Source: Mesorhizobium xinjiangense (lineage in GTDB: Bacteria; Pseudomonadota; Alphaproteobacteria; Rhizobiales; Rhizobiaceae). From it: a DNA stretch of 64,000 bases. This document shows, piece by piece, positions 1 to 64,000 of this stretch. The stretch is taken from the NCBI RefSeq assembly GCF_009749525.1, contig NZ_WOAC01000022.1, forward strand, positions 48,787-112,786, in the 5' to 3' direction. The notes beneath the pieces are model-generated. The model worked only from the letters and a program-made list of their open reading frames with translations, made no database searches and was not told where the DNA came from. Every line of letters begins with the position of its first letter. Positions within the stretch are counted from its first letter, which is position 1. A program made the translations under genes and the position numbers.

Positions 1-507
1 AACATCACCAACAAGCTGGCCGAAGCGATGGACATGGTTTCCATCCAGGCGCCGTCGCCACAATCCTACGAGATCCTGTCGGGCGGCGTGGCCGACGGCA
101 TCTTCTTTCCCGTCGAATCCGTGCCCTTCTTCAAGCTCGACGGCCTGGTCGATACCGCGTTGCGGGCGCCCGGCGGGCTCTACAACGTCTCCTTCTTCTT
201 CGTCATGAACAAGGCGAAGTTCGAAAGCTTGTCGGACGAGGACAAGGCGGCGATCCAAGAGGTTTCGGGCGAGGCCTTCGCGCGCATGGCCGGCAAGGCG
301 TGGGACGCCGCCGACGCCGCGGGCATGGAGGTGATCGGTTCGACCGTCGACTTCCACGATGCGACCGACGAGGAGATGGCCGAGTTGAAAGCGCGCGCGC
401 AGCCGCTCTTCGACGATCTCGCCGCGGCCTATGAGGCAAAGGGCGTCGACTTCGATGCGATGCTCGCCAAGCTCAGGAAGGAAGTCGCGGCGGTGGCGGC
501 GGAATAA
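1..507 (+). CDS. TRAP transporter substrate-binding protein (DctP family), 3' part
   Basis: This is the C-terminal 168 residues of a periplasmic solute receptor. The frame is open from base 1, so the start and signal peptide lie outside the window. The preserved part has the end of a DctP-type two-lobe fold: a VADGIFFP segment, an FVMNKAKFESLSDEDK helix start, and a long charged C-terminal helix. It delivers substrate to the membrane pair encoded next. Its TAA stop overlaps the ATG of the small permease by one base, so the three TRAP genes are translationally coupled. The ligand cannot be read from sequence; the downstream catabolic genes suggest an amino-acid-like or hydroxy-acid compound (inference). 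Confidence 0.9.
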   Translation, partial: NITNKLAEAMDMVSIQAPSPQSYEILSGGVADGIFFPVESVPFFKLDGLVDTALRAPGGLYNVSFFFVMNKAKFESLSDEDKAAIQEVSGEAFARMAGKAWDAADAAGMEVIGSTVDFHDATDEEMAELKARAQPLFDDLAAAYEAKGVDFDAMLAKLRKEVAAVAAE

Positions 508-1016
508 TGGCGCTGTCGCCGGAAGATGCCGCCATGCGGATCAGGCGGCGATTGCGAATGGCGACCGCCGTGCTTTGCGGCGCGGCGCTCGTCGCGCTGA
601 CGCTCGTCACGGTGGTCGATGTGATCGGCCGCTATCTCCTGTCCTATCCGCTGCCGGGCGCGGCCGAGTACACCGAGATGCTGCTGATGGCGATCGTGTT
701 CATGGGGCTGCCGGCCGTCTGTCTGGATGACGGCCATATTGCGGTCGACCTGTTCACGGCGCGCCTGCGCGGCGTGGCCGAAAAGGTGCAGACCGTTTTC
801 GCCCGGCTGATCGTATCGCTCGTCCTGGCGGTCATCGCCTGGCAGCTCTGGGAGCACGCGGCGCAACTGGCGAGCTACAACGAGGTCACGGTCTATCTCA
901 GGGCGCCGCTGGCACCCTTTGCCAAGGCGACGGCGGTCATTGCCGGGATATGCGCGGTCGTGACCTTCGTCATGGCGCTCATGCGTTTGCCCAAGGGCGA
1001 CGGGGGAGGCGTGTGA
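507..1016 (+). CDS. TRAP transporter small permease (DctQ family)
   Basis: 169 residues with four predicted membrane helices, the usual DctQ size. The first helix is near residues 18-40 (ALVALTLVTVVDVIGRY) and carries the V-D-x-x-x-R-Y signature of this family. DctQ pairs with DctM in the inner membrane in Na+-driven uptake. The start ATG shares a base with the TAA of the receptor gene, and the TGA stop shares a base with the ATG of the large permease, so order and coupling are clear. Confidence 0.92.
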   Translation: MALSPEDAAMRIRRRLRMATAVLCGAALVALTLVTVVDVIGRYLLSYPLPGAAEYTEMLLMAIVFMGLPAVCLDDGHIAVDLFTARLRGVAEKVQTVFARLIVSLVLAVIAWQLWEHAAQLASYNEVTVYLRAPLAPFAKATAVIAGICAVVTFVMALMRLPKGDGGGV

Positions 1017-2302
1017 TGGCATGGCCGGTCGGCATGGCGGCATTGCTGCTGTTGATCTTCGCCGGCGTTCCGATCGCCTTCGCCATGGCTGCCGTCGGGC
1101 TGATCGGCGTCGTCTCCATCATCGGCTGGCAGCCGGCCTTGTCGATGGTCGGGCAGGTCTATTTCGACAGCGGACGCAGCTACACGCTGTCGGTCGTGCC
1201 GCTCTTCCTGCTCATGGGCAACCTCGTCGTGCAGTCGGGTGTGGCGGGCGATCTCTATGCCGCGGCCAATGCCTGGCTCAGGCATAGCAAGGGCGGCCTC
1301 GCCATGGCCACCATCGTGGCCTGCGGCGGCTTTTCCTCGGTCTGCGGATCGTCGCTGGCGACGACGGCCACCATGGCCAGGATATCGCTGCCGGCAATGC
1401 GCAAATACGGCTATTCCGACCGCCTGGCGGCGTCGTCGATCGCGGCCGGCGGAACGCTCGGCATCCTCATTCCGCCATCCGTCATTCTCGTCATCTACGG
1501 CATCCTGACCCAACAGAACATCGGAAAGCTGTTTCTGGCCGGCGTCCTGCCGGGTCTTGTCGGCGTCGTCGGCTACATGATCGCGGTGCGGTTGTCGCTG
1601 GCCGTCTATGGCGAGCATCTGGAAACGCAGCCGAAACTGCCGCTCGCGGAGCGCCTGCGCGCCCTGCGCGGCGTCATCTGGGCGCTCGGCCTGTTCGTCT
1701 TCGTGCTCGGCGGCATCTATCTCGGCGTCTTCACCGCGACCGAGGCGGCGGGCATGGGCGCTGGCGGCGCGTTTTTTCTGACCTTCATGCGCGGACGGCT
1801 CACCCTGCGCGACACGCTGACGACGCTTTTCGACACGGCCAAGACGACCGCGGTGATGTTCTTCATCCTGTTCGGCGCGCTCTACTTCCTGAACTACGTG
1901 AACTTTTCCGGACTGACGGGCGATCTGCGCAGCTGGATCAATGCGCTGGGCGTCGGGCCTTATGCGGTCATCTTCATGATCGTGATTGTCTATCTTGTCC
2001 TGGGCTGCCTGCTGGAAAGCCTCTCGATGATCACGCTGACCGTGCCGATCCTGTTCCCGATCGTCACCGGGCTCGGCTTCGACCCGATCTGGTTCGGCAT
2101 TTTCGTCGTCATCGCCACAGAGCTCAGCTTCATCACCCCGCCCATCGGAATGAACGTCTTCGTCATGCGCACCGTGGCGCCCGACATTCCGATCGAGCGG
2201 ATATTCGCCGGCATCGTCCCTTTCGTGGCGATGGATATCGTGCGCCTCGGCCTGCTCATTGCGGTTCCGGCCATGGCGCTGCTCATTCCCAACTCGATGT
2301 AG
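1016..2302 (+). CDS. TRAP transporter large permease (DctM family)
   Basis: 428 residues, about twelve hydrophobic segments, typical of the transport subunit of TRAP systems. Family motifs visible are the G-S-S-x-A-T-T-A-T segment, the GGTLGILIPPS loop and a C-terminal ITPPIGMNVFV motif. The start is the ATG overlapping the TGA of dctQ; an in-frame ATG at 950 lies inside dctQ and is rejected. It completes the first TRAP system of the operon and is followed 10 bases later by the MarR gene. Confidence 0.93.
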   Translation: MAWPVGMAALLLLIFAGVPIAFAMAAVGLIGVVSIIGWQPALSMVGQVYFDSGRSYTLSVVPLFLLMGNLVVQSGVAGDLYAAANAWLRHSKGGLAMATIVACGGFSSVCGSSLATTATMARISLPAMRKYGYSDRLAASSIAAGGTLGILIPPSVILVIYGILTQQNIGKLFLAGVLPGLVGVVGYMIAVRLSLAVYGEHLETQPKLPLAERLRALRGVIWALGLFVFVLGGIYLGVFTATEAAGMGAGGAFFLTFMRGRLTLRDTLTTLFDTAKTTAVMFFILFGALYFLNYVNFSGLTGDLRSWINALGVGPYAVIFMIVIVYLVLGCLLESLSMITLTVPILFPIVTGLGFDPIWFGIFVVIATELSFITPPIGMNVFVMRTVAPDIPIERIFAGIVPFVAMDIVRLGLLIAVPAMALLIPNSM

Positions 2303-2312
2303 CGGGAGCGCC

Positions 2313-2831
2313 ATGAACGTCCGGGCACAAAACCAAGCGAATCTGGCCGGGACAGGCAGCGAAGGATTCGTTGCCGACTACCTGCTCTTCCTGCTGGCCG
2401 CCGCCAGCGATGCCGCCAGCGAGGATTTCCATGCCCAGGTGCGGGCGCAGGGGCTGCGCGTGCCTGAGTGGCGGATTCTCGCCTGCCTGTCGGACGAAGA
2501 CGGCCAGATGATCACGCAGCTTGCGCAACTGGCGCTGATGGAACAGTCGCACCTGACCAAGATCATCGACCAGATGGCGACGAAGAGCCTGGTGACGCGG
2601 CGCAGCGACGCCAAGGACCGGCGCCGCGTGCGCGTCTACCTGACCGGGGCAGGGCGCAAGCAGGGCGCCGATCTCGTCGCCGCGGCGCGGGCGCATGAAA
2701 TGTCGATCATCGAGCGATTGCCGCCGGGAGAAGCCGCAACGCTGAAAGAGGGGCTGAAACGCATCAACGCACTTTACGGCACCGGCATGGCCGGCGTGGC
2801 GAAGGCGGACCAAATGGAGACACCTGCATGA
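2313..2831 (+). CDS. MarR family transcriptional regulator
   Basis: 172 residues with a winged-helix core: a wHTH near residues 50-120 (QLALMEQSHLTKIIDQM as recognition region, then the D-x-R-D/K-R-R wing pattern SDAKDRRRVRVYLT). The start at 2313 follows GGGAG by a few bases; an in-frame upstream start at 2259 would lie inside dctM. It is embedded in the operon between the first transporter and the enzymes, so it probably controls the operon in response to the imported compound or a metabolite. Its ATGA overlap with the next gene shows coupling. Confidence 0.88.
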   Translation: MNVRAQNQANLAGTGSEGFVADYLLFLLAAASDAASEDFHAQVRAQGLRVPEWRILACLSDEDGQMITQLAQLALMEQSHLTKIIDQMATKSLVTRRSDAKDRRRVRVYLTGAGRKQGADLVAAARAHEMSIIERLPPGEAATLKEGLKRINALYGTGMAGVAKADQMETPA

Positions 2832-3286
2832 TGAGCGAAACCGGTTCCTCGGGCTCCATGAACCCGACACGTCTTGTCCACGATGTGCTGCAGCCCGAAG
2901 GTTGGCCGCTGCCGAAGGGATATGCCAACGCCGTCATGGCCGAAAACGGCACCATCTACACCGGGGGCCTAGTCGGCTGGGACAGCGAGGGGCGGTTTCC
3001 CGAGAGCTTCGTCGGTCAGGCGCATCAGACCTTTCGCAATATTCGCGACGTTCTCGCCGTGGCTGGCGCGGGACCGGAACATCTGACCCGGCTCACCTGG
3101 TACGTCACCAGCATCGAGCAATATCTCGCCGACCCGAAAGGGCTCGGCGCGGCCTATCGCGATGTCTTCGGCCGCTGCTTCCCGGCAATGGCCACCGTCG
3201 AGGTCACGCGCCTGGTCGAGCCGAAGGCGCTGGTGGAGATCGAGGCAACGGCGGTGCTGCCCGTTGGCGCGCAGGCGCGCGGCTGA
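2828..3286 (+). CDS. RidA family protein (YjgF/YER057c/UK114)
   Basis: 152 residues with the RidA fold pattern: P-x-G-Y-x-N near residue 30, GLVGWDSEGRFP, a helix ending in NIRDVLAVAGAGPEHLTRLTWYV, then a C-terminal V-E-I-E-A-T-A-V strand. The R in the last E-I-E region that marks true imine deaminases is not evident, so it is a divergent subgroup. RidA proteins hydrolyse reactive enamines/imines released by amino-acid dehydrogenases or lyases. The neighbouring opine-dehydrogenase-like gene makes an imine-handling job plausible (inference). Start ATG at 2828 overlaps the MarR stop; an ATG at 2831 is an alternative. Confidence 0.88.
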   Translation: MMSETGSSGSMNPTRLVHDVLQPEGWPLPKGYANAVMAENGTIYTGGLVGWDSEGRFPESFVGQAHQTFRNIRDVLAVAGAGPEHLTRLTWYVTSIEQYLADPKGLGAAYRDVFGRCFPAMATVEVTRLVEPKALVEIEATAVLPVGAQARG

Positions 3287-3320
3287 CGGAACCTGTCCAA
3301 ACAATGGGAGCGGAACGATA

Positions 3321-4397
3321 ATGAAAATAGCGGTGATCGGAGGTGGCAATGGCTCCTACGCGGCGGCGGCGGATTTTGCCGAGGCGGGCCACGACGTGCG
3401 CTGGTGGCGGCGCGACCCCGAAAGCTTCTCCGACATTGCGGTCGCCGGCGGCATCACGCTGACCGATCACAAGGGCAGTCGGCATGTGGCGGTCGTGCCG
3501 AGCGACGATCTCGCCGCCGCGCTCGACGGGGCGGAACTGATCGTCGCGCCGACGCCGGCCTTCGCCCAGGAAGACATCGCCGCACGCCTGGCGCCGCACC
3601 TGGCCGACGGCCAGGTGATCTACCTGCCGCCCGGCACCTTCGGCTCCTACATCATGATGAAGTGCATTCGCGCCGCCGGCTCGACGGCCGACATCGCGAT
3701 TGCCGAGACGGGCACCTTGCCCTGGCTGACGCGCAAGCAGGGACCGCTCGAGGTGCGCGTGACGACGCGTGCCTCGCGCCTGCCGACCGGCGTCCTGCCG
3801 GCCCGCCACACCGAACGGGCGATTGCGGCGATTGCCGAGGCCTTTCCGGCGTCAATCGAGCCGCTCGACGACGCCTTGTCCGGTGCGCTGATGAATGCCG
3901 GGCCGATCATCCATCCGCCCCTGATCCTGATGAATGCCGGCCCGATCGAGCATTTCGAGCGCTGGGACATTCACAACGAGGGCACGCAGCCGGCGATCCG
4001 CCGTACCCACACCGCGCTCGACAATGAGCGCATCGCCATCCGCGAGGCGCTGGGCTACGGCGCGCCGCATTTCCCGCTCGCCGATCACTACGAGACGAGC
4101 AACTGGATGTATGGCAATCTGGCCCATGACAAGCTGGTGGGCTCGGGCGACTGGCACGAAAATCTCGACCTGAAGACGCACCGCTATATGCTCGAGGATA
4201 TCGGGCTCGGACTGGCCTTTCTCGTCTCGGTCGGCGAGTGGGCCGGTGTCCCTTGTCCGGTGGCGAGTGGTCTTCTGGCGATTGCCGGGGCTGTCGCCGA
4301 GCGCGATTTCCGCAAGGATGGCCGCACGATGGAAACGATCGGTCTTGCCGGAGACAGTCGCGACAAGGTGCAGACCATGCTGCGCGAGGGATTGTGA
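3321..4397 (+). CDS. NAD/NADP octopine/nopaline dehydrogenase family protein
   Basis: 358 residues. The N-terminal Rossmann domain starts with MKIAVIGGGNGSYAAAADF, and an all-helical C-terminal domain carries the family's NAGPIIHPP motif with His198 as the probable catalytic base, followed by a WMYG and HDKL region. Family members oxidise or form N-(carboxyalkyl) amino acids (opines). In a catabolic operon with RidA and two TRAP importers it would more likely split such a compound oxidatively to an amino acid and a keto acid (inference). Start chosen at the ATG after GGGAGCGGAACGATA; the TGA overlaps the next ATG by one base. Confidence 0.85.
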   Translation: MKIAVIGGGNGSYAAAADFAEAGHDVRWWRRDPESFSDIAVAGGITLTDHKGSRHVAVVPSDDLAAALDGAELIVAPTPAFAQEDIAARLAPHLADGQVIYLPPGTFGSYIMMKCIRAAGSTADIAIAETGTLPWLTRKQGPLEVRVTTRASRLPTGVLPARHTERAIAAIAEAFPASIEPLDDALSGALMNAGPIIHPPLILMNAGPIEHFERWDIHNEGTQPAIRRTHTALDNERIAIREALGYGAPHFPLADHYETSNWMYGNLAHDKLVGSGDWHENLDLKTHRYMLEDIGLGLAFLVSVGEWAGVPCPVASGLLAIAGAVAERDFRKDGRTMETIGLAGDSRDKVQTMLREGL

Positions 4398-5392
4398 TGG
4401 CGGGTCGCACGGCGATTGCCTGCATCGGCGCCGGGCGCATGGGCCGCGGCATCGCCCAGTCCGTCGCCTATGCCGGCCATTCGGTCACGCTGATCGATGC
4501 AAAGCTGCGTGATGCGTCAGCCTTTGAGACTCTGCGCGGCGAAGCGCTCGGCGAGGTTCGCAAGGGCCTGGAATCGATCGCCGAACTCGGCGGCTTCGAC
4601 CCCGCCGCGATCCCGCAGATCATGGCACGTGTCAGCGTTCTGCCTGCCAACGAGGCGGCTTCCGGTATGGCCGGCGCCGGGCTGGTCTTCGAGGCTGTGC
4701 CCGAGGTGATGGAGGCCAAGCGCGATGCGTTCGCACTCTTCGACGCACATGGCGATGAAGGCGCCGTCCTGGCATCGACGACCTCGACAATGCTGTCGAC
4801 CGAGCTTGCCGGCCTGACGGCGCATCCGGCGCGTTTTCTCAACGCGCATTGGCTCAATCCAGCCTTCCTGATGCCGCTGGTCGAACTCAGTCCGGCTGAC
4901 GAGACAAGCGACGAGACGCTGGCGTTCATGCGCGGCTTCCTGGAAGGCATCGGCAAGGTGCCGATCGTGTGCAAGGCGTCGCCGGGCTACATCGTGCCGC
5001 GTATCCAGGCGCTCGCCATGAACGAGGCGGCGCGCATCGTGGAAGAGGGCGTGGCGAGCGCCGAGGATGTCGACAAGGCTGTCACCTACGGCTTCGGCCT
5101 GCGCTTCGGCGTGCTCGGCCTGCTCGAATTCATCGACTGGGGCGGCGGCGACATTCTCCATCACGCCAGCCGCTACCTGACGGAAGCATTCGGCGACACG
5201 CGCTACGCCGCGCCCGCCATCATCGCCCGAAACATGGAGGAGGGACGGATCGGTCTGAAGACCGGTTCGGGCTTCTTCGATTACGCCGACATCGACGTCG
5301 ACGCCTATCGTCGGCGCCGCATGGAGGCGTTTCTGAAGGCTCTCGGCAATGCCGGTCTCGTGCGCGAGCCGGTGCTGGAGGGCGATCCGTGA
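4397..5392 (+). CDS. 3-hydroxyacyl-CoA dehydrogenase family protein
   Basis: 331 residues, one complete HADH unit. The NAD-binding domain has GAGRMGRGIAQ at residues 11-21; the catalytic His is in NAHWLNPAFLMPLVEL near residue 150 with its partner Glu about twelve residues later; PGYIVPRIQALAMNEA opens the C-terminal dimerisation domain. This size and architecture are shared by 3-hydroxybutyryl-CoA, L-gulonate and L-carnitine dehydrogenases, so the substrate could be a free hydroxy acid rather than a CoA ester. It is coupled to the opine-dehydrogenase-like gene (TGATG overlap), which argues for consecutive oxidations of one substrate. Confidence 0.88.
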   Translation: MAGRTAIACIGAGRMGRGIAQSVAYAGHSVTLIDAKLRDASAFETLRGEALGEVRKGLESIAELGGFDPAAIPQIMARVSVLPANEAASGMAGAGLVFEAVPEVMEAKRDAFALFDAHGDEGAVLASTTSTMLSTELAGLTAHPARFLNAHWLNPAFLMPLVELSPADETSDETLAFMRGFLEGIGKVPIVCKASPGYIVPRIQALAMNEAARIVEEGVASAEDVDKAVTYGFGLRFGVLGLLEFIDWGGGDILHHASRYLTEAFGDTRYAAPAIIARNMEEGRIGLKTGSGFFDYADIDVDAYRRRRMEAFLKALGNAGLVREPVLEGDP

Positions 5393-5440
5393 AACCGAAC
5401 CGCGCAGGATAAGCCGGACAAACCAGAGAGGACTATCAAG

Positions 5441-6454
5441 ATGCACCAAGCTAAGACTCGATCGATCGCCAGGCAGTTCAGGATCGCGCTGCTGGCCGGC
5501 GCGGCCGGCATGGCCGTTTTCGCCGGCCAGGCCAATGCGCAGGAAACCCTGCGGGCCGTTTCGGCATTCCCGCCTTCGCTCGCCTTTTCGCAGAGCTTCA
5601 AGGGCTTCGTCGACCTCGTCAACGAACGCGGCGAAGGCGTCGTCCAGATCGACTATGCCGGCGGGCCCGAAATGTTTCCGCCGAACCAGCAGGTCGATGC
5701 GGTGCGCCGCGGCGTGATCGACATGCAATACGGTCCCGCCTCCTACTATCTGGGTACCATGCCGGAGGCCGACGCCTGGGTTGGCTCGACCGTGACGGCG
5801 GCCGAGGCGCGGGAAAACGGCGGCTTTGCAATCATGCAGGAGGCGTTTTCGAAGAAGCTCGGCGTCAATCTGCTGGCGCATCTCGACACGGGTGTCCAGT
5901 TCTTCATCTACACCGTGAACGAGCCGAAGCGCACCGCCGACGGCGGCGTCGACCTCGACGGTATGCGCATCCGGGCCCAACCGATCTACAATTCCTTCTT
6001 CGAGGCGCTGGGGGCGATCCCCGTCTCGGTTCCGGTGCCGGATGTCTATACGGGGCTCGAGCGCAACACCTTCGACGGCTCCGGCTGGCCGATGATCGGC
6101 ATTCAGGACCTGTCCTGGGACAAGTTCCTGAAATACCGCATCGATCCCGGCTTCTTCCAGACGGACCTGGCCGTGGTGATCAACCCGGCCAAATGGGACG
6201 CGCTCAGCGACGAGGCGAAGCAGATCCTCAACGAGGCGGCGGCCGAGTACGAGAAGACCTCCTACGACAACTTCCAGACGATGGCCGCCGAGACCGACAA
6301 GGCGGTGCGTGACAATGGAATGGAAGTCATCACGCTCGAAGGGCAGACCAAAGCCGAATATCTCGATCTCGCCTATGAAAGCGCCTGGAAGCGCATGAAG
6401 GATGCCGGGTCGGAATATTACGACGCGCTGAGAGAGGCTTACTACAAGCGCTGA
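5441..6454 (+). CDS. TRAP transporter substrate-binding protein (DctP family)
   Basis: 337 residues with a clear signal peptide: positive start, hydrophobic core around residues 17-30, and cleavage after ANA-QE near residue 36. The mature part has the receptor pattern, including DGMRIRAQPIYNSFFEALGA, where the R of the M-R-I-R segment normally binds the substrate carboxylate, and a VPDVYTGLERNTFDGSG segment. A GAGAGGAC ribosome site lies 9 bases before the ATG. It is the receptor of the second TRAP system of the operon; why two systems sit together is discussed in the findings. A strong hairpin follows the stop. Confidence 0.93.
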   Translation: MHQAKTRSIARQFRIALLAGAAGMAVFAGQANAQETLRAVSAFPPSLAFSQSFKGFVDLVNERGEGVVQIDYAGGPEMFPPNQQVDAVRRGVIDMQYGPASYYLGTMPEADAWVGSTVTAAEARENGGFAIMQEAFSKKLGVNLLAHLDTGVQFFIYTVNEPKRTADGGVDLDGMRIRAQPIYNSFFEALGAIPVSVPVPDVYTGLERNTFDGSGWPMIGIQDLSWDKFLKYRIDPGFFQTDLAVVINPAKWDALSDEAKQILNEAAAEYEKTSYDNFQTMAAETDKAVRDNGMEVITLEGQTKAEYLDLAYESAWKRMKDAGSEYYDALREAYYKR

Positions 6455-6472
6455 CGCACTCGGTCCGGGCTT

Positions 6473-6500
6473 GCGACGGGCGGCAGACGCGGCCCGTCGC
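6473..6500 (+). terminator. Intercistronic hairpin after TRAP receptor gene
   Basis: A perfect 9-base stem GCGACGGGC / GCCCGTCGC with a 10-base loop lies 18 bases after the receptor stop and ends 24 bases before the small-permease start. There is no T-tract, so it more likely stabilises the 3' end of the receptor mRNA or partly attenuates transcription than terminates it fully. Confidence 0.6.
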
Positions 6501-6524
6501 CTCCTGCAACAAGGGCAGAGGCAG

Positions 6525-7022
6525 ATGCTCCCTCTCAGAATGTACAACCGGTTCATCCCCGGGCTGGCGGCACTCGGCGCGCTCAGCCTCGTCTTCATCA
6601 CCGCGGCGATCATCGTCGACGTCGTGCTGCGCAATACCGGCTTCCGGCCGTTCCTGTGGACGAGCGCGGTTGTCGAATATGTCATGCTGTTTTCCACCAT
6701 GGCCGCGGCACCCTGGCTGGTGCGCACCAATGGACATGTGGCGATCTCCTCCTTCATCGAGATCATGCCGCCGTCCCTCAGATTGCTGGCCGGCCGCGCC
6801 ATGCTCCTGATCGCCATCCTGACGCTTGCCCTTCTGTGCTGGCGTTCGGCCGCGGTCGGCCTGCAGATGGTCGCCTCGCGGGCCGTCGACATGCGCTCCA
6901 TCAACATTCCCTCCTGGGTGCTCTACGCCATGCTGTCGGGCGGGTTCGGCCTCATGGCGCTCGAGTTCCTGCGTCTGCTGCTGCGCGGCGAGACCTATAG
7001 CGGCACGGGAGGTGGGCATTGA
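6525..7022 (+). CDS. TRAP transporter small permease (DctQ family)
   Basis: 165 residues, four membrane helices, with the VDVVLRNTGFRP segment typical of DctQ after the first helix. The chosen ATG at 6525 is preceded by AGGGCAGAGG; an in-frame start at 6471 would place the receptor hairpin inside the coding sequence, and an ATG at 6540 is also possible. Works with the receptor at 5441 and the DctM that overlaps its stop. Confidence 0.88.
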   Translation: MLPLRMYNRFIPGLAALGALSLVFITAAIIVDVVLRNTGFRPFLWTSAVVEYVMLFSTMAAAPWLVRTNGHVAISSFIEIMPPSLRLLAGRAMLLIAILTLALLCWRSAAVGLQMVASRAVDMRSINIPSWVLYAMLSGGFGLMALEFLRLLLRGETYSGTGGGH

Positions 7023-8338
7023 TGGTCTGGTATGAAGCCGCCTTGCTGATGGTCGGCGGCCTGCTCTTCCTCATGTTTTTCGGCATGCCGGTGGCCATCG
7101 CCTTCCTGGCGATCAACATTGTCGGCGTGTACATCTTCATGGGCGGCATGATCGGCATCGACCAGCTTGTCGCCAACGCCACGACGTCCGTCACCAGCTT
7201 CGCGCTCGTCCCGGTTCCGCTTTTCCTCATCATGGGCGAACTGCTCTTTCATACGGGGCTTGCCATCCGTGTGTTCGATGCGCTCGACAAATGTTTCGGC
7301 GGCATCAAGGGGCGGCTGTCCTACCTGACCGTGGGCGGCGGCACGATCTTCGCCACGCTGTCGGGCTCTTCGATGGCCAACACGGCCATGCTCGGCACCA
7401 CCTTGATGCCCGACATGATCAAGCGCGGCTACAAGCCCCACATGATCATGGGGCCGATCCTGGCGACGGGCGGGCTGGCGATGATCATTCCGCCATCGTC
7501 CCTGGCGGTCCTGCTGGGCTCGTTGGCGCGCATCGACGTCGGCGCTCTGCTGATTGCCGGTCTGGTTCCCGGCCTCGTCCTGGCGGCGATGTTCGCGGCG
7601 ACCATCCGTCTCCAGATTGCGGCCGATCCGGAGGCCGCTCCCGGATACGCGGCGGAACGTGCATCGATCGGCGAGATCGCAAGGGCACTCCTCCTCGACG
7701 TGATGCCCATGGGCATCGTCGTCTTCGCCGTGGTCGGGTTGATCCTGCTCGGCTGGGCGACGCCGACGGAATCGGCCGCCTTCGGGGCTCTGTCCGTCAT
7801 CGTGCTCGCCGCGCTCTACCGCAAGCTCACCTGGGCCGCGGTCGTCAAGTCGATGACGGGCACGCTCGCCGTTTCGGCGATGATGCTGATGATCATCGTC
7901 GGCTCCACGACCTTCTCGCAGATCCTGGCCTTCTCGGGCGCGTCGTCCGGGTTGATCACGTTCGCCACGAGCTTCGAGCTCAACGCCTATCTGATCCTCG
8001 CCGCGATGTTCCTCGTGCTCATCGTCCTCGGCATGTTCATGGACCAGCTCTCCATCATGATGCTGACGCTGCCGATCTTCATGCCGCTTGTCGGGCTCTA
8101 CGATTTCGATCCCATATGGTTCGGCGTGATCATGCTTCTGGCGCTGGAGTTGAGCCTCGTCACGCCGCCCTTCGGATTGCTGTTGTTCGTCATGGTCGGC
8201 GTGAGCCCCAAAGGCACCAGGATCGGACACGTCGCACGCGCAGCCTTTCCCTATATCTGCTGCACGATGCTGCTGGTCGTGCTTCTCACGCTATTTCCGC
8301 AACTGGCCCTTTGGCTGCCCGGCCTGATCAGGAGCTGA
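7022..8338 (+). CDS. TRAP transporter large permease (DctM family)
   Basis: 438 residues, about twelve membrane segments. Family motifs: GSSMANTAMLGT, the IIPPSSLAVLLG loop and the C-terminal LVTPPFGLLLFVM motif. The start ATG shares its A with the TGA of the small permease; a TTG one codon earlier is less likely. Completes the second TRAP system of this operon. Confidence 0.93.
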   Translation: MVWYEAALLMVGGLLFLMFFGMPVAIAFLAINIVGVYIFMGGMIGIDQLVANATTSVTSFALVPVPLFLIMGELLFHTGLAIRVFDALDKCFGGIKGRLSYLTVGGGTIFATLSGSSMANTAMLGTTLMPDMIKRGYKPHMIMGPILATGGLAMIIPPSSLAVLLGSLARIDVGALLIAGLVPGLVLAAMFAATIRLQIAADPEAAPGYAAERASIGEIARALLLDVMPMGIVVFAVVGLILLGWATPTESAAFGALSVIVLAALYRKLTWAAVVKSMTGTLAVSAMMLMIIVGSTTFSQILAFSGASSGLITFATSFELNAYLILAAMFLVLIVLGMFMDQLSIMMLTLPIFMPLVGLYDFDPIWFGVIMLLALELSLVTPPFGLLLFVMVGVSPKGTRIGHVARAAFPYICCTMLLVVLLTLFPQLALWLPGLIRS

Positions 8339-8342
8339 CCAT

Positions 8343-9116
8343 ATGAAGATCTGGTATCAAAGCTATGTCGACTACGAGCACGGCGCCCAGTACTGGGACG
8401 CCTTGCGCGCGCATCTCGACGCCATCGTCGACCCCGGAACCACGGTCGACATCAAGGGCATTACGCCGCATGACAGCTACGCCCATGCGATCGTCGAGTT
8501 CAGATGCGCCCGCGAGGTCATCTGCAACGCGGTCAGGGCCGAGCGCGAAGGCTATGACGCCTTCATCATCGGACACTTCCAGGATGCCGGCCTCTACGAG
8601 GCGCGCTCGGTCGTCGATATCCCCGTGCTCGGCATGGGCGAGGCATCGATGCTCCATGCCTGCCAGCTTGGCCAGCGTTCCGGCATCGTCACCATCAACC
8701 GGCGCTATATCCCCTGGTTCCACCACCAGATCGGCAAATACGGCCTGAAGGAGCGGGTGGCGGGCGTCCATGCGATGGATTTCGAGCCGGGGCAGATTCT
8801 CGCTGCCTTCGGCTCGCAGGAAAGGCTGGAGACGGTGGTCGGGCTGTTCGAGGAGCAGGCGCGGCCGCTGGTCGGGCAGGGGGTGGACGTGCTGATCCCC
8901 GGCGGCGGCATTCCGATGCTGCTTTTCTCCCAGCTTCAAGGGCACCGCGTCGACGGCGCACCGGTCATCAACGGCATTCCGATCGTCGTGAAAATGGCCG
9001 AGACGGCGGTCAAGCTGCGCCGCCTGACAGGGCTCGGCACCAGCCGCACTTCGGACTATGTGAAGCCGCCGGCCGAGATCATCGAGGAATTCATGGCGCA
9101 CCCCAAGGGGCTATGA
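8343..9116 (+). CDS. Aspartate/glutamate/hydantoin racemase superfamily protein lacking catalytic cysteines
   Basis: 257 residues with the two-domain racemase fold: a first lobe ending IIGHFQDAGLYEAR (residues 75-88) and a second lobe with VLIPGGGIP (183-191) and a C-terminal K-x-x-E helix. Hydantoin and Asp/Glu racemases have a Cys at each of these positions (ACFDDPG and LGCAGM types). Here the first is His78 and the second falls in a Gly run, so two-base racemisation cannot work. It may be an isomerase, lyase or hydrolase relative. Last gene of the operon, 4 bases after dctM. Its stop codon overlaps a dispersed repeat half. Confidence 0.8.
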   Translation: MKIWYQSYVDYEHGAQYWDALRAHLDAIVDPGTTVDIKGITPHDSYAHAIVEFRCAREVICNAVRAEREGYDAFIIGHFQDAGLYEARSVVDIPVLGMGEASMLHACQLGQRSGIVTINRRYIPWFHHQIGKYGLKERVAGVHAMDFEPGQILAAFGSQERLETVVGLFEEQARPLVGQGVDVLIPGGGIPMLLFSQLQGHRVDGAPVINGIPIVVKMAETAVKLRRLTGLGTSRTSDYVKPPAEIIEEFMAHPKGL

Positions 9117-9132
9117 CCCGAGGATCCATGCC
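9115..9132. repeat. Half copy of GGATCCATGCC-type rhizobial palindromic repeat
   Basis: GACCCGAGGATCCATGCC here equals the right arm of the complete palindrome at 46649-46685. It begins within the TGA of the racemase gene and fills part of the 60-base convergent gap to iorB. Confidence 0.6.
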
Positions 9133-9176
9133 TGAGCGACGCCTCTCCGGTAGTCCTGCACCGCGCTCCGCGTGTT

Positions 9177-10730
9177 TCAAAGAGTGGCGACGGTCTTCAG
9201 CGCCCCGTCGAGTGCGTCGCCGTCCTCGTCGAGCAGGGCAGCCTCGCGCAGTCGGCGCAGCCAGTCGGCGCCGTCCTCGCGATGCTCGATCAAGGGCAGG
9301 CCAGCCATGACACGGGCGAATTTCGACTGTCCGCGTGCGTGAGTGTCGGAATAGCCCTTGATCAGCCGCCGGCACTTGAGCACCTCCACCCCGAGCGCGT
9401 AGTAGCGTTCGCGTTGCTGCAACGCCGTCTCGAACCAGTTCTCGAGATGTGCCGTTTCCACCGTGTGGCGCAGCAGGCGCCGGCGCCATGGGCGCAGCGA
9501 TGCGACGACCCAGAGCATCAGGTAGCCCGACAGGCTGTCGGTGCGGATGCGCCGGCCCTTGTTGATGCGGCGGTCGCACCAGGCAAACAGTTTCGGCCGT
9601 GCCTCGATCCAGCGGCCGAGACCGGCAGGCAGGGTGCCGCAGACCTCTTCCATGCGCGGATGGAAATATTCCGTCACCTGAACGATGCCGTCTCGTGCCA
9701 CGCCTTGCTCCTTGCGCAGGCGCCGCTCCCGGCTGGTGCGCGTCTTCAGGTCGGCGACGCGGATGATGTCGTCATAGACCATGGCGTTGGCGGCATATTT
9801 GGCCGCCTGCACGGAGAAGGCATATCCGTTCTCGGCCGTGTCGCCGGCCAGCGCCCGCGAGACATGGTCGAGATAGGCCGCGCCATAGGCGACGTCCTGA
9901 TAGTCGACGACCTTTTTCAGGCCGGGCATCGCCATCTCGCGCACCGAGCCGGGCAGTGCGTCGACGCGGTCGCACAGTCGCTGCCAGGCTTCGACGAGCC
10001 GGCGCGGCCCGGCAACGGCCTCGGCGGATGGCGCGGCCGGGTCGGGGCGTTTCTCGACGCTGTCCTCTCCAGCCGAACCTGCACGCTCGCAGCTGGCGGC
10101 GAAGGCGCGCAGGCTTGCGTCCACGCCGCGGCCGGAGCGGCGGATCGTCTCCTCGAAGGCAGCGCGCGAAAAGGGCAGGGCGCCGGAGCCGGCGAGCGCG
10201 CCGAACAGGCTTGAGGAAATCACGCTACCGGCCTCGACGGCGATCTTCTCCATGTCGAAGCAGACGAGTTGGTGGGCGGCGGCCGAGGCCGCCGTCATGA
10301 CGGATTGCGCGTCGGCACGCCCGTCGCCCGGCGCGATCTTTTCGGACACCGCCAGCACCCGATGCGCCGATGCGATCAGCGTCGTGCGGTCCGGCGTGGA
10401 AAAGCCGCGCATGATGGCGCGCCCGGCCTCCATCAGTTCCGCCGCAATCAGGATATCGACGTCGCCGGGCGAGGGGCTGAGCGAGAAGACCGGCTCGCCG
10501 CCTGTGTCCGGCGCCATTTCCACATAATAGATCGTGGCGCCGGTGCGCTGGGCGACGCCGGCGACCGAGGTCGATTGCGCGCGGTAGCCGTTGCTCTCGG
10601 CAAGCGAGATGATCCAGTCGCTGAGAACACCGCCGCCCTGGCCGCCGACGGCCAGAATGGCGATCTTGATGATCGAAGCGGTCGCGTCGTCGCCGCCGGC
10701 CGGCAGATCGGGGAGCCTGTGAACGTTCAT
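9177..10730 (-). CDS. iorB: Indolepyruvate oxidoreductase subunit beta, with DUF6537-type C-terminal extension
   Basis: 517 residues. The N-terminal ~190 residues are the gamma-type domain of 2-oxoacid:ferredoxin oxidoreductases, with the glycine-rich AVGGQGGGVLSDWI near residue 30 and GVAQRTGATIYYVEMAP. The remaining ~300 residues match the helical extension found in aerobic proteobacterial IorB (DUF6537-type). With IorA it would oxidatively decarboxylate aryl pyruvates from aromatic amino acids to aryl-acetyl-CoA, passing electrons to ferredoxin. Its ATG lies one base after the iorA stop. An upstream in-frame extension inside iorA is rejected. Confidence 0.87.
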   Translation of the reverse strand: MNVHRLPDLPAGGDDATASIIKIAILAVGGQGGGVLSDWIISLAESNGYRAQSTSVAGVAQRTGATIYYVEMAPDTGGEPVFSLSPSPGDVDILIAAELMEAGRAIMRGFSTPDRTTLIASAHRVLAVSEKIAPGDGRADAQSVMTAASAAAHQLVCFDMEKIAVEAGSVISSSLFGALAGSGALPFSRAAFEETIRRSGRGVDASLRAFAASCERAGSAGEDSVEKRPDPAAPSAEAVAGPRRLVEAWQRLCDRVDALPGSVREMAMPGLKKVVDYQDVAYGAAYLDHVSRALAGDTAENGYAFSVQAAKYAANAMVYDDIIRVADLKTRTSRERRLRKEQGVARDGIVQVTEYFHPRMEEVCGTLPAGLGRWIEARPKLFAWCDRRINKGRRIRTDSLSGYLMLWVVASLRPWRRRLLRHTVETAHLENWFETALQQRERYYALGVEVLKCRRLIKGYSDTHARGQSKFARVMAGLPLIEHREDGADWLRRLREAALLDEDGDALDGALKTVATL

Positions 10731-10731
10731 C

Positions 10732-12885
10732 TCATTGCTCCGCGAACTGGAGGCGGCCCGCTTCGCGGCGCATCTGCAGCCAGCCGATGAGGCCGCGCCG
10801 CAGGCGGTCGACCAACCGGTCGCGCCGGGTGGGGTTGTGCACCACGTCGGCGCGATAGAAGGACGGGCACAGGACCGCCGCATCGGCGACCTCGCCGCAA
10901 TTGCCGCAGCCCACGCAGCTCTGGTCGATGCTGGCGACCGGATCGTCGCGCAGCGGATCGTCGAGTTTCTTGACCGACAGCGACGGGCAGCCCGAAAGCC
11001 GCATGCAGGCGTGATCGCCGGTGCACACATCCTCGTCGACGCCGAAGCGCGGCTTGACGACGCGCTCGCCGGCCTTCATCGCCGCCCCGAGCAGCGGCTT
11101 TTCGCGGCGCTGGCGGTTGAGCATGCATTCCGACGAGGCGACGATCACCTTCGGGCCTTTTTCCGGTGTCGTCAGCGCCTCGCGCAGCGTATCGCGCATC
11201 TTTCCGACATCGTAGGTGCGGTCGACCTGGCGCACCCAGTTCACGCCGAGCCCGCGCACGGCCTCGGCGATCGGATGCTTGGTCGATTTCGTCTTGTTGT
11301 CGGCGCGCGAGGACAGGACGTCCTGCCCGCCGGTGGCGGCGGAATAATAGTTGTCGACGATGACGATGACGCCGTCGTTCTGGTTGAACACGGCGTTGCC
11401 GACAGAAGAGGTGAGGCCGTTGTGCCAGAAGCCGCCGTCGCCGACGAAGGAGATGGAACGCCGGTTGGCGCCGGGGTCGTTGAAGGCGGAAGCCGAGGCC
11501 GGGCCGAGCCCGTAGCCCATCGTTGTGGCGCCGATCTCGAAGGGCGCGTTGATGGAAAACAGGTGGCAGCCGATGTCGGATGCAATGTGGTGCTGGCCGA
11601 GTTCCTTTTCCACCAGCTTGGTCGCGGCGAAGATCGGCCGTTCCGGGCAGCCGGTGCAAAAGCCCGGCGGGCGCACCGGCACGACATTGGCCAGATCGGG
11701 GGCGGTCTCGACCGGTGGCGGCGCGTTCGGGGCCCGGCCCCTGGAGGGCAGCAGGCCGGCGCCGTGCTCCGACAGAAAGGCGCGTATGCCGTCGGTCATC
11801 ACCTGGCCGGTATATTCGCCGGCCATCGGCAACGGCCCCTTGCCGACAAGCCGTGTCCTGGCGCCGGCCTTGTAGAGCATGGAGCCGAAGGCCTGCTCGA
11901 TATAGTCGGGCTGGCCTTCCTCGACCATGAGCACGGCGTCCTTGCCGTCGCAGAAGGAAAGGAACTCCTCGCTTATCAGCGGGTAGGTGACATTGAGGAC
12001 ATAGAGCGGCACCTTCGTATTGCCGTAAATGTCGGCCAGTCCCAGCCGTTGCAGGCTGCGGATGACGGCATTGTACATCCCGCCCTGCAGGACGATGCCG
12101 ACCTTGGCGCTGTCCGGGCCGAAGACCTCGTTGAGTCCGTTGTCGCGAATATAGCGGATTGCCGCCGGCAGGCGCTTGTCGATCTTCTCGTGCTCGTGGA
12201 CGAAGGAAGCCGGGGGCAGGACGATGCGCTGCGTGTCGCGTCGCGGGTTTTCGACGGCGTCGCGGACGGTCATTGCGGGCGCGACATTGTCCCTGGCGGC
12301 AAAGCGCCCGTGCACATGGCAGCCGCGAATGCGCACCTGCAGCATCACCGGCGTGTTGGACGCCTCGGACAGCTCGAAACCGTCGCCGACGGCCTTGACG
12401 ATGGAAGGCAGGTTGGGGCGCGGATCGAGCAGCCAGATCTGGCTCTTCATGGCGAAGGCATGGCTGCGCTCCTGCATGATGGACGAGCCTTCGCCGTAAT
12501 CCTCGCCGACGATTACCAGCGCGCCGCCTGTCACGCCGCCCGATGCCAGATTGGCCAGGGCGTCGGAGGCGACATTGGTGCCGACGGTCGACTTGAAGGT
12601 GACCGCGCCGCGGATCGGGTAGTGCACCGAGGCGGCAAGCATGGCGGCAGCCGTCGCTTCCGATGCGCTGGCCTCGAAATGCACGCCGAGCTCGCCGAGG
12701 ATCTCCTGTGCGTCGGACAACACGTCCATCAGGTGGCTGATCGGCGCACCCTGATAGCCGCCGACATAGCCCACACCGTTTTCGAGCAGCGCCTTGGTGA
12801 TGGCGAGAATGCCTTCGCCGTGGAAGGTATCGCCTGCGCCCATGCGCAGCTTCTCGACCTCTTTAGCGAATGAGCGTTCGGCCAT
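10732..12885 (-). CDS. iorA: Indolepyruvate ferredoxin oxidoreductase subunit alpha
   Basis: 717 residues: N-terminal pyrimidine-binding domain (GVGYVGGYQGAPISHLMD, FEASASEATAAAMLA), a C-terminal TPP-pyrophosphate domain (GDGGFWHNGLTSSVGNAVFNQNDGVIVIVDN with the GDG...NN motif), a CPERPIF cysteine motif, and a ferredoxin-like tail with two cysteine clusters (CTGDHAC... near 620 and CVGCGNC near 654) for 4Fe-4S centres. The start at 12885 gives a normal IorA N-terminus; a start 45 bases upstream has no support. It is transcribed from the promoter/operator at 12965-13010 and is probably repressed by the MarR protein encoded just upstream. Confidence 0.93.
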   Translation of the reverse strand: MAERSFAKEVEKLRMGAGDTFHGEGILAITKALLENGVGYVGGYQGAPISHLMDVLSDAQEILGELGVHFEASASEATAAAMLAASVHYPIRGAVTFKSTVGTNVASDALANLASGGVTGGALVIVGEDYGEGSSIMQERSHAFAMKSQIWLLDPRPNLPSIVKAVGDGFELSEASNTPVMLQVRIRGCHVHGRFAARDNVAPAMTVRDAVENPRRDTQRIVLPPASFVHEHEKIDKRLPAAIRYIRDNGLNEVFGPDSAKVGIVLQGGMYNAVIRSLQRLGLADIYGNTKVPLYVLNVTYPLISEEFLSFCDGKDAVLMVEEGQPDYIEQAFGSMLYKAGARTRLVGKGPLPMAGEYTGQVMTDGIRAFLSEHGAGLLPSRGRAPNAPPPVETAPDLANVVPVRPPGFCTGCPERPIFAATKLVEKELGQHHIASDIGCHLFSINAPFEIGATTMGYGLGPASASAFNDPGANRRSISFVGDGGFWHNGLTSSVGNAVFNQNDGVIVIVDNYYSAATGGQDVLSSRADNKTKSTKHPIAEAVRGLGVNWVRQVDRTYDVGKMRDTLREALTTPEKGPKVIVASSECMLNRQRREKPLLGAAMKAGERVVKPRFGVDEDVCTGDHACMRLSGCPSLSVKKLDDPLRDDPVASIDQSCVGCGNCGEVADAAVLCPSFYRADVVHNPTRRDRLVDRLRRGLIGWLQMRREAGRLQFAEQ

Positions 12886-12964
12886 TGCGTTTCGATCCGT
12901 CGGTTGCCGTCGCGCCAACCCGCATAACATTGTCCGCGCGGGCTTGCAGAGCGATCGGTGCCTG

Positions 12965-12990
12965 AAATAATATGCATTTGCATATTATTT
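12965..12990. promoter_or_regulatory. Perfect 26-bp palindromic operator upstream of iorA
   Basis: AAATAATATGCA, a TT centre, and TGCATATTATTT form a perfect inverted repeat with 12-base arms. It is AT-rich in a GC-rich genome, lies 80 bases upstream of the iorA start and covers the predicted -10 box. Size and placement fit a MarR dimer site; the MarR gene at 13027 is immediately upstream. Confidence 0.75.
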
Positions 12991-13010
12991 TGGACGGTTG
13001 GCCACGTCAA
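12982..13010 (-). promoter_or_regulatory. Sigma-70-type promoter for iorAB
   Basis: Reading the minus strand: -35 TTGACG (13005-13010), exactly 17 bases, then -10 TAATAT (12982-12987). The -10 is inside the right arm of the palindrome, so a bound repressor would block RNA polymerase. Confidence 0.65.
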
Positions 13011-13026
13011 GCGGACTTCGGCGGGT

Positions 13027-13656
13027 TCAGATCTCGTGCTTGCGGATGTTGCGCAGGATCTTCTGCAAGGTGGCGGTGAAGCGCTCGCGTTCCTCGTCGT
13101 CGATGCCGACGAACATCGCCTCCGACGAAGCCAGCATCGTCGGCCAGAGCGCGTTGAAGGTGGCGCGCCCGCGCTCGGTGATGAAGATGTTGCGCACCCG
13201 GTTGTCGTCCGGGGCCGCCTGGCGGCGGATCAGTTTTTCCGCCTCCATGGCGTCGAGGACACGACTGAGGGTTGACTGCTCGGTGACCGCATAGACCGAG
13301 AGCTCGTTGATCTTCAGGCCGTCCATGACCGACAGCACCGCAAGCGCACGCATCTTGGGCGTGGTCAGGCCTTCCTCGTTGAGCCGATCGCGCAGCGTCT
13401 GGTTGTAGCGCCCCATGATGCGGTTCATCAGGTAGGGCGCGAACTGCTGCAGTCCGAGCTCGCCGAGTGTTCGAATGGCGCCAGGCACAGCCGCTTCCGC
13501 CGCGGTCCCGGCGCCCCCGGGTCCGGCGTTGTCGCCGGTCTCGCCGTCGTTCAGCTCGTCTTCGCTGGCCAATGAATCCGCCTCCGCAATCGAACCCGGC
13601 CGGTATGTTGGCCGCCGCTCGTCATCATCGTGTCGATCGGGGAGGCGATGCCGCAC
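13027..13656 (-). CDS. MarR family transcriptional regulator of iorAB
   Basis: 209 residues. A low-complexity, acidic and Gly/Ala-rich N-terminal ~60 residues precede a typical MarR core: dimer helix LQQFAPYLMNRIMGRYNQTL, wHTH with ALAVLSVMDGLKINELSVYAVTEQSTLSRVLDAME, and the wing DDNRVRNIFITERGR. The start is a GTG at 13656 with AAGGA upstream; the unusual N-terminal tail means a later start cannot be excluded. It precedes iorAB on the same strand and is the natural candidate to bind the palindrome at 12965-12990; ligand probably an aryl-pyruvate or aryl-acetate (inference). Confidence 0.85.
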   Translation of the reverse strand: MRHRLPDRHDDDERRPTYRPGSIAEADSLASEDELNDGETGDNAGPGGAGTAAEAAVPGAIRTLGELGLQQFAPYLMNRIMGRYNQTLRDRLNEEGLTTPKMRALAVLSVMDGLKINELSVYAVTEQSTLSRVLDAMEAEKLIRRQAAPDDNRVRNIFITERGRATFNALWPTMLASSEAMFVGIDDEERERFTATLQKILRNIRKHEI

Positions 13657-13786
13657 CCCGTTTGTCCTTATACGGACTTATAGATGATATTGCATGGTTT
13701 CGCAGGCAAATCAGCAGCGACGGTCCACCGCGAAGGTCAGAAATCTGTATCGCCCCGATATCCTGCAGAGCGGAATCAAAGAGTTT

Positions 13787-13823
13787 GGTCGGTTCATCGC
13801 AGTTATGAAACGATGAACCGATC
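13787..13823. repeat. Intergenic hairpin between TonB receptor 3' end and marR
   Basis: TCGGTTCATCG (13789-13799) and CGATGAACCGA (13811-13821) form a perfect 11-base stem with an 11-base loop. No T-tract follows on either strand. It could terminate or protect the receptor mRNA, or be an operator near the marR promoter. The rest of 13657-13873 has no gene I can see. Confidence 0.4.
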
Positions 13824-13873
13824 CGGGACGCCGTTCACGCTATCAGATCGATACCGGTCTTCGGCGACTCTAC

Positions 13874-16117
13874 CTAAAAGCGTTGGGAGATGGTGATGCG
13901 GAACGCTCGTCCGGCCTCGGAGTAGCGATCGCGAACATCATCTGATGTGTTGTCCGGCACGTCCAACGCGTTCCAGTACTTCTTGTCCAAGACGTTGAAA
14001 ACGCCGGCCTGGATACGAAGCCCGTTGAGCTGCTCCGGCTCCCACCAGCCCGTGACGTCGACAATGCCGTATCCGGGCGCCTTGAACCCTCCGTCGCTGA
14101 CCTTGTCGCGCGCGGCAGCCATGGTGAGCGAGACGTCGGCACCCCAGTTTTCGGTGTTGTAGCCCAGGCCGACAATGGCCCGCAGTGGCGGGATCGAATT
14201 GAGATATTCGTCCGTGTCCGTGTCTTTGCCGTGCGACCATGCGAATGACCCCCAGGTCCGCCAGTTGGGAGCGAAATTCCAGTAACCGCTCAGTTCCGCA
14301 CCGTAAATCTGGACGCGGTCTCTGTTCTCGTAGCCGATAACGCCACCGATCGGGTACTCCCCACCAGGCGGGGCGATCTGCACCTGATCGATGAAGTTGC
14401 GGTAGTAATTGTTGAACAGGCTGACCGAGGCTCCATATGCCGCTGCCTCGTATCGGGCCCCTAGTTCGAAACCATTGCTGGTCTCCGGGTTCAGGTTAGG
14501 GTTGCCGACACGGGCATACGATCCAGGTTGGCCATAATTCTGGTAAAGTTCGAGTGCCGACGGTGCTCGGAATGCCTGGGCCCACTGAGCGTAGAGTTCC
14601 AGATTGTCGGTAGCCTGCCAAGCGGCCCGCATCTTGCCGGAGACCCTGGCATCGCTGTTTGAGGGGGGCAATGTCCCGTCGAAGTTCGGCCCGCGTTCAT
14701 ACGCTGCAGTCGAATTCGGATTGTGTTCGTACCAATCGAAGCGGATTCCCGGCGTCAAAGTGATGTTGTTGGGAAGCGCGATGTCGTCTTCGACAAACAT
14801 GCCGAAGAAGAGGCTCTCGACGTCCGGCATGTCGGAGGCGTTGGAGTGCAAGAACTTGCAGGATTGGGGGCCGAAGAAATCCGGGACGGTCGTCCAGTCG
14901 ACATCGGGGCAGCTATCGACGCCCGACGAATACTGATGCGTGTCCTGCCGGTAGATTTCGCTGCCGAAGCGAAGGTTGTGACTAAGCCCCCCGAGCTCCA
15001 TTTCCTTCGACGTGTTCCCCGTAACACCGTAGGAGGTTTGTTCAAGCTCGTTGTCGCGCTTGTAGACACCGCTTGGATAACCGTAGAAGAACGGATCGCC
15101 CGGGATGATATCGGCTCTCGAATCCCGGAAACGAAAACCGTCGGTCGTCTTGTTCAGCTGCTGGCGCATCCAGTAGGCCGTGACATGGGCTCTATCGACC
15201 CAGTCTGCACCATCCGGTGAGAGAAAGTCGTAGGTGGCGGAGAGGCGCTGCCGTTTGACATCATCGCCGGACTTGAGGCTTCCCGGCTGGTAGCTCGAAG
15301 ATGTGCCGATGCGATCGTCTATGTCTGCATCCCGCTCGAAGAGCTCTCCCGTAATGCCGAAGCGGTGACCGTCCCCGACATATTGGTGGATTTTCACGAG
15401 CAGGTTGCCTTGGTCGTAATCCAACGGGTTCGCCTCGGTGCGGTCCGAACCGTAACCGCCGATAGTCCCGAAATTGTCGGTCTCGTGACCCGCACGATAG
15501 CTGCCTTGAATGAGGACATATGTATCGTTGACACGGCCCGCCACGGCGGCATTCGTGCGCCAGCTCTGGTCGGCGCTATCGTAGGCCCCTTTGACGAGCG
15601 ACCCAAATCGACGCCCGCCCGTCAGGAGGTCTTCCGGATCAAGAGTCCGGAACGATACGACGCCACCAAGAACGCCCGATCCGTAGTGTGTCGAGTCGGC
15701 CCCGCGCGTGATGTCGATTGTGGAAATCGTATCGAAGTCGAAAGCGTTCAGTCCGCCCTGGGCGCTGTCGCGCGGGTCAGTCAGCCACGGGACACGTATG
15801 CCATCGATGGTCGTGAGGACGCGGTTCTGATCAAGACCGCGGAGGTTGATGCTGTTGTTGTTGCTGTTGAAATTGACGCCGGCATCAATGCGGCGCGAAA
15901 GATCGTCGATGTCGTCCACCATACGACGATCGAGCTCTTCCTTCTCCACCGTCGTGGTCAAGACTGTCCGATCGGGGTCGGAGGCGGCTTCGACCGTAAG
16001 TCTGTCCAGTTGCGTGGCTCCTTCTTGCGCAGTTGCGGTGTTGCCCGCCCCCACTGCCACCAAAAGCGTCGCCGTGCTGCACAATAGTCGTCTGCGCCAA
16101 ACGGAATTCGCAAGCAT
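13874..16117 (-). CDS. TonB-dependent receptor, hemoglobin/transferrin/lactoferrin (heme) family
   Basis: 747 residues. Signal peptide with hydrophobic core near residues 12-25, cleavage after TAA/TATAQ; a plug domain with INLRGLDQNRVLTTIDGIRVPW and the STHYGSGVLGGVV motif; a 22-strand barrel ending in the aromatic C-terminus ITISQRF. The FRAP box near residue 518 and the NPNL box about 20 residues later are marks of heme receptors, but the stretch between them has no His, which Yersinia HemR-type receptors use to bind heme. No hmuTUV or tonB genes are nearby, so it is an orphan uptake gene. A RirA-like box lies upstream. Confidence 0.88.
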   Translation of the reverse strand: MLANSVWRRRLLCSTATLLVAVGAGNTATAQEGATQLDRLTVEAASDPDRTVLTTTVEKEELDRRMVDDIDDLSRRIDAGVNFNSNNNSINLRGLDQNRVLTTIDGIRVPWLTDPRDSAQGGLNAFDFDTISTIDITRGADSTHYGSGVLGGVVSFRTLDPEDLLTGGRRFGSLVKGAYDSADQSWRTNAAVAGRVNDTYVLIQGSYRAGHETDNFGTIGGYGSDRTEANPLDYDQGNLLVKIHQYVGDGHRFGITGELFERDADIDDRIGTSSSYQPGSLKSGDDVKRQRLSATYDFLSPDGADWVDRAHVTAYWMRQQLNKTTDGFRFRDSRADIIPGDPFFYGYPSGVYKRDNELEQTSYGVTGNTSKEMELGGLSHNLRFGSEIYRQDTHQYSSGVDSCPDVDWTTVPDFFGPQSCKFLHSNASDMPDVESLFFGMFVEDDIALPNNITLTPGIRFDWYEHNPNSTAAYERGPNFDGTLPPSNSDARVSGKMRAAWQATDNLELYAQWAQAFRAPSALELYQNYGQPGSYARVGNPNLNPETSNGFELGARYEAAAYGASVSLFNNYYRNFIDQVQIAPPGGEYPIGGVIGYENRDRVQIYGAELSGYWNFAPNWRTWGSFAWSHGKDTDTDEYLNSIPPLRAIVGLGYNTENWGADVSLTMAAARDKVSDGGFKAPGYGIVDVTGWWEPEQLNGLRIQAGVFNVLDKKYWNALDVPDNTSDDVRDRYSEAGRAFRITISQRF

Positions 16118-16239
16118 GCCTCAAGCCCCTCTTTGCAAAGATTGCCTGGCTGGCCGGCCGCGGAATGCAGCCACGCTTGCTGAGCGTAGGAAGATACGTG
16201 GAACACAAAAGAATCGTACCCACCGCTGATCGGAGGTTC

Positions 16240-16267
16240 AGTATCAAAACATGATTGCTATAGTCAA
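16240..16267 (-). promoter_or_regulatory. Putative promoter of TonB receptor gene
   Basis: On the minus strand, -35 TTGACT (16262-16267), 16 bases, -10 GATACT (16240-16245), about 120 bases before the receptor ATG. The -35 overlaps the RirA-type box. Confidence 0.5.
16252..16266. promoter_or_regulatory. RirA-type iron-responsive operator (TGA-N9-TCA)
   Basis: TGATTGCTATAGTCA matches the TGA-N9-TCA consensus described for the Rhizobiales iron regulator RirA. It overlaps the predicted -35 box of the TonB receptor gene, where binding would repress transcription when iron is plentiful. Confidence 0.55.
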
Positions 16268-16371
16268 GAATTAGAGTGCCCTACGTCCATTCGACACACA
16301 GGCTCTCATCCCGTTCAATCACTTCTCATGATCGATGGGGCGCTCCGGGTCATGGAGTTCGACGCGAACGC

Positions 16372-17538
16372 TCAGGCGCCGGATTCCGCCCAGTCGGCAA
16401 GCCGCTCCAGGAAGCGGTCGCAGCGCGCCATCTGGTCGCGTTCGATATATTCGTCGGCCTTGTGCGCCATCGCGATGGAACCCGGGCCGCAGACGACGGT
16501 TTCCAGGCCGAGCATGTCGTGGAAGCGGCCGGCTTCCGTCCCGAAGGCGACCTTGGAGTGCGTGTTGGTCTCGGAAAGGCGCTTGGCAAGGGTGACGATC
16601 TCGGCGTCAGGCGCTGTTTCCAGCCCCGGTATTTCCGACGTGAGTTCGATCACGATGCCAGCCTCGGGTGCGATCGCCTTCATCTCCGGTTCGAGCACGT
16701 CGTGGGCATAGGCATGAAGTTCGGCGACAAGGGCGTCGACGTCCTCTCCCGGAAGGGCCCGGAATTCGCACATCATCACGCACTGGTCGGGCACGATGTT
16801 GAGTGCGGTTCCGCCCGAAATGACACCCGTATGGGCGGTCGTGTGGATCACATCATATTCGGGATCGCGGCTGCCATTGCGCGCCAGCCGCTGACCGATC
16901 TCACGCATCTTCACCGTAAGCAGGGCCGCATAGTCGACGGCGTTGACACCTTGGGGGGCGAGTGAAGAATGGCAGGTGCGCCCGGTCACCGTGATCTGCA
17001 TCGAACGCTTGCCCTTGTGGCCGACGACGACGCCCATCAGCGTCGGCTCGCCGACGATGCAGTAACGCGGGCGATAGGGCGCATCCTTCAGCCATTCGAG
17101 CAAGCCTTTCACGCCGATACAGCCAATCTCCTCGTCATAGGAGAATGCCAGATGGATCGGCCGGGCGAGGTTGCGCTTCTGAAAATGCGGCACGGCGGCG
17201 AGGCAGGCGGCAACAAAGCCCTTCATGTCGCAGGCGCCGCGGCCAAACAGCCTTCCGTCGCGCTCGGTCAGTTCGAAGGGATCGCTCGTCCAGTCCTGCC
17301 CGTCCACCGGCACGACGTCCGTATGGCCCGAAAGCACGATGCCGCCGTCCTTCTGCGGTCCGATCGTGGCCCACAGATTGGCCTTCTCGCCGGTCTCGTC
17401 GAACACTTTCCGGCTCTTCACGCCGAGTCCTTCGAGATAGTCGGCGATATAGTCGATCAAAGGCAGGTTGGTGTTGCGGCTCGTCGTGTCGAAGGAAACG
17501 AGCCGGGCCAGGATTTCCTCGCTTGGTGAAAGCGGCAT
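16372..17538 (-). CDS. argE: Acetylornithine deacetylase-like M20 metallopeptidase
   Basis: 388 residues, the normal ArgE length. M20 metal-site motifs are all present: LSGHTDVVPVDG (His72, Asp74), GRGACDMKGF (bridging Asp104), YDEEIGC (Glu136 base, Glu137 ligand), VGEPTLMG and a C-terminal AHKADEYI His ligand. HTGVISGGTALNIVPD is the dimerisation-domain signature. ArgE hydrolyses N-acetylornithine to ornithine and acetate. As it sits by a LysR-controlled peptide importer and far from other arg genes, an N-acyl amino acid scavenging role is equally possible. Confidence 0.87.
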   Translation of the reverse strand: MPLSPSEEILARLVSFDTTSRNTNLPLIDYIADYLEGLGVKSRKVFDETGEKANLWATIGPQKDGGIVLSGHTDVVPVDGQDWTSDPFELTERDGRLFGRGACDMKGFVAACLAAVPHFQKRNLARPIHLAFSYDEEIGCIGVKGLLEWLKDAPYRPRYCIVGEPTLMGVVVGHKGKRSMQITVTGRTCHSSLAPQGVNAVDYAALLTVKMREIGQRLARNGSRDPEYDVIHTTAHTGVISGGTALNIVPDQCVMMCEFRALPGEDVDALVAELHAYAHDVLEPEMKAIAPEAGIVIELTSEIPGLETAPDAEIVTLAKRLSETNTHSKVAFGTEAGRFHDMLGLETVVCGPGSIAMAHKADEYIERDQMARCDRFLERLADWAESGA

Positions 17539-17688
17539 GAACGATACTCCGTGATTGGCGGGATGGCCCGCGATGATGGCTATATCAGACCGGTGTCCCG
17601 AATCCGGAATTCGCTACAATCACCGATACCCGCTGCGCGAATTTCGGATCGACAAGGACACTGGCAATTCCATGATTCTGGTGTGGCA

Positions 17689-18693
17689 TTAGGATTTGAA
17701 GTTCGTAGCGGCGCCCTCGATTTCGAATGAATCGAACTTCAAATCCACCACGCTAGCGCGCGTCGTATCCATGAAGTCCTGCGCGGCCGGGCTTGGTGGA
17801 CGGCTCGAAGGAAAGAGAAACGACGTGCGATAGGGGATTTTCGGCGAGAACGGGCGCATGACAATGCCGCTGGCGAACTGATGCGCGATGGGAAAGGGGT
17901 TGAGCAACGAGACGCCCAGCCCCACGCGGACGAATTCCGCGGCCGACACGGCGGTCGCCGTCTCGATGACGATCTTGCGGCGCACGCCGCTGCGCTCGAA
18001 CACGCGATCGATGGAAATGCGCCCCGAATGGCGGCGCGTCAGCGAAATGAAGGGCTCGTCCTCCAGATCCTGCGGGCGGATCGTTTCGCGTGCGCACAGC
18101 CTGTGTCGGCTGGGGAGGGCGCAGATCGCCTCGCTCTCGATGAGTATATTGCTTCGCACCCCGGCATGGGCTGGTTCGGTGTCGGTCAGCCCGACATCGT
18201 GACGGCCCTCGGCGATGCTGGTGACGAGACTGTCGCTGGACAGGACGTCGAAGATCACCTCCAACTCGGGATTTGCCTTGGTGAAGCGCGCGACATGGCT
18301 CGGCAGGAACCGGTGCGCCATGGTCGGCGGAGCGACGATGCGCAGGCAGCCCGAATGCGATTGTGGCGCAATGCGTGTGCGGTCGGATATGCGGCCGAGC
18401 GCGGCGAAGACGGGATCGAGTTCGTGGCTGATGGCCAGCGCCTCGCGCGTCGGCAGCAGGCGTCCGCCGGCGCGCTCGAAAAGCGTGCGGCCGAGCGCGC
18501 TTTCCAGTTGCGAAAGGCTTCGGCTGATGGCCGACTGCGAGATGCCCAGGCGCTGGGCGGCTGTCGTCGTCTTGCCGGTTTGCACCAGCGCGCGGAGCAC
18601 TTCCAGCTCGCGCAGCGTGAAGCCCATTCGTGTCGGCGCCGTCTCGTCCTGGGTCACCGCTCCCTGCCTATCATATGAGCAGAATGCATACAT
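17689..18693 (-). CDS. LysR family transcriptional regulator
   Basis: 334 residues: an N-terminal HTH (LRELEVLRALVQTGKTTTAAQRLGISQSAISRSLSQLE) followed by a two-lobe effector domain starting RIVAPPTMAHRFLP. The start at 18693 is supported by AAAGGA 5 bases upstream; longer forms run into the intergenic promoter region. It is divergent from the peptide ABC operon that starts at 18816, the usual position for a LysR activator of that operon. The 122-base gap contains an AT-rich section (18691-18724) likely to hold both promoters. The effector is unknown. Confidence 0.88.
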   Translation of the reverse strand: MYAFCSYDRQGAVTQDETAPTRMGFTLRELEVLRALVQTGKTTTAAQRLGISQSAISRSLSQLESALGRTLFERAGGRLLPTREALAISHELDPVFAALGRISDRTRIAPQSHSGCLRIVAPPTMAHRFLPSHVARFTKANPELEVIFDVLSSDSLVTSIAEGRHDVGLTDTEPAHAGVRSNILIESEAICALPSRHRLCARETIRPQDLEDEPFISLTRRHSGRISIDRVFERSGVRRKIVIETATAVSAAEFVRVGLGVSLLNPFPIAHQFASGIVMRPFSPKIPYRTSFLFPSSRPPSPAAQDFMDTTRASVVDLKFDSFEIEGAATNFKS

Positions 18694-18815
18694 TTTTTCC
18701 TTTGCAATTTGTTTATAGCATAATAGCGTGTCTGCCAACAGGGCCGTGACACGGTCGGACATTCGGCCCTGCCTTCGGAGGAGGCCGGCCGAAAGAACCA
18801 AAAGGGGAAAGCGAA

Positions 18816-20444
18816 ATGAGGAAAGTTTCGACGGCAATGGCGGCGGCACTCGTTTCCGCAACGATGCTGACGCCGGCAACCGCTCAGGACGGCGAGCTGA
18901 CGATAGGGCTCAAATCGGAAGCGACGTCGATGGATCCGCAGTTCCACAATCTGTCGACCAATACGCAGGTTCTGCAGAACGTATTCCAGGCTCTCGTTGA
19001 GCAGGACGCGACGCAGTCGCCCATGCCTCAGCTTGCCGAATCCTGGGAGGCAATCGACGATACGACGTGGCGTTTCAAGCTGCGCGAGGGCGTCACCTTC
19101 CACGATGGCGGCGCGTTCACCGCGCGCGACGTGATCTACAGCGTTTGCCGCATCCCGATGGTGGAGAATTCACCATCCTCCTTCTCGATCTACACCCAGC
19201 AGATCTCCGATATGCGGGCGGAAGACCCGCATACGCTGATCATCGAGACGGACGGCGCCAACCCGCTTCTTCCGGTGGAAAGCGCCACATGGGCGATCCT
19301 GTCGGCTGAAGCCATGGGCGCCGAAGAGGAACTGACCTACGGACCCGACGGGAGCTGTGAAGGCATGGGCGAGGTCCCGCAGTCCGGTGCCTTCAACGAT
19401 CCCGCCATCGCCGTCGGCACCGGTCCCTATGTCCTCGACAGCTTCACCCGCGGCAGCGAGATGGTCATCACGCGCTATGCCGATTATTGGGGTGACGCGC
19501 CGGACTGGGAGCGCGTCGTCATGCGGCCGATTTCGAGCACCGGACCGCGCGTCGCCGCTCTTCTCGCCGGCGACGTCGACATGATCGAACAGCCGCCGAT
19601 CCAGGACATTCCGCGCATCGAGGAGGCCGGCTTCAAGATCGTCGATTCCCAATCGAACCGCGTCATCTATCTCGCCATGGACCAGGACGGCGAAGCGCCG
19701 GGCCTTGGCGGGACCGACGGAAAGAACCCGCTGACCGATGCCAAGGTGCGCCAAGCGATCTCGCTCGCCATCAACCGCGAAGCCATCGTCGAGCGCATCA
19801 TGGGCGGTTATGCGACGCCGGCGGCCGAGCTTCTGCCGCCGCCGATGTTCGGTACGTCGGGGCGTGCGGTCGATCCTTACGACCCGGAACGCGCCAAGGA
19901 ACTCCTCGCCGAAGCCGGCTATCCGGACGGCTTCCAGATTACGCTCGGCACGCCGAACGACCGTTACGTCAATGACGAGCAGGTGGCGCAGGCCGTCGCA
20001 CAGATGCTGGCGCGCATCGGCATCCAGACGACCGTCGACGCTTCCACCGCGAGCCAGTTCTTCTCGCGTCGCAACAAGCAGGAGTTCCCGATCTACATGG
20101 CCGGCTGGGGCGCGGCATCGGGCGAGATGTCGTCACCGCTGAAATCGCTGGTCGCGACGCACAATCCGGATGCCGGGCTCGGGGTGACGAATGCCGGCCG
20201 CTACTCCAACGAGGAACTCGACAGCCTGCTCGGCGAGGCGATGAAGACCATCGATGATGAAAAGCGCTCCGAGCTTCTTCAAAAGGCCGAAGGCGTGGCG
20301 CTCGACGAATGGGGTATCCTGCCGCTGCATTACGAGCAGACCGTCTGGGCCTTGGCGCCGGGCCTCGACTATACGCCGCGCGTCGATCAGTACACGCTCG
20401 CCTATGCGGTCACGAAGGCCGACGGCGAGGGTGATGCGGAATAA
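18816..20444 (+). CDS. Peptide-type ABC transporter substrate-binding protein (SBP family 5)
   Basis: 542 residues. Signal peptide MRKVSTAMAAALVSATML with cleavage near ATAQD (residue ~24). Family-5 features: LAESWEAIDDTTWRFKLREGVTFHDGGAFTARDV and the long C-terminal lobe ending with the WALAPGLDYTPRVDQYT segment. It is the receptor of the DppBCDF-like importer encoded next; with the M20 hydrolase at the operon end the ligand is probably a peptide or N-acyl/aminobenzoyl amino acid (inference). Confidence 0.93.
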   Translation: MRKVSTAMAAALVSATMLTPATAQDGELTIGLKSEATSMDPQFHNLSTNTQVLQNVFQALVEQDATQSPMPQLAESWEAIDDTTWRFKLREGVTFHDGGAFTARDVIYSVCRIPMVENSPSSFSIYTQQISDMRAEDPHTLIIETDGANPLLPVESATWAILSAEAMGAEEELTYGPDGSCEGMGEVPQSGAFNDPAIAVGTGPYVLDSFTRGSEMVITRYADYWGDAPDWERVVMRPISSTGPRVAALLAGDVDMIEQPPIQDIPRIEEAGFKIVDSQSNRVIYLAMDQDGEAPGLGGTDGKNPLTDAKVRQAISLAINREAIVERIMGGYATPAAELLPPPMFGTSGRAVDPYDPERAKELLAEAGYPDGFQITLGTPNDRYVNDEQVAQAVAQMLARIGIQTTVDASTASQFFSRRNKQEFPIYMAGWGAASGEMSSPLKSLVATHNPDAGLGVTNAGRYSNEELDSLLGEAMKTIDDEKRSELLQKAEGVALDEWGILPLHYEQTVWALAPGLDYTPRVDQYTLAYAVTKADGEGDAE

Positions 20445-20456
20445 GGACGGAACCAT

Positions 20457-20482
20457 GCGGGCCGCGACCTCTCGCGGCCCGC
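20457..20482 (+). terminator. Intercistronic hairpin after SBP gene
   Basis: GCGGGCCGCGA and TCGCGGCCCGC form a perfect 11-base GC stem with a CCTC loop, 12 bases after the binding-protein stop and 67 bases before the permease start. With no T-run it probably protects the upstream mRNA and keeps the receptor in excess over the permease. Confidence 0.65.
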
Positions 20483-20549
20483 AATCCGACGCCACGCCGG
20501 CGCGCCCGTGCAGCGCGCGGCCCATGCCGATCTTTTCCGGAGCCCGTGC

Positions 20550-21527
20550 ATGATCGTCTATCTGATGCGTCGCATCGGCCAGAGCCTGGTCGCAATCATG
20601 GTGATGGCGACCCTGGTTTTTCTCGGCGTCTATGCGATCGGCAATCCGGTCGATGTCCTCATCAATCCGGAAGCCACACAGTCGGAGATCGCCGCGACGA
20701 TCGCGCGTCTTGGTCTCGACAAGCCACTCTGGCAGCAGTTCCTGATCTTCGTGAAGAGCGCGCTGCAAGGCGATCTCGGCAATTCCTTCGTCTATGGCCG
20801 GCCGGCCGTAGACATCATCCTGGAACGCTTCCCCGCAACGATGGAGCTGGCGCTGGTCGCGCTCACATTGTCGGTCGTCATCGGCGTTCCGCTCGGCGTC
20901 TATGCCGGGCTGAAGCCGGAGAGTATCGGCGGGCGTTCGGTCATGGCGGGATCGATTCTTGGTTTCTCGCTGCCCAATTTCTGGCAGGGCATGCTGCTCA
21001 TTCTCATCTTCGCCGTACTGCTCGGCTGGCTGCCGGCGGGCGGGCGCGGCGAGACCGTGCAAGTGCTCGGCATGCGCGTCAGCTTCCTCACCTGGGACGG
21101 GCTGCAGCACCTGCTTTTGCCCGCGCTCAACCTGGCGCTGTTCAAGATGTCGCTGGTGATCCGCCTGGCGCGCGCCAATACACGTGAGGTCGTTACGCAG
21201 GACTATGTGAAGTTTGCCCGCGCCAAGGGGCTTTCCACGCGCCGTGTCGTTCTGGTGCACGTGCTGAAGAACATCATGATCCCGGTGGTCACCATTCTCG
21301 GGCTCGAGCTGGGTTCCATGGTCGCCTTCGCCATCGTCACCGAAACCGTGTTCGCGTGGCCGGGCATGGGCAAGCTGTTGATCGATTCCATCAAGCTGCT
21401 CGATCGGCCGCTGATCGTCGCGTATCTGATGCTGACCGTGCTGATCATCGTCACGATCAACCTCGTCGTCGACGTTCTCTATTCCTTCCTCGATCCCAGA
21501 ATTCGTCTTTCGGAGGTGAAGGGATGA
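20550..21527 (+). CDS. ABC transporter permease (DppB type)
   Basis: 325 residues, six membrane helices. N-terminal segment MRRIGQSLVAIMVMATLVFLGVY is typical of DppB/OppB; the EAA loop is EVVTQDYVKFARAKGLSTRRVV. Start chosen at ATG 20550; an in-frame start at 20508 gives an untypical Arg/Ala-rich N-terminus. The stop overlaps the next start (ATGA). Confidence 0.92.
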   Translation: MIVYLMRRIGQSLVAIMVMATLVFLGVYAIGNPVDVLINPEATQSEIAATIARLGLDKPLWQQFLIFVKSALQGDLGNSFVYGRPAVDIILERFPATMELALVALTLSVVIGVPLGVYAGLKPESIGGRSVMAGSILGFSLPNFWQGMLLILIFAVLLGWLPAGGRGETVQVLGMRVSFLTWDGLQHLLLPALNLALFKMSLVIRLARANTREVVTQDYVKFARAKGLSTRRVVLVHVLKNIMIPVVTILGLELGSMVAFAIVTETVFAWPGMGKLLIDSIKLLDRPLIVAYLMLTVLIIVTINLVVDVLYSFLDPRIRLSEVKG

Positions 21528-22459
21528 CCGGCGAAATTCTTGCCACCGGCGGCGAGTCGGCCGCGCCCTTGCGGCGCACCAAGGCCGACAGCCCGCTCAA
21601 GCGCATCCTCGCCGCCTTTTTCGAGGACCGGCTGGCCGTGATCGGCCTGGTCGTCTTTGTCCTCATCGCCGCCTTTGCCGTGATCGGGCCCTGGATCGTG
21701 CCGCAAAACCCCTATGATCTGGCGCAGCTCGACATCATGGATGGCGGGCTGCCGCCGGGCGAGACGAGTTTTTCGACTGGCGGCACCTACTGGCTTGGAA
21801 CCGACGAGCAGGGGCGCGACATGCTTTCGGCCATTGCCTACGGGCTGCGCATCAGTCTGCTCGTCGCCTTCGTTTCGCTCGGCTGCGCGATCACGATCGG
21901 CGTAACGCTGGGTGTCGTCGCCTCCTATTTCGGCGGCCGGATCGATTCCCTGATCATGCGCGTGGTCGATCTCCAGCTTTCCTTCCCGGCGATCCTGATC
22001 GCGCTCATCCTGCTGGCCCTGTTGGGGCGGGGAGTCGACAAGGTCATCCTGGCGCTCGTCATCGTCCAGTGGGCCTATTACGCCCGCACGGTGCGGAGTT
22101 CGGCGATCGTGGAAACCCGAAAGGACTATATCGACGCCGCGCGGTGCCTGGCCCTTTCGCATCGGCGCATCATGTTCCGCCACCTGCTGCCGAACTGCGT
22201 GCCGCCGCTCATCGTGGTGGCAACGGTCCAGATCGCGCAGGCGATCTCGCTGGAGGCGACGCTTTCCTTCCTCGGTGTCGGCGTGCCGATCACCGAGCCC
22301 TCGCTCGGCCTGCTGATCGCCAACGGTTACGACTATCTGCTGTCGGGCCGCTACTGGGTCAGCATCTTTCCCGGCATCGCCCTGGTGGCGACCATCGTCG
22401 CCATCAACCTGGTCGGCGACCGCCTGCGGGACGTGCTCAATCCGAGACTGCAGAAATGA
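21524..22459 (+). CDS. ABC transporter permease (DppC type)
   Basis: 311 residues. A cytoplasmic N-terminus precedes FEDRLAVIGLVVFVLIAAFAV; a periplasmic insert holds TYWLGTDEQGRDMLSAIAYG, the marker of DppC/OppC; the EAA loop reads ETRKDYIDAARCLALSHRRIM. ATGA overlaps at both ends couple it to dppB and the first ATPase gene. Confidence 0.92.
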   Translation: MTGEILATGGESAAPLRRTKADSPLKRILAAFFEDRLAVIGLVVFVLIAAFAVIGPWIVPQNPYDLAQLDIMDGGLPPGETSFSTGGTYWLGTDEQGRDMLSAIAYGLRISLLVAFVSLGCAITIGVTLGVVASYFGGRIDSLIMRVVDLQLSFPAILIALILLALLGRGVDKVILALVIVQWAYYARTVRSSAIVETRKDYIDAARCLALSHRRIMFRHLLPNCVPPLIVVATVQIAQAISLEATLSFLGVGVPITEPSLGLLIANGYDYLLSGRYWVSIFPGIALVATIVAINLVGDRLRDVLNPRLQK

Positions 22460-23445
22460 CGGCGCTTCTCGACGTCAGGGACCTCAAGACACATTTCTTC
22501 ACCCGCGACGGCGTGGCGAAGGCGGTCGACGGCGTCAGCTTTTCGGTCGAACGCGGCCAGATCCTCGGCCTGGTCGGCGAGTCCGGTTCGGGAAAGTCGG
22601 TGACGGGCTTCTCGCTGCTCGGCCTTGTCGATCCTCCGGGGCGCGTCGTCTCGGGCGAGATCGTCTTTGACGGAACCGATCTCATTGCGGCCGGCGAGAA
22701 GACGATGCGCCGACTGCGCGGCAAGCGCATCGCAATGATCTTCCAGGACCCGATGATGACGCTGAATCCCGTTCTGCGTATCGACACCCAGATGGTGGAG
22801 ACGATCCTGGCCCATGAGAAGGTCGGCCGTGCCGAGGCGCTGAAGCGCGCCCGGGAGGCGCTCACCATGGTTGGGATTTCCGCCCCGGACGAACGGCTGA
22901 AGAGCTATCCCCACCAGTTTTCCGGCGGCATGCGCCAGCGCGTGGCGATCGCCATCGCGCTCCTGCACAAGCCCGATCTCATCATCGCCGACGAGCCGAC
23001 GACGGCGCTCGACGTGACGATCCAGGCGCAGATCCTGGCGGAAGTGCAGAAGCTGTGCGCCGAGACGGGCACTGCGCTCATCTGGATCACCCACGACCTT
23101 GCCGTCGTATCCGGCCTGGCCGACCGGCTGGCCGTCATGTATGCCGGCCTGATCGTCGAAGAGGGTGCCGCGTCCGACGTCATCGAAAACCCGATGCACC
23201 CCTATACGCGGGGGCTCATCGGTTCGGTCCCGCAAGGCAGGGCCCATGGCCGGCCGCTGCAGCAGATCCGCGGCATGACTCCGTCGCTTCTCGACCTGCC
23301 CTCGGGCTGCACGTTCCGCCCGCGCTGCTCCCGTGCCGACGAGGCGTGCCTGGCCGTGCCCGCGCTCGACACATTGCCGGGCGAGCGGCGGGTGCGCTGC
23401 GTTCACCCCTTTGGCGAACCGTGCAAGGAAAATCCCGTCTCGTGA
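22456..23445 (+). CDS. ABC transporter ATP-binding protein (DppD type)
   Basis: 329 residues. Walker A GESGSGKS near residue 40, Q-loop [11 protein letters not shown], signature [15 protein letters not shown], Walker [14 protein letters not shown]-loop THD, and the C-terminal oligopeptide-transporter domain with the Cys-rich [14 protein letters not shown]. Start by ATGA overlap at 22456. One of two ATPases for the heterodimeric motor. Confidence 0.93.
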
Positions 23446-24446
23446 CCGATCCGATCATCGACATCATGTCCGTATCCAAACGGTTCGCCACCGAGCTGGA
23501 CATCGCCGCGCGCGCCGCACGGCTTTTGGGCAGCAAGATCGAGGCCACGAGCGTGCAGGCGGTCGACGATGTTTCGCTGTCGGTGGAGCAAGGCGAGGTC
23601 ATGGGTCTCGTCGGCGAATCCGGCTGCGGCAAGTCGACGCTCGGGCGCATGGTGGCCGGTCTTCTGCGGCCGAGCGAAGGGGAAATCCGCTATCGCGGCA
23701 AGGCACTGACGACGCTGAGAGGTGCGGCGGCGCGCGCGGCGGCACTGAAGGTGCAGCTCGTTTTCCAGGATCCGATGTCGTCGCTCAATCCGCGACTGCG
23801 GGTCGAAGAGATCGTCGGCGAGGCGCCGCGCTACCACCAGCTCGTGCCGCGTGGCGAGATTGCCGCCTATGTCGACGACATGCTGCAACGCGTCGGTCTC
23901 GATCCATCCATGCGCCGGCGTTATCCGCACCAATTCTCCGGCGGCCAGCGCGCCCGCATCGGCATTGCGCGGGCGCTTGCCGTCAATCCGGAATTCATCG
24001 TCTGCGACGAATCCGTCGCCGCTCTCGACGTTTCGATTCAAGCGCAGATTCTCAATCTCTTCCTGCGTTTGCGCGAGGAATTGAACCTCACCTATCTGTT
24101 CATCAGTCACGATCTCGGCGTCGTGGAACACATCTCCGACCGTATTGCGGTGATGTATCTCGGCCGCATGGTGGAACTCGGCCGCAGCGAGGAGGTCTTT
24201 GCCGCGCCGAACCACCCCTATACCGCCGCGCTGCTTGCCGAAGTCCCGACCCTGCAGCCGAAGAAGAAGACCTATTCGATCATCCAGGGCGAAATTCCGT
24301 CGCCGCTCGACCCGCCGCCGGGTTGTCATTTTCATCCGCGCTGCCCGCACGCCTTTGCGCGCTGCAGAAGCGAGAGGCCGGTTTTCAGGCAAATCGCGCC
24401 CGGCCGTTTCTCCGCCTGTCATCTCAACGACCAGGCCGGCACCTGA
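23442..24446 (+). CDS. ABC transporter ATP-binding protein (DppF type)
   Basis: 334 residues. Walker A GESGCGKST, Q-loop VFQDPMSSLNPR, signature FSGGQRARIGIARAL, an unusual Walker B end FIVCDESVAALD (Ser-Val in place of Pro-Thr), H-loop SHD, and C-terminal CHFHPRCPHAFARC. The start is the GTG at 23442 that overlaps the dppD stop, with AAGGA 12 bases upstream; an ATG at 23466 is the alternative. Completes the importer. Confidence 0.92.
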   Translation: MTDPIIDIMSVSKRFATELDIAARAARLLGSKIEATSVQAVDDVSLSVEQGEVMGLVGESGCGKSTLGRMVAGLLRPSEGEIRYRGKALTTLRGAAARAAALKVQLVFQDPMSSLNPRLRVEEIVGEAPRYHQLVPRGEIAAYVDDMLQRVGLDPSMRRRYPHQFSGGQRARIGIARALAVNPEFIVCDESVAALDVSIQAQILNLFLRLREELNLTYLFISHDLGVVEHISDRIAVMYLGRMVELGRSEEVFAAPNHPYTAALLAEVPTLQPKKKTYSIIQGEIPSPLDPPPGCHFHPRCPHAFARCRSERPVFRQIAPGRFSACHLNDQAGT

Positions 24447-24512
24447 CCCACACGCACGGCATGGCGGTCAGAGCACCGAACCGCAGTCGGCAAATCTCGC
24501 AAAGGAGGCATG

Positions 24513-25973
24513 ATGAGCAATTCGGAACGCATCTGGGAATTGGTCGACGAGCCACGCACCGCCTACGAGGCGCTGAGCGATCGCATCTGGGGCATGCCCG
24601 AGATCGCCTATACGGAGTTCCGTTCGAGTGCCGAGCATGCGGCCATGCTGCGCGAGGAAGGTTTTAAACTGACCGAGAACGTCGCCGGCATTCCAACAGC
24701 CGTGATGGGCGAGGCGGGCGAGGGTGGCCCGGTCATCGCCTTTCTCGGCGAGTATGATGCCCTGCCGGGTCTAAGCCAGGAAGCCAACGTCACCGAGCCG
24801 TGCCCGGTGCCGGGCAATGACTATGGTCATGGTTGCGGCCACAACATGCTTGGCTCGGCGGCCCTTCTGGCCGCGACGGCTTTCAAGACCTATCTGGCGG
24901 AAAACAACCTTCCCGGCCGTGTGCGCTATTATGGCTGCCCGGCGGAAGAAGGCGGGGCCGCCAAGGCCTTCATGGTACGTGACGGCGCCTTCGACGATGT
25001 CGACTGCGCGCTGACCTGGCATCCCGCGTCGCTGACGCGGGTCGACGACATGCAGTCGCCCGCCAACACGCGTATCGATTTCACCTTCACCGGGCGCGCC
25101 AGCCACGCCGCCGCCGCCCCTCATCTCGGCCGATCGGCGCTCGATGCGGTCGAGCTGATGAATGTCGGCGTCAACTATATGCGCGAGCACATGCCGTCTT
25201 CGGCGCGCATCCACTATGCCATGATCGATGGCGGCGGCATCGCGCCCAATGTCGTGCAGGGCAAGGCTACCGTGCGCTATGCGGTGCGCGCCCGCGACGT
25301 TCACGGCATGATGGCGCTCAACGAACGCGTCATCAAGATTGCCAAGGGTGCCGCCATGATGACGGAAACGCAGGTCGATATCCGCGTGTTGAGCGCCGTT
25401 TCCAACCTGCTCGCCAACACGCCGATGGATGAGACCATGCAGGCCAACATGGATCGCCTTGGCCCCGTGGTCTTCGACGCTGCCGACCGGGCCTTCGCCG
25501 CCAGGATCCAGGAAACGCTGAGCGAGGAAGACATCGTCAGCGATTACCACCGCTGCGGCGTCGAACCGATGGACGACAAGCCGCTGTGCGATTTCATCGT
25601 GCCGTTTCGGCAGGTGGGCGAAGCGATGATCGGCTCGACCGACGTTGGCGATGTAAGCTGGGCGGTGCCCACGGCGCAGGCACGCGTGGCCACCCATGCG
25701 ATCGGAACGCCGGGCCATTCCTGGCAGATCACGGCACAAGGCAAGGCCGGCCCGGCGCATAAGGGATTGGTCTATGCCGCCAAGGTGATGGCGGGGAGCG
25801 CCGTCGATCTCCTGAACAATCCGCACCTGCTGGAGGCGGCCAGGGACGATCACAGGAGGCGCACGTCGAAGACGCCCTATATCTGCCCGATCCCGCCTGA
25901 CGTGAAGGCGCCGATCCAGCCGCGCCCTGCGGGAGATCGTCAGGACGGCCGTCTGGCGACCACCGGCACATAG
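24513..25973 (+). CDS. M20 family amidohydrolase (AbgB-like, aminobenzoyl-glutamate hydrolase type)
   Basis: 486 residues. The signature IAFLGEYDALPGLSQ (~residues 76-90), GHGCGHN (106-112) with a Cys/His metal site, and CPAEEGGAAKAF (Glu145-146) place it with AbgB and amidohydrolase-type M20D hydrolases. A dimerisation domain starts with NTRIDFTFTGRASHAAAAPH. AAAGGAGG precedes the tandem ATGs at 24510 and 24513; the second has better spacing. It would hydrolyse the imported N-acyl or peptide-like substrate in the cytoplasm. The last ~20 residues (Pro/Arg-rich) are unlike the family and may be altered by the decayed region that follows. Confidence 0.87.
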   Translation: MSNSERIWELVDEPRTAYEALSDRIWGMPEIAYTEFRSSAEHAAMLREEGFKLTENVAGIPTAVMGEAGEGGPVIAFLGEYDALPGLSQEANVTEPCPVPGNDYGHGCGHNMLGSAALLAATAFKTYLAENNLPGRVRYYGCPAEEGGAAKAFMVRDGAFDDVDCALTWHPASLTRVDDMQSPANTRIDFTFTGRASHAAAAPHLGRSALDAVELMNVGVNYMREHMPSSARIHYAMIDGGGIAPNVVQGKATVRYAVRARDVHGMMALNERVIKIAKGAAMMTETQVDIRVLSAVSNLLANTPMDETMQANMDRLGPVVFDAADRAFAARIQETLSEEDIVSDYHRCGVEPMDDKPLCDFIVPFRQVGEAMIGSTDVGDVSWAVPTAQARVATHAIGTPGHSWQITAQGKAGPAHKGLVYAAKVMAGSAVDLLNNPHLLEAARDDHRRRTSKTPYICPIPPDVKAPIQPRPAGDRQDGRLATTGT

Positions 25974-26236
25974 TCCTCGAGTTCGGGTTCCTCGAAACCG
26001 GCAACGTAGTAGGGTTCAGGAAATACGCGACAAGCCGGAGGCCGCTGGTTGCTGCACGGAACCGTACGGCCGTGCTCGAACGAGCGATCGGGTTGGGGAT
26101 TGCGAACGTGTGGCCCCCTCGCCGGATTGAAACGAGAATGGGCGGCCTGCCGGTCGCGCGGGGCCATGCGAGGGGAATGGCATGACTTTTCGAGGGATTT
26201 GCTTAGCCGGGCGCCGGTCCGGTCGATCCCCTGACG
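25974..26236. other. Non-coding or decayed stretch after the M20 gene
   Basis: A minus-strand open frame runs through it (to 25940) without a start or recognisable product. One minus-strand segment near 26205-26235 reads LSMIVRGSTGPAPG-stop, which resembles the conserved C-terminus of LacI regulators (VVRGSTGP). I read this as gene debris at a deletion scar. Confidence 0.4.
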
Positions 26237-26497
26237 ATCATCGACAAATCGGCCCCGCCCTTCGACCGCCTCTGCGGGCGCAAGCGCATTGACGCGCCGG
26301 CGGCGCTCGAAATAGTCGCTTTCATAGCCGACCCGGTCCCCGGTCGAGCTGAAGGCACGATAGGCCTGCGCGGTCAGAACCGGCCAGCTCGAGCCGAGCG
26401 CCGCCTCGGCGTCGGCGATCAGCCGGGATTTCATGGCGTCGGGAATACCGGTCCGGAACACCCGATCGGCATAGGCTGGCGCAGGCACGAAGACGGG
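26237..26497 (-). pseudogene. Heparinase II/III family protein, N-terminal remnant
   Basis: About 87 codons match the N-terminus of heparinase II/III-like proteins: DAMKSRLIADAEAALGSSWP, YRAFSSTGDRVGYESDYFERRR and then NALAPAEAVEGRGRF. Intact family members continue with a long alpha/alpha barrel and beta-sheet domain (~600 residues in total); here the similarity stops at GRFVDD and the frame runs into unrelated sequence. The reading frame also continues upstream into non-homologous sequence to 26833, so no start is assigned. It is divergent from the LacI gene, whose operator-like palindrome lies between, so it was probably that regulator's target. Confidence 0.6.
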
Positions 26498-26614
26498 CAG
26501 GATATCGCCGAGCGCCGGCAGGCAGTCGGCGACCCGGAACCCGGACGCTGCGTCTTGGCCGATTTCCGCCACCCTGGACACGTTCCCCTCTTTCGGAGCG
26601 AGTTGATGCTTCTT

Positions 26615-26675
26615 TTCGCAAAGTGAGGCAGCAGCGCTTCGCAAAATCAAGGAAATCTTTGCGAAATTCGCAAAG
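26615..26675. promoter_or_regulatory. LacI-type operator array
   Basis: A perfect palindrome CTTTGCGAA-A-TTCGCAAAG spans 26657-26675. Two more half-site copies lie on the heparinase-remnant side: TTCGCAAAG (26615-26623) and TTCGCAAAA (26638-26646); a weaker CACGCAAAC follows near 26686. LacI regulators bind such 18-20 bp palindromes with a central CG or single base, so this is a likely binding region for the product of the gene at 26785. Confidence 0.65.
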
Positions 26676-26784
26676 TTGCGATACTCACGCAAACTTGCAG
26701 GATCGAACTGCTTGTGCCAGTCTTCCAGGAAAGAGGGAATTCGGCGACCATCATAGAGATGACACCACGCCAACAAGGAGCCAG

Positions 26785-27825
26785 ATGATGGCCGGATATG
26801 ACGTGCCTTCTGGCAAGGATTCTGTTGCCGCATCGCCCGGCCGGGTCACCTTGCGCGATATTGCCGACGCCGTGGGTATTTCGATCAGCACCGCTTCCCG
26901 GGCGCTCAATGGCACGCCAGGCATTTCCGACGCCATGCGCTCGCGCGTTCAATCGGCCGCAGAGCGCCTCAACTATGCCGGCGCGTCGGCGGGCATTTCC
27001 TCGGTGACCGTGCTCTACGACGTCCATCTCACCGAGAGCGGCGCAGAGTTCATGCAGGCCGTGCAACGCGGCATGGAGAGGAGGGCGCGTGAGCTCGGCA
27101 TCAGCCTTTCCATGAAGCTGGTCGGCCCCTCCGGCATGGCGCGGATGGAGCCCGACGACGAGGAGGCCGGCTATCTGCTTTTGTCGATGCAGCCGGAGAC
27201 GTTGATCCAGCTTCTGTCCGAGCGCGCCGTACCTGCCGTCATCGTCAACGGTCGCGAACCGCTGATGCGGTTGGATGCCATCGCCCCGGCCAATCGGACC
27301 GGCGGCTATCTTGCCGCCCGCCATCTGCTGCAGCTCGGACATCGCAGAATTCTCACCCTCGGCCACCCGCCGCGCCCGACGATCCGCGACCGCATGGCCG
27401 GTAATCGGCGGGCTATGCAGGAGGCCGGGATGGAGGCCGACGACGACCTGGTGATCGAACTGGAGGCCATGCGCACCAATCTCGCCTATCAGGCGATCAG
27501 GCAGCGCCTCGAAACTCTGAAAGGCCGCGACTTCACCGCGATTCTAAGCTGCAACGATGCCTGCGCGTTCGGTGCCATCGCGGCGTTGACGGAGGCCGGG
27601 CTGAACGTCCCGGGCGATGTCTCCGTGGTCGGCTTCGATGATATCCCGACAGCGGCGCTGAATTCCGTGCCTTTGACAACCATCCGCATTGAGACGGAGG
27701 ACATCGGTGCGCGAAGCGTTGATTGCCTCATCGAGCGGATCCGGTCCCAGGACCGGCTGGTGACCTATACGGAAACCGCCGTGAAGCTGGTGGTCCGCGA
27801 TTCAACCGGTCCGGCACTGAAATAG
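26785..27825 (+). CDS. LacI family transcriptional regulator
   Basis: 346 residues: HTH with VTLRDIADAVGISISTASRALNG near residues 19-41, hinge helix RVQSAAERLNYAG, then a periplasmic-binding-like effector domain (GYLAARHLLQLGHRRILTLGH; SCNDACAFGAIAALTEAG; VSVVGFDDIPTA), ending LVVRDSTGP. AAGGAG (26775-26780) serves either ATG 26785 or 26788. It has no co-directional target; the gene that flanked its operator array is the decayed heparinase remnant. It may still control that promoter region, itself, or distant genes. Confidence 0.9.
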   Translation: MMAGYDVPSGKDSVAASPGRVTLRDIADAVGISISTASRALNGTPGISDAMRSRVQSAAERLNYAGASAGISSVTVLYDVHLTESGAEFMQAVQRGMERRARELGISLSMKLVGPSGMARMEPDDEEAGYLLLSMQPETLIQLLSERAVPAVIVNGREPLMRLDAIAPANRTGGYLAARHLLQLGHRRILTLGHPPRPTIRDRMAGNRRAMQEAGMEADDDLVIELEAMRTNLAYQAIRQRLETLKGRDFTAILSCNDACAFGAIAALTEAGLNVPGDVSVVGFDDIPTAALNSVPLTTIRIETEDIGARSVDCLIERIRSQDRLVTYTETAVKLVVRDSTGPALK

Positions 27826-28169
27826 CGCTTGCAGGACGGGGCCGGTGCGATGGCATCGAAGAAGAGCCCGACGACCCCGGTACATTAGGATCGCTGCCCG
27901 TATCGTGGGCAAGAACATATTCGCCGGCGGGCTGCTCTCTTACACGCCACAAGCCACCGACGCGCTGTTCGACGGTCTGCGGCAAATGTTTGGAAAGATG
28001 AACGCAAAAAAGCTCTCCGCCATTGCGGACAAGGACCTGCAATCGGTCGGTTCCATGTTCACGCTCTCATGGCTGTTCGATACGCCCGATCGGGCCACGG
28101 ACAGCTTCGTCTCGTGGACTGGCCGGTTTGGAGTACGCCTGCAACGCAGTTTGGGGCCGCCGGAAGCGC
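27826..28169. other. Intergenic stretch with a coding-looking remnant
   Basis: Plus-strand frame from about 27845 encodes GGLLSYTPQATDALFDGL and further protein-like sequence up to 28140 (KKLSAIADKDLQSVGSMF), without a good start or ribosome site, running into the convergent gene. I do not recognise it; it may be a gene fragment. Confidence 0.3.
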
Positions 28170-30185
28170 TTACCGTTCGCCCGTCTCCAGCCAGCGCACG
28201 TCTTCCGGCGACAGCTTGAGCGCAAGCGCCGTCAGGCTGTCGTCAAGCTCGACCAGCCGCCGTGGGCCGATCAGCGGCACGACGGGGAAGGGCTGCGCCA
28301 GAGCATAGGCGAGCGCGATGTGGATCGGCTTCACGCCGCGCTCTTTAGCCATCTCCTCGGCGCGGTCACGGCGGGCGAAATTGCCGTCCGAATACCAGCA
28401 GCGCACCAGCTCCTCATTGTCGCGCTTGTTCCGGCCCGCGCGCTCGGTGAAGAAACCGCGCCCCTGGCTCGACCAGGCGAAATTGGGGATCTGCCGCTCG
28501 CCGAGCCAGGCTTTCCAGTCCGCATCGGAAGCGCTGACGCAGCCGGCCCAGACCGGGTCGATCATCTCGGCGAGCGAAAAATTGTTGGAAAGCACGCCGG
28601 GCGCCGTTCTGCCGTTTTTCTCAGCATAGTCGATCGCCTCGGCCATGCGCTCGCGCGACCAGTTGGAGCCGCCGAACAGGCCGCGAATGCGGCCGGCCTT
28701 CACCTCGGCGTCTATCGCATCGACGAACTCGTCCACCGGCACATCCGGATTGTCGCGGTGCATGAAATAGACGTCGACATGATCGGTCTTCAGCCGCTCC
28801 AGGGACTGGTCGAGCTGCCTGGCGATGACATCGGGATAGGTGAGGGGCGAATGCGCGCCCTTGCCGATCACCACGGCCTCCTCGCGCACGCCGCGGCTTG
28901 CCAGCCAGTCGCCCAGGATCGCCTCGGTGCGCCCGCCGCCATAGACGAAGGCGGTGTCGAAGACATTGCCGCCTGCCTCGAAGAAGGCGTCGAGCAGGAT
29001 CGCGGCACTGGCGAAATCGGGAAAGTCCTCAAAGCCGAGCGCCACTTCGGAGAGCGGCTTGCCGATGCCGGGAAGCTTTCGGCGGCCGATGGTCTCGGAG
29101 CGCTGCGCGAGCTTTTCGCCGGCGAGCGTGGTCCTGCGCTGTGCCGACTTTTCCACCTCATAGGTAAGCCCGGCGGCCGCGCGCCACTTGTCCAGCGTGC
29201 GCATATTGCCGAGCGTGTCGTCCCAGCTCATGCCGGGCGCGGCAAATTCCTGGCTCCCGGCGCTGACGGTCTCGGCCACCGCATCGACCTCAAAGGAATA
29301 GAGCCAGCGGCTTTCTTCCACCGCAACGGTCTCCTTCGCGCGGTCGGGGCGGATGATATCGATCTCGCCGACGCCGCCTTCATGTCCGCTCGCAAACCAG
29401 AAATCGGCCACTTCGATGCGGCCCTCGGTGCCGTAGATGCGCAGCATATTGTCCTGCTTGAGCGAGATCGAGCAGGAGGCTTCCGCGATGATGTCGTTGC
29501 CGAAATGGAGGATGGCCGAGGCCCATTCGTCGATGCCCGTCTCGCCCAGATGCGCCGTACCAACCACCTTCACCGGGTCGAGAAAGGGTTTGCCCTCCAC
29601 CGCACCGGCCAGCAGCCGGGCGATCGACACCGGATAGCAGCCGACATCGAGAATGCCGCCGCCGGCGAGGTGATTGGCGTAAAGCCTGTGCTCCGGCATG
29701 ACGGAGGGCATGGCAAAGCCGAAGCTCGACTTTATCATCCGCACGGTGCCGATCGCGCCGTCCGCCACCAGTTCGATGAGCTTGGTCGTCTGCGGATGAA
29801 CGCGATACATGAAGGCTTCGCCCATGAAGGTGCCCGCCTTGCGCGCCTCGCAGAAAGCGGCGTCGGCTTCATAGGCACTGAGCCCCATCGGCTTTTCGCA
29901 CAAAACGTGCTTTCCCCCTCGCGCCGCCTTGATCGCCCATTCGGCATGCAGAGGATGCGGCACGGCGATATAGACGGCCTCGACCTCAGGATCGTCGATG
30001 AGCGCCTGATAACCGTCCAGCACGCGCGCACCAGGGAAATCCTGCGCATAGTTTGGCTTGTCGGGATGACGTGCGCCGAGAGCGACGAGTTCGCCCGTCT
30101 CGGAATGGGCGAGACCGCCGGCAAAGGCCTTGGCGATGTTTCCCGGGCCGAGAATGCCCCAGCGCAGTTTCCTGGATGAAATCAT
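28170..30185 (-). CDS. Fusion protein: Gfo/Idh/MocA oxidoreductase + aldo/keto reductase
   Basis: 671 residues. Residues 1-345 are a Gfo/Idh/MocA enzyme: Rossmann GILGPGNIAKAFAGGL (10-25), the catalytic E-K-P at 97-99 and GGGILDVGCYP at 175-185. Residues 375-671 are an aldo/keto reductase that lacks the usual N-terminal beta-hairpin but keeps the tetrad Asp410, Tyr415, Lys442 and His476. Both halves use NAD(P)H on sugars, so the fusion could oxidise and re-reduce a sugar carbon, or process 3-keto-glycosides (inference). It is the last gene of the minus-strand sugar ABC operon, 35 bases after the ATPase gene. Confidence 0.88.
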   Translation of the reverse strand: MISSRKLRWGILGPGNIAKAFAGGLAHSETGELVALGARHPDKPNYAQDFPGARVLDGYQALIDDPEVEAVYIAVPHPLHAEWAIKAARGGKHVLCEKPMGLSAYEADAAFCEARKAGTFMGEAFMYRVHPQTTKLIELVADGAIGTVRMIKSSFGFAMPSVMPEHRLYANHLAGGGILDVGCYPVSIARLLAGAVEGKPFLDPVKVVGTAHLGETGIDEWASAILHFGNDIIAEASCSISLKQDNMLRIYGTEGRIEVADFWFASGHEGGVGEIDIIRPDRAKETVAVEESRWLYSFEVDAVAETVSAGSQEFAAPGMSWDDTLGNMRTLDKWRAAAGLTYEVEKSAQRRTTLAGEKLAQRSETIGRRKLPGIGKPLSEVALGFEDFPDFASAAILLDAFFEAGGNVFDTAFVYGGGRTEAILGDWLASRGVREEAVVIGKGAHSPLTYPDVIARQLDQSLERLKTDHVDVYFMHRDNPDVPVDEFVDAIDAEVKAGRIRGLFGGSNWSRERMAEAIDYAEKNGRTAPGVLSNNFSLAEMIDPVWAGCVSASDADWKAWLGERQIPNFAWSSQGRGFFTERAGRNKRDNEELVRCWYSDGNFARRDRAEEMAKERGVKPIHIALAYALAQPFPVVPLIGPRRLVELDDSLTALALKLSPEDVRWLETGER

Positions 30186-30220
30186 GGGAGGAGTGCTTTC
30201 TTTCCTTGCGTTTCAGTTTG

Positions 30221-31306
30221 TCAGCGCAGGCGTGCGCCGGAAGCGTCGAACAGGTACGTACGCGCCGCCGGAATGGAGACCGTCAGGTGCTCCACGCCGA
30301 TTTCGCTGCGCGATTCTTCCCGTTCGATGACGAGTTGTTCGCCCGAAGCGGTGTTGGCGTAGACATAGCTGGTCGAGCCCAGATGCTCGGCGACGTCGAC
30401 CTTGACGGAAAGCTCGCAATCGCCTTCGCCCGCACCGCCGAAATGCTCGGGCCTGAGGCCCACGGTGAGCTTGTCGCCCGCCGCAAAGCCGTTTTTCGCC
30501 GGCACGGTCAGCCGCGCGCCACCTTGGTTGGTGAGGGCGACGGTGACGCTGCCATTTTCAGCGCCCACCACCTCGGCAGCCATGAAATTCATCTTCGGCG
30601 AGCCGACAAAGCCGGCGACGAACCGGTTGGCCGGGTCGTCGTAGAGATCGAGCGGGCGGCCGATCTGCTCGATGCGCCCATCGCGCAGCACGACGATGCG
30701 GTCGGCGAGCGTCATCGCTTCCACCTGGTCGTGGGTGACATAGACCATGGTCACGCCGAGCTCGGCATGCAGCCGCGCGATCTCGACGCGCATCTGCACG
30801 CGCAATTCCGCGTCGAGATTGGAGAGCGGCTCATCGAAAAGGAATACTTCAGGATCGCGCACGATGGCCCGGCCGATCGCCACGCGTTGGCGCTGGCCGC
30901 CGGAAAGCTGGCCCGGCCGGCGATCGAGCAGCTCTTCGATGCGCAGGATTTTCGCCGCCCGTTCCACCCGGCGCGCCGTGTCGGCCTTGTCGTTGCCGTT
31001 CATGCGCAGGCCGAAGGAGAGGTTCTTCTCCACTGTCATATGCGGATAGAGCGCATAGGACTGGAAGACCATCGCCGTGCCGCGGTCGGCCGGCTCGACA
31101 TCGTTGACCACCGTGCCGCCAATGGCGATTTCGCCGTCGGAAATGTCTTCCAGCCCTGCAATCATGCGCAAGAGGGTGGACTTTCCGCAGCCCGAGGGGC
31201 CGACGAAGACGACGAACTCGCCATCCTCCACCTCCAGATCGGCTCCGTGGATGACCTCGAAGGAGCCGAAGCGCTTGACGACATTACGGAGCGTGACACC
31301 TGCCAT
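30221..31306 (-). CDS. Sugar ABC transporter ATP-binding protein (UgpC/MalK type)
   Basis: 361 residues. Walker [11 protein letters not shown]-loop [13 protein letters not shown], signature [20 protein letters not shown], Walker [13 protein letters not shown]-loop THD; the C-terminal ~120 residues form the MalK-type regulatory OB/TOBE domains (GLRPEHFG). Ten bases separate it from the upstream permease stop. It energises the two permeases and binding protein encoded at 31317-34493. Confidence 0.92.
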
Positions 31307-31316
31307 GAACCAACCC

Positions 31317-32153
31317 TTACTTGACCGCGCCGGCGGCGATGCCGGCGATGAAATGACGCTGCAGCAGAATGAACACGGCGATCATGGGCGCCGTCAGCAA
31401 CACCGCCCCAACCATGATGCCGCCCCAGGAAACCTTGGTAAGCCCGATCAGCGAGCCGAGCGCCACGGGGGCGGTCATCATGTCGGGCCGGTTGTTGATG
31501 AGGAGCGGCCACAGATAGTTGTTCCACGACGCCAGGAAGAGGATGATGGAGAGGGCAGCCAGCGTCGGCCGCGCCAGCGGCATGGCGACGAACAGGAAAA
31601 TGCGCCATTCGCGCACACCCTCCACACGCGCCGCATCGAACAGGTCCGCCGGCATCATGGAGAAGGATTGCCGCATGAAAAGCACGCCGAGCGAGTTGAA
31701 GAGCGGCGGTACAATCAGCGCGAACCAGGTGTTGGCGAGGCCGAAATCGCGCGCGACCATGATGAATTGCGGGATGACGACGACGAAATAAGGCAGCGTC
31801 AGCGTGCCGAGGATAATGGTGAGCACCATCCCCTTGCCGATAAAGGCATAGCGCGCCAGCGCCCAGCCGGCCATGGAGGTGAGCATGACCGAAAGAACGG
31901 TGTAGACCAACGCCACCACGACGGAGATGAAAATGGCGCGCAGGAAGTTCGTATCGCCCTGCAGAACGTTAAAATTGGCCCAGAACCGGTCGGACGGGAT
32001 CAGGTGGATGTTCGGGCTGAAGATGGCATTTTCCGGCATGGTGGAGAACACCACCATCATCCAGATCGGAAACAGCCAGACGATCGCCAGCGGCACCATG
32101 ACTGCGTGCAGGGCGATGGAGCGCCGAAGCGTGGAGACGGATTTCGACCTCAT
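31317..32153 (-). CDS. Carbohydrate ABC transporter permease (MalG type)
   Basis: 278 residues, six membrane helices. The EAA motif is [23 protein letters not shown], as in MalG-type CUT1 permeases. The ATG at 32153 overlaps the upstream TGA (ATGA), so a start seven codons earlier is rejected. Pairs with the permease at 32150-33010. Confidence 0.92.
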
Positions 32154-33010
32154 TTGGGGCTCCTCCCGATCCACAGATTGACAAGCGAGATGAAGATGGC
32201 GAGCGCGGCGATGGTGTAGGCGACGGCCGAGGCATAGCCGAAATTGAGCACGGTAAAGCCCTGCCGGTAGAGGAAGAGGCCCAGCGTCTCCGTCGCCCCG
32301 CCGGGACCGCCGCGATTGGTGATGAGGAAAGGTTCGGCAAAGAGCTGCATCGTGCCGATGACCGACAGCACCACGCAGAAGAGAATAATGGGCTTGAGCA
32401 GGGGCAGGGTGATGAAGAAGAATTGTCTTGGCTTCGACACCCGGTCGAGCGTCGCCGCCTCATAGACGTCGTTCGGAATCGCCTGCAGGCCGGACAGGAT
32501 GATGATGGCGTTGTAGCCCACCCAGCGCCAGGTGACGGCCATGATGATCAGCGCCATCGCCGCCGTCGGGCTTGCGAACCAGTCCACCCGCGGCAGGCCG
32601 ATGCCGGTGATGAGCTTGTTGACGACGCCGAAATCGGCGTTGAACATGAGCCGGAACACCGCCGCATAGGCCGCTTCGCCCACCACCACCGGCGCAAAGA
32701 AGGCAAAGCGCATGATGCCGCGCGCCCTTAAAAGCTGCGAGTTGAGCAGCACGGCAAGCAGCGTCGCCAGCGCGATCATCACCGGCACCTGGATGACGAG
32801 GATGATCAGCGTGTTTTTCAGCGCGTTGGCGAAGGCGGGATCCACCACCAGCCGCCCCCAGGTCATGCCGGGGTTGAAGCGCCAGGGCTGGATGCGCGTG
32901 GCGAGGAAGGAAAGATAAAAGGAATAGACGATCGGCCACACCCAGAAGGCGGCGAAGATCAGAAGATAGGGCGTCAGGAAGCCATAGGCCGCCCTTGTCC
33001 GCATCCGCAT
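32150..33010 (-). CDS. Carbohydrate ABC transporter permease (MalF type)
   Basis: 286 residues, six membrane helices; LTPYLLIFAAFWVWPIVYSF is the usual CUT1 first helix and EAATLDRVSKPRQFFFITLPLLKP the EAA loop. GGGAGGAAAGAC precedes the ATG at 33010; longer forms would start in the repeat element and are rejected. Confidence 0.92.
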   Translation of the reverse strand: MRMRTRAAYGFLTPYLLIFAAFWVWPIVYSFYLSFLATRIQPWRFNPGMTWGRLVVDPAFANALKNTLIILVIQVPVMIALATLLAVLLNSQLLRARGIMRFAFFAPVVVGEAAYAAVFRLMFNADFGVVNKLITGIGLPRVDWFASPTAAMALIIMAVTWRWVGYNAIIILSGLQAIPNDVYEAATLDRVSKPRQFFFITLPLLKPIILFCVVLSVIGTMQLFAEPFLITNRGGPGGATETLGLFLYRQGFTVLNFGYASAVAYTIAALAIFISLVNLWIGRSPK

Positions 33011-33061
33011 GTCTTTCCTCCCTTTATGGGTGTGAGGCTTGCCGATTCGCACTCGTCTCAG

Positions 33062-33187
33062 GACCCCCACCCTCAATCCCTCCCCACTCCTGAGCTTGTC
33101 GAAGGAGGGAGGGAAGCAGGTCGAGCGCGCCATCGCCCCCCTCCCCCTCGACAAGCTCAGGATTGGGGAGGGGTCAGGGGTGGGGGT
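33062..33187. repeat. Dispersed inverted-repeat element (GAGCTTGTCGAAGG type)
   Basis: Two ~43-base arms, 33062-33105 and 33145-33187, are near-perfect reverse complements around cores CCTGAGCTTGTCGAAGG and CCTCGACAAGCTCAGG. Similar elements are scattered through alphaproteobacterial genomes. It sits between the sugar-binding-protein gene and the first permease, and in RNA would form a long hairpin. Confidence 0.7.
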
Positions 33188-33215
33188 AATCTCAGCATCC
33201 GCGAATCTGGCGAAA

Positions 33216-34493
33216 TCACTCCGCGATCGGCAAGCCCGTCACCAGCGCGATCTGGTTGGCCGCATCGTCGAGTGCTTCCTGGGCGCTTGCGAATTCCCCG
33301 GTGAGATAGCGTGTCTGCACGGCGATCATGATGCCGTCGGCATCGCCGAAGAAGGGTGTGCCGCGGCTCGGTTCGATCTCATCCAGCGTTTCGAGAATAT
33401 CCACCCACACCTTCTGGCCACCCCAATAGGGTTGCGGTTCCTGCATGTAAGGATCATCGAGGGCGGACAGCAGCGATGGCACGAGGCCGAATTCGCGCAG
33501 CATCGTCACCTGGCCCTCATTGGTGCCCAGCGTGTAGTTGACGAAGGCCCAGGCCGCTTTCTTGTTTTTCGAAACGGTTGGGATCGCCAGCGAGGAGCCG
33601 CCGAGATTGGCCGCGCGCGGCCCGTCCGCCGTCACGCTCGGCATGCGGTAGATACCCCATTTGCCGGCGAGGTCCGGCGAATTGTTTCGGATCGTGCCTT
33701 CATACCAGCCGCCATACATCTGGCTGGCGGCAGTGCCGGCGGTGTTGGCCTGGATCTTCTCGTTCCAGTCGGCGGCCGTGATGATGCCGGCGTCGTACAT
33801 CTTTTTGACCGCATCGAGAGCGGCCACGCAGGCCGGCTGATTGATGGTGATCGAGGAAGCGTCGTTGGAGAAATAGCCGCAGCCCTGCTCATTCGCGATC
33901 ATGCGGAACCACTCCGCATCGCCATTGAAATCGGCCCGTGTCATCACCACGCCGGGATTTGCCTCGGCGATCTTCTTCCCGGCCTCGGTGAAATCGTCCC
34001 AGGTCTTGATGTCTTCCGGCTTTACGCCCGCCTTCTCATAGAAATCGCGGCGGTAGAACATCACCACCGGACCGGAGTCCCAGGGCATTGCGTAGGCCGC
34101 ATCGCCCACTTCGAGCTCGACCCGCTTGAACTCCGGGAAACCCGAGGCGATCTCCTCCGTGTAGCCAAGCTCCTTCAGATTGGTGAAGCAGTCGGGGAAC
34201 TGCGCCCAGAAAATCTCCGCCTCGTGGTTTTCGATGGAAAGCACGTCGGGCAGGCCCCCGCCGCCCGCCGCGCAGCCGGCCAGCGTGCGGTCGAAGACCT
34301 GGTCGTTGCCTAGATCCTGAACCGTCACCTTCACATCCGGATGTTCGGCATTGAAGCCCTCGACGGTCGCCTCAAGGGCCGAGGCGGCGACATTCCAGCT
34401 CCAGACGGTGATTTCGCCCGATTGGGCGAAAGCCGGAGCGGCTCCTGCCGTAAGCACAAGCGCCAATGCGGCGCCACCAAGCGTCGTGCGCAT
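33216..34493 (-). CDS. Sugar ABC transporter substrate-binding protein (CUT1 family)
   Basis: 425 residues. Signal peptide MRTTLGGAALALVLTAGAAPAFAQ, cleaved near residue 23. The mature part starts GEITVWSWNVAASALEATV, then FNAEHPDVKVTVQDLG, the family-1 sugar-binding pattern. It is the first gene of the minus-strand sugar operon and is divergent from an AraC regulator. The specific sugar is unknown. Confidence 0.92.
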   Translation of the reverse strand: MRTTLGGAALALVLTAGAAPAFAQSGEITVWSWNVAASALEATVEGFNAEHPDVKVTVQDLGNDQVFDRTLAGCAAGGGGLPDVLSIENHEAEIFWAQFPDCFTNLKELGYTEEIASGFPEFKRVELEVGDAAYAMPWDSGPVVMFYRRDFYEKAGVKPEDIKTWDDFTEAGKKIAEANPGVVMTRADFNGDAEWFRMIANEQGCGYFSNDASSITINQPACVAALDAVKKMYDAGIITAADWNEKIQANTAGTAASQMYGGWYEGTIRNNSPDLAGKWGIYRMPSVTADGPRAANLGGSSLAIPTVSKNKKAAWAFVNYTLGTNEGQVTMLREFGLVPSLLSALDDPYMQEPQPYWGGQKVWVDILETLDEIEPSRGTPFFGDADGIMIAVQTRYLTGEFASAQEALDDAANQIALVTGLPIAE

Positions 34494-34585
34494 GAGTTCC
34501 TCCCTTTTTTGTTGCCCACAGACCGGGCCTTTCGTAGCTTAGAGGAGGATTTTCCTGCGTCACGTCGAATGGGAAGGCGGACTCG

Positions 34586-35509
34586 TTGGATGGTAAGATA
34601 ACCGGCAAACGTTATTGGGAGCCTGCCAAAAGCACCGTCGAAAAGGCGCCCACCAGGCTCGTGTCGAGCCACGGGCAGCCCGGCATCATGCGCACCACGC
34701 ATTGGCATGCCCAGGTGGAAGTGAACTACGTTTTCCGCGGCCGGGTCGACTATCGCATGCAGGACCATGACGTTAATCTGAAGACGGGCGATCTGTGCCT
34801 CTTCTGGGGCGGGCTGCCGCACCGGGTGGTGGATACGTCTGAGGATGCCTGGTACATCGCCATCCATGTGCCGCTGGTGCATTTCTTTCGCCTGCGCCTG
34901 ACGGCTGAAATGCAGCAAAAGCTGATGCGCGGAGCGACGCTGATTGCCGGCGGGGCGGGCGATTCGGACGACTTCGATTTCAACCGCTGGTCCTGCTATA
35001 TCGGTTCGCGCGAGGAAAAGCGCATCGACCATGCCATCGACGAGCTTCTCCTGCGCATCGAGCGTATCCAGTTCGAGCCGCACAGGCTTCTGGAAGGCTG
35101 CGGGCTCGCTGTGGCCGAGACCGAGGCGCCGGACCGTACCAGCTTTCACAGCATCGGCCGCATCTGCGCCTTCATCGCCGAGAATTTCCGTCACGACATC
35201 GATTCCACCGACATCGCGCTGTCGGCCGACATCCATCCCAAATACGCCATGAGCGTCTTCAAGAAGTCGACCGGCATGACGCTCAACGAATATGTGAGCC
35301 TTCTGCGGCTCTCCTATGCCCAGGCGCTGCTCATGCAGGAGGATGCGAATGTGCTGCGGGTAGCGATGGATAGCGGCTTCGGCTCGCTATCGGCCTTCAC
35401 CAACTGCTTCCGCAAGATCGCCGGAATGAGCCCGTCCGATTTCCGCCAGCGCCTGCGCAACCGGCCCCAGATGCCACCGGCGGGCCTGGAGGAACGACCG
35501 CTTTCCTGA
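34586..35509 (+). CDS. AraC family transcriptional regulator (divergent from sugar ABC operon)
   Basis: 307 residues. The N-terminal cupin sensor domain has THWHAQVEVNYVFRG and GDLCLFWGGLPHRV (residues ~35-90). Two HTHs form the C-terminal DNA-binding region: HSIGRICAFIAENFRHDID through ALSADIHPKYAMSVFKKSTG, and VLRVAMDSGFGSLSAFTNCFRK. The start appears to be TTG at 34586 with GGAAGG 8 bases upstream; no in-frame ATG exists near it. The 92-base divergent gap should hold its operator. Confidence 0.87.
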   Translation: MDGKITGKRYWEPAKSTVEKAPTRLVSSHGQPGIMRTTHWHAQVEVNYVFRGRVDYRMQDHDVNLKTGDLCLFWGGLPHRVVDTSEDAWYIAIHVPLVHFFRLRLTAEMQQKLMRGATLIAGGAGDSDDFDFNRWSCYIGSREEKRIDHAIDELLLRIERIQFEPHRLLEGCGLAVAETEAPDRTSFHSIGRICAFIAENFRHDIDSTDIALSADIHPKYAMSVFKKSTGMTLNEYVSLLRLSYAQALLMQEDANVLRVAMDSGFGSLSAFTNCFRKIAGMSPSDFRQRLRNRPQMPPAGLEERPLS

Positions 35510-35822
35510 AGGTTGAATTATCTGCCCCCGCCCCTAGTCAAAAGATCCTGAAAACCTGCCCGCATCGGCCGATTTTTTCCACACGCTCGCCGAAGCCGCC
35601 GGCGAGAAGACCATCGGGGCTGCGGCCGTCAGCGTCCGACAGACCAGGCGGGTGCAATTTCCAGCCGGTGTCCACGCCGGCGAAAAAAAGTGCATCTATC
35701 GGCGGCGTGGCGAACTGCCGACATGCTGTTCAATCGTAGGGCCTCACAATGAAGAGAATCCGCGACCCATTCCAGGTGAGGGAGCGGCATGCACCATCTG
35801 GTCCTGGGCTGAGCTACAGCCC
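35510..35822. other. Intergenic stretch between convergent AraC genes
   Basis: No gene I can support. A short plus-strand stretch near 35565-35635 reads ASADFFHTLAEAAGEKTIGA, which looks protein-like, but it has no start or continuation; it may be a remnant. Confidence 0.3.
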
Positions 35823-36770
35823 CTATCCCTGTCCGGCCTTGCCGGTGAAGACCAGATTCCGCCGCATCTCGAGCGGCGTGATGTCGTAAGCTGCGCGGAA
35901 ATGGGCGTAGAATTGGCTTTGCGAGGCGAAGCCGGACTGGAACGCCACATTGGCGATCGACTGGTTGCCCTCGAAAAGAAGCGCCCGTGCCCGGATAAGC
36001 CGCATGCGAATGATGAAGCGGCGCATGGGGATGCGCATGACACGCGTGAAAAGATTGAGCGCGTAGTTGGGATGCAGGCCGACCACCTTGGCGACGTCTC
36101 TGGCAGAAAGCGGTTCTGCCAGGTTCTCGTGGATATGACGCACCATGGCCACCACGTAACGCAATGGTGAAGCTGTGCGGGTGACCGGTTCCAGCGTCTC
36201 GATCCAGGGCGGAAGGAGTTCTTCCCAGCCGAGCAGCGTGGTGCGCCGCAGCATGTTGGCGATCTCCGATTTCAGGATGTCGGCGCGTTCGGCATCGCCG
36301 CTGCGGTAATCCTGATACCAGCGCTTCAGCAGTGCATCATCGGTTGCGTCCTCCGGCAGCATGACTACACCGCCGCCAATCATCGTCTCCGTCAGGGAGC
36401 CGAGATTGGGCATATAAAGGAAGCTGTCCAGCGGCAGATAGACGTTGCATTGGCGCGCGCCATCATCTTCGCCCCGGTCGAGCCGTACAGTCTGATGGGG
36501 AATGCCGGCCCAGAAGATCACCATACGGCGCGCGGGAATTTCGACCGGCCGGCCGTCGAAGAGATAGCCCATTCCGCCGCTGGTCAGCCAGTTGAATTCG
36601 ATATGCCCGTGCCAGTGCTCCGCCTCCATAAGCCGGGGCTCAAACCAGCGTATCCCGAAGCGGCCGAAGGCCTTGCTGGCGGCGTAGAAGCGGCGGTCCG
36701 GCCGCGGCACGGGCGGTGTGGCGCGCGCTTCGGCTTTGACAGTGTTCTTCCGCTCGGTCACATCTGGCAT
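35823..36770 (-). CDS. AraC family transcriptional regulator (divergent from alpha-galactoside importer)
   Basis: 315 residues. Cupin sensor with EAEHWHGHIEFNWLTSG and MVIFWAGIPHQTV, then two HTHs (LSARDVAKVVGLHPNYALNL; IANVAFQSGFASQSQFYAHFR). The layout resembles MelR/AgaR-type regulators of alpha-galactoside genes. It is divergent from the importer operon beginning at 36918, with 147 bases between; TATAAC at 36893-36898 could be the -10 of that operon, with no good -35, as expected of an activator-dependent promoter. Confidence 0.88.
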   Translation of the reverse strand: MPDVTERKNTVKAEARATPPVPRPDRRFYAASKAFGRFGIRWFEPRLMEAEHWHGHIEFNWLTSGGMGYLFDGRPVEIPARRMVIFWAGIPHQTVRLDRGEDDGARQCNVYLPLDSFLYMPNLGSLTETMIGGGVVMLPEDATDDALLKRWYQDYRSGDAERADILKSEIANMLRRTTLLGWEELLPPWIETLEPVTRTASPLRYVVAMVRHIHENLAEPLSARDVAKVVGLHPNYALNLFTRVMRIPMRRFIIRMRLIRARALLFEGNQSIANVAFQSGFASQSQFYAHFRAAYDITPLEMRRNLVFTGKAGQG

Positions 36771-36917
36771 GGCTTCTCGCCGATCTGTAAAAACCGGAAT
36801 AATTGCTTAGGAAAGCGGATTGCGCGTCGTGGTGCAAGAGGTACCGTTCATTATGCACGCAGTGGGCTGCCGAATAGAGGGTTCGGGGCCCGTATAACGT
36901 GCTGAAAGGGAGGAACG

Positions 36918-39011
36918 ATGTACAGGAAACTGATGGCCCTTGGCGGGGCCGGCCTTCTGTTGAGCGTATCCGCGCTCGCCGCGCAGGCGGAAATGGTAGA
37001 GCCCACGAGGCCACCCGATCCGCCGGCTTTTCCGGCGCAAAGCGAACCGGTGTTCGTGGGCATTTCGGACATCATGGAATACCGCGCGCTGGGCGAATAT
37101 CATGAACCGGATTGGGTGACCGAAAAATTCGTCAAGACCGGCAACCTGCCGCCAGTCGAGGAGCGTTTGCCGAAGGAGCCCCTGGTCTACAAGGCCGCAA
37201 ACATGCCCGACGGCATCGGCACTTACGGCGATGTCATGCGCCACGTCATCGGCGGTCGTCCTGAGGGCTGGAACTATATCGCCGGGCAAAGCCAGGGCTG
37301 GGGCGGCATCGACATCGGCATGATGGAATGCCTGACGCGCGTCGGCCCGCTGTTTACGATCAAGGCCGACGAGGTGGAGCCCATGCCCAACCTCGCCAAG
37401 AGCTGGGAATGGTCGGAGGATGGCCACCAGCTCACCATGCGTCTGATCGAGGGCGCGAAGTGGTCGGACGGCGACCCGTTCGATGCCGAGGACGTGATGT
37501 TCTACTGGGAAGACAATGTGGTCGATCCCAATGTCTCGCCGCTCAACGGCGCGACCGTGGATACGTTTGGTGGCAAGGGAACGAAGCTGGAGGCGCTCGA
37601 CGACCATACGATCCGCTGGACCTTCGAGGAAGCTTTCCCGGAGCAATATCTCTACCAGATGGCCTACGGCACTTTCTGCCCCGGCCCCTCGCACATCTTG
37701 AAGCCCGAGCATCCGAAATATTCGGACAACACTTATGAAGAATACAAGAACGCCTTTCCGCCGGATTTCATGAACTGGCCGGTGATGGGGGCCTGGGCGC
37801 CGGTCGAATACCGCTCGGACGACATCATCGTGCTGCGCCGCAATCCCTATTACTGGAAGGTGGACGAGGAGGGCAATCAACTGCCCTATCTCGACGAGAT
37901 GCACTACAAGCTCTCCACCTGGGCGGACCGCGACGTGCAGGCGGTGGCCGGCAGCGGCGACTTCTCGAATCTCGAACAGCCCGAGAACTATGTGGAATCG
38001 CTGAAGCGAGCGGCGTCCGAGGATGCGCCGGCAAGGCTCGCCTTCGGTGCGCGCACCATCGGCTATACGCTCTATCCAAACCTCTCTGCCAATGGCTGGG
38101 GCAGCCCGGACGCGCGCGGCCAGGCGCTTCGCGAACTCAACCGCAATCTCGACTTCCGCAGAGCGGTCACTCATGCGCTCGACCGGCAACGGCTGGGCGA
38201 GGCGCTGGTGAAAGGGCCGTTTACGGCGATCTATCCTGGCGGACTCTATTCGGGCACCTCGTTCTACGACAAGGCGTCCACGGTCTACTATCCCTATTCA
38301 GTTGAGACCGCGAAGGCCTTTATCGAAAAGGCTGGCCTGACCGACACGGATGGCAACGGCATCGTCAACTTCCCCTCCGAGGTTGAGGGCGTTGGCGGCC
38401 AGGATGTCGAGATCGTGTTGCTGCTCAACGGCGAATATCAAACGAACAGAAGTCTTGCCGAAGGCGTCATCGCGATGATGGAGGCTGCCGGCCTGAGAGT
38501 GGTTCTCAACATCCAGAACTCGAATACCTTCGACGACATGATGCAAGGCGGGAATTTCGACTGGGCGCTGCATCGCAACTCCGAAGAGCTTGCGACTGCA
38601 CTGAAATTCACCGAACGCCTGGCGCCCATCGGGCCGCGCTCCACCTGGACCCGACGGGCCGGCAGCGATGGCACGCTCGATCTGCTTCCGTTCGAGGAAG
38701 AGATGGTCAAGACCGTCAACGCCTTTACGGGAAGCCGCGATAGCGCCGAGCGCCAGGATCTGATGAAGCAGTACCAGAAGCTCTACACGGAGAATCTATG
38801 GGCCATCGGTGTGACGCAGTATCCGGGTGCCCTCATCATCAACAAGCGCTTCGCCAACATCCCCGCCGGCGCGCCGATCTTCATGTTCAACTGGGCCGAG
38901 GACAGCATCATCCGCGAGCGGGTCTATGTGCCGCAGGACAAGCAGCAGAATTTTGAGCTGTTTGCCGAAACGCTGCCGGGCGAGCCCGGCTCGGATGGGC
39001 CGGTGAACTGA
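36918..39011 (+). CDS. ABC transporter substrate-binding protein, AgpA-like (alpha-galactoside)
   Basis: 697 residues, much longer than ordinary family-5 binding proteins, as is AgpA of Sinorhizobium. Signal peptide MYRKLMALGGAGLLLSVSALAAQAE, cleaved near residue 24. Mature features: LAKSWEWSEDGHQLTMRL, GAKWSDGDPFDAEDVMFYW, and repeated W/Y-rich segments. GGGAGGA precedes the ATG. It leads an operon of two permeases, a double ATPase and a GH4 glycosidase, so melibiose/raffinose-type sugars are the likely ligands (inference from context and family). Confidence 0.88.
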   Translation: MYRKLMALGGAGLLLSVSALAAQAEMVEPTRPPDPPAFPAQSEPVFVGISDIMEYRALGEYHEPDWVTEKFVKTGNLPPVEERLPKEPLVYKAANMPDGIGTYGDVMRHVIGGRPEGWNYIAGQSQGWGGIDIGMMECLTRVGPLFTIKADEVEPMPNLAKSWEWSEDGHQLTMRLIEGAKWSDGDPFDAEDVMFYWEDNVVDPNVSPLNGATVDTFGGKGTKLEALDDHTIRWTFEEAFPEQYLYQMAYGTFCPGPSHILKPEHPKYSDNTYEEYKNAFPPDFMNWPVMGAWAPVEYRSDDIIVLRRNPYYWKVDEEGNQLPYLDEMHYKLSTWADRDVQAVAGSGDFSNLEQPENYVESLKRAASEDAPARLAFGARTIGYTLYPNLSANGWGSPDARGQALRELNRNLDFRRAVTHALDRQRLGEALVKGPFTAIYPGGLYSGTSFYDKASTVYYPYSVETAKAFIEKAGLTDTDGNGIVNFPSEVEGVGGQDVEIVLLLNGEYQTNRSLAEGVIAMMEAAGLRVVLNIQNSNTFDDMMQGGNFDWALHRNSEELATALKFTERLAPIGPRSTWTRRAGSDGTLDLLPFEEEMVKTVNAFTGSRDSAERQDLMKQYQKLYTENLWAIGVTQYPGALIINKRFANIPAGAPIFMFNWAEDSIIRERVYVPQDKQQNFELFAETLPGEPGSDGPVN

Positions 39012-39089
39012 GAGCATGATTGGGCGAGGGGGATCGCTTCCTCGCCTGCCGACGGGTGCTTCAAAGAGACTTGATCAAATGGAAAACTT

Positions 39090-39264
39090 GGCGCTGTTAT
39101 CCCCCTCTGCCCTGTCGGGCATCTCCCCCTCAAGGGGGGAGATCGCCTTCATGGCGACCCAGGCTCGTCGCTGGCATCGCAAAACATACTTCGAACAAGC
39201 GGCCGTCCAATCTCCCCCCTTGAGGGGGAGATGCCCGGCAGGGCAGAGGGGGGTAGCTGGCGCC
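39090..39264. repeat. Dispersed inverted-repeat element inserted in importer operon
   Basis: Left arm 39090-39143 and right arm 39210-39264 are near-perfect reverse complements (~54 bases) with the core GGCATCTCCCCCTCAAGGGG. A 66-base spacer separates them. It occupies most of the gap between the binding-protein gene and the first permease gene and can form a long RNA hairpin. The type is abundant in Rhizobiales intergenic DNA. Confidence 0.75.
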
Positions 39265-39295
39265 GTTCAATCCACTGGCAGCAAGGAATAGAGCC

Positions 39296-40306
39296 ATGCT
39301 GCGCTTCATCACCATACGCATCCTGTCGACGCTGCCCGTCCTGCTTGTGCTGAGCGTGGTGACATTCGCCATCATCCAGGCGCCGCCGGGCGATTATAGC
39401 GACTATATCCGCTCCCAGCTCATCAACCAGGGTGGGGCATCCATCGAGCAGGCGGAAGCCCAGGCCGAAGCCTGGCGCGAGGAACGCGGCTTCAATGATC
39501 CGATCCCCGTCCAGTATCTGCGCTGGATCACCGGCATCGTGACGCGCGGCGATTTCGGGCACAGCTTCTATTACAACAAGCCCGTTGGCGATGTGGTGGC
39601 CGAGCGCCTGCCCCGCACCATCCTGCTGGCGCTCACCTGCCATATATTGGCGTCGATCCTCGGCATCTCGCTCGGCATCATTGCCGCGACCAGGCAATAT
39701 AGCTGGGTCGACACGCTTTTCTCCTTCATATCCTTTTTGGGCATGACGATCCCGCGCTTCCTGCTGGCCCTTGTCATTCTCTATATCCTCGCCTTCAGGC
39801 TCAATGTGCAGGAACTCGGCAGCTTCTTCTCTCCCCGCTATGGCGGCGCGCCGTGGTCGTGGGGCAAGTTCGTCGATCTGGTGAAGCATGTGTGGCCGGT
39901 TGTCGCCATCGCCACCTTCGGCGGGCTGGCCTACAACATGCGCGTCATGCGCTCCAATCTGCTCGATACGCTCAACGCGCAATATGTGGAGACGGCGCGT
40001 GCCAAGGGGCTTTCGGAAGGGGCGGTGGTATTGAAGCACGCCGTGCCCAATGCGCTGCATCCGCTGGTCGCCTATCAGGGCGTGGTGTTGCCCTACATGC
40101 TGACGGGCGAGATCGAGGTGGCCATCGTCTTCACGCTGGCGACAGTAGGACCGGCCATCGTCGGATCCATGAACAGGGGCGATGTCTACGTGACGGCGAC
40201 CTTCATGCTGGTGCTGGCGGCAACGCTCATCATCGGCAATATCATCGCCGACATTCTGCTCGCCCTTCTCGATCCACGCGTGCGCCTGGGAGGAGCGGCA
40301 GAATGA
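39296..40306 (+). CDS. ABC transporter permease (DppB/AgpB type)
   Basis: 336 residues, six membrane helices. RFITIRILSTLPVLLVLSVVTFAII is the first helix; the EAA loop is DTLNAQYVETARAKGLSEGAV. The large periplasmic insert (residues ~35-90, Gln/Glu-rich) is typical of this subgroup. The ATG overlap with the next gene couples the two permeases. Confidence 0.92.
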   Translation: MLRFITIRILSTLPVLLVLSVVTFAIIQAPPGDYSDYIRSQLINQGGASIEQAEAQAEAWREERGFNDPIPVQYLRWITGIVTRGDFGHSFYYNKPVGDVVAERLPRTILLALTCHILASILGISLGIIAATRQYSWVDTLFSFISFLGMTIPRFLLALVILYILAFRLNVQELGSFFSPRYGGAPWSWGKFVDLVKHVWPVVAIATFGGLAYNMRVMRSNLLDTLNAQYVETARAKGLSEGAVVLKHAVPNALHPLVAYQGVVLPYMLTGEIEVAIVFTLATVGPAIVGSMNRGDVYVTATFMLVLAATLIIGNIIADILLALLDPRVRLGGAAE

Positions 40307-41460
40307 CCTTGTCCACTCTTCCCGAGCCTCGTCACGGCACGATGCAGGAATTGCCGCCCGAGACGGAACCTGCAACGCTGCCCAGCCATGGCGAGGAAAG
40401 CTATTCGCGGCTTGTCTGGCGGCGCCTGCGCCGCTCGGTCAGCGGCATGGTTGGCCTCGTGCTGGTCTCGCTTCTGGTGATCGTGACGATCTTTGGCGAT
40501 TTCTTCGCGCCCCTGGACCCGAAGGAGCCGGGCATCGCCTTCGCGCCGCCGGACCACATAAGCTTCTTCTCACCCGACGGCAGTTTTTCGCCGATCCCCG
40601 ATGCCTACCCCATCGGAGAGACGGGCGAGCTCGACCCGATCACCTTCCAGCCTCTCACCGGGCCGGATCTGGAGAACCCCATCGCGCTCGGCTTCCTCGT
40701 CAAAGGCAGCCCCTATCGGCTCTTCGGCCTCATTCCGGCCAAACGGCATTTCTTTGGTGCGCGCGACGGCCAACCCGTCCATTTCCTTGGCACGGACAAG
40801 TTCGGGCGGGACATCCTTTCGCGCGGCATCGTCGGCGCGCGCATTTCGCTTGCCATAGCGCTCATCGTCGTCTCCATCACGACGGTCGTCGGCACGCTGG
40901 TCGGCATCGCGTCGGGTTATCTGGGCGGCCGCGCCGACACGTGGCTGCAGCGTATCGTCGAGCTGGTGCTGGCCTTTCCGCAACTGCCGCTCTATCTGGC
41001 GCTCGCTTCGCTGATCCCGGCGACGGCGTCGTCCAACGTCTTCCTCGCCTTCGTCATCGTCGTTCTGGCCGCGCTCGGCTGGGCGCAGCTCTCGCGCGAG
41101 GTGCGCGGCAAGACACTGGCGCTGGCGCGCGTCGATTATGTGCGCGCGGCGATGGCCGTGGGTGCCGGTGACGGACGCATCATCCTGCGCCATATCCTGC
41201 CCAATGTGCTGTCCCATGTGATTGTCGCCGTCACAATCGCCATTCCGACGGTAGTGCTTCTGGAAAGCTTCCTCGGTTTCCTGGGCTTTGCCGTAAAACC
41301 GCCGCTGATCTCCTGGGGGCTGATGCTGCAGGATACGTCGAATTTCTCGGTGATCGGATCCTATCCGTGGATCCTGTCGCCGGTCGTCTTCGTGCTCATC
41401 ACCGTCTTCGCCTTCAACGCGCTGGGCGATGGCCTGCGCGACGCCGTCGATCCGTATTGA
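40303..41460 (+). CDS. ABC transporter permease (DppC/AgpC type)
   Basis: 385 residues, longer than standard DppC because of a ~100-residue periplasmic insert (residues ~65-160) before HFLGTDKFGRDILSRGIVGAR. EAA loop: LARVDYVRAAMAVGAGDGRII. The start is fixed by the ATGA overlap with the first permease. Confidence 0.92.
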   Translation: MTLSTLPEPRHGTMQELPPETEPATLPSHGEESYSRLVWRRLRRSVSGMVGLVLVSLLVIVTIFGDFFAPLDPKEPGIAFAPPDHISFFSPDGSFSPIPDAYPIGETGELDPITFQPLTGPDLENPIALGFLVKGSPYRLFGLIPAKRHFFGARDGQPVHFLGTDKFGRDILSRGIVGARISLAIALIVVSITTVVGTLVGIASGYLGGRADTWLQRIVELVLAFPQLPLYLALASLIPATASSNVFLAFVIVVLAALGWAQLSREVRGKTLALARVDYVRAAMAVGAGDGRIILRHILPNVLSHVIVAVTIAIPTVVLLESFLGFLGFAVKPPLISWGLMLQDTSNFSVIGSYPWILSPVVFVLITVFAFNALGDGLRDAVDPY

Positions 41461-41471
41461 GGGAGGCGGGG

Positions 41472-43139
41472 ATGCTCGACACGAACAATTCCTTCGCTCC
41501 TCCCGAACGGCACGATCTGGGACAGCATGGCCGCGAGCTGATCCTCGACGCGCGCAATATCGCCGTCGACTTCAAGGTCGAGGGCGGGGTGGTGAACGCG
41601 GTGCGAGACGTTTCCTTCCAGCTTCACAAGGGCGAGACCGTGGCGCTGGTGGGCGAAAGCGGCTCCGGCAAGTCGGTGACGGCGCGCACAGTGATGCGGC
41701 TTTTGTCGCGGCGAGCAACCATCAGGCCGGGCGCCAGCGTCAAGCTGCAGGACAAGGATGTCGTGACCTTGAGCGATCGGGCGATGCGCCGCCTGCGCGG
41801 CAAGAAGGTCTCGATGATCTTTCAGGAGCCCATGTCCTCGCTCAACCCGGTCTACACGATCGGCCGGCAAATCTGCGAGATCCTGCATCTGCACAACCGC
41901 ATCTCCAGAAAGGAAGCGGTGGCGCGGGCGAGGGAGCTTCTGGAGGAAGTGCATATCCCCGAGCCGGAAGCGCGGCTGAAACAGTATCCGCATCAGCTTT
42001 CCGGCGGCCAGCGCCAGCGCGTGATGATCGCCATGGCCTTGGCCAACCGGCCGGACATATTGATCGCCGACGAACCCACCACGGCGCTCGACGTGACGGT
42101 ACAGGCGCAGATCCTGCATCTCATCAAGGAGCTGAAGGACAAATACGGCATGGCGGTGATCCTCATCACCCATGACCTGACCATCGTCCGCCAATTCTCC
42201 GAATATGTCTATGTGATGCAGAACGGCGTGGTGCGCGAGCACAACGAGACTGACGCCCTGTTCGCCAATCCGCAACATCCCTATACGCAGCGTCTGCTGG
42301 GAGCGGAGCCCAAGGGCCGGGCCAGGCCGCTTTCTGGCGGCGAGTCCATCGTTCTCGAGGGCAGGGATGTGAATGTCACCTTCAAGCTGCGCCGCGGTGG
42401 CATGTTCAGGCCCGACTATTTCGACCTCGCCGCCGTAGACGATCTCGATCTCAAGCTGCAGCGCCACGAGACCCTCGGTCTCGTCGGCGAAAGCGGCTCG
42501 GGCAAGACCACTTTCGGCCAGGCCCTGATGCGGCTGATCCCCAATCAGGGCGGCGAAATCTATTTCGACGGGGAACCGATCCATGGGCGCAACCGCAAGG
42601 CCATGCAGCCATTGCGCTCGCGCATGCAGGTGGTGTTTCAGGATCCCTTCGCCTCCCTCAATCCGCGCATGTCGGTGCGCCAGATCATCGAGGAGGGGCT
42701 GATCGTCAACGGTATCGGTGCCAATGCCCGCGAGCGGGTGGAGCGCGTGCGCCAGGCGCTCACCGACGCCGGCATGCCCGACAATATCCTCAACCGCTTC
42801 CCGCATGAATTTTCCGGCGGACAGCGCCAGCGCATCGCCATTGCAAGGGCGATTGCGCTGGAGCCGGAATTCATCCTGCTCGACGAGCCGACCTCGGCGC
42901 TCGACCTTTCGGTGCAGGCGCAGATCATCGCGCTTCTGCGCAAGCTTCAGGATGAAAAGGGCCTTTCCTACCTCTTCATCTCGCACGACCTGAAGGTGGT
43001 GCGGGCGCTGTGTCACCGCGTGATGGTGATGCAGTTCGGCAAAATCGTCGAAGAAGGGCCCGTGGAGGAGGTGCTGTCCAGCCCCAAGACCGACTATACG
43101 GCCCGGCTCGTCCGCGCCGCATTCGAAATTGCCGCTTGA
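41472..43139 (+). CDS. ABC transporter ATP-binding protein with two fused nucleotide-binding domains
   Basis: 555 residues: two complete DppD/DppF-like ATPase domains in tandem. Domain 1: Walker A GESGSGKS (~62), signature [15 protein letters not shown], Walker [12 protein letters not shown]. Domain 2: Walker A GESGSGKT (~340), [26 protein letters not shown]. Both motors of the importer are thus in one chain. GGGAGGCGGGG precedes the ATG; an upstream in-frame start lies in the permease gene. Confidence 0.93.
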
Positions 43140-43156
43140 ACTTCGGAGTTAGCAAA

Positions 43157-44527
43157 ATGGCAAATCCAAGAATTGCCTTCATCGGCGCCGGCTCGACGGT
43201 GTTCATGAAGAACATCGTCGGAGACCTGTTGCAGCGGCCGGCGCTTGCCGGCGCCACGGTCGCGCTCATGGACATCAATTCCGAACGGCTGGAAGAGAGC
43301 GCGATCGTGGCAAACAAGCTCGCCGCGACGCTGGGCGTGCCGGCGAAGGTGGAAACCCATACCGACCGGCGCGCCGCTCTCGAGGGCGCGGATTTCGTCA
43401 TCGCCGCCTTCCAGGTCGGCGGTTATGAACCGTCCACCGTGATCGATTTCGAGGTGCCGAAGAAATACGGCCTGCGCCAGACCATTGCCGATACGCTGGG
43501 CGTCGGCGGCATCATGCGCGGCATCCGCACCGTGCCCCATCTTTGGAAGGTCTGTGAGGGCATGCTTGAAGTCTGCCCGCAGGCGATCCTCCTGCAATAT
43601 GTGAACCCGATGGCAATCAACACCTGGGCGATCGCGGAAAAATATCCGCAGATCCGCCAGGTGGGGCTGTGCCATTCCGTGCAGGGCACGGCATCGGAAC
43701 TGGCGCGCGATCTCGACATACCGGTGGAGGAAATCCGCTACCGGGCCGCCGGCATCAACCACATGGCATTCTATCTGAACTTCGAGCACAAGCAGCCCGA
43801 CGGGACCTACAAGGACCTTTATCCGGAGCTTTTCAAGGGTTATCGCGAAGGCCGCTTTCCCAAGTCCAGCCACTGGAACCCGCGCTGCCCCAACAAGGTG
43901 CGCTACGAGATGATGACGCGGCTCGGCTATTTCGTCACCGAAAGCTCGGAGCATTTCGCCGAATATGTGCCCTGGTTCATCAAGCGCGACCGGCCGGACC
44001 TGATCGAGAAATTCGGCATTCCGCTGGACGAATATCCCAAGCGCTGCGTGGAGCAGATCGAGAGCTGGAAGGCGCAGGCCGAGCGCTACCGCAAGGCCGA
44101 GCGCATCGAGGTGAAGGAGAGTCACGAATACGCCTCCTCCATCATGAATTCGGTCTGGACGGGCGAGCCTTCCGTCATCTACGGCAACATCGCGAACAAG
44201 GGTTACATCACCTCGCTGCCGGAGGGGTGCGCGGTGGAGGTGCCCTGTCTGGTGGACGCAAATGGCATCCAGCCGACCGTAATCGGCGCGCTGCCGCCGC
44301 AACTGACCGCCCTGATGCGCACCAACATCAATGTTCAGGAACTGACAGTGGCGGCATTGATGAGGGAAAACCGCGATCACATCTATCATGCGGCCATGCT
44401 GGATCCGCACGCCGGCGCCGAGCTCGATCTCGAACAGATATGGAGCCTCGTCGATGACCTTCTCGCCGCCCATGGCGACATGCTGCCCGAATGGGCGCGC
44501 GGTGGTGCGAAACAGCAGGTCGCCTGA
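43157..44527 (+). CDS. GH4 family alpha-galactosidase/alpha-glucosidase (MelA-like)
   Basis: 456 residues. NAD-binding IAFIGAGSTVF at the N-terminus, the YVNPMAINTW motif (Asn150), and metal ligands Cys172 (LCHSVQGT) and His202 (GINHMAFY), the classic GH4 Mn2+ site. GH4 enzymes cleave glycosides by a redox-elimination mechanism using NAD+ and Mn2+. Last gene of the importer operon, 17 bases after the ATPase gene, and followed by a strong terminator. MelA-like alpha-galactosidase is the best guess; alpha-glucosidase is possible. Confidence 0.9.
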   Translation: MANPRIAFIGAGSTVFMKNIVGDLLQRPALAGATVALMDINSERLEESAIVANKLAATLGVPAKVETHTDRRAALEGADFVIAAFQVGGYEPSTVIDFEVPKKYGLRQTIADTLGVGGIMRGIRTVPHLWKVCEGMLEVCPQAILLQYVNPMAINTWAIAEKYPQIRQVGLCHSVQGTASELARDLDIPVEEIRYRAAGINHMAFYLNFEHKQPDGTYKDLYPELFKGYREGRFPKSSHWNPRCPNKVRYEMMTRLGYFVTESSEHFAEYVPWFIKRDRPDLIEKFGIPLDEYPKRCVEQIESWKAQAERYRKAERIEVKESHEYASSIMNSVWTGEPSVIYGNIANKGYITSLPEGCAVEVPCLVDANGIQPTVIGALPPQLTALMRTNINVQELTVAALMRENRDHIYHAAMLDPHAGAELDLEQIWSLVDDLLAAHGDMLPEWARGGAKQQVA

Positions 44528-44554
44528 AAAAGTACCGCACTCTCCCCGACTTGC

Positions 44555-44583
44555 GCCCGGTTCACAAACCGGGCGTCTTCTTT
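44555..44583 (+). terminator. Rho-independent terminator of the alpha-galactoside operon
   Basis: GCCCGGTT, a CACA loop, and AACCGGGC form a perfect 8-base stem followed by GTCTTCTTT, 27 bases after the GH4 stop and before the convergent GFA gene. Confidence 0.85.
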
Positions 44584-44603
44584 ATGAGGATCGAGTTCGC
44601 CCT

Positions 44604-45050
44604 TCACCGATTGATCGGCGGCCCCTCGAAGACATGGCCTTCATATTGCGGCAGGTCATCGGTGATCGTGTACCAGGGCGCCTTGGAGCCCACGAAGATG
44701 TGCTCTGTGGGGCGCAGGGTCGGTTCGTCGACGAGCGTGCCCATGGAAATATGAACATATGCGCCTTCGCGGACGACGGAATAGAGAAAGGAGCCGCAGC
44801 GGGCACAGCGCGCATCGTGATTGTCGGCCTCACCGAAGATGAGCAGGCTGTCTTCGCCCCGGGTCACCGTCATCTTCTCGCGCTCTATGCCGGCGAAGGG
44901 CTTGAAGGCCGCGCCCGTCGCCTGCCGGCATAGCGAGCAATGACAGTTGCCTGCATAAGAGAATGCATCTTCGACCGTATAGCGAACCGCTCCGCACATG
45001 CATCTGCCCGAAAGCCTACGCTCATCATTGGCCGGTTTACCATCACTCAT
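44604..45050 (-). CDS. GFA family protein (glutathione-dependent formaldehyde-activating/CENP-V-like)
   Basis: 148 residues, standard size. Zinc-binding Cys motifs: GRCMCGAVRY, CHCSLCRQATGAAFK and ARCARCGSFLY. The family includes glutathione-dependent formaldehyde-activating enzyme, but most members have unknown substrates. GGGAGAGAGACG precedes the ATG at 45050; a longer frame starting upstream lacks a ribosome site. It follows the second GH4 gene on the same strand, 76 bases later, possibly co-transcribed. Confidence 0.87.
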   Translation of the reverse strand: MSDGKPANDERRLSGRCMCGAVRYTVEDAFSYAGNCHCSLCRQATGAAFKPFAGIEREKMTVTRGEDSLLIFGEADNHDARCARCGSFLYSVVREGAYVHISMGTLVDEPTLRPTEHIFVGSKAPWYTITDDLPQYEGHVFEGPPINR

Positions 45051-45126
45051 CGTCTCTCTCCCTCTCCACTTCGCCCGATGAAGGAACGAAGGAAGGTCTG
45101 CAGGCTGCATGACCCCGGCTTCGACC

Positions 45127-46581
45127 TTACCGATGCGCGCCTTCCATTCGGCGCAGTTCCTCCACGGTTCGCACGGGCTTGCGCGCCGCTCCTTGCCAGT
45201 CGCGGACTGCGACCTTTGTCCGGGCGAGCCTTTCCTTCGCTGCCGGCACGGCGGCTGCATATTGCGGCAGCCATTTAGCCTGCGCCACTACCATTTCGTC
45301 CACCATCGCCCATACCTCATCCGGCGTGCAGACGGCGCCGACCAGCGGGTCGTGCAGCACGGCGAGCTTCAACAGGTCGATGTCGCCGGCAATGGCCGCT
45401 TCCACGGCCATGCGCTGCACCGATATGGAGGCGTTGCAGGTGGCGGCGCAGGCGAGCGGCAGGGTGATGCCCTCCACCATGTTGATGCCGAAACGGTCGA
45501 CAAAGCCCGGGCTTTCGATGATGGCATCCGTCGGCAGGTTGGTGATGATGCCGTTGTTCTTCACATTGAAATGGCCGCGATAGATCCTGCCGGTCTCGCG
45601 CGCTTCCAGAATGTAGCTGGCATGCTCGCTGGTGCGCCTGTGCTCGGAAAGCGGTTTCTCCGCTTCGGCGAGAAATTTCGGAAAATCCGTCTCGAACCAG
45701 TTGCGCGCCTCGGTGCAGTAGCGCAGGTAGCCGCCGGTTTCGCCATGGATCCACTCGCTCATGTCGATCCATTTGCCGATCTCCTCCGGGCGCTTGCGAT
45801 ACCAGGGGAGATATTCGGAAAGATGCCCGTTGCTTTCGGTCGAGTAGACGCCGAAACGCTTCAGGACATCGATGCGCAGCTTCTCTTGCTGCGAATAGAC
45901 GGGATGGCGCTCGAAGGCGGCGATCAGCTCGCCCTTCTCGATCCTGCGGCCGTTGACGCGCAGATCGATGAACCATGTCTGATGGTTGATGCCACTGCAG
46001 ATATAGTCGAGCTCGCTGCCCTTTACCCCCAAGACCTGCGCGATCTGGCGCGCGCCGTGCTGCACGCCGTGGCACAGGCCAACCGTATCCACACCGCCAT
46101 ATTGGAGCGCGGCCCAGGTGTTCATGGCCATGGGATTGGCATAGTTGAGGAACAGTGCGCCGGGCTCGGCCACCTCGCGGATGTCCTTGCAGAAGTCGAG
46201 AATGACAGGGATGTTGCGCTGGCCATACATGATACCGCCGGCGCACAGCGTGTCGCCCACGCACTGGTCGACGTCGTATTTCAGCGGAATGTCGATATCG
46301 CCCGCAAAGGCTTCGAGCCCGCCGACGCGCACGCAGCTCATGATGTAGCGCGCGCCCTCGATCGCCGCGCGCCGGTCCGTGGTGGCGGTCACCCTGGCCG
46401 GCAGGTCATTCACCGCCACGATCTTCTCGATGATCTGGCGGACCATATCGAGATTGTGCTCGTTGATGTCCGTCAGGGCGATCTCGATGTCGGAAAATTC
46501 AGGAACCTTGAAAAGGTCCGACACGAGAGTCTTGGTGAAGCCGATCGAGCCGGCGCCGATGATGGCGACTTTGAACGACAT
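45127..46581 (-). CDS. Second GH4 family glycosidase (alpha-glucosidase/alpha-galactosidase type)
   Basis: 484 residues with the GH4 pattern VAIIGAGSIGFTKTLV at the start, NYANPMAMNTW (Asn149), and metal ligands Cys170 (LCHGVQHGA) and His200 (GINHQTWF). It is clearly divergent from the MelA-like enzyme at 43157 and closer to the longer alpha-galactosidase/alpha-glucosidase branch. It is divergent from an AraC gene, so it probably has its own inducer. GGAAAAAAC lies just upstream of the ATG. Confidence 0.9.
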   Translation of the reverse strand: MSFKVAIIGAGSIGFTKTLVSDLFKVPEFSDIEIALTDINEHNLDMVRQIIEKIVAVNDLPARVTATTDRRAAIEGARYIMSCVRVGGLEAFAGDIDIPLKYDVDQCVGDTLCAGGIMYGQRNIPVILDFCKDIREVAEPGALFLNYANPMAMNTWAALQYGGVDTVGLCHGVQHGARQIAQVLGVKGSELDYICSGINHQTWFIDLRVNGRRIEKGELIAAFERHPVYSQQEKLRIDVLKRFGVYSTESNGHLSEYLPWYRKRPEEIGKWIDMSEWIHGETGGYLRYCTEARNWFETDFPKFLAEAEKPLSEHRRTSEHASYILEARETGRIYRGHFNVKNNGIITNLPTDAIIESPGFVDRFGINMVEGITLPLACAATCNASISVQRMAVEAAIAGDIDLLKLAVLHDPLVGAVCTPDEVWAMVDEMVVAQAKWLPQYAAAVPAAKERLARTKVAVRDWQGAARKPVRTVEELRRMEGAHR

Positions 46582-46648
46582 GTTTTTTCCTCTTCGTCAG
46601 GCCGGGGTATAGGGTGGATTGCGCGATCGCGGCGGCGGGTAGCCCTCA

Positions 46649-46685
46649 GGCATGGATCCTCGGGCTTGACCCGAGGATCCATGCC
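46649..46685. repeat. Complete GGCATGGATCCTCGGG palindromic repeat
   Basis: 16-base arms GGCATGGATCCTCGGG and CCCGAGGATCCATGCC are perfectly complementary with a CTTGA loop. It lies in the 192-base divergent gap between the GH4 gene and its AraC regulator. A half copy is at 9115-9132. It is of the type that gives spurious MDPRVKPED peptides in rhizobial genomes. Confidence 0.75.
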
Positions 46686-46773
46686 GGAAAGCCGCCGCTC
46701 GAAACAACGCTCCCATGCTGACACCATTGCTAGCCCTTTCCTCCAAAACCGTGTAGAGAAAGCTTGTGCTGAA

Positions 46774-47667
46774 ATGGGTAATTTTGTGCTTTCCTCGCTG
46801 ATCGAACATGGCCACAAGATGCGCCGGGTCGCACCGCCGAAGGGCTCGGTAGGTCTCTTCTGCATGGCTGGGGGCGCGGGCTACGAGCTGCGTGTCAACG
46901 AAGTCTATTCCTGGGACGGGCTGAGGCGGGGGGAGGAGCCTTTTGTGCTCATCCAGCACACAATGGCAGGCGAGGGTATGCTGGACTACGAGGGCACGCG
47001 CCATGTGCTCATTCCAGGCGATACGATGCTTTTGACCTTTCCCCATGCCAACCGCTACTGGCTGGAGCGGGGGAGGAGCTGGGAATATTTCTGGATCATC
47101 CTGAGCGGCCGCGAGGCGCTGCGCCTTGCGGGCGCCATACTGGCGGCCAAGGGGCCGGTCTCAAGGCCGGTGCAGCCGGTGGTCGACCGGTTGGCCGGAG
47201 CCTGCGTCATGCTGCTTTCCGGTTCGGTGGACTTGCCTGGCGCCGTATCGGCGGCCGCTTACCAGGCCATTGCCGCGCTCTATGACGAAGCTTTCGGCAC
47301 GGCTATCGAGGCAGCGGACCTGCCTCTGCCTGTCCTGCGTGCCGAGCGGTTTGTGGCAGACAATCTCGGGCGGGCGATCGATGTTGGCATGCTGGCGCGG
47401 GCGGCGGGACTGAGCCGTGCGCATTTCGTCCGGCTGTTCACCGCTGCTGTCGGGCAGCCCCCATCGGATTATATTCTCGACAAGCGGATGGAGCGGGCCA
47501 CACGCCTGCTGCTTGCAACCGATGCACCCATCAAGGAAGTGGCAAGGGTTTCCGGTTTTGCCGACGCCAACTATTTCTCCAAAGCTTTCCGACGCCTGCA
47601 AAAGCGCTCGCCCGGCGCGTTCCGCAGGACCGGGCGGACTGGATTGCTGACAACCATCGACGGATAA
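46774..47667 (+). CDS. AraC family transcriptional regulator (divergent from second GH4 gene)
   Basis: 297 residues. The N-terminal sensor has a cupin-like strand pattern (EPFVLIQHTMAGEGMLDYEG, PGDTMLLTFPHANRYW). Two C-terminal HTHs: VGMLARAAGLSRAHFVRLFT and IKEVARVSGFADANYFSKAFRR. The start at 46774 gives a normal-length protein; the frame is open far upstream only because it runs antisense to the GH4 gene. Its position suggests control of the divergent GH4 gene. Confidence 0.88.
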   Translation: MGNFVLSSLIEHGHKMRRVAPPKGSVGLFCMAGGAGYELRVNEVYSWDGLRRGEEPFVLIQHTMAGEGMLDYEGTRHVLIPGDTMLLTFPHANRYWLERGRSWEYFWIILSGREALRLAGAILAAKGPVSRPVQPVVDRLAGACVMLLSGSVDLPGAVSAAAYQAIAALYDEAFGTAIEAADLPLPVLRAERFVADNLGRAIDVGMLARAAGLSRAHFVRLFTAAVGQPPSDYILDKRMERATRLLLATDAPIKEVARVSGFADANYFSKAFRRLQKRSPGAFRRTGRTGLLTTIDG

Positions 47668-47816
47668 CGCAGTGGTCAGACTCGACCGCCGGCCGGGCCT
47701 TTGACGCGGTTCTTGGTGCGCTGCGCCCGGGCCGACTATTCCTCTCCAACACGGCGCTACTGGGGCAGAATGGCGCTGAGGTGATCACCCGGGCGAAATA
47801 GCCTCCAGCGCGGGCC

Positions 47817-48842
47817 TCAGTGCAGCTTGAGGACGATGCGGCCGTCGATGCCGCCGGCTTCCATGCGTTCGAATATGTCGTTGATATTGTCGAGCTTGTC
47901 CCAGGAGAAATGGGCCGCGACCGCGCTGTCACCGGCAAAATCGAGTGCCTCTTCGAGATCCTGGCGCGTTCCGACGATGGAGCCGCGTATGGTGATCCGC
48001 TTCAGGACGGTATCGAAAATCGGCATAGCGAACATGCCGGGCGGCAGGCCGACGAGCGCCATCGTGCCGTGGGCGCGCAACATGCCGAAGGCCTGTTCGA
48101 AAGCCTTCGGCGAAACGGCCGTGACAAGGACGCCGTGCACGCCGCCGATCTGCTTTTGGACCTCGTCAGCCACATCGGTTTCGCGCGCATTGAGCGCGAT
48201 GTCGGCTCCGAGCGATTTGGCCAGTTCCAGCTTGTCGGGATGAACGTCGACCGCGACGACATGCATGCCCATGGCGCGGGCATATTGCACCGCCATGTGG
48301 CCAAGTCCGCCGATGCCCGAAATGGCGACCCATTCGCCGGGCTTGACCTCGGTCTCCTTCAGCCCCTTGTAGACGGTGACGCCGGCGCACAGGACCGGTG
48401 CGGCGGGACCCCATTCCAGCTTGTCGGGCAGCCGTCCGACATAGTTCGGATCGGCGAGCGCGTATTCGGCGAAGCTGCCATTGACCGAATAGCCGGTATT
48501 TTGCTGCTTCGCGCACAGCGTCTCCCAGGCGGTCCGGCAATAGGTGCAATATCCGCAGGCCGTGTGCAGCCACGGCACTCCAACCCTGTCGCCTTCCTTG
48601 ATGCGCTTGACGTTGCGCCCGACGCCGACAACCGTACCGACGCCTTCATGGCCGGGAATGAAGGGCGGGCTCGGCTTGACGGGCCAGTCACCCTTCACCG
48701 CATGCAAATCGGTGTGGCAAACGCCGGTGGCGGCTATCCTGACGAGGACCTGGTCCGGATCGGGCTCCGGCACAGGCCACTCCTCGATCGCCAGCGGCTC
48801 GCCGAGCGTTCTGCACACGGCAGCCTTCATCATGTTCGACAT
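47817..48842 (-). CDS. adhP: Zinc-dependent alcohol dehydrogenase (AdhP type)
   Basis: 341 residues, the AdhP length. Catalytic zinc ligands Cys42, His65-Glu66 (GHEGVGTVVGVG) and structural-zinc cysteines 96, 99, 102 and 110. NAD-binding GIGGLGHMAVQYARAMG near residue 176. It oxidises ethanol and other small primary alcohols to aldehydes. AAGGAGA lies 8 bases upstream of the ATG. It stands alone, 108 bases downstream of the exporter operon. Confidence 0.92.
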   Translation of the reverse strand: MSNMMKAAVCRTLGEPLAIEEWPVPEPDPDQVLVRIAATGVCHTDLHAVKGDWPVKPSPPFIPGHEGVGTVVGVGRNVKRIKEGDRVGVPWLHTACGYCTYCRTAWETLCAKQQNTGYSVNGSFAEYALADPNYVGRLPDKLEWGPAAPVLCAGVTVYKGLKETEVKPGEWVAISGIGGLGHMAVQYARAMGMHVVAVDVHPDKLELAKSLGADIALNARETDVADEVQKQIGGVHGVLVTAVSPKAFEQAFGMLRAHGTMALVGLPPGMFAMPIFDTVLKRITIRGSIVGTRQDLEEALDFAGDSAVAAHFSWDKLDNINDIFERMEAGGIDGRIVLKLH

Positions 48843-48950
48843 ATCGGGTCTCCTTCTTCCTCAAAAACCCCACTGCCCGGTCTTGCACCATCAAAAGGTT
48901 CAGCCAGCAGATTCGCTGCTCATCATGTGAAGCAGTTGCCGGGCTCATGA

Positions 48951-50063
48951 CTACCTCAGAAAGCGCCGGAAACGCCGCAGCGAGAAGCTGAACAGGAGGA
49001 TCCCGATCAGAATGAGCGCTGCGAATTGCGGCCACACGATGCCCAGACCGGCGCCGCGGAACAGGATTGCCTGCGCAAGGATGACGAAATGCGTGTTGGG
49101 GGCGGCCAGCATGATGGTCTGGATGATTTCGGGCATGCTTTCACTTGGGGTCATTCCGCCCGAAAGAACCTGCAACGGCAGCAGGACGAGCATCAGCAAA
49201 AGGCCGAACTGGGGCATCGAGCCGGCGACCGTCGCCAGGAAAATGCCCATCGAGGTGGTGGCGAAAAGCTGCAGCGCGGTTGCGGCGAGAAACAGAAGGA
49301 TCGACCCCTGAATGGGCACTGCGAGCAGCCCCTGCGCGACGAACACCAGGGCGAAGGTGGAGGCAACGAGCACGACCAGCCCCATCGACCAGATCTTGCT
49401 CAGCATGATCTCGGTCGGCGTCACCGGCATGACGAGCAGATGCTCGATGGTTCCGTGTTCGCGCTCCCTGATCAGGGCCGCGCCGGTCAGCACGATCGAC
49501 AGCATGGTGATGGAGGAGATGATGTTGGTGATGGCGCTGAACCAGCCGGTATCCAGTTGAGGGTTGAAGCGCGCCCGCAATGCCAGGTCCACAGGCAGGG
49601 TCTGAACCTGTCGATAGCGGTTGACGTATTCATCCACTTCGGAACTCACGATCTGCTGCACATAGCCGCCGCCGGTGAATGCCTGGGACATGCGGGTGGC
49701 ATCGATGTTGACCTGAATGGTCGGCGAGCGGCCAGCCAGCAGGTCGCGCTGGAAATTCGGTGGGATGTTGAGGGCGAACGTATCGAGTCCGGCATCCATG
49801 CGGCTGTCCATCTCCGGCCAGGAGATGAGGTTCGGCACGGTGAAATAAGGCGGATAGAATGCCGTTGCGATGCGCCCGGAAACAGGCGAGCGGTCTTCGT
49901 CGACGATGGCGATGGTCGCATTGTTGAGTGTTTCGGGGACAGCACGCGAGGAGGTGTAGATCGACACCGAGAAGGCGTAGACGATCAGTGCCAGCAGCAT
50001 CGGATCGCGCAAAAGGCCGCGCAGTTCCTTGACCCCGAGATTGAATATGTTGGCCAGCCGCAT
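48951..50063 (-). CDS. ABC exporter permease (ABC-2 type, YhhJ-like)
   Basis: 370 residues: one N-terminal helix, a ~130-residue periplasmic domain (YPPYFTVPNLISWPEMDSRMDAG ... region), and five further helices near the C-terminus, as in ABC-2 permeases of the YhhJ/YbhR group. It starts 2 bases after the RbbA stop. Forms the export unit with RbbA and the HlyD-type protein; cargo unknown. Confidence 0.9.
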   Translation of the reverse strand: MRLANIFNLGVKELRGLLRDPMLLALIVYAFSVSIYTSSRAVPETLNNATIAIVDEDRSPVSGRIATAFYPPYFTVPNLISWPEMDSRMDAGLDTFALNIPPNFQRDLLAGRSPTIQVNIDATRMSQAFTGGGYVQQIVSSEVDEYVNRYRQVQTLPVDLALRARFNPQLDTGWFSAITNIISSITMLSIVLTGAALIREREHGTIEHLLVMPVTPTEIMLSKIWSMGLVVLVASTFALVFVAQGLLAVPIQGSILLFLAATALQLFATTSMGIFLATVAGSMPQFGLLLMLVLLPLQVLSGGMTPSESMPEIIQTIMLAAPNTHFVILAQAILFRGAGLGIVWPQFAALILIGILLFSFSLRRFRRFLR

Positions 50064-50065
50064 GC

Positions 50066-52831
50066 TCAGCGCTCCTGCTTCCTGAGCATCAATATGCCCA
50101 ACCCCATGAGCACCGGAATGGCGATCAGCAGCGGCACGAAAGCGCTGGCAAGATCGCTGAATTCAAGCGCCTTCGAGAAGGTGCCGCGCGAGATCGTGAC
50201 GAAGTAGGTGGTGGGGAATATCGTGCCGATGAATGCTCCGGCCCCCTGGAGCGAGGATACCGGGTCGATCAGCCCCGAATACTGAACGGCCGGGATCATC
50301 GTCAAAAGCGCGGTGCCGAATATCGCCGCGATCTGGCTCTTGATGAAAGTCGATATGACCAGTCCAATTCCGGTCGTGATGATCGCGTAGAGGAACGCTG
50401 CGGCCATGAAGGTCAGAAAACTGCCGGTGAAGGGGACACGGAAGATGAACACCGCGAAAGCGGTCAGCATGAAGAAATTGACCATCGCCAGGACGACATA
50501 GGGGATCTGCTTGCCGACGAGAAATTCCAGCCGGGTGACCGGCGTCACATAGAAATTGATGATCGAGCCCAGTTCCTTCTCCCGTACCACGCTGAGAACC
50601 GACAGGATCGCCGGGATGATCAGCAGCAAGATGGGAATGACTGCCGGCACCATGGCCACCAGGCTTTGTATGTCGGGATTGTAGCGGTAGCGGATGGCAA
50701 GCTGAAATTCGCCGACCGTAGCGGCATCGCCGTAGAGCCGGCGCATCTCCTGCGTCAGCCAGGCCGTATGCATCCCCTGCACGTAGCCGCGAACGGTTTC
50801 TGCCCGCGACGGCATGGCGCCGTCGATCCAGGCGCCGATCTCAACGTCTGTGCCGCGCGCGATATGCCGTCCAAAGCCGGGCGGGATTTCGATTGCCAGG
50901 CTGAGCTCGCCATTGCGCATGCGCCGGTCGAGATCGGCATAGTCGGTGATCGGCGGGTGCTCGATGAAATAGCGCGAGCCGGAAATCTGCTGCACGTAAT
51001 TGCGGCTGATCGTCGTGTCGTCGTGGTCGAGCACGGCGAAGGTCAGGTCCTCGACATCCATGTTGATGCCGTAACCGATGACAAACATCAAAATGACGCT
51101 GCCGAGGATGGCCAGCGTGGCGCGGATCGGATCGCGCTGCAATTCCAAAGACTCGCGCCGTGTGTAGGCAAACATGCGCCGAAGGTCGAAAGATCGGTCG
51201 CGCACAGTCTGCTGGTGCGGCTCGGCCGCGCTTGCGGCTTGCGGCGTGTCCGGCTGCGCAGGCGCCTCCGGCTCGCCGATCGCCTCTTCCAGATAGGCAA
51301 TGAAGGCGTCTTCCAGCGTCGCCGCCTGTTTGCTGGCGGTGATTGCCGCCGGCGTGTCGCTGATCAGCACCTTGCCGGCATGCATGAGGGAGATGCGGTC
51401 ACAGCGCTCCGCCTCGTTCATGAAATGGGTGGAAACGAAGATGGTCACACCGTCCTGCCGCGACAAGTCGGACAGATTCTGCCAGAAGCTGTCGCGGGCG
51501 ACCGGATCGACGCCGGATGTCGGCTCGTCGAGAATGAGCATGTCGGGCGAATGGATCAGCGCCACGGCGAGCGACAAGCGCTGACGCATGCCCAGAGGCA
51601 GCGCGTCCGGCAGTTCGTCCATGTTGTCTGTCAGCCCGAACCGCTCGGCCATTTCGGCCACCCGGCCTGGAATTGCATCGGATGGCACGCTGAACAGCCT
51701 GGCATGCAGCTCGAAATTCTGCCGCACGGTCAATTCCGAATAGAGCGAGAAGGCCTGAGACATGTAGCCGACACGACGGCGGACTTCGAGATCGTTGGGA
51801 TCGACTTCCCGTCCGAAAAGCCGCGCCGTGCCTTCGCTCGCCGCCAGGAGCCCTGTCAGCATCTTCATCGTCGTCGTCTTGCCGCAGCCGTTGGAGCCGA
51901 GGAAGCCGAAGATCTCGCCGCGCTGGATGCCGAAGCTGACGTCGTCGACGGCGGTGAACGTGCCGAAACGCATGCTCAGATGCTCTGCCTCGATGGCCGG
52001 CTCGCCGGCGTCATTCGGCTTGCGGGGCGGAATGACCACCTCCTTGTATCCGCGCCGCTCGTCCTCGGGCAAAAGAGCGATGAAGGCCGCATCGAGCGTC
52101 GGCGCGCTGGTCTGGCGCAACAGCTCGGCTGGCGCCCCCGTGGCCAGGACATGCCCGGCATCCATGGCTACCAGCCAGTCGAAACGTGCCGCCTCGTCCA
52201 TATAGGCGGTCGCCACGACAACGCTCATGCCGGCCCGCTCGGCCCTGATCCGGTCGATGAGTTCCCAGAACTGGCGCCGGGCCAGCGGATCTACGCCGGT
52301 CGTTGGCTCGTCCAGGATCAAGAGATCGGGATCATGGATGAGTGCGCAGCACAGGCCGAGCTTTTGCTTCATGCCGCCTGAAAGCTTGCCCGCCGGACGG
52401 TCGGCGAATGCCGACAGGTCGGTGCTTTGCAGGAGATCGGCAATGCGCCGTTCGCGCTCTTCGCGGCCGTGGCCGAACAGCCGCCCGAAGAAGTCGATGT
52501 TTTCGAACACGGACAAGGTGGCATAGAGGTTCTTGCCGAGCCCTTGCGGCATATAGGCGATGCGCGGATAGACCGAGCGGCGATGACGCGGGTCGGCGAT
52601 GTCGCCGTCGAGGACCATGATGCGGCCCTCCTGCATTTCACGGGCTCCAGCGATGAGCGACAGAAGGCTGGATTTGCCCACCCCATCGGGGCCGATCAGC
52701 CCGACCATCGCCCCCGACGGCAAATCGAGCGTGATCGCGTCAAGCGCGCGTGTCGAGCCAAAGGACAGTCCGACAGACTCCAGCCGCGCGACAGGCGGTG
52801 CGTCCGTCATCGCGCTGTCCCGGCTATTCAT
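50066..52831 (-). CDS. rbbA: RbbA-like ABC exporter: two ATPase domains fused to an ABC-2 permease
   Basis: 921 residues. ATPase 1 has Walker [10 protein letters not shown] (~48) and the signature [12 protein letters not shown]; ATPase 2 has GSNGCGKTT (~320) and Walker [12 protein letters not shown]. From about residue 570 an ABC-2 membrane domain with a large periplasmic loop and five C-terminal helices. This is the YhiH/RbbA arrangement. The ATGA overlap with the HlyD gene supports the 52831 start; an internal ATG seven codons on is possible. Family members were linked to ribosome ATPase activity in E. coli, but with HlyD and ABC-2 partners export of a small molecule is more likely. Confidence 0.92.
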
Positions 52832-53898
52832 TCGACCAGCGTTCCGCTGAGGTTTTCAGGCCACTGCGCGTCCGCATCGAGCCTGACATAGGCAACGCCG
52901 GGCAGCCCCGTCTTGACCTGCTGGATATGCTCCTTCAGCAACGCCTCGGGAATCTGCGCCTTGATGCGGAACATCAGCTTCTCGCGCTCTTCCGCCGTTT
53001 CCACCGTCTTGGGCGTGAACTGCGCGACATCGGACACGAAGGACGCGGTGGCGGGAATGACATATTGCGGGGCCGCATCGAGGACGATACGGACTTCCGA
53101 TCCCATGGCAACTCGTCCGGCCTGTGCCGTTGGCAGGAAGAAGGTCATGTAGACGTCGCCGAGATCAACGAGATTGAGGACCCGACCGCCGGCCGACAGC
53201 ACCTCGCCCAGCTGCGCGACGCGGTATTGCACGCGCCCGGCTCGCGGCGAGCGCAAGGTGCTGTCATTGATATCGGCCTGGATGCTCTCGAGCTGCGCCT
53301 GGGCTGCATCGACAGCCGCCTTGGCATCGACGACCTGCGCCTTGGCGGAATGGGTGGCGGCGTCGCTCGCGGCGAGCTGTGCCTCGGCGGCGCTGCGCGC
53401 TGCGGTGGCGCCCTGCACTGTGGCCCGATCGTCGTCGAGCACCTGCTGCGATACCGCACTCGTCGTCACCAATCGCTCCGAGCGCTCGAAACGCTTCTGC
53501 GCCGCCTCAAGCTCGGCCGCGCGCTGCTCGATCACGGCCGCGGCCGCCTTGTATTCCGCCTGCCTCTGGACCACCAGGCTTTCGGCCGTTTCGACGCCGA
53601 TCCGGGCTCTCTGCAATTGTGCCTCGGCCTGACGATGCTGCGCCTCGAGCTGCTCGGTGTCCATCCGTGCGAGCACCTGGCCAGCCTCGACGAAATCCCC
53701 CTCATTGACGAGAACTTCGCGAATGCGCCCGGCCGTCTTGGTGGACACGTCAATCTCGACTGCCTCGATGCGCCCGTTGCCGCTGGCAAATCCGTCCGGA
53801 AGGCCGCGATCATCGAACGCCTGCCAGGCCCAGTAACCGGCAACCGCCACGACTGCGACGAGCACCGCCATCAGCGCACGCTTTCTGGACTCGGTCAT
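52828..53898 (-). CDS. HlyD family periplasmic adaptor (YhiI-like)
   Basis: 356 residues. One N-terminal membrane anchor ([19 protein letters not shown]), lipoyl-like half [29 protein letters not shown], a long coiled-coil hairpin rich in Ala/Glu/Gln (residues ~85-215), the second half-lipoyl segment [20 protein letters not shown], and a barrel domain. It bridges the inner-membrane exporter to an outer-membrane channel. AGGAA lies 8 bases before the ATG at 53898; a start 18 codons upstream has no support. Confidence 0.9.
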
Positions 53899-54112
53899 AT
53901 CAATGTTCCTCGGATTCGCTTCAAGAAGGAGGATGGCGCCGCGCCATAGCACCGGCGATCAGGCTGAAAATTCACGCTATGCGTTAGAAAGCACGTGCCG
54001 CTTTCGCGGGTACCGGCGAAGCGTTCGAAGCCCGTGAAGCTCGATAAGCGCACTTTGACCAAGGCGGGTCTTCCGGCAATACCAACCTACTCGTAACGGT
54101 AGCATAGTTGCA

Positions 54113-54137
54113 GAGCCGCTTGACTGGCAAGCGGCTC
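54113..54137. repeat. Short perfect hairpin next to IS remnant
   Basis: GAGCCGCTTG and CAAGCGGCTC form a 10-base stem with an ACTGG loop. It lies between the HlyD gene and the IS6 transposase remnant; no T-tract. The remaining sequence of 53899-54227 shows no gene. Confidence 0.4.
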
Positions 54138-54227
54138 CATTCGGCAGCCGCACCGAACCGAATGGGGCGAAGCGTCCCTGTTCGTGCTGATCTGCTCGAA
54201 CGCGGGTCAGGCGGTTCGCGTCGGCCG

Positions 54228-54380
54228 TTGAAGGCAATCCGCATCCGCCGGAGCCAATCCCTCAACGACCGCATCGAGCAGGATCATCGGCGCGTCAAGC
54301 GTCGGGTCCGCTCCATGCTCGGCTTCAAGACAGAGATGAACGCAGCAATCACCCTGTCCGGCGTCGAGATAAATTCTGCG
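54228..54380 (+). pseudogene. IS6 family transposase, C-terminal remnant
   Basis: The plus strand encodes NDRIEQDHRRVKRRVRSMLG followed by FKTEMNAAITLSGVEI, the well-conserved C-terminal end of IS6/IS26-type DDE transposases, which includes the catalytic Glu of IEQDH. Only ~45 codons remain, upstream sequence is unrelated, and no clear terminal repeats are left. It separates the TetR gene from the exporter operon and is evidence of past transposition. Confidence 0.7.
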
Positions 54381-54392
54381 GTGGGCGGCTCG

Positions 54393-55085
54393 TTACGCGG
54401 GCCCCGGGGCGTTGCGGTCGGTGAGATAGCTGACAAGCATCCGTTCGATATGAACCCGGCGCTGAGCGAGCCAGTCCGGGTCCGAAAGGTCCTGTGCGAA
54501 GATCACCGAAAGCGTGAACTGGCTCAGCAAGTGCAACTGGCTCAGCGCCACGATCGAGACATAGAGCTGGACCGGGTCGACATCGCCGCGAAACACGCCC
54601 TGGCCCTGTCCGCGGTCCAGAATGCCCCGAATCGTCTCGACCAGCGGCAGGGTCATCGCCTGAACGTGCGGCAGGCGTTTCAGGAAACGGCCCTTCATCG
54701 TGTTCTCGCTATTGATGAGCGCGAGCACGTCGCGGCGCGCGGCAAAGAAGTCGAAGGTAAAGCCGATCAGCTTGCGAATGCCCTCCAATGGCTCGGCATG
54801 CGTGAGGTCGAGCTTGTTCTCGCCTTCGCGGATCTCGCCGTAAATCGTCTCCAGGACCGCGAGGTAGACCCCCTCCTTGCTGCCGAAATAGTGGTAGATC
54901 ATGCGCATGTTCGCCTTGCTCTTCCTGGCGATGCGTTCGACTCTGGCGCCGCTGAATCCGTAAAGACAGAACTCGGATTTTGCCGCATTTAGAATCGCTT
55001 GACGGGATTTCTTTGCGTTGCGCTCCCGCTTGGGGCGGTCCTCGCCCGCCAATTCATCCGTCACCGCGTTCCTCCCACCACTCAT
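54393..55085 (-). CDS. TetR family transcriptional regulator (RutR-like)
   Basis: 230 residues. TetR HTH: ILNAAKSEFCLYGFSGARVERIARKSKANMRMIYHYFGSKEG. The effector domain has ALINSENTMKGRFLKR, VDPVQLYVSIVALSQLHLLS and FTLSVIFAQDL, the pattern of RutR/YcdC-type regulators, which sense pyrimidines and related small amides. GGAGAG lies just upstream of the ATG at 55085. It is divergent from the Ntn-hydrolase gene and shares with it the operator at 55185; two more copies of that site lie ahead of the TRAP and fdrA units. A role for the exporter operon downstream is possible but is interrupted by the IS remnant. Confidence 0.87.
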   Translation of the reverse strand: MSGGRNAVTDELAGEDRPKRERNAKKSRQAILNAAKSEFCLYGFSGARVERIARKSKANMRMIYHYFGSKEGVYLAVLETIYGEIREGENKLDLTHAEPLEGIRKLIGFTFDFFAARRDVLALINSENTMKGRFLKRLPHVQAMTLPLVETIRGILDRGQGQGVFRGDVDPVQLYVSIVALSQLHLLSQFTLSVIFAQDLSDPDWLAQRRVHIERMLVSYLTDRNAPGPA

Positions 55086-55168
55086 TGCTCTCCAAAAACT
55101 TCTGCTGCGGCCATCGATTGAAGTGTAACGACTTTTCGTCCGCCGGTCATGCATCGGGAACGCAGGGC

Positions 55169-55199
55169 TTGACAATACCGCAATAAGTAAAAAGATAAT
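55169..55199 (+). promoter_or_regulatory. Promoter of Ntn-hydrolase gene
   Basis: -35 TTGACA (55169-55174) and -10 GATAAT (55194-55199) with 19-base spacing, about 48 bases before the ATG at 55247. The -10 lies inside the shared operator. Confidence 0.5.
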
Positions 55200-55204
55200 T
55201 ACAT
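55185..55204. promoter_or_regulatory. Shared operator site 1 (AAGTAA-N8-TTAC)
   Basis: AAGTAAAAAGATAATTACAT has GTAA (55187-55190), 8 bases, and TTAC (55199-55202). It lies in the divergent gap between the TetR and Ntn-hydrolase genes and overlaps the predicted -10. Confidence 0.65.
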
Positions 55205-55246
55205 ATGCCGGCCTTACAGGCTGCCCGACGACATGCGAGGAATCCG

Positions 55247-56839
55247 ATGTTGCAGACGAAGCGCGGCTATGCGGGCATGGTCACGGCCCCTCATCATCTT
55301 GCCGCCCAGGCGGGACTGGAGGTCTTGCGCGACGGCGGCAATGCCATCGAGGCGATGATCGCCGCGGCCGCGACGATCGCGGTGGTCTATCCGCATATGA
55401 ACGGCCTGGGGGGAGACGGCTTCTGGCTCATCGGGCGGTCGGGCGAAGTGCCGACGGCGATCCGGGCCTGCGGCCGGTCGGCCGCACTGGCTTCGCGCGA
55501 CTGGTATCGCGGGCAGGGGGTCTCGCAGATTCCCTCGCGCGGGCCGCTTGCCGCGCTGACCGTGGCCGGAACGGTGGCCGGCTGGCAGTCGGCCCTTGCG
55601 CTGAGCCGCGAGCGCCACGGCGGGCGGCTGCCGCTCGGCCGTCTCCTTGAACACGCCATCCGGCACGCCGCCGACGGTGTGCCGGTGCCGCGCACCCTTC
55701 ACGAAAACGCGCGCAACAAGATTGCGGAGCTGCGGGACGTGCCGGGCTTTGCGGACGTGTATCTGGAGGATGGGTCGCCGCCCGCCGTCGGGTCGCGGCT
55801 GCGCCAGGAGCGCGTGGCAGCCACGCTCGAGCGTCTGGCCGAGGCCGGTCTGGGCGACTTCTATCGTGGCGACTTGGCCAGATCCCTGGCGCGTGATCTG
55901 GAGGCGGCGGGCAGCCCGATTCGTCTCCCGGACCTGGAAGAACACGAAGCGCCGGTCGTGGCGCCGCTCGGCGTCAATGTGGGGCGCCACAAGGTCTACA
56001 ACCTTCCGCCGCCGACCCAGGGCCTGGCCTCGCTTCTCCTGCTTGCGCTCTACGATCGGGTTGCGGCCGAGGAAGCAGACGGCGTCGCCCACGTGCACCG
56101 CCTGGTGGAATGCACCAAGGCGGCATTCCAGGTGAGAGACCGGAATGTGACGGACCCCGACTACATGAAGTGTCCGGCCACCTCCTCTCTCGATGCCCGG
56201 TCCATCGATGCCCTCGCCGCGCGGATATCGAAGGAGAAGGCCGCGCCCTGGCCGCATCCTTCGGAACCGGGCGACACGGTATGGCTCGCCGCCGCCGACG
56301 GGCAGGGTCTCGTAGTCAGTTTCATTCAGAGCATCTACTGGGAGTTCGGCTCCGGGCTCGTCCTGCCGGCCTCGGGCGTGACCTGGCAGAACCGCGGTAC
56401 GAGCTTCAGCATGGAAGCGGACCATCTCAACCGGCTCGAGCCGCGGCGCTTGCCGTTTCACACGATCCAGCCCGCAATGGCCGAACTCTCCGACGGCCGG
56501 CTGATGGCATACGGAACCATGGGCGGCGAGGGCCAGCCGCAGTCCCAGGCCGCGATCTTCACGCGCCACGTCCTTTACGGGCAGGAACTGCAGGCGGCGG
56601 TGACGGCTCCGCGGTGGCTGCTGGGGCGCACCTGGGGCGAGGAAGCGACCAACCTCAAGCTGGAGGCGCGTTTCGACGAGGAAGTCGTCGCGGGGCTTGA
56701 GCAGCGCGGTCACGATCTGGTCGTTGTCGGGCCGTTCGAGGAAATGATGGGACATGCAGGCGCCATCGTGCGTCATCCCGACGGGCTGCTGGAGGGCGCC
56801 AGCGACCCGCGCAGTGATGGCGTTGTTGCAGTGCGGTAG
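55247..56839 (+). CDS. Gamma-glutamyltransferase-family Ntn-hydrolase (HpxW/oxamate amidohydrolase-like)
   Basis: 530 residues, no signal peptide, close to cytoplasmic HpxW in length. GGT-fold landmarks: AAQAGLEVLRDGGNAIEAMIAA, PHMNGLGGDGFWL, and the probable self-cleavage/nucleophile Thr344 in PGDTVWLAAADGQG, where ordinary GGTs have a TTH motif. It lacks the glutathione-binding Arg/Ser pattern, so amide hydrolysis rather than glutamyl transfer is expected; HpxW cleaves oxamate to oxalate and ammonia. The neighbouring FdrA, DUF1116 and carbamate kinase genes suit an oxamate-related pathway. AGGAA precedes the ATG at 55247; an ATG at 55205 sits in the operator. Confidence 0.82.
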   Translation: MLQTKRGYAGMVTAPHHLAAQAGLEVLRDGGNAIEAMIAAAATIAVVYPHMNGLGGDGFWLIGRSGEVPTAIRACGRSAALASRDWYRGQGVSQIPSRGPLAALTVAGTVAGWQSALALSRERHGGRLPLGRLLEHAIRHAADGVPVPRTLHENARNKIAELRDVPGFADVYLEDGSPPAVGSRLRQERVAATLERLAEAGLGDFYRGDLARSLARDLEAAGSPIRLPDLEEHEAPVVAPLGVNVGRHKVYNLPPPTQGLASLLLLALYDRVAAEEADGVAHVHRLVECTKAAFQVRDRNVTDPDYMKCPATSSLDARSIDALAARISKEKAAPWPHPSEPGDTVWLAAADGQGLVVSFIQSIYWEFGSGLVLPASGVTWQNRGTSFSMEADHLNRLEPRRLPFHTIQPAMAELSDGRLMAYGTMGGEGQPQSQAAIFTRHVLYGQELQAAVTAPRWLLGRTWGEEATNLKLEARFDEEVVAGLEQRGHDLVVVGPFEEMMGHAGAIVRHPDGLLEGASDPRSDGVVAVR

Positions 56840-56871
56840 AGGAGGCAGTCTTTCGATGCAGTTTGCCCCAG

Positions 56872-56891
56872 AAGTAATAAAGTGTTTACAT
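56872..56891. promoter_or_regulatory. Shared operator site 2 (AAGTAA-N8-TTAC)
   Basis: AAGTAATAAAGTGTTTACAT has GTAA (56874-56877), 8 bases, and TTAC (56886-56889). It lies in the 112-base gap before the TRAP receptor gene and matches site 1 closely. Confidence 0.65.
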
Positions 56892-56951
56892 ACTAAAAGG
56901 GTGCCGGGTCGCCGCCCGCCGCCTACACAAGAAAACAATGAATGGCAACCA

Positions 56952-57962
56952 ATGGGAGATAAATTGGTGCGACACATGCTTCTTGCTGTGCTCGGTATGA
57001 GCGCAATTCTTCTCACGAACGAGGGCGCCGCAGCCCAGACGATCTTAAAATTCCATCACGACCTGCCCGAAGACAGCGCCCAGCACGTGGCGGCCGAGCG
57101 GTTCCGCGATTTGGTCGCGGAGCGCACGGACGGGGCGATCGAGGTGAAGATCTTTCCCAACAACTCGCTTGGCGACGACGTTCAGGCAACCCAGCAGATG
57201 CAGTTCGGCGCAATCGAAGGCGGCATCGTTCCGACAGCCAAATTGTCGAACTTCCAGCCGGCCATGCAATTGCCGGACCTGCCCTTCCTCTTTCCCTCTC
57301 CGGCCATCGCGCACGCATTCCTCGACAGCGAGATCGGCGATGAGCTTTTGGCTTCGCTTGACGCGGTCGGTCTCAAGGGCGTGACCTTCTGGGAAAGTGG
57401 GTTCAAGCAGTTCACCTGCAACAATCCGGTCAAGGTGCCTTCCGACTTCAATGGCCGCAAGGTCAGGGTCATGGAGAGCCCGATCATCATCGCCCAGTTC
57501 CGGGCCATGGGCTCGACCCCTGTGCCGATCGCATTTTCCGAGACCTACACGGCGCTGCAGCAGGGGGTGGTCGACTGCCAGGAAAATCCCCTCGTGTCGA
57601 TCGTCAAGATGAAGTTCCACGAGGTGCAGTCGGACGTGGTGATCAGCAACCATGCCTATCTCGGCTATGCCCTGGTGTTCAGCAAGCGCTGGTTCGAGAA
57701 GCTCGACGAGGCGACGCAGACCATCCTTGTCGATGCCGCGCGCGAGGTCACCGCGCTGGAACGCGAGGAAACCGCGAAGCGCGAGGCCGGCTATATAGAG
57801 ACGATCCGCCAGAGCCGCGCGACGCTCAGTGAACTGCCGGCCGACAATCGCGGCGCCTTCGAGAAAGCGACGCGGTCCGTCCACGACGAGTTCCGTGACG
57901 CGATCGGCGCCGAGCTGCTCGACAAGACATACCGCAAGATCGACGAGCTGACCGACTCCTGA
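56952..57962 (+). CDS. TRAP transporter substrate-binding protein (DctP family)
   Basis: 336 residues. Signal peptide core LLAVLGMSAILLT, cleaved near AAAQ. Mature features: LPEDSAQHVAAERFRDLV, LGDDVQATQQMQFGAIEGG, the NGRKVRVMESPI segment with the substrate-carboxylate Arg, and ALQQGVVDCQENPLV. The ATG at 56952 has no strong ribosome site; a GTG at 56967 has GGGAGA seven bases upstream and may be the true start. Receptor of the TRAP system within the oxamate-type cluster; a small dicarboxylate monoamide or ureido acid is a candidate ligand (inference). Confidence 0.9.
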   Translation: MGDKLVRHMLLAVLGMSAILLTNEGAAAQTILKFHHDLPEDSAQHVAAERFRDLVAERTDGAIEVKIFPNNSLGDDVQATQQMQFGAIEGGIVPTAKLSNFQPAMQLPDLPFLFPSPAIAHAFLDSEIGDELLASLDAVGLKGVTFWESGFKQFTCNNPVKVPSDFNGRKVRVMESPIIIAQFRAMGSTPVPIAFSETYTALQQGVVDCQENPLVSIVKMKFHEVQSDVVISNHAYLGYALVFSKRWFEKLDEATQTILVDAAREVTALEREETAKREAGYIETIRQSRATLSELPADNRGAFEKATRSVHDEFRDAIGAELLDKTYRKIDELTDS

Positions 57963-57966
57963 CGGT

Positions 57967-57998
57967 CCGTTCTCCCCTCAACAGGGGCGGTTTCTTCT
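57967..57998 (+). terminator. Intercistronic attenuator-like hairpin after TRAP receptor gene
   Basis: CCCCT and AGGGG with a CAAC loop, extended by CCG/CGG across a 4-base bulge, followed by TTTCTTCT. It lies just after the receptor stop and 55 bases before the small-permease start; partial termination here would keep the receptor in excess. Confidence 0.6.
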
Positions 57999-58052
57999 AA
58001 ACTCGGGGGCCGCCCGCGATTTTTGGCGCAAGCCCAATCGGCGAGGCACGCA

Positions 58053-58556
58053 ATGCTCGAACGATTTGACCGGGTGCTGTCCCGGGCCGAGGACGTCTTT
58101 ATCGTAACACTTCTGGTTACGGCATCGGCAATTCTCTTCGTCAATGTCGTAGCGCGGTACTTCTTCAACACCGGCCTTGTTTGGGCCGAGGAGTTCGTGC
58201 GCTACGAGATCGTCTGGCTGGTCTTCATCGGCGGCAGCGTGGCAACGCGCAAGGGCATCCATATCGGTGTCGAGATGGTACTTCACATGCTGCCCGCTCC
58301 GGCGCAGCGGCTGCTCAACATCTGCGTCGGGGTCGCTTGCGTCGCCTTCTGCCTTGCGCTGGCGATATACGGGTTAGAGCTGGTGGCGCAGACGAAGCAG
58401 TTTGGTCAGCGCAGCTCGGCCATGCAGATCCCCTTCTGGATCGTGCAACTGGCAATCCCTGTCGGGGCGGGCCTGATGGCGCTGCGCTTTGCCCAACGCC
58501 TCTATCTCGAGATCGCGGGCACATATCGCCGCAGCGAAACCGCAATACTCAACTGA
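58053..58556 (+). CDS. TRAP transporter small permease (DctQ family)
   Basis: 167 residues, four membrane helices, with VNVVARYFFNTGLVWAEEFVRY, the strongest DctQ signature. GAGG lies 6 bases before the ATG at 58053; a TTG at 58023 in frame is rejected. Acts with the receptor and DctM on either side. Confidence 0.92.
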   Translation: MLERFDRVLSRAEDVFIVTLLVTASAILFVNVVARYFFNTGLVWAEEFVRYEIVWLVFIGGSVATRKGIHIGVEMVLHMLPAPAQRLLNICVGVACVAFCLALAIYGLELVAQTKQFGQRSSAMQIPFWIVQLAIPVGAGLMALRFAQRLYLEIAGTYRRSETAILN

Positions 58557-58575
58557 TCGCGCGGGGAAACAACAG

Positions 58576-59856
58576 ATGACGCCGTTCTTCTTCTCTCTCC
58601 TCGCGGTCCTCCTGGCCAGCAGCATCCCCATCTTCATCGTGCTCGCCGGCGCGGTGACGACGGCGATGTGGTTGCAGGGCATGCCGCTGGCGTTGGTCGT
58701 CGAGCGGATGTTCTCCGGCATCGACTCCTTCGCCTTGATGGCAATCCCGTTCTTCGTGCTCACCGGCAATCTGATGGGCATCGGGGGGCTGTCGAAGCGG
58801 TTGATCCGGTTTGCCGACCTTGTCGTGGGACGGATGACCGGCGGGCTTGGAATCACCGCCGTCACGTCGTCGATGTTCTTCGGCGCCATTTCCGGCTCGA
58901 GCCCTGCCACGGTCGTCGCCGTGGGCGGCATCCTATATCCGGCACTTAAGGACGGCGGCTACGGCCGCGACTTCTCGATCGGCCTGATCGTGGCGTCCGG
59001 CTCGCTCGGCATCATCATCCCGCCGAGCATCGTGATGATCGTCTATGCAGCGGTGACCGGCACCTCGGTCGGGGCCCTGTTCATGGCGGGCATCGGTGCG
59101 GGTCTCGTCTACGGTCTCGTCTTCATGGGGTATGCCGCCATCCATGCCAAACGGCATAACGTGCCGCGCAGCCCGACGCCGACCTGGCCCGAGATCCGGG
59201 ACGGCTTCAAGGACGCATCCTGGGGGCTTGGCGTGCCCGGCGTCATCCTCGGCGGCATCTACGGCGGCGTCTTCACGCCGACCGAGGCCGCTGCGGTCTC
59301 GGTCGTCTACGCATTTTTCGTGTCCGCGTTCATCTACCGGGAAAAGACCATCGTGGAACTGCTCGTTGCAGTTCGCGATTCCGCCGCAACAACGGCCCAG
59401 GTGATGATCATCCTTTCCGCGGCCGCCCTGCTTGCCTGGTATCTGACGTCCACCGGTCTTGCCGTGGCGATGACCAACGCCATCCTGTCGATCAGCGAAA
59501 ACCCGATACATCTGTTCATGCTGATCAATGTCGCCGTGCTGCTGGCCGGCATGTTCCTCGACGGCGCCTCGATCATGGTGATCCTGGCGCCCCTGTTCTA
59601 CAAGGTCGGCGTTCTGGTCGGGATCGATCCGGTTCATCTCGGCGTCGTGCTGACAGTGAACGGGGCGATCGGCATGTTCACGCCGCCATTCGGCCTCAAC
59701 CTCTTCGTTGCCAGCAGTCTGGGTAAGGTGACCTACGAGCAGGCCGTGCGCGGCGCCCTGCCGTTCGTGGCACTCGCCATCATCGCCCTGATGATCGTCA
59801 CCTACGTTCCCGGAATCAGCATGTGGCTTCCGCGTCTTCTCTACGCGGGCATGTAG
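58576..59856 (+). CDS. TRAP transporter large permease (DctM family)
   Basis: 426 residues, about twelve helices. Motifs: GSSPATVVAVG, LGIIIPPSIVMIVYAAVTG and FTPPFGLNLFVASS. The ATG at 58576 is 19 bases after the dctQ stop with GGGGAAAC upstream. Completes the TRAP system; the next transcription unit begins 130 bases later with its own promoter. Confidence 0.93.
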   Translation: MTPFFFSLLAVLLASSIPIFIVLAGAVTTAMWLQGMPLALVVERMFSGIDSFALMAIPFFVLTGNLMGIGGLSKRLIRFADLVVGRMTGGLGITAVTSSMFFGAISGSSPATVVAVGGILYPALKDGGYGRDFSIGLIVASGSLGIIIPPSIVMIVYAAVTGTSVGALFMAGIGAGLVYGLVFMGYAAIHAKRHNVPRSPTPTWPEIRDGFKDASWGLGVPGVILGGIYGGVFTPTEAAAVSVVYAFFVSAFIYREKTIVELLVAVRDSAATTAQVMIILSAAALLAWYLTSTGLAVAMTNAILSISENPIHLFMLINVAVLLAGMFLDGASIMVILAPLFYKVGVLVGIDPVHLGVVLTVNGAIGMFTPPFGLNLFVASSLGKVTYEQAVRGALPFVALAIIALMIVTYVPGISMWLPRLLYAGM

Positions 59857-59919
59857 CGCTTCGGGCCACTCCAACTGAAGGCGAATACACAGGCGTCAAC
59901 GGGGATTCGCTGTGATCGT

Positions 59920-59948
59920 TTGACAAGTAAAAACTTACTTACTAAATT
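59920..59948 (+). promoter_or_regulatory. Promoter of the fdrA-type operon
   Basis: -35 TTGACA (59920-59925), 17 bases, -10 TAAATT (59943-59948), about 40 bases before the first ATG at 59986. The spacer is filled by the shared operator. Confidence 0.7.
59925..59944. promoter_or_regulatory. Shared operator site 3 (AAGTAA-N8-TTAC)
   Basis: AAGTAAAAACTTACTTACTA has GTAA (59927-59930), 8 bases, and TTAC (59939-59942), lying between -35 and -10, where a bound regulator would block transcription. A nested AAGTAA-N4-TTACTT repeat also exists. Confidence 0.7.
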
Positions 59949-59985
59949 ACCCGGGAAGCTGTCAGTCAGAAAGGGAAGGCGGGTC

Positions 59986-60174
59986 ATGTGTGCTGAGGAA
60001 AACAGGGAGCTGAAGCCGCTGCTGGCGAATCGGGTCAAGGTCATCAATGTCGGTCTGGAGGGCTTTGTGGGCGAACTCAGGGCCTGCGGCATCGAGGTGA
60101 CGCATGTCGATTGGAGGCCGCCTGCCGGCGGCGATCCGAAGATGGCCGCTCTCCTTGCGAAGCTCGGTGTTTAG
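59986..60174 (+). CDS. Small FdrA-associated protein, 62 aa
   Basis: 62 residues; the core reads NRVKVINVGLEGFVGELRAC then a VDWRPPAGGD motif. GGAAGG precedes the ATG. It is the first gene of the unit and ends 12 bases before the DUF1116 gene. From memory, a V-I-N-x-G-L ... H-V-D-W-x-P-P-A-G-G segment occurs as an end portion of longer FdrA-type proteins, so this looks like a detached domain of that system; I could not check it. A nucleotide- or subunit-binding role is a guess. Confidence 0.72.
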   Translation: MCAEENRELKPLLANRVKVINVGLEGFVGELRACGIEVTHVDWRPPAGGDPKMAALLAKLGV

Positions 60175-60186
60175 GTGGGTCCCGCG

Positions 60187-61437
60187 ATGCGATTGATAGA
60201 AAAAGCGAACAAGGAAGCGCTCCAGCGCATGCTCGAGGCCGAGCCGGTGCTGAGCGACATTGTGCCGGCGGGCGAGGTGATCTCCGGCCTGAAGGGACGC
60301 CGGATCCTGCATGCCGGCCCGCCGATCGGCTGGGAGCGGATGTGCGGCCCGATGCAGGGCGCAGTCGCCGGTGCGATCGTGTTCGAGGGCTGGGCGGCCG
60401 ATCTCGACGCCGCCTTCAAGCTCGCGGCCGAAGGCGGCGTGGAATTTCATCCCAATCACCATTTCGACGCCGTGGGCCCTATGACCGGCATGATTACCGC
60501 CTCCATGCCGGTGTTCGTGGTCGAGAACCGGCGCTTCGGTAACCGGGCCTATTGCACGGTCAACGAAGGCCTCGGCAAGGTCATGCGCTTTGGCGGCAAT
60601 GACGAGAGCGTCCTCAACCGTCTCGCCTGGCTGCGCGACGTCTTCGGGCCCGAACTCGCCAAGGCGATCCGTGCGCGCGACGGTATCGAGCTCAAGTCGA
60701 TCGTGGCGCGCGGCCTGTCGATGGGCGACGAACTGCATCAGCGCAACGTCGCCTGTTCAAGCATCTTCCTGCGCGAGATCGCGCCATCGCTGGCCCGCAC
60801 CTGTGGCGACACCGACAGGCTGGCCGACAGTCTGGCCTTCATCGCCGGCAACGACCAGTTCTTCCTCAATGTTGCGATGGCGATGGGCAAGGCGATCATG
60901 GATCCCGTCAGGGGTATCCGCGGTTCCACCATCGTCACTGCAATGTGCCGCAACGGGACCGAATTCGGCATACGCACGAGCGGCACGGAAGACAGATGGT
61001 TTACGGCGCCGGTCGAGATGCCCGAAGGGCTCTATTTCCCGGGGTTCTCGGAAGCCGACGCCAATCCCGACATGGGCGATTCGACGATCGTCGAGACGAT
61101 CGGGCTGGGCGGCTTCGCCATGGCTGCTTCTCCCGCCGTGGCCGGATTCGTCGGTGCGGGGTCACCCTCCTCGGCCGCCAGTTTCACCAGGTCGATGGGC
61201 GAGATCACCGCCGGACAGAATCCCGAATGGACAATTCCCGCGCTCGATTTTGCCGGCGTGCCGACGGGCATCGACGTCCGGCTCGTCGTCGAGAGCGGGC
61301 TTGCGCCCACCATCAACACCGGCATTGCGCATCGCGAACCGGGCGTCGGCCAGGTTGGTGCCGGCGTTGTGAAGGCGCCGATAGCCTGTTTCGAAAAGGC
61401 CGTGTTGGCCATCGCCGAGGAGCTCGAAGTGGCATGA
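60187..61437 (+). CDS. DUF1116 protein (YlbE/AllG-like subunit of oxamic transcarbamylase)
   Basis: 416 residues. Characteristic stretches: GRRILHAGPPIGWERMCGPM, EFHPNHHFDAVGPMTGMITA, ENRRFGNRAYCTVNEGLGKV and MCRNGTEFGIRTSGTEDRWF, all matching my memory of DUF1116/YlbE. In E. coli the YlbE protein with FdrA and YlbF forms oxamic transcarbamylase (oxalurate + phosphate to oxamate + carbamoyl phosphate). AGGTGG precedes the ATG at 60187; a GTG at 60175 directly after the previous stop is less likely. The ATGA overlap with fdrA indicates a complex. Confidence 0.85.
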   Translation: MRLIEKANKEALQRMLEAEPVLSDIVPAGEVISGLKGRRILHAGPPIGWERMCGPMQGAVAGAIVFEGWAADLDAAFKLAAEGGVEFHPNHHFDAVGPMTGMITASMPVFVVENRRFGNRAYCTVNEGLGKVMRFGGNDESVLNRLAWLRDVFGPELAKAIRARDGIELKSIVARGLSMGDELHQRNVACSSIFLREIAPSLARTCGDTDRLADSLAFIAGNDQFFLNVAMAMGKAIMDPVRGIRGSTIVTAMCRNGTEFGIRTSGTEDRWFTAPVEMPEGLYFPGFSEADANPDMGDSTIVETIGLGGFAMAASPAVAGFVGAGSPSSAASFTRSMGEITAGQNPEWTIPALDFAGVPTGIDVRLVVESGLAPTINTGIAHREPGVGQVGAGVVKAPIACFEKAVLAIAEELEVA

Positions 61438-62969
61438 CTGCATTCGTTCTCAACGAGATCCGCAAGGGCTTCTACCTCGATTCAGTCGCCCTGATGCGGC
61501 TGTCGCGCGAGATCGCGGCGCTGCCCGGCGTGCGCGAAGCCGCTCTCATGATGGCCACGCCGGCAAACAAGGCGATCCTGCGCGATGCCGGGCTGCTTGA
61601 GAGCGGCGACGTTGAAGCGCATGGCAACGACCTCGTCGTCGCCATGCGCGCCGACGATGAGCCGACTGCACGCGCCGCGCTCGGCCAGGCGCTGCTGGCG
61701 CTCGATGGCCGGAAGACGCAGTCGGGGGCGCACGACGCATGGACACCGCGCAGCATTGCCGCGGCAGTATCGGCAGCGGCGGACGCAAACCTCGCCCTGA
61801 TCTCGGTCCCCGGCGAATTTGCCGCCGCCGAGGCGCGCAAGGCTCTTCGGCACGGCCTTCATGTCATGATGTTCAGCGACAACGTATCGATCGAGGATGA
61901 ATTGTCCTTGAAGCAGGAGGCACGTGAGCGCGGCCTGCTGCTGATGGGCCCGGATTGCGGCACGGCGATCATCGGCGATGCACCGCTCGCCTTCGCCAAC
62001 AAGATCAAACGTGGCCCGGTCGGCATCATCGGCGCGTCCGGCACCGGCACGCAGGAAGTGTCATGCCTCCTGTCGGAAGCCGGATCGGGTGTATCGCATG
62101 CCATAGGGGTGGGCGGTCGCGACCTGAAGAAGGAGGTCGGCGGCATTACGACTCTGATGGCGATCGATGCGCTGGATGCCGATGAGGCGACCGAACGGGT
62201 CGTGCTCATTTCGAAGCCGCCCCATCCCGATGTCGCCAGGACCGTGCTTGCCCGCATCGCGAAGAGCTCGAAGCCTTATACCGTCTGCTTCATCGGTTTG
62301 GAACAAGTCGAGGTGCCGGCCAATGCAACCTTTGCGCCGACGCTGAAGGACGCCGCGAAGGCGGTTTTGGGCGGGCTTCGCATTGGCTCCGGTTTCGATG
62401 CGTCGGCCATCGCTGCAAGGCATGGCGTGCCGGCAGGACGCGGGGCGCGCATCGAAGGCCTTTTCGCGGGCGGAACACTGTGCGCTGAGGCTCAGGTATT
62501 TTTGAAGAATGCCGGGCGTCGCGTGTCATCAAATGCGCCGGTGCCCGGCGTCGCCGTCCTCGAGAACGCACAGCCAGGGCAGGGCGACAGGATCCTTGAC
62601 CTCGGGGCCGACGAATATACGCGTGGGCGCCCGCATCCCATGATCGATCCGTCGATACGCGACGACGCGCTCAGGACGGCACTCGAAAACACCGACATTG
62701 CCGTCATCCTCCTGGACCTGATCATCGGCTATGGCGCGCACAGCGACCCCGCCGGCCATCTTGCGGAGGTCATCGCGGGACGCCGGCCGGATGCGCCCCT
62801 GATCATCGGTTCGGTCACCGGTACGGAGGCCGACCCGCAGATACGGTCCCGTCAGGTCCGCACGCTCGAGGAGGCCGGTGTGCTGGTGGCGCCATCCAAC
62901 GCCCAGGCCTGTGAAGTCGCTCTCAAGGTCCTGGCAACGGTGAAAGGCGAAGTCGATGCGCACGCTTGA
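61434..62969 (+). CDS. fdrA: FdrA family protein (acyl-CoA synthetase-like; AllF-like)
   Basis: 511 residues. The N-terminal part has FVLNEIRKGFYLDSVALMRL, typical of FdrA; next a CoA-binding-like domain (RHGLHVMMFSDNVSIEDEL, RGLLLMGPDCGTAIIGDAPL, GIIGASGTGTQEVSCLL), then a succinyl-CoA-ligase-like domain with GGTLCAEAQVFL, LDLGADEYTRGRPHPMID and VTGTEADPQ. It lacks the C-terminal end seen in longer FdrA; the 62-aa protein at 59986 may supply it. Partner of the DUF1116 protein and upstream of carbamate kinase, overlapping it by 14 bases. Confidence 0.88.
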   Translation: MTAFVLNEIRKGFYLDSVALMRLSREIAALPGVREAALMMATPANKAILRDAGLLESGDVEAHGNDLVVAMRADDEPTARAALGQALLALDGRKTQSGAHDAWTPRSIAAAVSAAADANLALISVPGEFAAAEARKALRHGLHVMMFSDNVSIEDELSLKQEARERGLLLMGPDCGTAIIGDAPLAFANKIKRGPVGIIGASGTGTQEVSCLLSEAGSGVSHAIGVGGRDLKKEVGGITTLMAIDALDADEATERVVLISKPPHPDVARTVLARIAKSSKPYTVCFIGLEQVEVPANATFAPTLKDAAKAVLGGLRIGSGFDASAIAARHGVPAGRGARIEGLFAGGTLCAEAQVFLKNAGRRVSSNAPVPGVAVLENAQPGQGDRILDLGADEYTRGRPHPMIDPSIRDDALRTALENTDIAVILLDLIIGYGAHSDPAGHLAEVIAGRRPDAPLIIGSVTGTEADPQIRSRQVRTLEEAGVLVAPSNAQACEVALKVLATVKGEVDAHA

Positions 62970-63915
62970 GGAACTTCCCCGCCGCCTCGTGATCGCCATT
63001 GGCGGCAATGCCACCCATCCGGAGGATATTGCCGGCACGTCGCAGGAGCAGAAGGCTGTCGCCAGGCGCACGGCGAAGGCGCTGCTGCAGATTGCCCAGA
63101 TGGACACCGAACTCATCATCACGCATGGCAACGGCCCCGTCGTCGGCAAGATCATGATGCGGCAGATGCTGACGATGGACCGCATCCCGCCTATGTCGAT
63201 GGATATTTGCGTCGCCCACAGCCAGGGTGGCATCAGCTACCTGCTGATGCAGGCGATGGAGAACGCCTTGCGCAAGGTCGGCAATCCGCGCCATGTCGCC
63301 AGCCTCATGACGCAGGTCGAAGTGGACCCCGACGATCCGGCGTTCTCCAATCCGACCAAATTCGTCGGGCCCTTTTTCTCCAAGGAAGAGGCCGAGCGGA
63401 TCAGCGCCGAGCTGGACTGGCTGATGAAGGAGGATTCCGGCCGCGGCTGGCGCCACGTCGTACCTTCTCCCAAACCGAAGCATATCTGCGACATTTCGCT
63501 TGTCGATGCGCTGATCAAGCGCGGTACTATCGTGATTGCAGGCGGCGGCGGCGGCATTCCCGTTGTCCGGTCCGCCAACGGGGTACGCGACGGCTTGCCG
63601 GCGGTCATCGACAAGGATCTGACGTCGGCCCACATGGCCAATATCCTTGGCATCAAGGAACTGCTGATCCTCACGGCGGTGCCCCGCGTCGCCGTCGATT
63701 TCGGCAAGCCGAGCCAGAGGGAGCTCGCAAACGTCACGCTCGACGAACTCAGGGCCTATCGCGACCAGGGGCACTTCCCGCCGGGCAGCATGGGCCCCAA
63801 GGTGGATGCGGCGATCCGCTTCCTGGAAAACGGCGGGCAGCGCGCGATCATCAGCGATCTCGAATGCGCCGTGCCGGCCTTGCTGGGGGAAACCGGAACG
63901 CATGTCACGCATTAA
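62956..63915 (+). CDS. Carbamate kinase (ArcC/AllK family)
   Basis: 319 residues. Amino-acid kinase fold motifs: LVIAIGGNA, THGNGPVVGKIM, SPKPKHICDISLVDALIKRG, AGGGGGIPVV and VIDKDLTSAHMANIL, all standard for carbamate kinases (carbamoyl phosphate + ADP to carbamate + ATP). Placed after FdrA and DUF1116, it would harvest ATP from carbamoyl phosphate, as AllK does in E. coli. The TAA stop is immediately followed by an IS5-type insertion. Confidence 0.93.
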   Translation: MRTLEELPRRLVIAIGGNATHPEDIAGTSQEQKAVARRTAKALLQIAQMDTELIITHGNGPVVGKIMMRQMLTMDRIPPMSMDICVAHSQGGISYLLMQAMENALRKVGNPRHVASLMTQVEVDPDDPAFSNPTKFVGPFFSKEEAERISAELDWLMKEDSGRGWRHVVPSPKPKHICDISLVDALIKRGTIVIAGGGGGIPVVRSANGVRDGLPAVIDKDLTSAHMANILGIKELLILTAVPRVAVDFGKPSQRELANVTLDELRAYRDQGHFPPGSMGPKVDAAIRFLENGGQRAIISDLECAVPALLGETGTHVTH

Positions 63916-64000
63916 GGCCTGTTGAGATTCATCGTGAATTTATGACGGCGGCTGCGAGATGGATGATGGCAATGAACGAGGTGTCGGTTTTGTCGGCGCG
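63916..64000. mobile_element. IS5-family insertion sequence, end portion
   Basis: The element begins with GGCCTGTTGAGATTCA directly after the carbamate kinase stop, the kind of terminal sequence found in IS5-family (IS427-type) elements, and continues past the window edge. Insertion at a TTAA/TAA fits the short TA-type targets of this group. The rest of the element and its target duplication are out of view. Confidence 0.65.
63929..64000 (-). CDS. IS5 family transposase, C-terminal fragment (window edge)
   Basis: The last 23 codons on the minus strand read RADKTDTSFIAIIHLAAAVI then NSR and a stop, the usual C-terminus of IS5-family transposases (R-x-D-K-x ... I-H-L-A-A-x-V-I). The 5' part of the gene lies beyond the window. 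Confidence 0.75.
   Translation of the reverse strand, partial: RADKTDTSFIAIIHLAAAVINSR

Follow-up and report, generated by a model that had tools for sequence, protein, structure and literature searches.

Towards the end of the window (the whole stretch of 64,000 nucleotides of Mesorhizobium xinjiangense DNA that was analyzed) lies a gene island whose content and order, as read from open reading frames and profile matches, are those of the original prediction: an HpxW-like Ntn-hydrolase, a TRAP importer, a small FdrA-like protein, a DUF1116 protein, FdrA and a carbamate kinase, all on the forward strand. The hydrolase gene (55205..56839, G_glu_transpept 427.6 bits) is followed by those of a complete importer, standing together: dctP for the solute receptor (56952..57962, PF03480, 293 bits), dctQ for the small permease (58023..58556, PF04290) and dctM for the large permease (58570..59856, PF06808, 383.1 bits). 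Then come a gene for a 62-amino-acid protein (59986..60174), allG (60175..61437), the body of allF/fdrA (61434..62969) and an AllK/ArcC-like carbamate kinase (62956..63915). Divergent from hpxW, on the reverse strand, is a gene for a TetR-family regulator (54393..55085, PF00440 and PF17938), whose longest frame starts at 55175 but for which we chose the ATG at 55085 as start. For hpxW, a later ATG at 55247 is also a possible start. At its other end the island runs into one end of an insertion sequence (63915..64000), whose first base is the third letter of the stop codon that closes the carbamate kinase gene; the window stops within it, at the end of contig C15.

A predicted split oxamic transcarbamylase

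In E. coli, according to passages of the paper that assigned the genes of oxamic transcarbamylase, as late as 2024, AllF, AllG and AllH were purified and assayed as this enzyme and share an operon with the carbamate kinase gene allK; its authors describe no similarity to other transcarbamylases (PMC11326118). This genome encodes each of these three subunits as well as a carbamate kinase. The AllF body scores above the cut-off of NF004760 (496.7 bits against 433) and is 41.6% identical to residues 6-489 of E. coli AllF (over 502 amino acids). Of the 555 positions of the NCBIfam FdrA model, however, it covers only 6-496; the stretch 500-554 is matched by the 62-amino-acid protein, which is 46% identical to residues 505-554 of E. 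coli AllF. The small protein is present as predicted, and what had been called FdrA-like can now be given a more precise identity, as the detached C-terminal domain of AllF: the last 55 residues or so, which in E. coli are the end of AllF, form here a separate protein upstream of allG. AllG itself (PF06545, 306.3 bits for a cut-off of 27) is 51.7% identical to its E. coli counterpart over 414 amino acids, and the AllG fold matches 3clq in a comparison run on the protein of L102, a related locus from another phylum (NCBI taxonomy). The carbamate kinase is recognized by the subfamily model NF009007 (330.6 bits, cut-off 266) and by 37.9% identity to E. coli AllK, with a score just below the cut-off of the equivalog model TIGR00746 (357.9 against 358.25 bits).

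Unlike in E. coli, the gene of the third subunit is on another contig, C40, where AllH was located by PF11392 (74.9 bits, cut-off 25) at positions 132-1022 of L004, just past the opposite end of such an insertion sequence. It is the least conserved subunit, with 33.7% identity to the E. coli protein over 104 amino acids. The ends of C15 and C40 are probably joined through one copy of the element.

We compared 80 related loci, chosen by likeness to the AllG of the window, to which their own AllG is 69-81% identical. The C-terminal domain of AllF is free in 66 of them and fused to the N-terminal side of AllG in 13, and was unseen only in one locus, which is cut short. Wherever it was detected free or fused at the start of AllG, it adjoins AllG.

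A predicted route from oxalurate to oxalate

The closest solved chains to the HpxW-like protein are 5hft_A, its best match, and 5hft_B, the small chain, with residue 1 of which Thr358, the predicted nucleophile, is aligned. The structure listing names 5hft a gamma-glutamyltranspeptidase; we take it to be HpxW. An Ntn fold, an N-terminal threonine on the small chain and HpxW as nearest solved relative make the protein a predicted oxamate amidohydrolase. A classical gamma-glutamyltransferase was rejected, TIGR00066 giving 301.1 bits for a cut-off of 357.85.

The island is probably a regulated, stand-alone system for the utilization of oxalurate, its activities being predicted from sequence. The TRAP importer would bring oxalurate in, and the split transcarbamylase (AllF body, free domain, AllG and AllH) would cleave it by phosphorolysis, giving oxamate and carbamoyl phosphate, from which the carbamate kinase would yield ATP, ammonia and CO2. 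The HpxW-type enzyme would then hydrolyze oxamate to oxalate and ammonia, and an oxalyl-CoA decarboxylase encoded elsewhere in the genome (1020 bits, cut-off 739) could take oxalate further. The one-by-one match of the subunits with E. coli AllFGH-AllK counts for this reading. It was also that of the original prediction, an oxalurate or oxamate system with its own uptake, and it is still the best one, with a chemistry largely supported by the presence of HpxW in 44 of the 80 loci and of UGXT in 22. Revision was needed for the small protein, for AllH, which lies off the window, and for the allantoin route, said to be missing: this is true of the window only, since a PuuE allantoinase and an OHCU decarboxylase, part of the route, are present on contig C44. 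Similarly, the transcarbamylase and HpxW had been seen as two routes sitting together; both are there, but a single pathway in which one follows the other is the better reading.

The product of UGXT is oxalurate. A passage on B. subtilis agrees with this (PMC5270733). Thirteen of the 22 loci with UGXT also have HpxW, and one representative UGXT scores 553.5 bits to 3nnk, a "Ureidoglycine-glyoxylate aminotransferase". UGXT, and with it a UGXT-fed purine route, is absent from this genome (the best query match is partial, with 26% identity and 71 bits), and xanthine or urate genes were not found among those of the island. Amidohydrolases are present in 26 of the 80 loci and never share a locus with UGXT (0/80), as if the two were alternative suppliers of one intermediate; the presence of UGXT or, instead, of amidohydrolases supports oxalurate as that shared intermediate. 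In a dereplicated set of 51 loci, 19 have UGXT, eight an amidohydrolase and none both (Fisher p = 0.019, ignoring kinship beyond the 93% dereplication). LIV-type ABC genes accompany 27 of the 80 loci, and for UGXT against these the dereplicated set gives only p = 0.07, with kinship ignored in the same way. Contig C40 also holds such a LIV-type, amino-acid-type ABC importer and two cytosine-deaminase-like amidohydrolases (cytosine deaminase / N-isopropylammelide type), through which oxalurate may be obtained from a cyclic compound, with parabanate as the simplest candidate.

The amidohydrolases and the importer of C40 would also suit a transcarbamylase acting on another ureido acid, such as an N-carbamoyl amino acid or a hydantoin-derived ureide, with the Ntn-hydrolase acting on the corresponding half-amide, and so would the creatininase-family protein that is paired with AllG and AllH in L078, L082 and L085. 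We consider this unlikely, as UGXT in the related loci points to oxalurate and HpxW to oxamate, and the identity of AllG across the 80 loci makes a change of substrate possible but not needed.

Putative operators and the place of the TRAP importer

The prediction that the island forms one putative regulon gains sequence support from a palindrome, AAGTAA-N8-TTAC. Its core, GTAA-N8-TTAC, is present in three copies in the window, for an expectation of 0.02: between tetR and hpxW (55187..55202, GTAAAAAGATAATTAC), upstream of dctP and the other TRAP genes (56874..56889, GTAATAAAGTGTTTAC) and upstream of the small FdrA-like gene that opens the transcarbamylase operon (59927..59942, GTAAAAACTTACTTAC). 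An extended form, AAGTAA-N8-TTACWW, is found three times in the whole 5.26 Mb genome, always in this island; the palindrome was not found with the genes of contig C40. We infer that the divergent TetR would bind these three putative operators. TetR homologues (at least 43% identity and at least 100 bits) are present in 31 of the 80 loci, and the exact palindrome is absent from 12 of these 31, all of them from Bradyrhizobium. It also occurs 11 times in seven of the 49 loci with no detected TetR, where a control word (TTGA) reaches 35.

Association with TRAP genes is rare: orthologues of the importer are found in only two of the 80 AllG-picked loci, L041 and L102, whose DctP are 77% and 64% identical to the one described here, so that TRAP is an occasional partner. 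This rarity, together with a DctP that has matches to 93 different TRAP receptor sequences of solved structure, none of them close, would fit an unrelated C4-dicarboxylate or keto-acid transporter lying by chance between hpxW and the transcarbamylase operon. However, L041 carries the palindrome upstream of its own TRAP genes, as well as of hpxW/tetR and the small domain, even though its TRAP genes are placed differently relative to tetR than here, and in L102 the TRAP genes stand directly upstream of domain-AllG (the palindrome was not found in this locus); a chance neighbor therefore seems to us quite improbable.

Returning to the oxalurate system, the carbamate kinase gene has the insertion sequence as its neighbor; if the join of the contigs is right, the element separates this gene from allH, and it may lower AllH expression here. 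That the element has severed allH, leaving a decaying island with a dead transcarbamylase and only the use of oxamate by HpxW in this strain, is suggested by its ends at the kinase stop codon and before allH, but has little chance of being correct, given that the reading frames are open, including those of the kinase and of the 296-amino-acid AllH, and that the element could possess outward promoters, as insertion sequences can.

Discussion

Oxalurate catabolism with a dedicated carbamate kinase has a precedent: a 1986 article by Vander Wauven et al. is said, by its title, to deal with the way in which Streptococcus faecalis ATCC 11700, a species now placed in Enterococcus, breaks down oxalurate, making our island a variant of an already known kind of pathway. 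We know of no link of the E. faecalis pathway to TRAP, HpxW or TetR. Compared with E. coli AllFGH-AllK, the gene order is different here, HpxW and TRAP are added, and there are no adjoining allantoin genes. The Klebsiella Hpx pathway (HpxY/Z, then HpxW) shares the HpxW-type hydrolysis of oxamate after oxalurate cleavage, as indicated by the 5hft match and by a passage of PMC5270733. In Klebsiella, however, the oxalurate step belongs to an amidase, a role of HpxY given in part by PMC12625717, whereas the predicted step here is an ATP-conserving transcarbamylase. Nitrifiers, as described in portions of the same source, carry allFGHK beside biuret/triuret genes and bmpA-nupABC; as in the island, no upstream purine pathway goes with the oxalurate genes, but their transporter and partner genes differ, and the words "TRAP" and "split" do not appear in the main text of that source (PMC12625717).

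A broader proposal can be made, tentatively, as we give it somewhat less than an even chance. Oxamic transcarbamylase would be a four-chain enzyme whose junction domain can be detached and shifts from one subunit to another in evolution, as AllF tail, free protein or AllG head, since the AllF-AllG interface or a portion of a shared active site would be made by this domain. TetR-controlled islands of this sort would allow bacteria devoid of UGXT to feed on extracellular oxalurate, formed for instance by the oxidation of urate with singlet oxygen, which a passage of PMC5703782 describes as leading to parabanate and then to oxalurate.

The island thus represents a plausible dedicated route for oxalurate scavenging with a TRAP importer, and provides a candidate regulator, a candidate operator and candidate importers. 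The mobile domain, which can close AllF, stand alone or open AllG, was beside AllG in every case in which it was detected, and points to where the subunits of the transcarbamylase meet.

The split AllF and its moving domain

Read from left to right, the island holds tetR (on the reverse strand), a gene for an HpxW-like Ntn-hydrolase, the TRAP importer genes dctPQM, a gene for a 62-residue protein (59986-60174, forward strand), allG, fdrA/allF and a carbamate kinase gene. On the NCBIfam FdrA model the large FdrA covers positions 6-496 and the 62-residue protein positions 500-554, and the latter aligns to residues 505-554 of E. coli AllF with 46% identity; AllF is therefore split in M. xinjiangense. 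Searching 5.8 billion proteins, with those of 0.55-1.75 times the query length admitted, gave 543 proteins at E <= 0.001 (query counted), and four residues (Gly, Phe, Trp and Pro) do not vary across 81 copies of this domain.

Whereas in E. coli the domain forms the end of AllF, it is a free protein just upstream of allG in 66 of 80 named loci, which are the best 80 of 321 AllG relatives in named genomes. In 13 it is fused to the N-terminus of AllG, and it is undetected solely in L098, whose contig starts just ahead of allG. Among 29 loci of the order (L005-L033) it is free in seven, on AllG in two, on FdrA in four and undetected in 16, namely L017, where FdrA is present, and 15 loci with divergent AllG proteins (28-43% identical), in whose short loci FdrA was not recognised. 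Seventeen further phylum loci carry it on FdrA (three) or on AllG (ten), or have none detected (four). A 76-row AllG tree, built by a quick search with rows lacking a detected domain excluded, requires at least seven changes among the three states (free, on AllG, on FdrA); 21 of its 73 inner branches are open, and long branches are flagged. Where FdrA adjoins, gene order is FdrA-domain-AllG or domain-AllG-FdrA; the domain keeps to the 5' side of allG. We infer that its place is at the AllF-AllG contact. In a solved AllG homologue of Enterococcus faecalis (3clq) the 421 residues of the chain bear the numbers 56-474, a numbering that would be compatible with a construct without such an N-terminal domain. 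We did not find a split, moving AllF domain described in the literature searched.

Other arrangements were also seen. L078, L082 and L085 encode a creatininase-family protein together with AllG, AllH and the free domain, and FdrA was not seen nearby, so certain AllG-AllH systems may use a partner other than FdrA. The AllG-family proteins of L019-L033 and L154-L156 (about 28-43% identical), in whose short loci neither FdrA nor the domain was recognised, are possibly a different enzyme family. Twelve Bradyrhizobium loci (L046, L048, L050-L056, L058, L060, L075) have FdrA and AllG a second time beyond the first cluster, next to a nucleoside ABC importer of the Bmp type; this second AllG bears a weakly matching domain at its N-terminus.

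AllH, probably across a contig break

Oxamic transcarbamylase of E. coli is reported to require AllF, AllG and AllH (PMC11326118). The AllH family has one match in the M. xinjiangense genome, on contig C40 (132-1022 of locus L004). The window is the right-hand end of contig C15, and its last 86 bases (63915-64000), starting at the carbamate kinase stop codon, belong to an insertion sequence; at the start of C40 stands the other end of an element of this kind, followed by allH. Because the insertion-sequence end is present at 15 places in the genome (this one and 14 others), it is alone no proof of the join. Comparison with relatives supports it: the carbamate kinase gene leads directly to allH in 31 of the 80 named loci (in four more pairs the two genes are separated by 4-8 kb), and after allH the loci L041 and L042 have the gene kinds of C40 (GntR, LivK, LivH, LivMGF, AmhA), though in C40 their order and direction differ. 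The assembly (5.26 Mb in 53 contigs) was probably broken by the insertion sequence, whose end abuts TA in all 12 places viewed of the 15, with the contig seemingly ending within about 90 bases in ten of the 12. After allH, C40 (1106-9525 of L004) encodes two amidohydrolases of the cytosine-deaminase/N-isopropylammelide type, along with a GntR regulator and an ABC importer of the LIV type.

A palindrome and a putative regulon

The window contains three copies of the palindrome GTAA-N8-TTAC where 0.02 would be expected, one each upstream of hpxW/tetR, dctP and the small-domain gene; the longer AAGTAA-N8-TTACWW has three copies in the whole genome, always in the island (reversed control, one). 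Among the named loci, 31 have a related TetR; 19 of these contain the site, 37 copies in all, whereas none of 23 other half-site words of similar composition exceeds 13 and other spacers between 4 and 12 give 0-7. With the window's three counted, every one of the 40 sites precedes a cluster gene by no more than 250 bp; in L041 the palindrome precedes the TRAP genes, which occupy another place in that locus's island. Against a TetR-palindrome regulon count the 12 of the 31 loci, all Bradyrhizobium, where the exact palindrome was not found, the 11 sites in seven of the 49 loci without detected TetR, and the greater frequency of the control word TTGA in those 49 (35 versus 11). Neither the palindrome nor a TRAP link to such an island was found described in the literature searched. 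Inspection by eye suggests genes for an ABC exporter fusion and for an HlyD-like protein (50066-53952, reverse strand) beside tetR and on its strand.

Oxalurate and its suppliers

Gene neighbourhood makes oxalurate the predicted substrate. The Ntn-hydrolase is closest to 5hft, which we take to be Klebsiella HpxW, over residues 22-542 of 544; its Thr358 aligns with residue 1 of the small chain of 5hft, and it scores under the gamma-glutamyltransferase cut-off. HpxW occurs in 44 of the 80 named loci and the oxalurate-forming ureidoglycine-glyoxylate aminotransferase (UGXT) in 22, its representative scoring 553.5 bits to 3nnk and 474.1 to PucG 3isl. LIV-type ABC genes are found in 27 loci, together with UGXT in just one (L076), and amidohydrolases in 26, never with UGXT. 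After dereplication at 93% to 51 loci, UGXT occurs in 19, an amidohydrolase in eight and both in none (Fisher p = 0.019; UGXT versus LIV, p = 0.07), a pattern that we read as alternative supplies of oxalurate. The M. xinjiangense genome has PuuE, OHCU decarboxylase and oxalyl-CoA decarboxylase; a search of it with a UGXT query did not find that enzyme.

An external source is described in PMC5703782: urate and singlet oxygen give parabanate, and at neutral or alkaline pH this is hydrolysed to oxalurate. By their titles, a 1965 paper has parabanic acid inducing oxamate transcarbamylase and a 1986 paper treats the oxalurate catabolic pathway of Streptococcus faecalis, so oxalurate use in itself is already known. 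A protein of polysaccharide-deacetylase fold (CE4, PuuE-like), present in 21 of the 80 loci (for example L052, 2865-3893), could be a cyclic imide hydrolase for parabanate.

The order has 33 genomes with AllG-family genes among 397 and the phylum 16 among 398, with M. xinjiangense counted in both; of 20 other sampled genomes of its own family one has such a gene, in a distant form (41%). The island looks like an accessory element in the family of M. xinjiangense.
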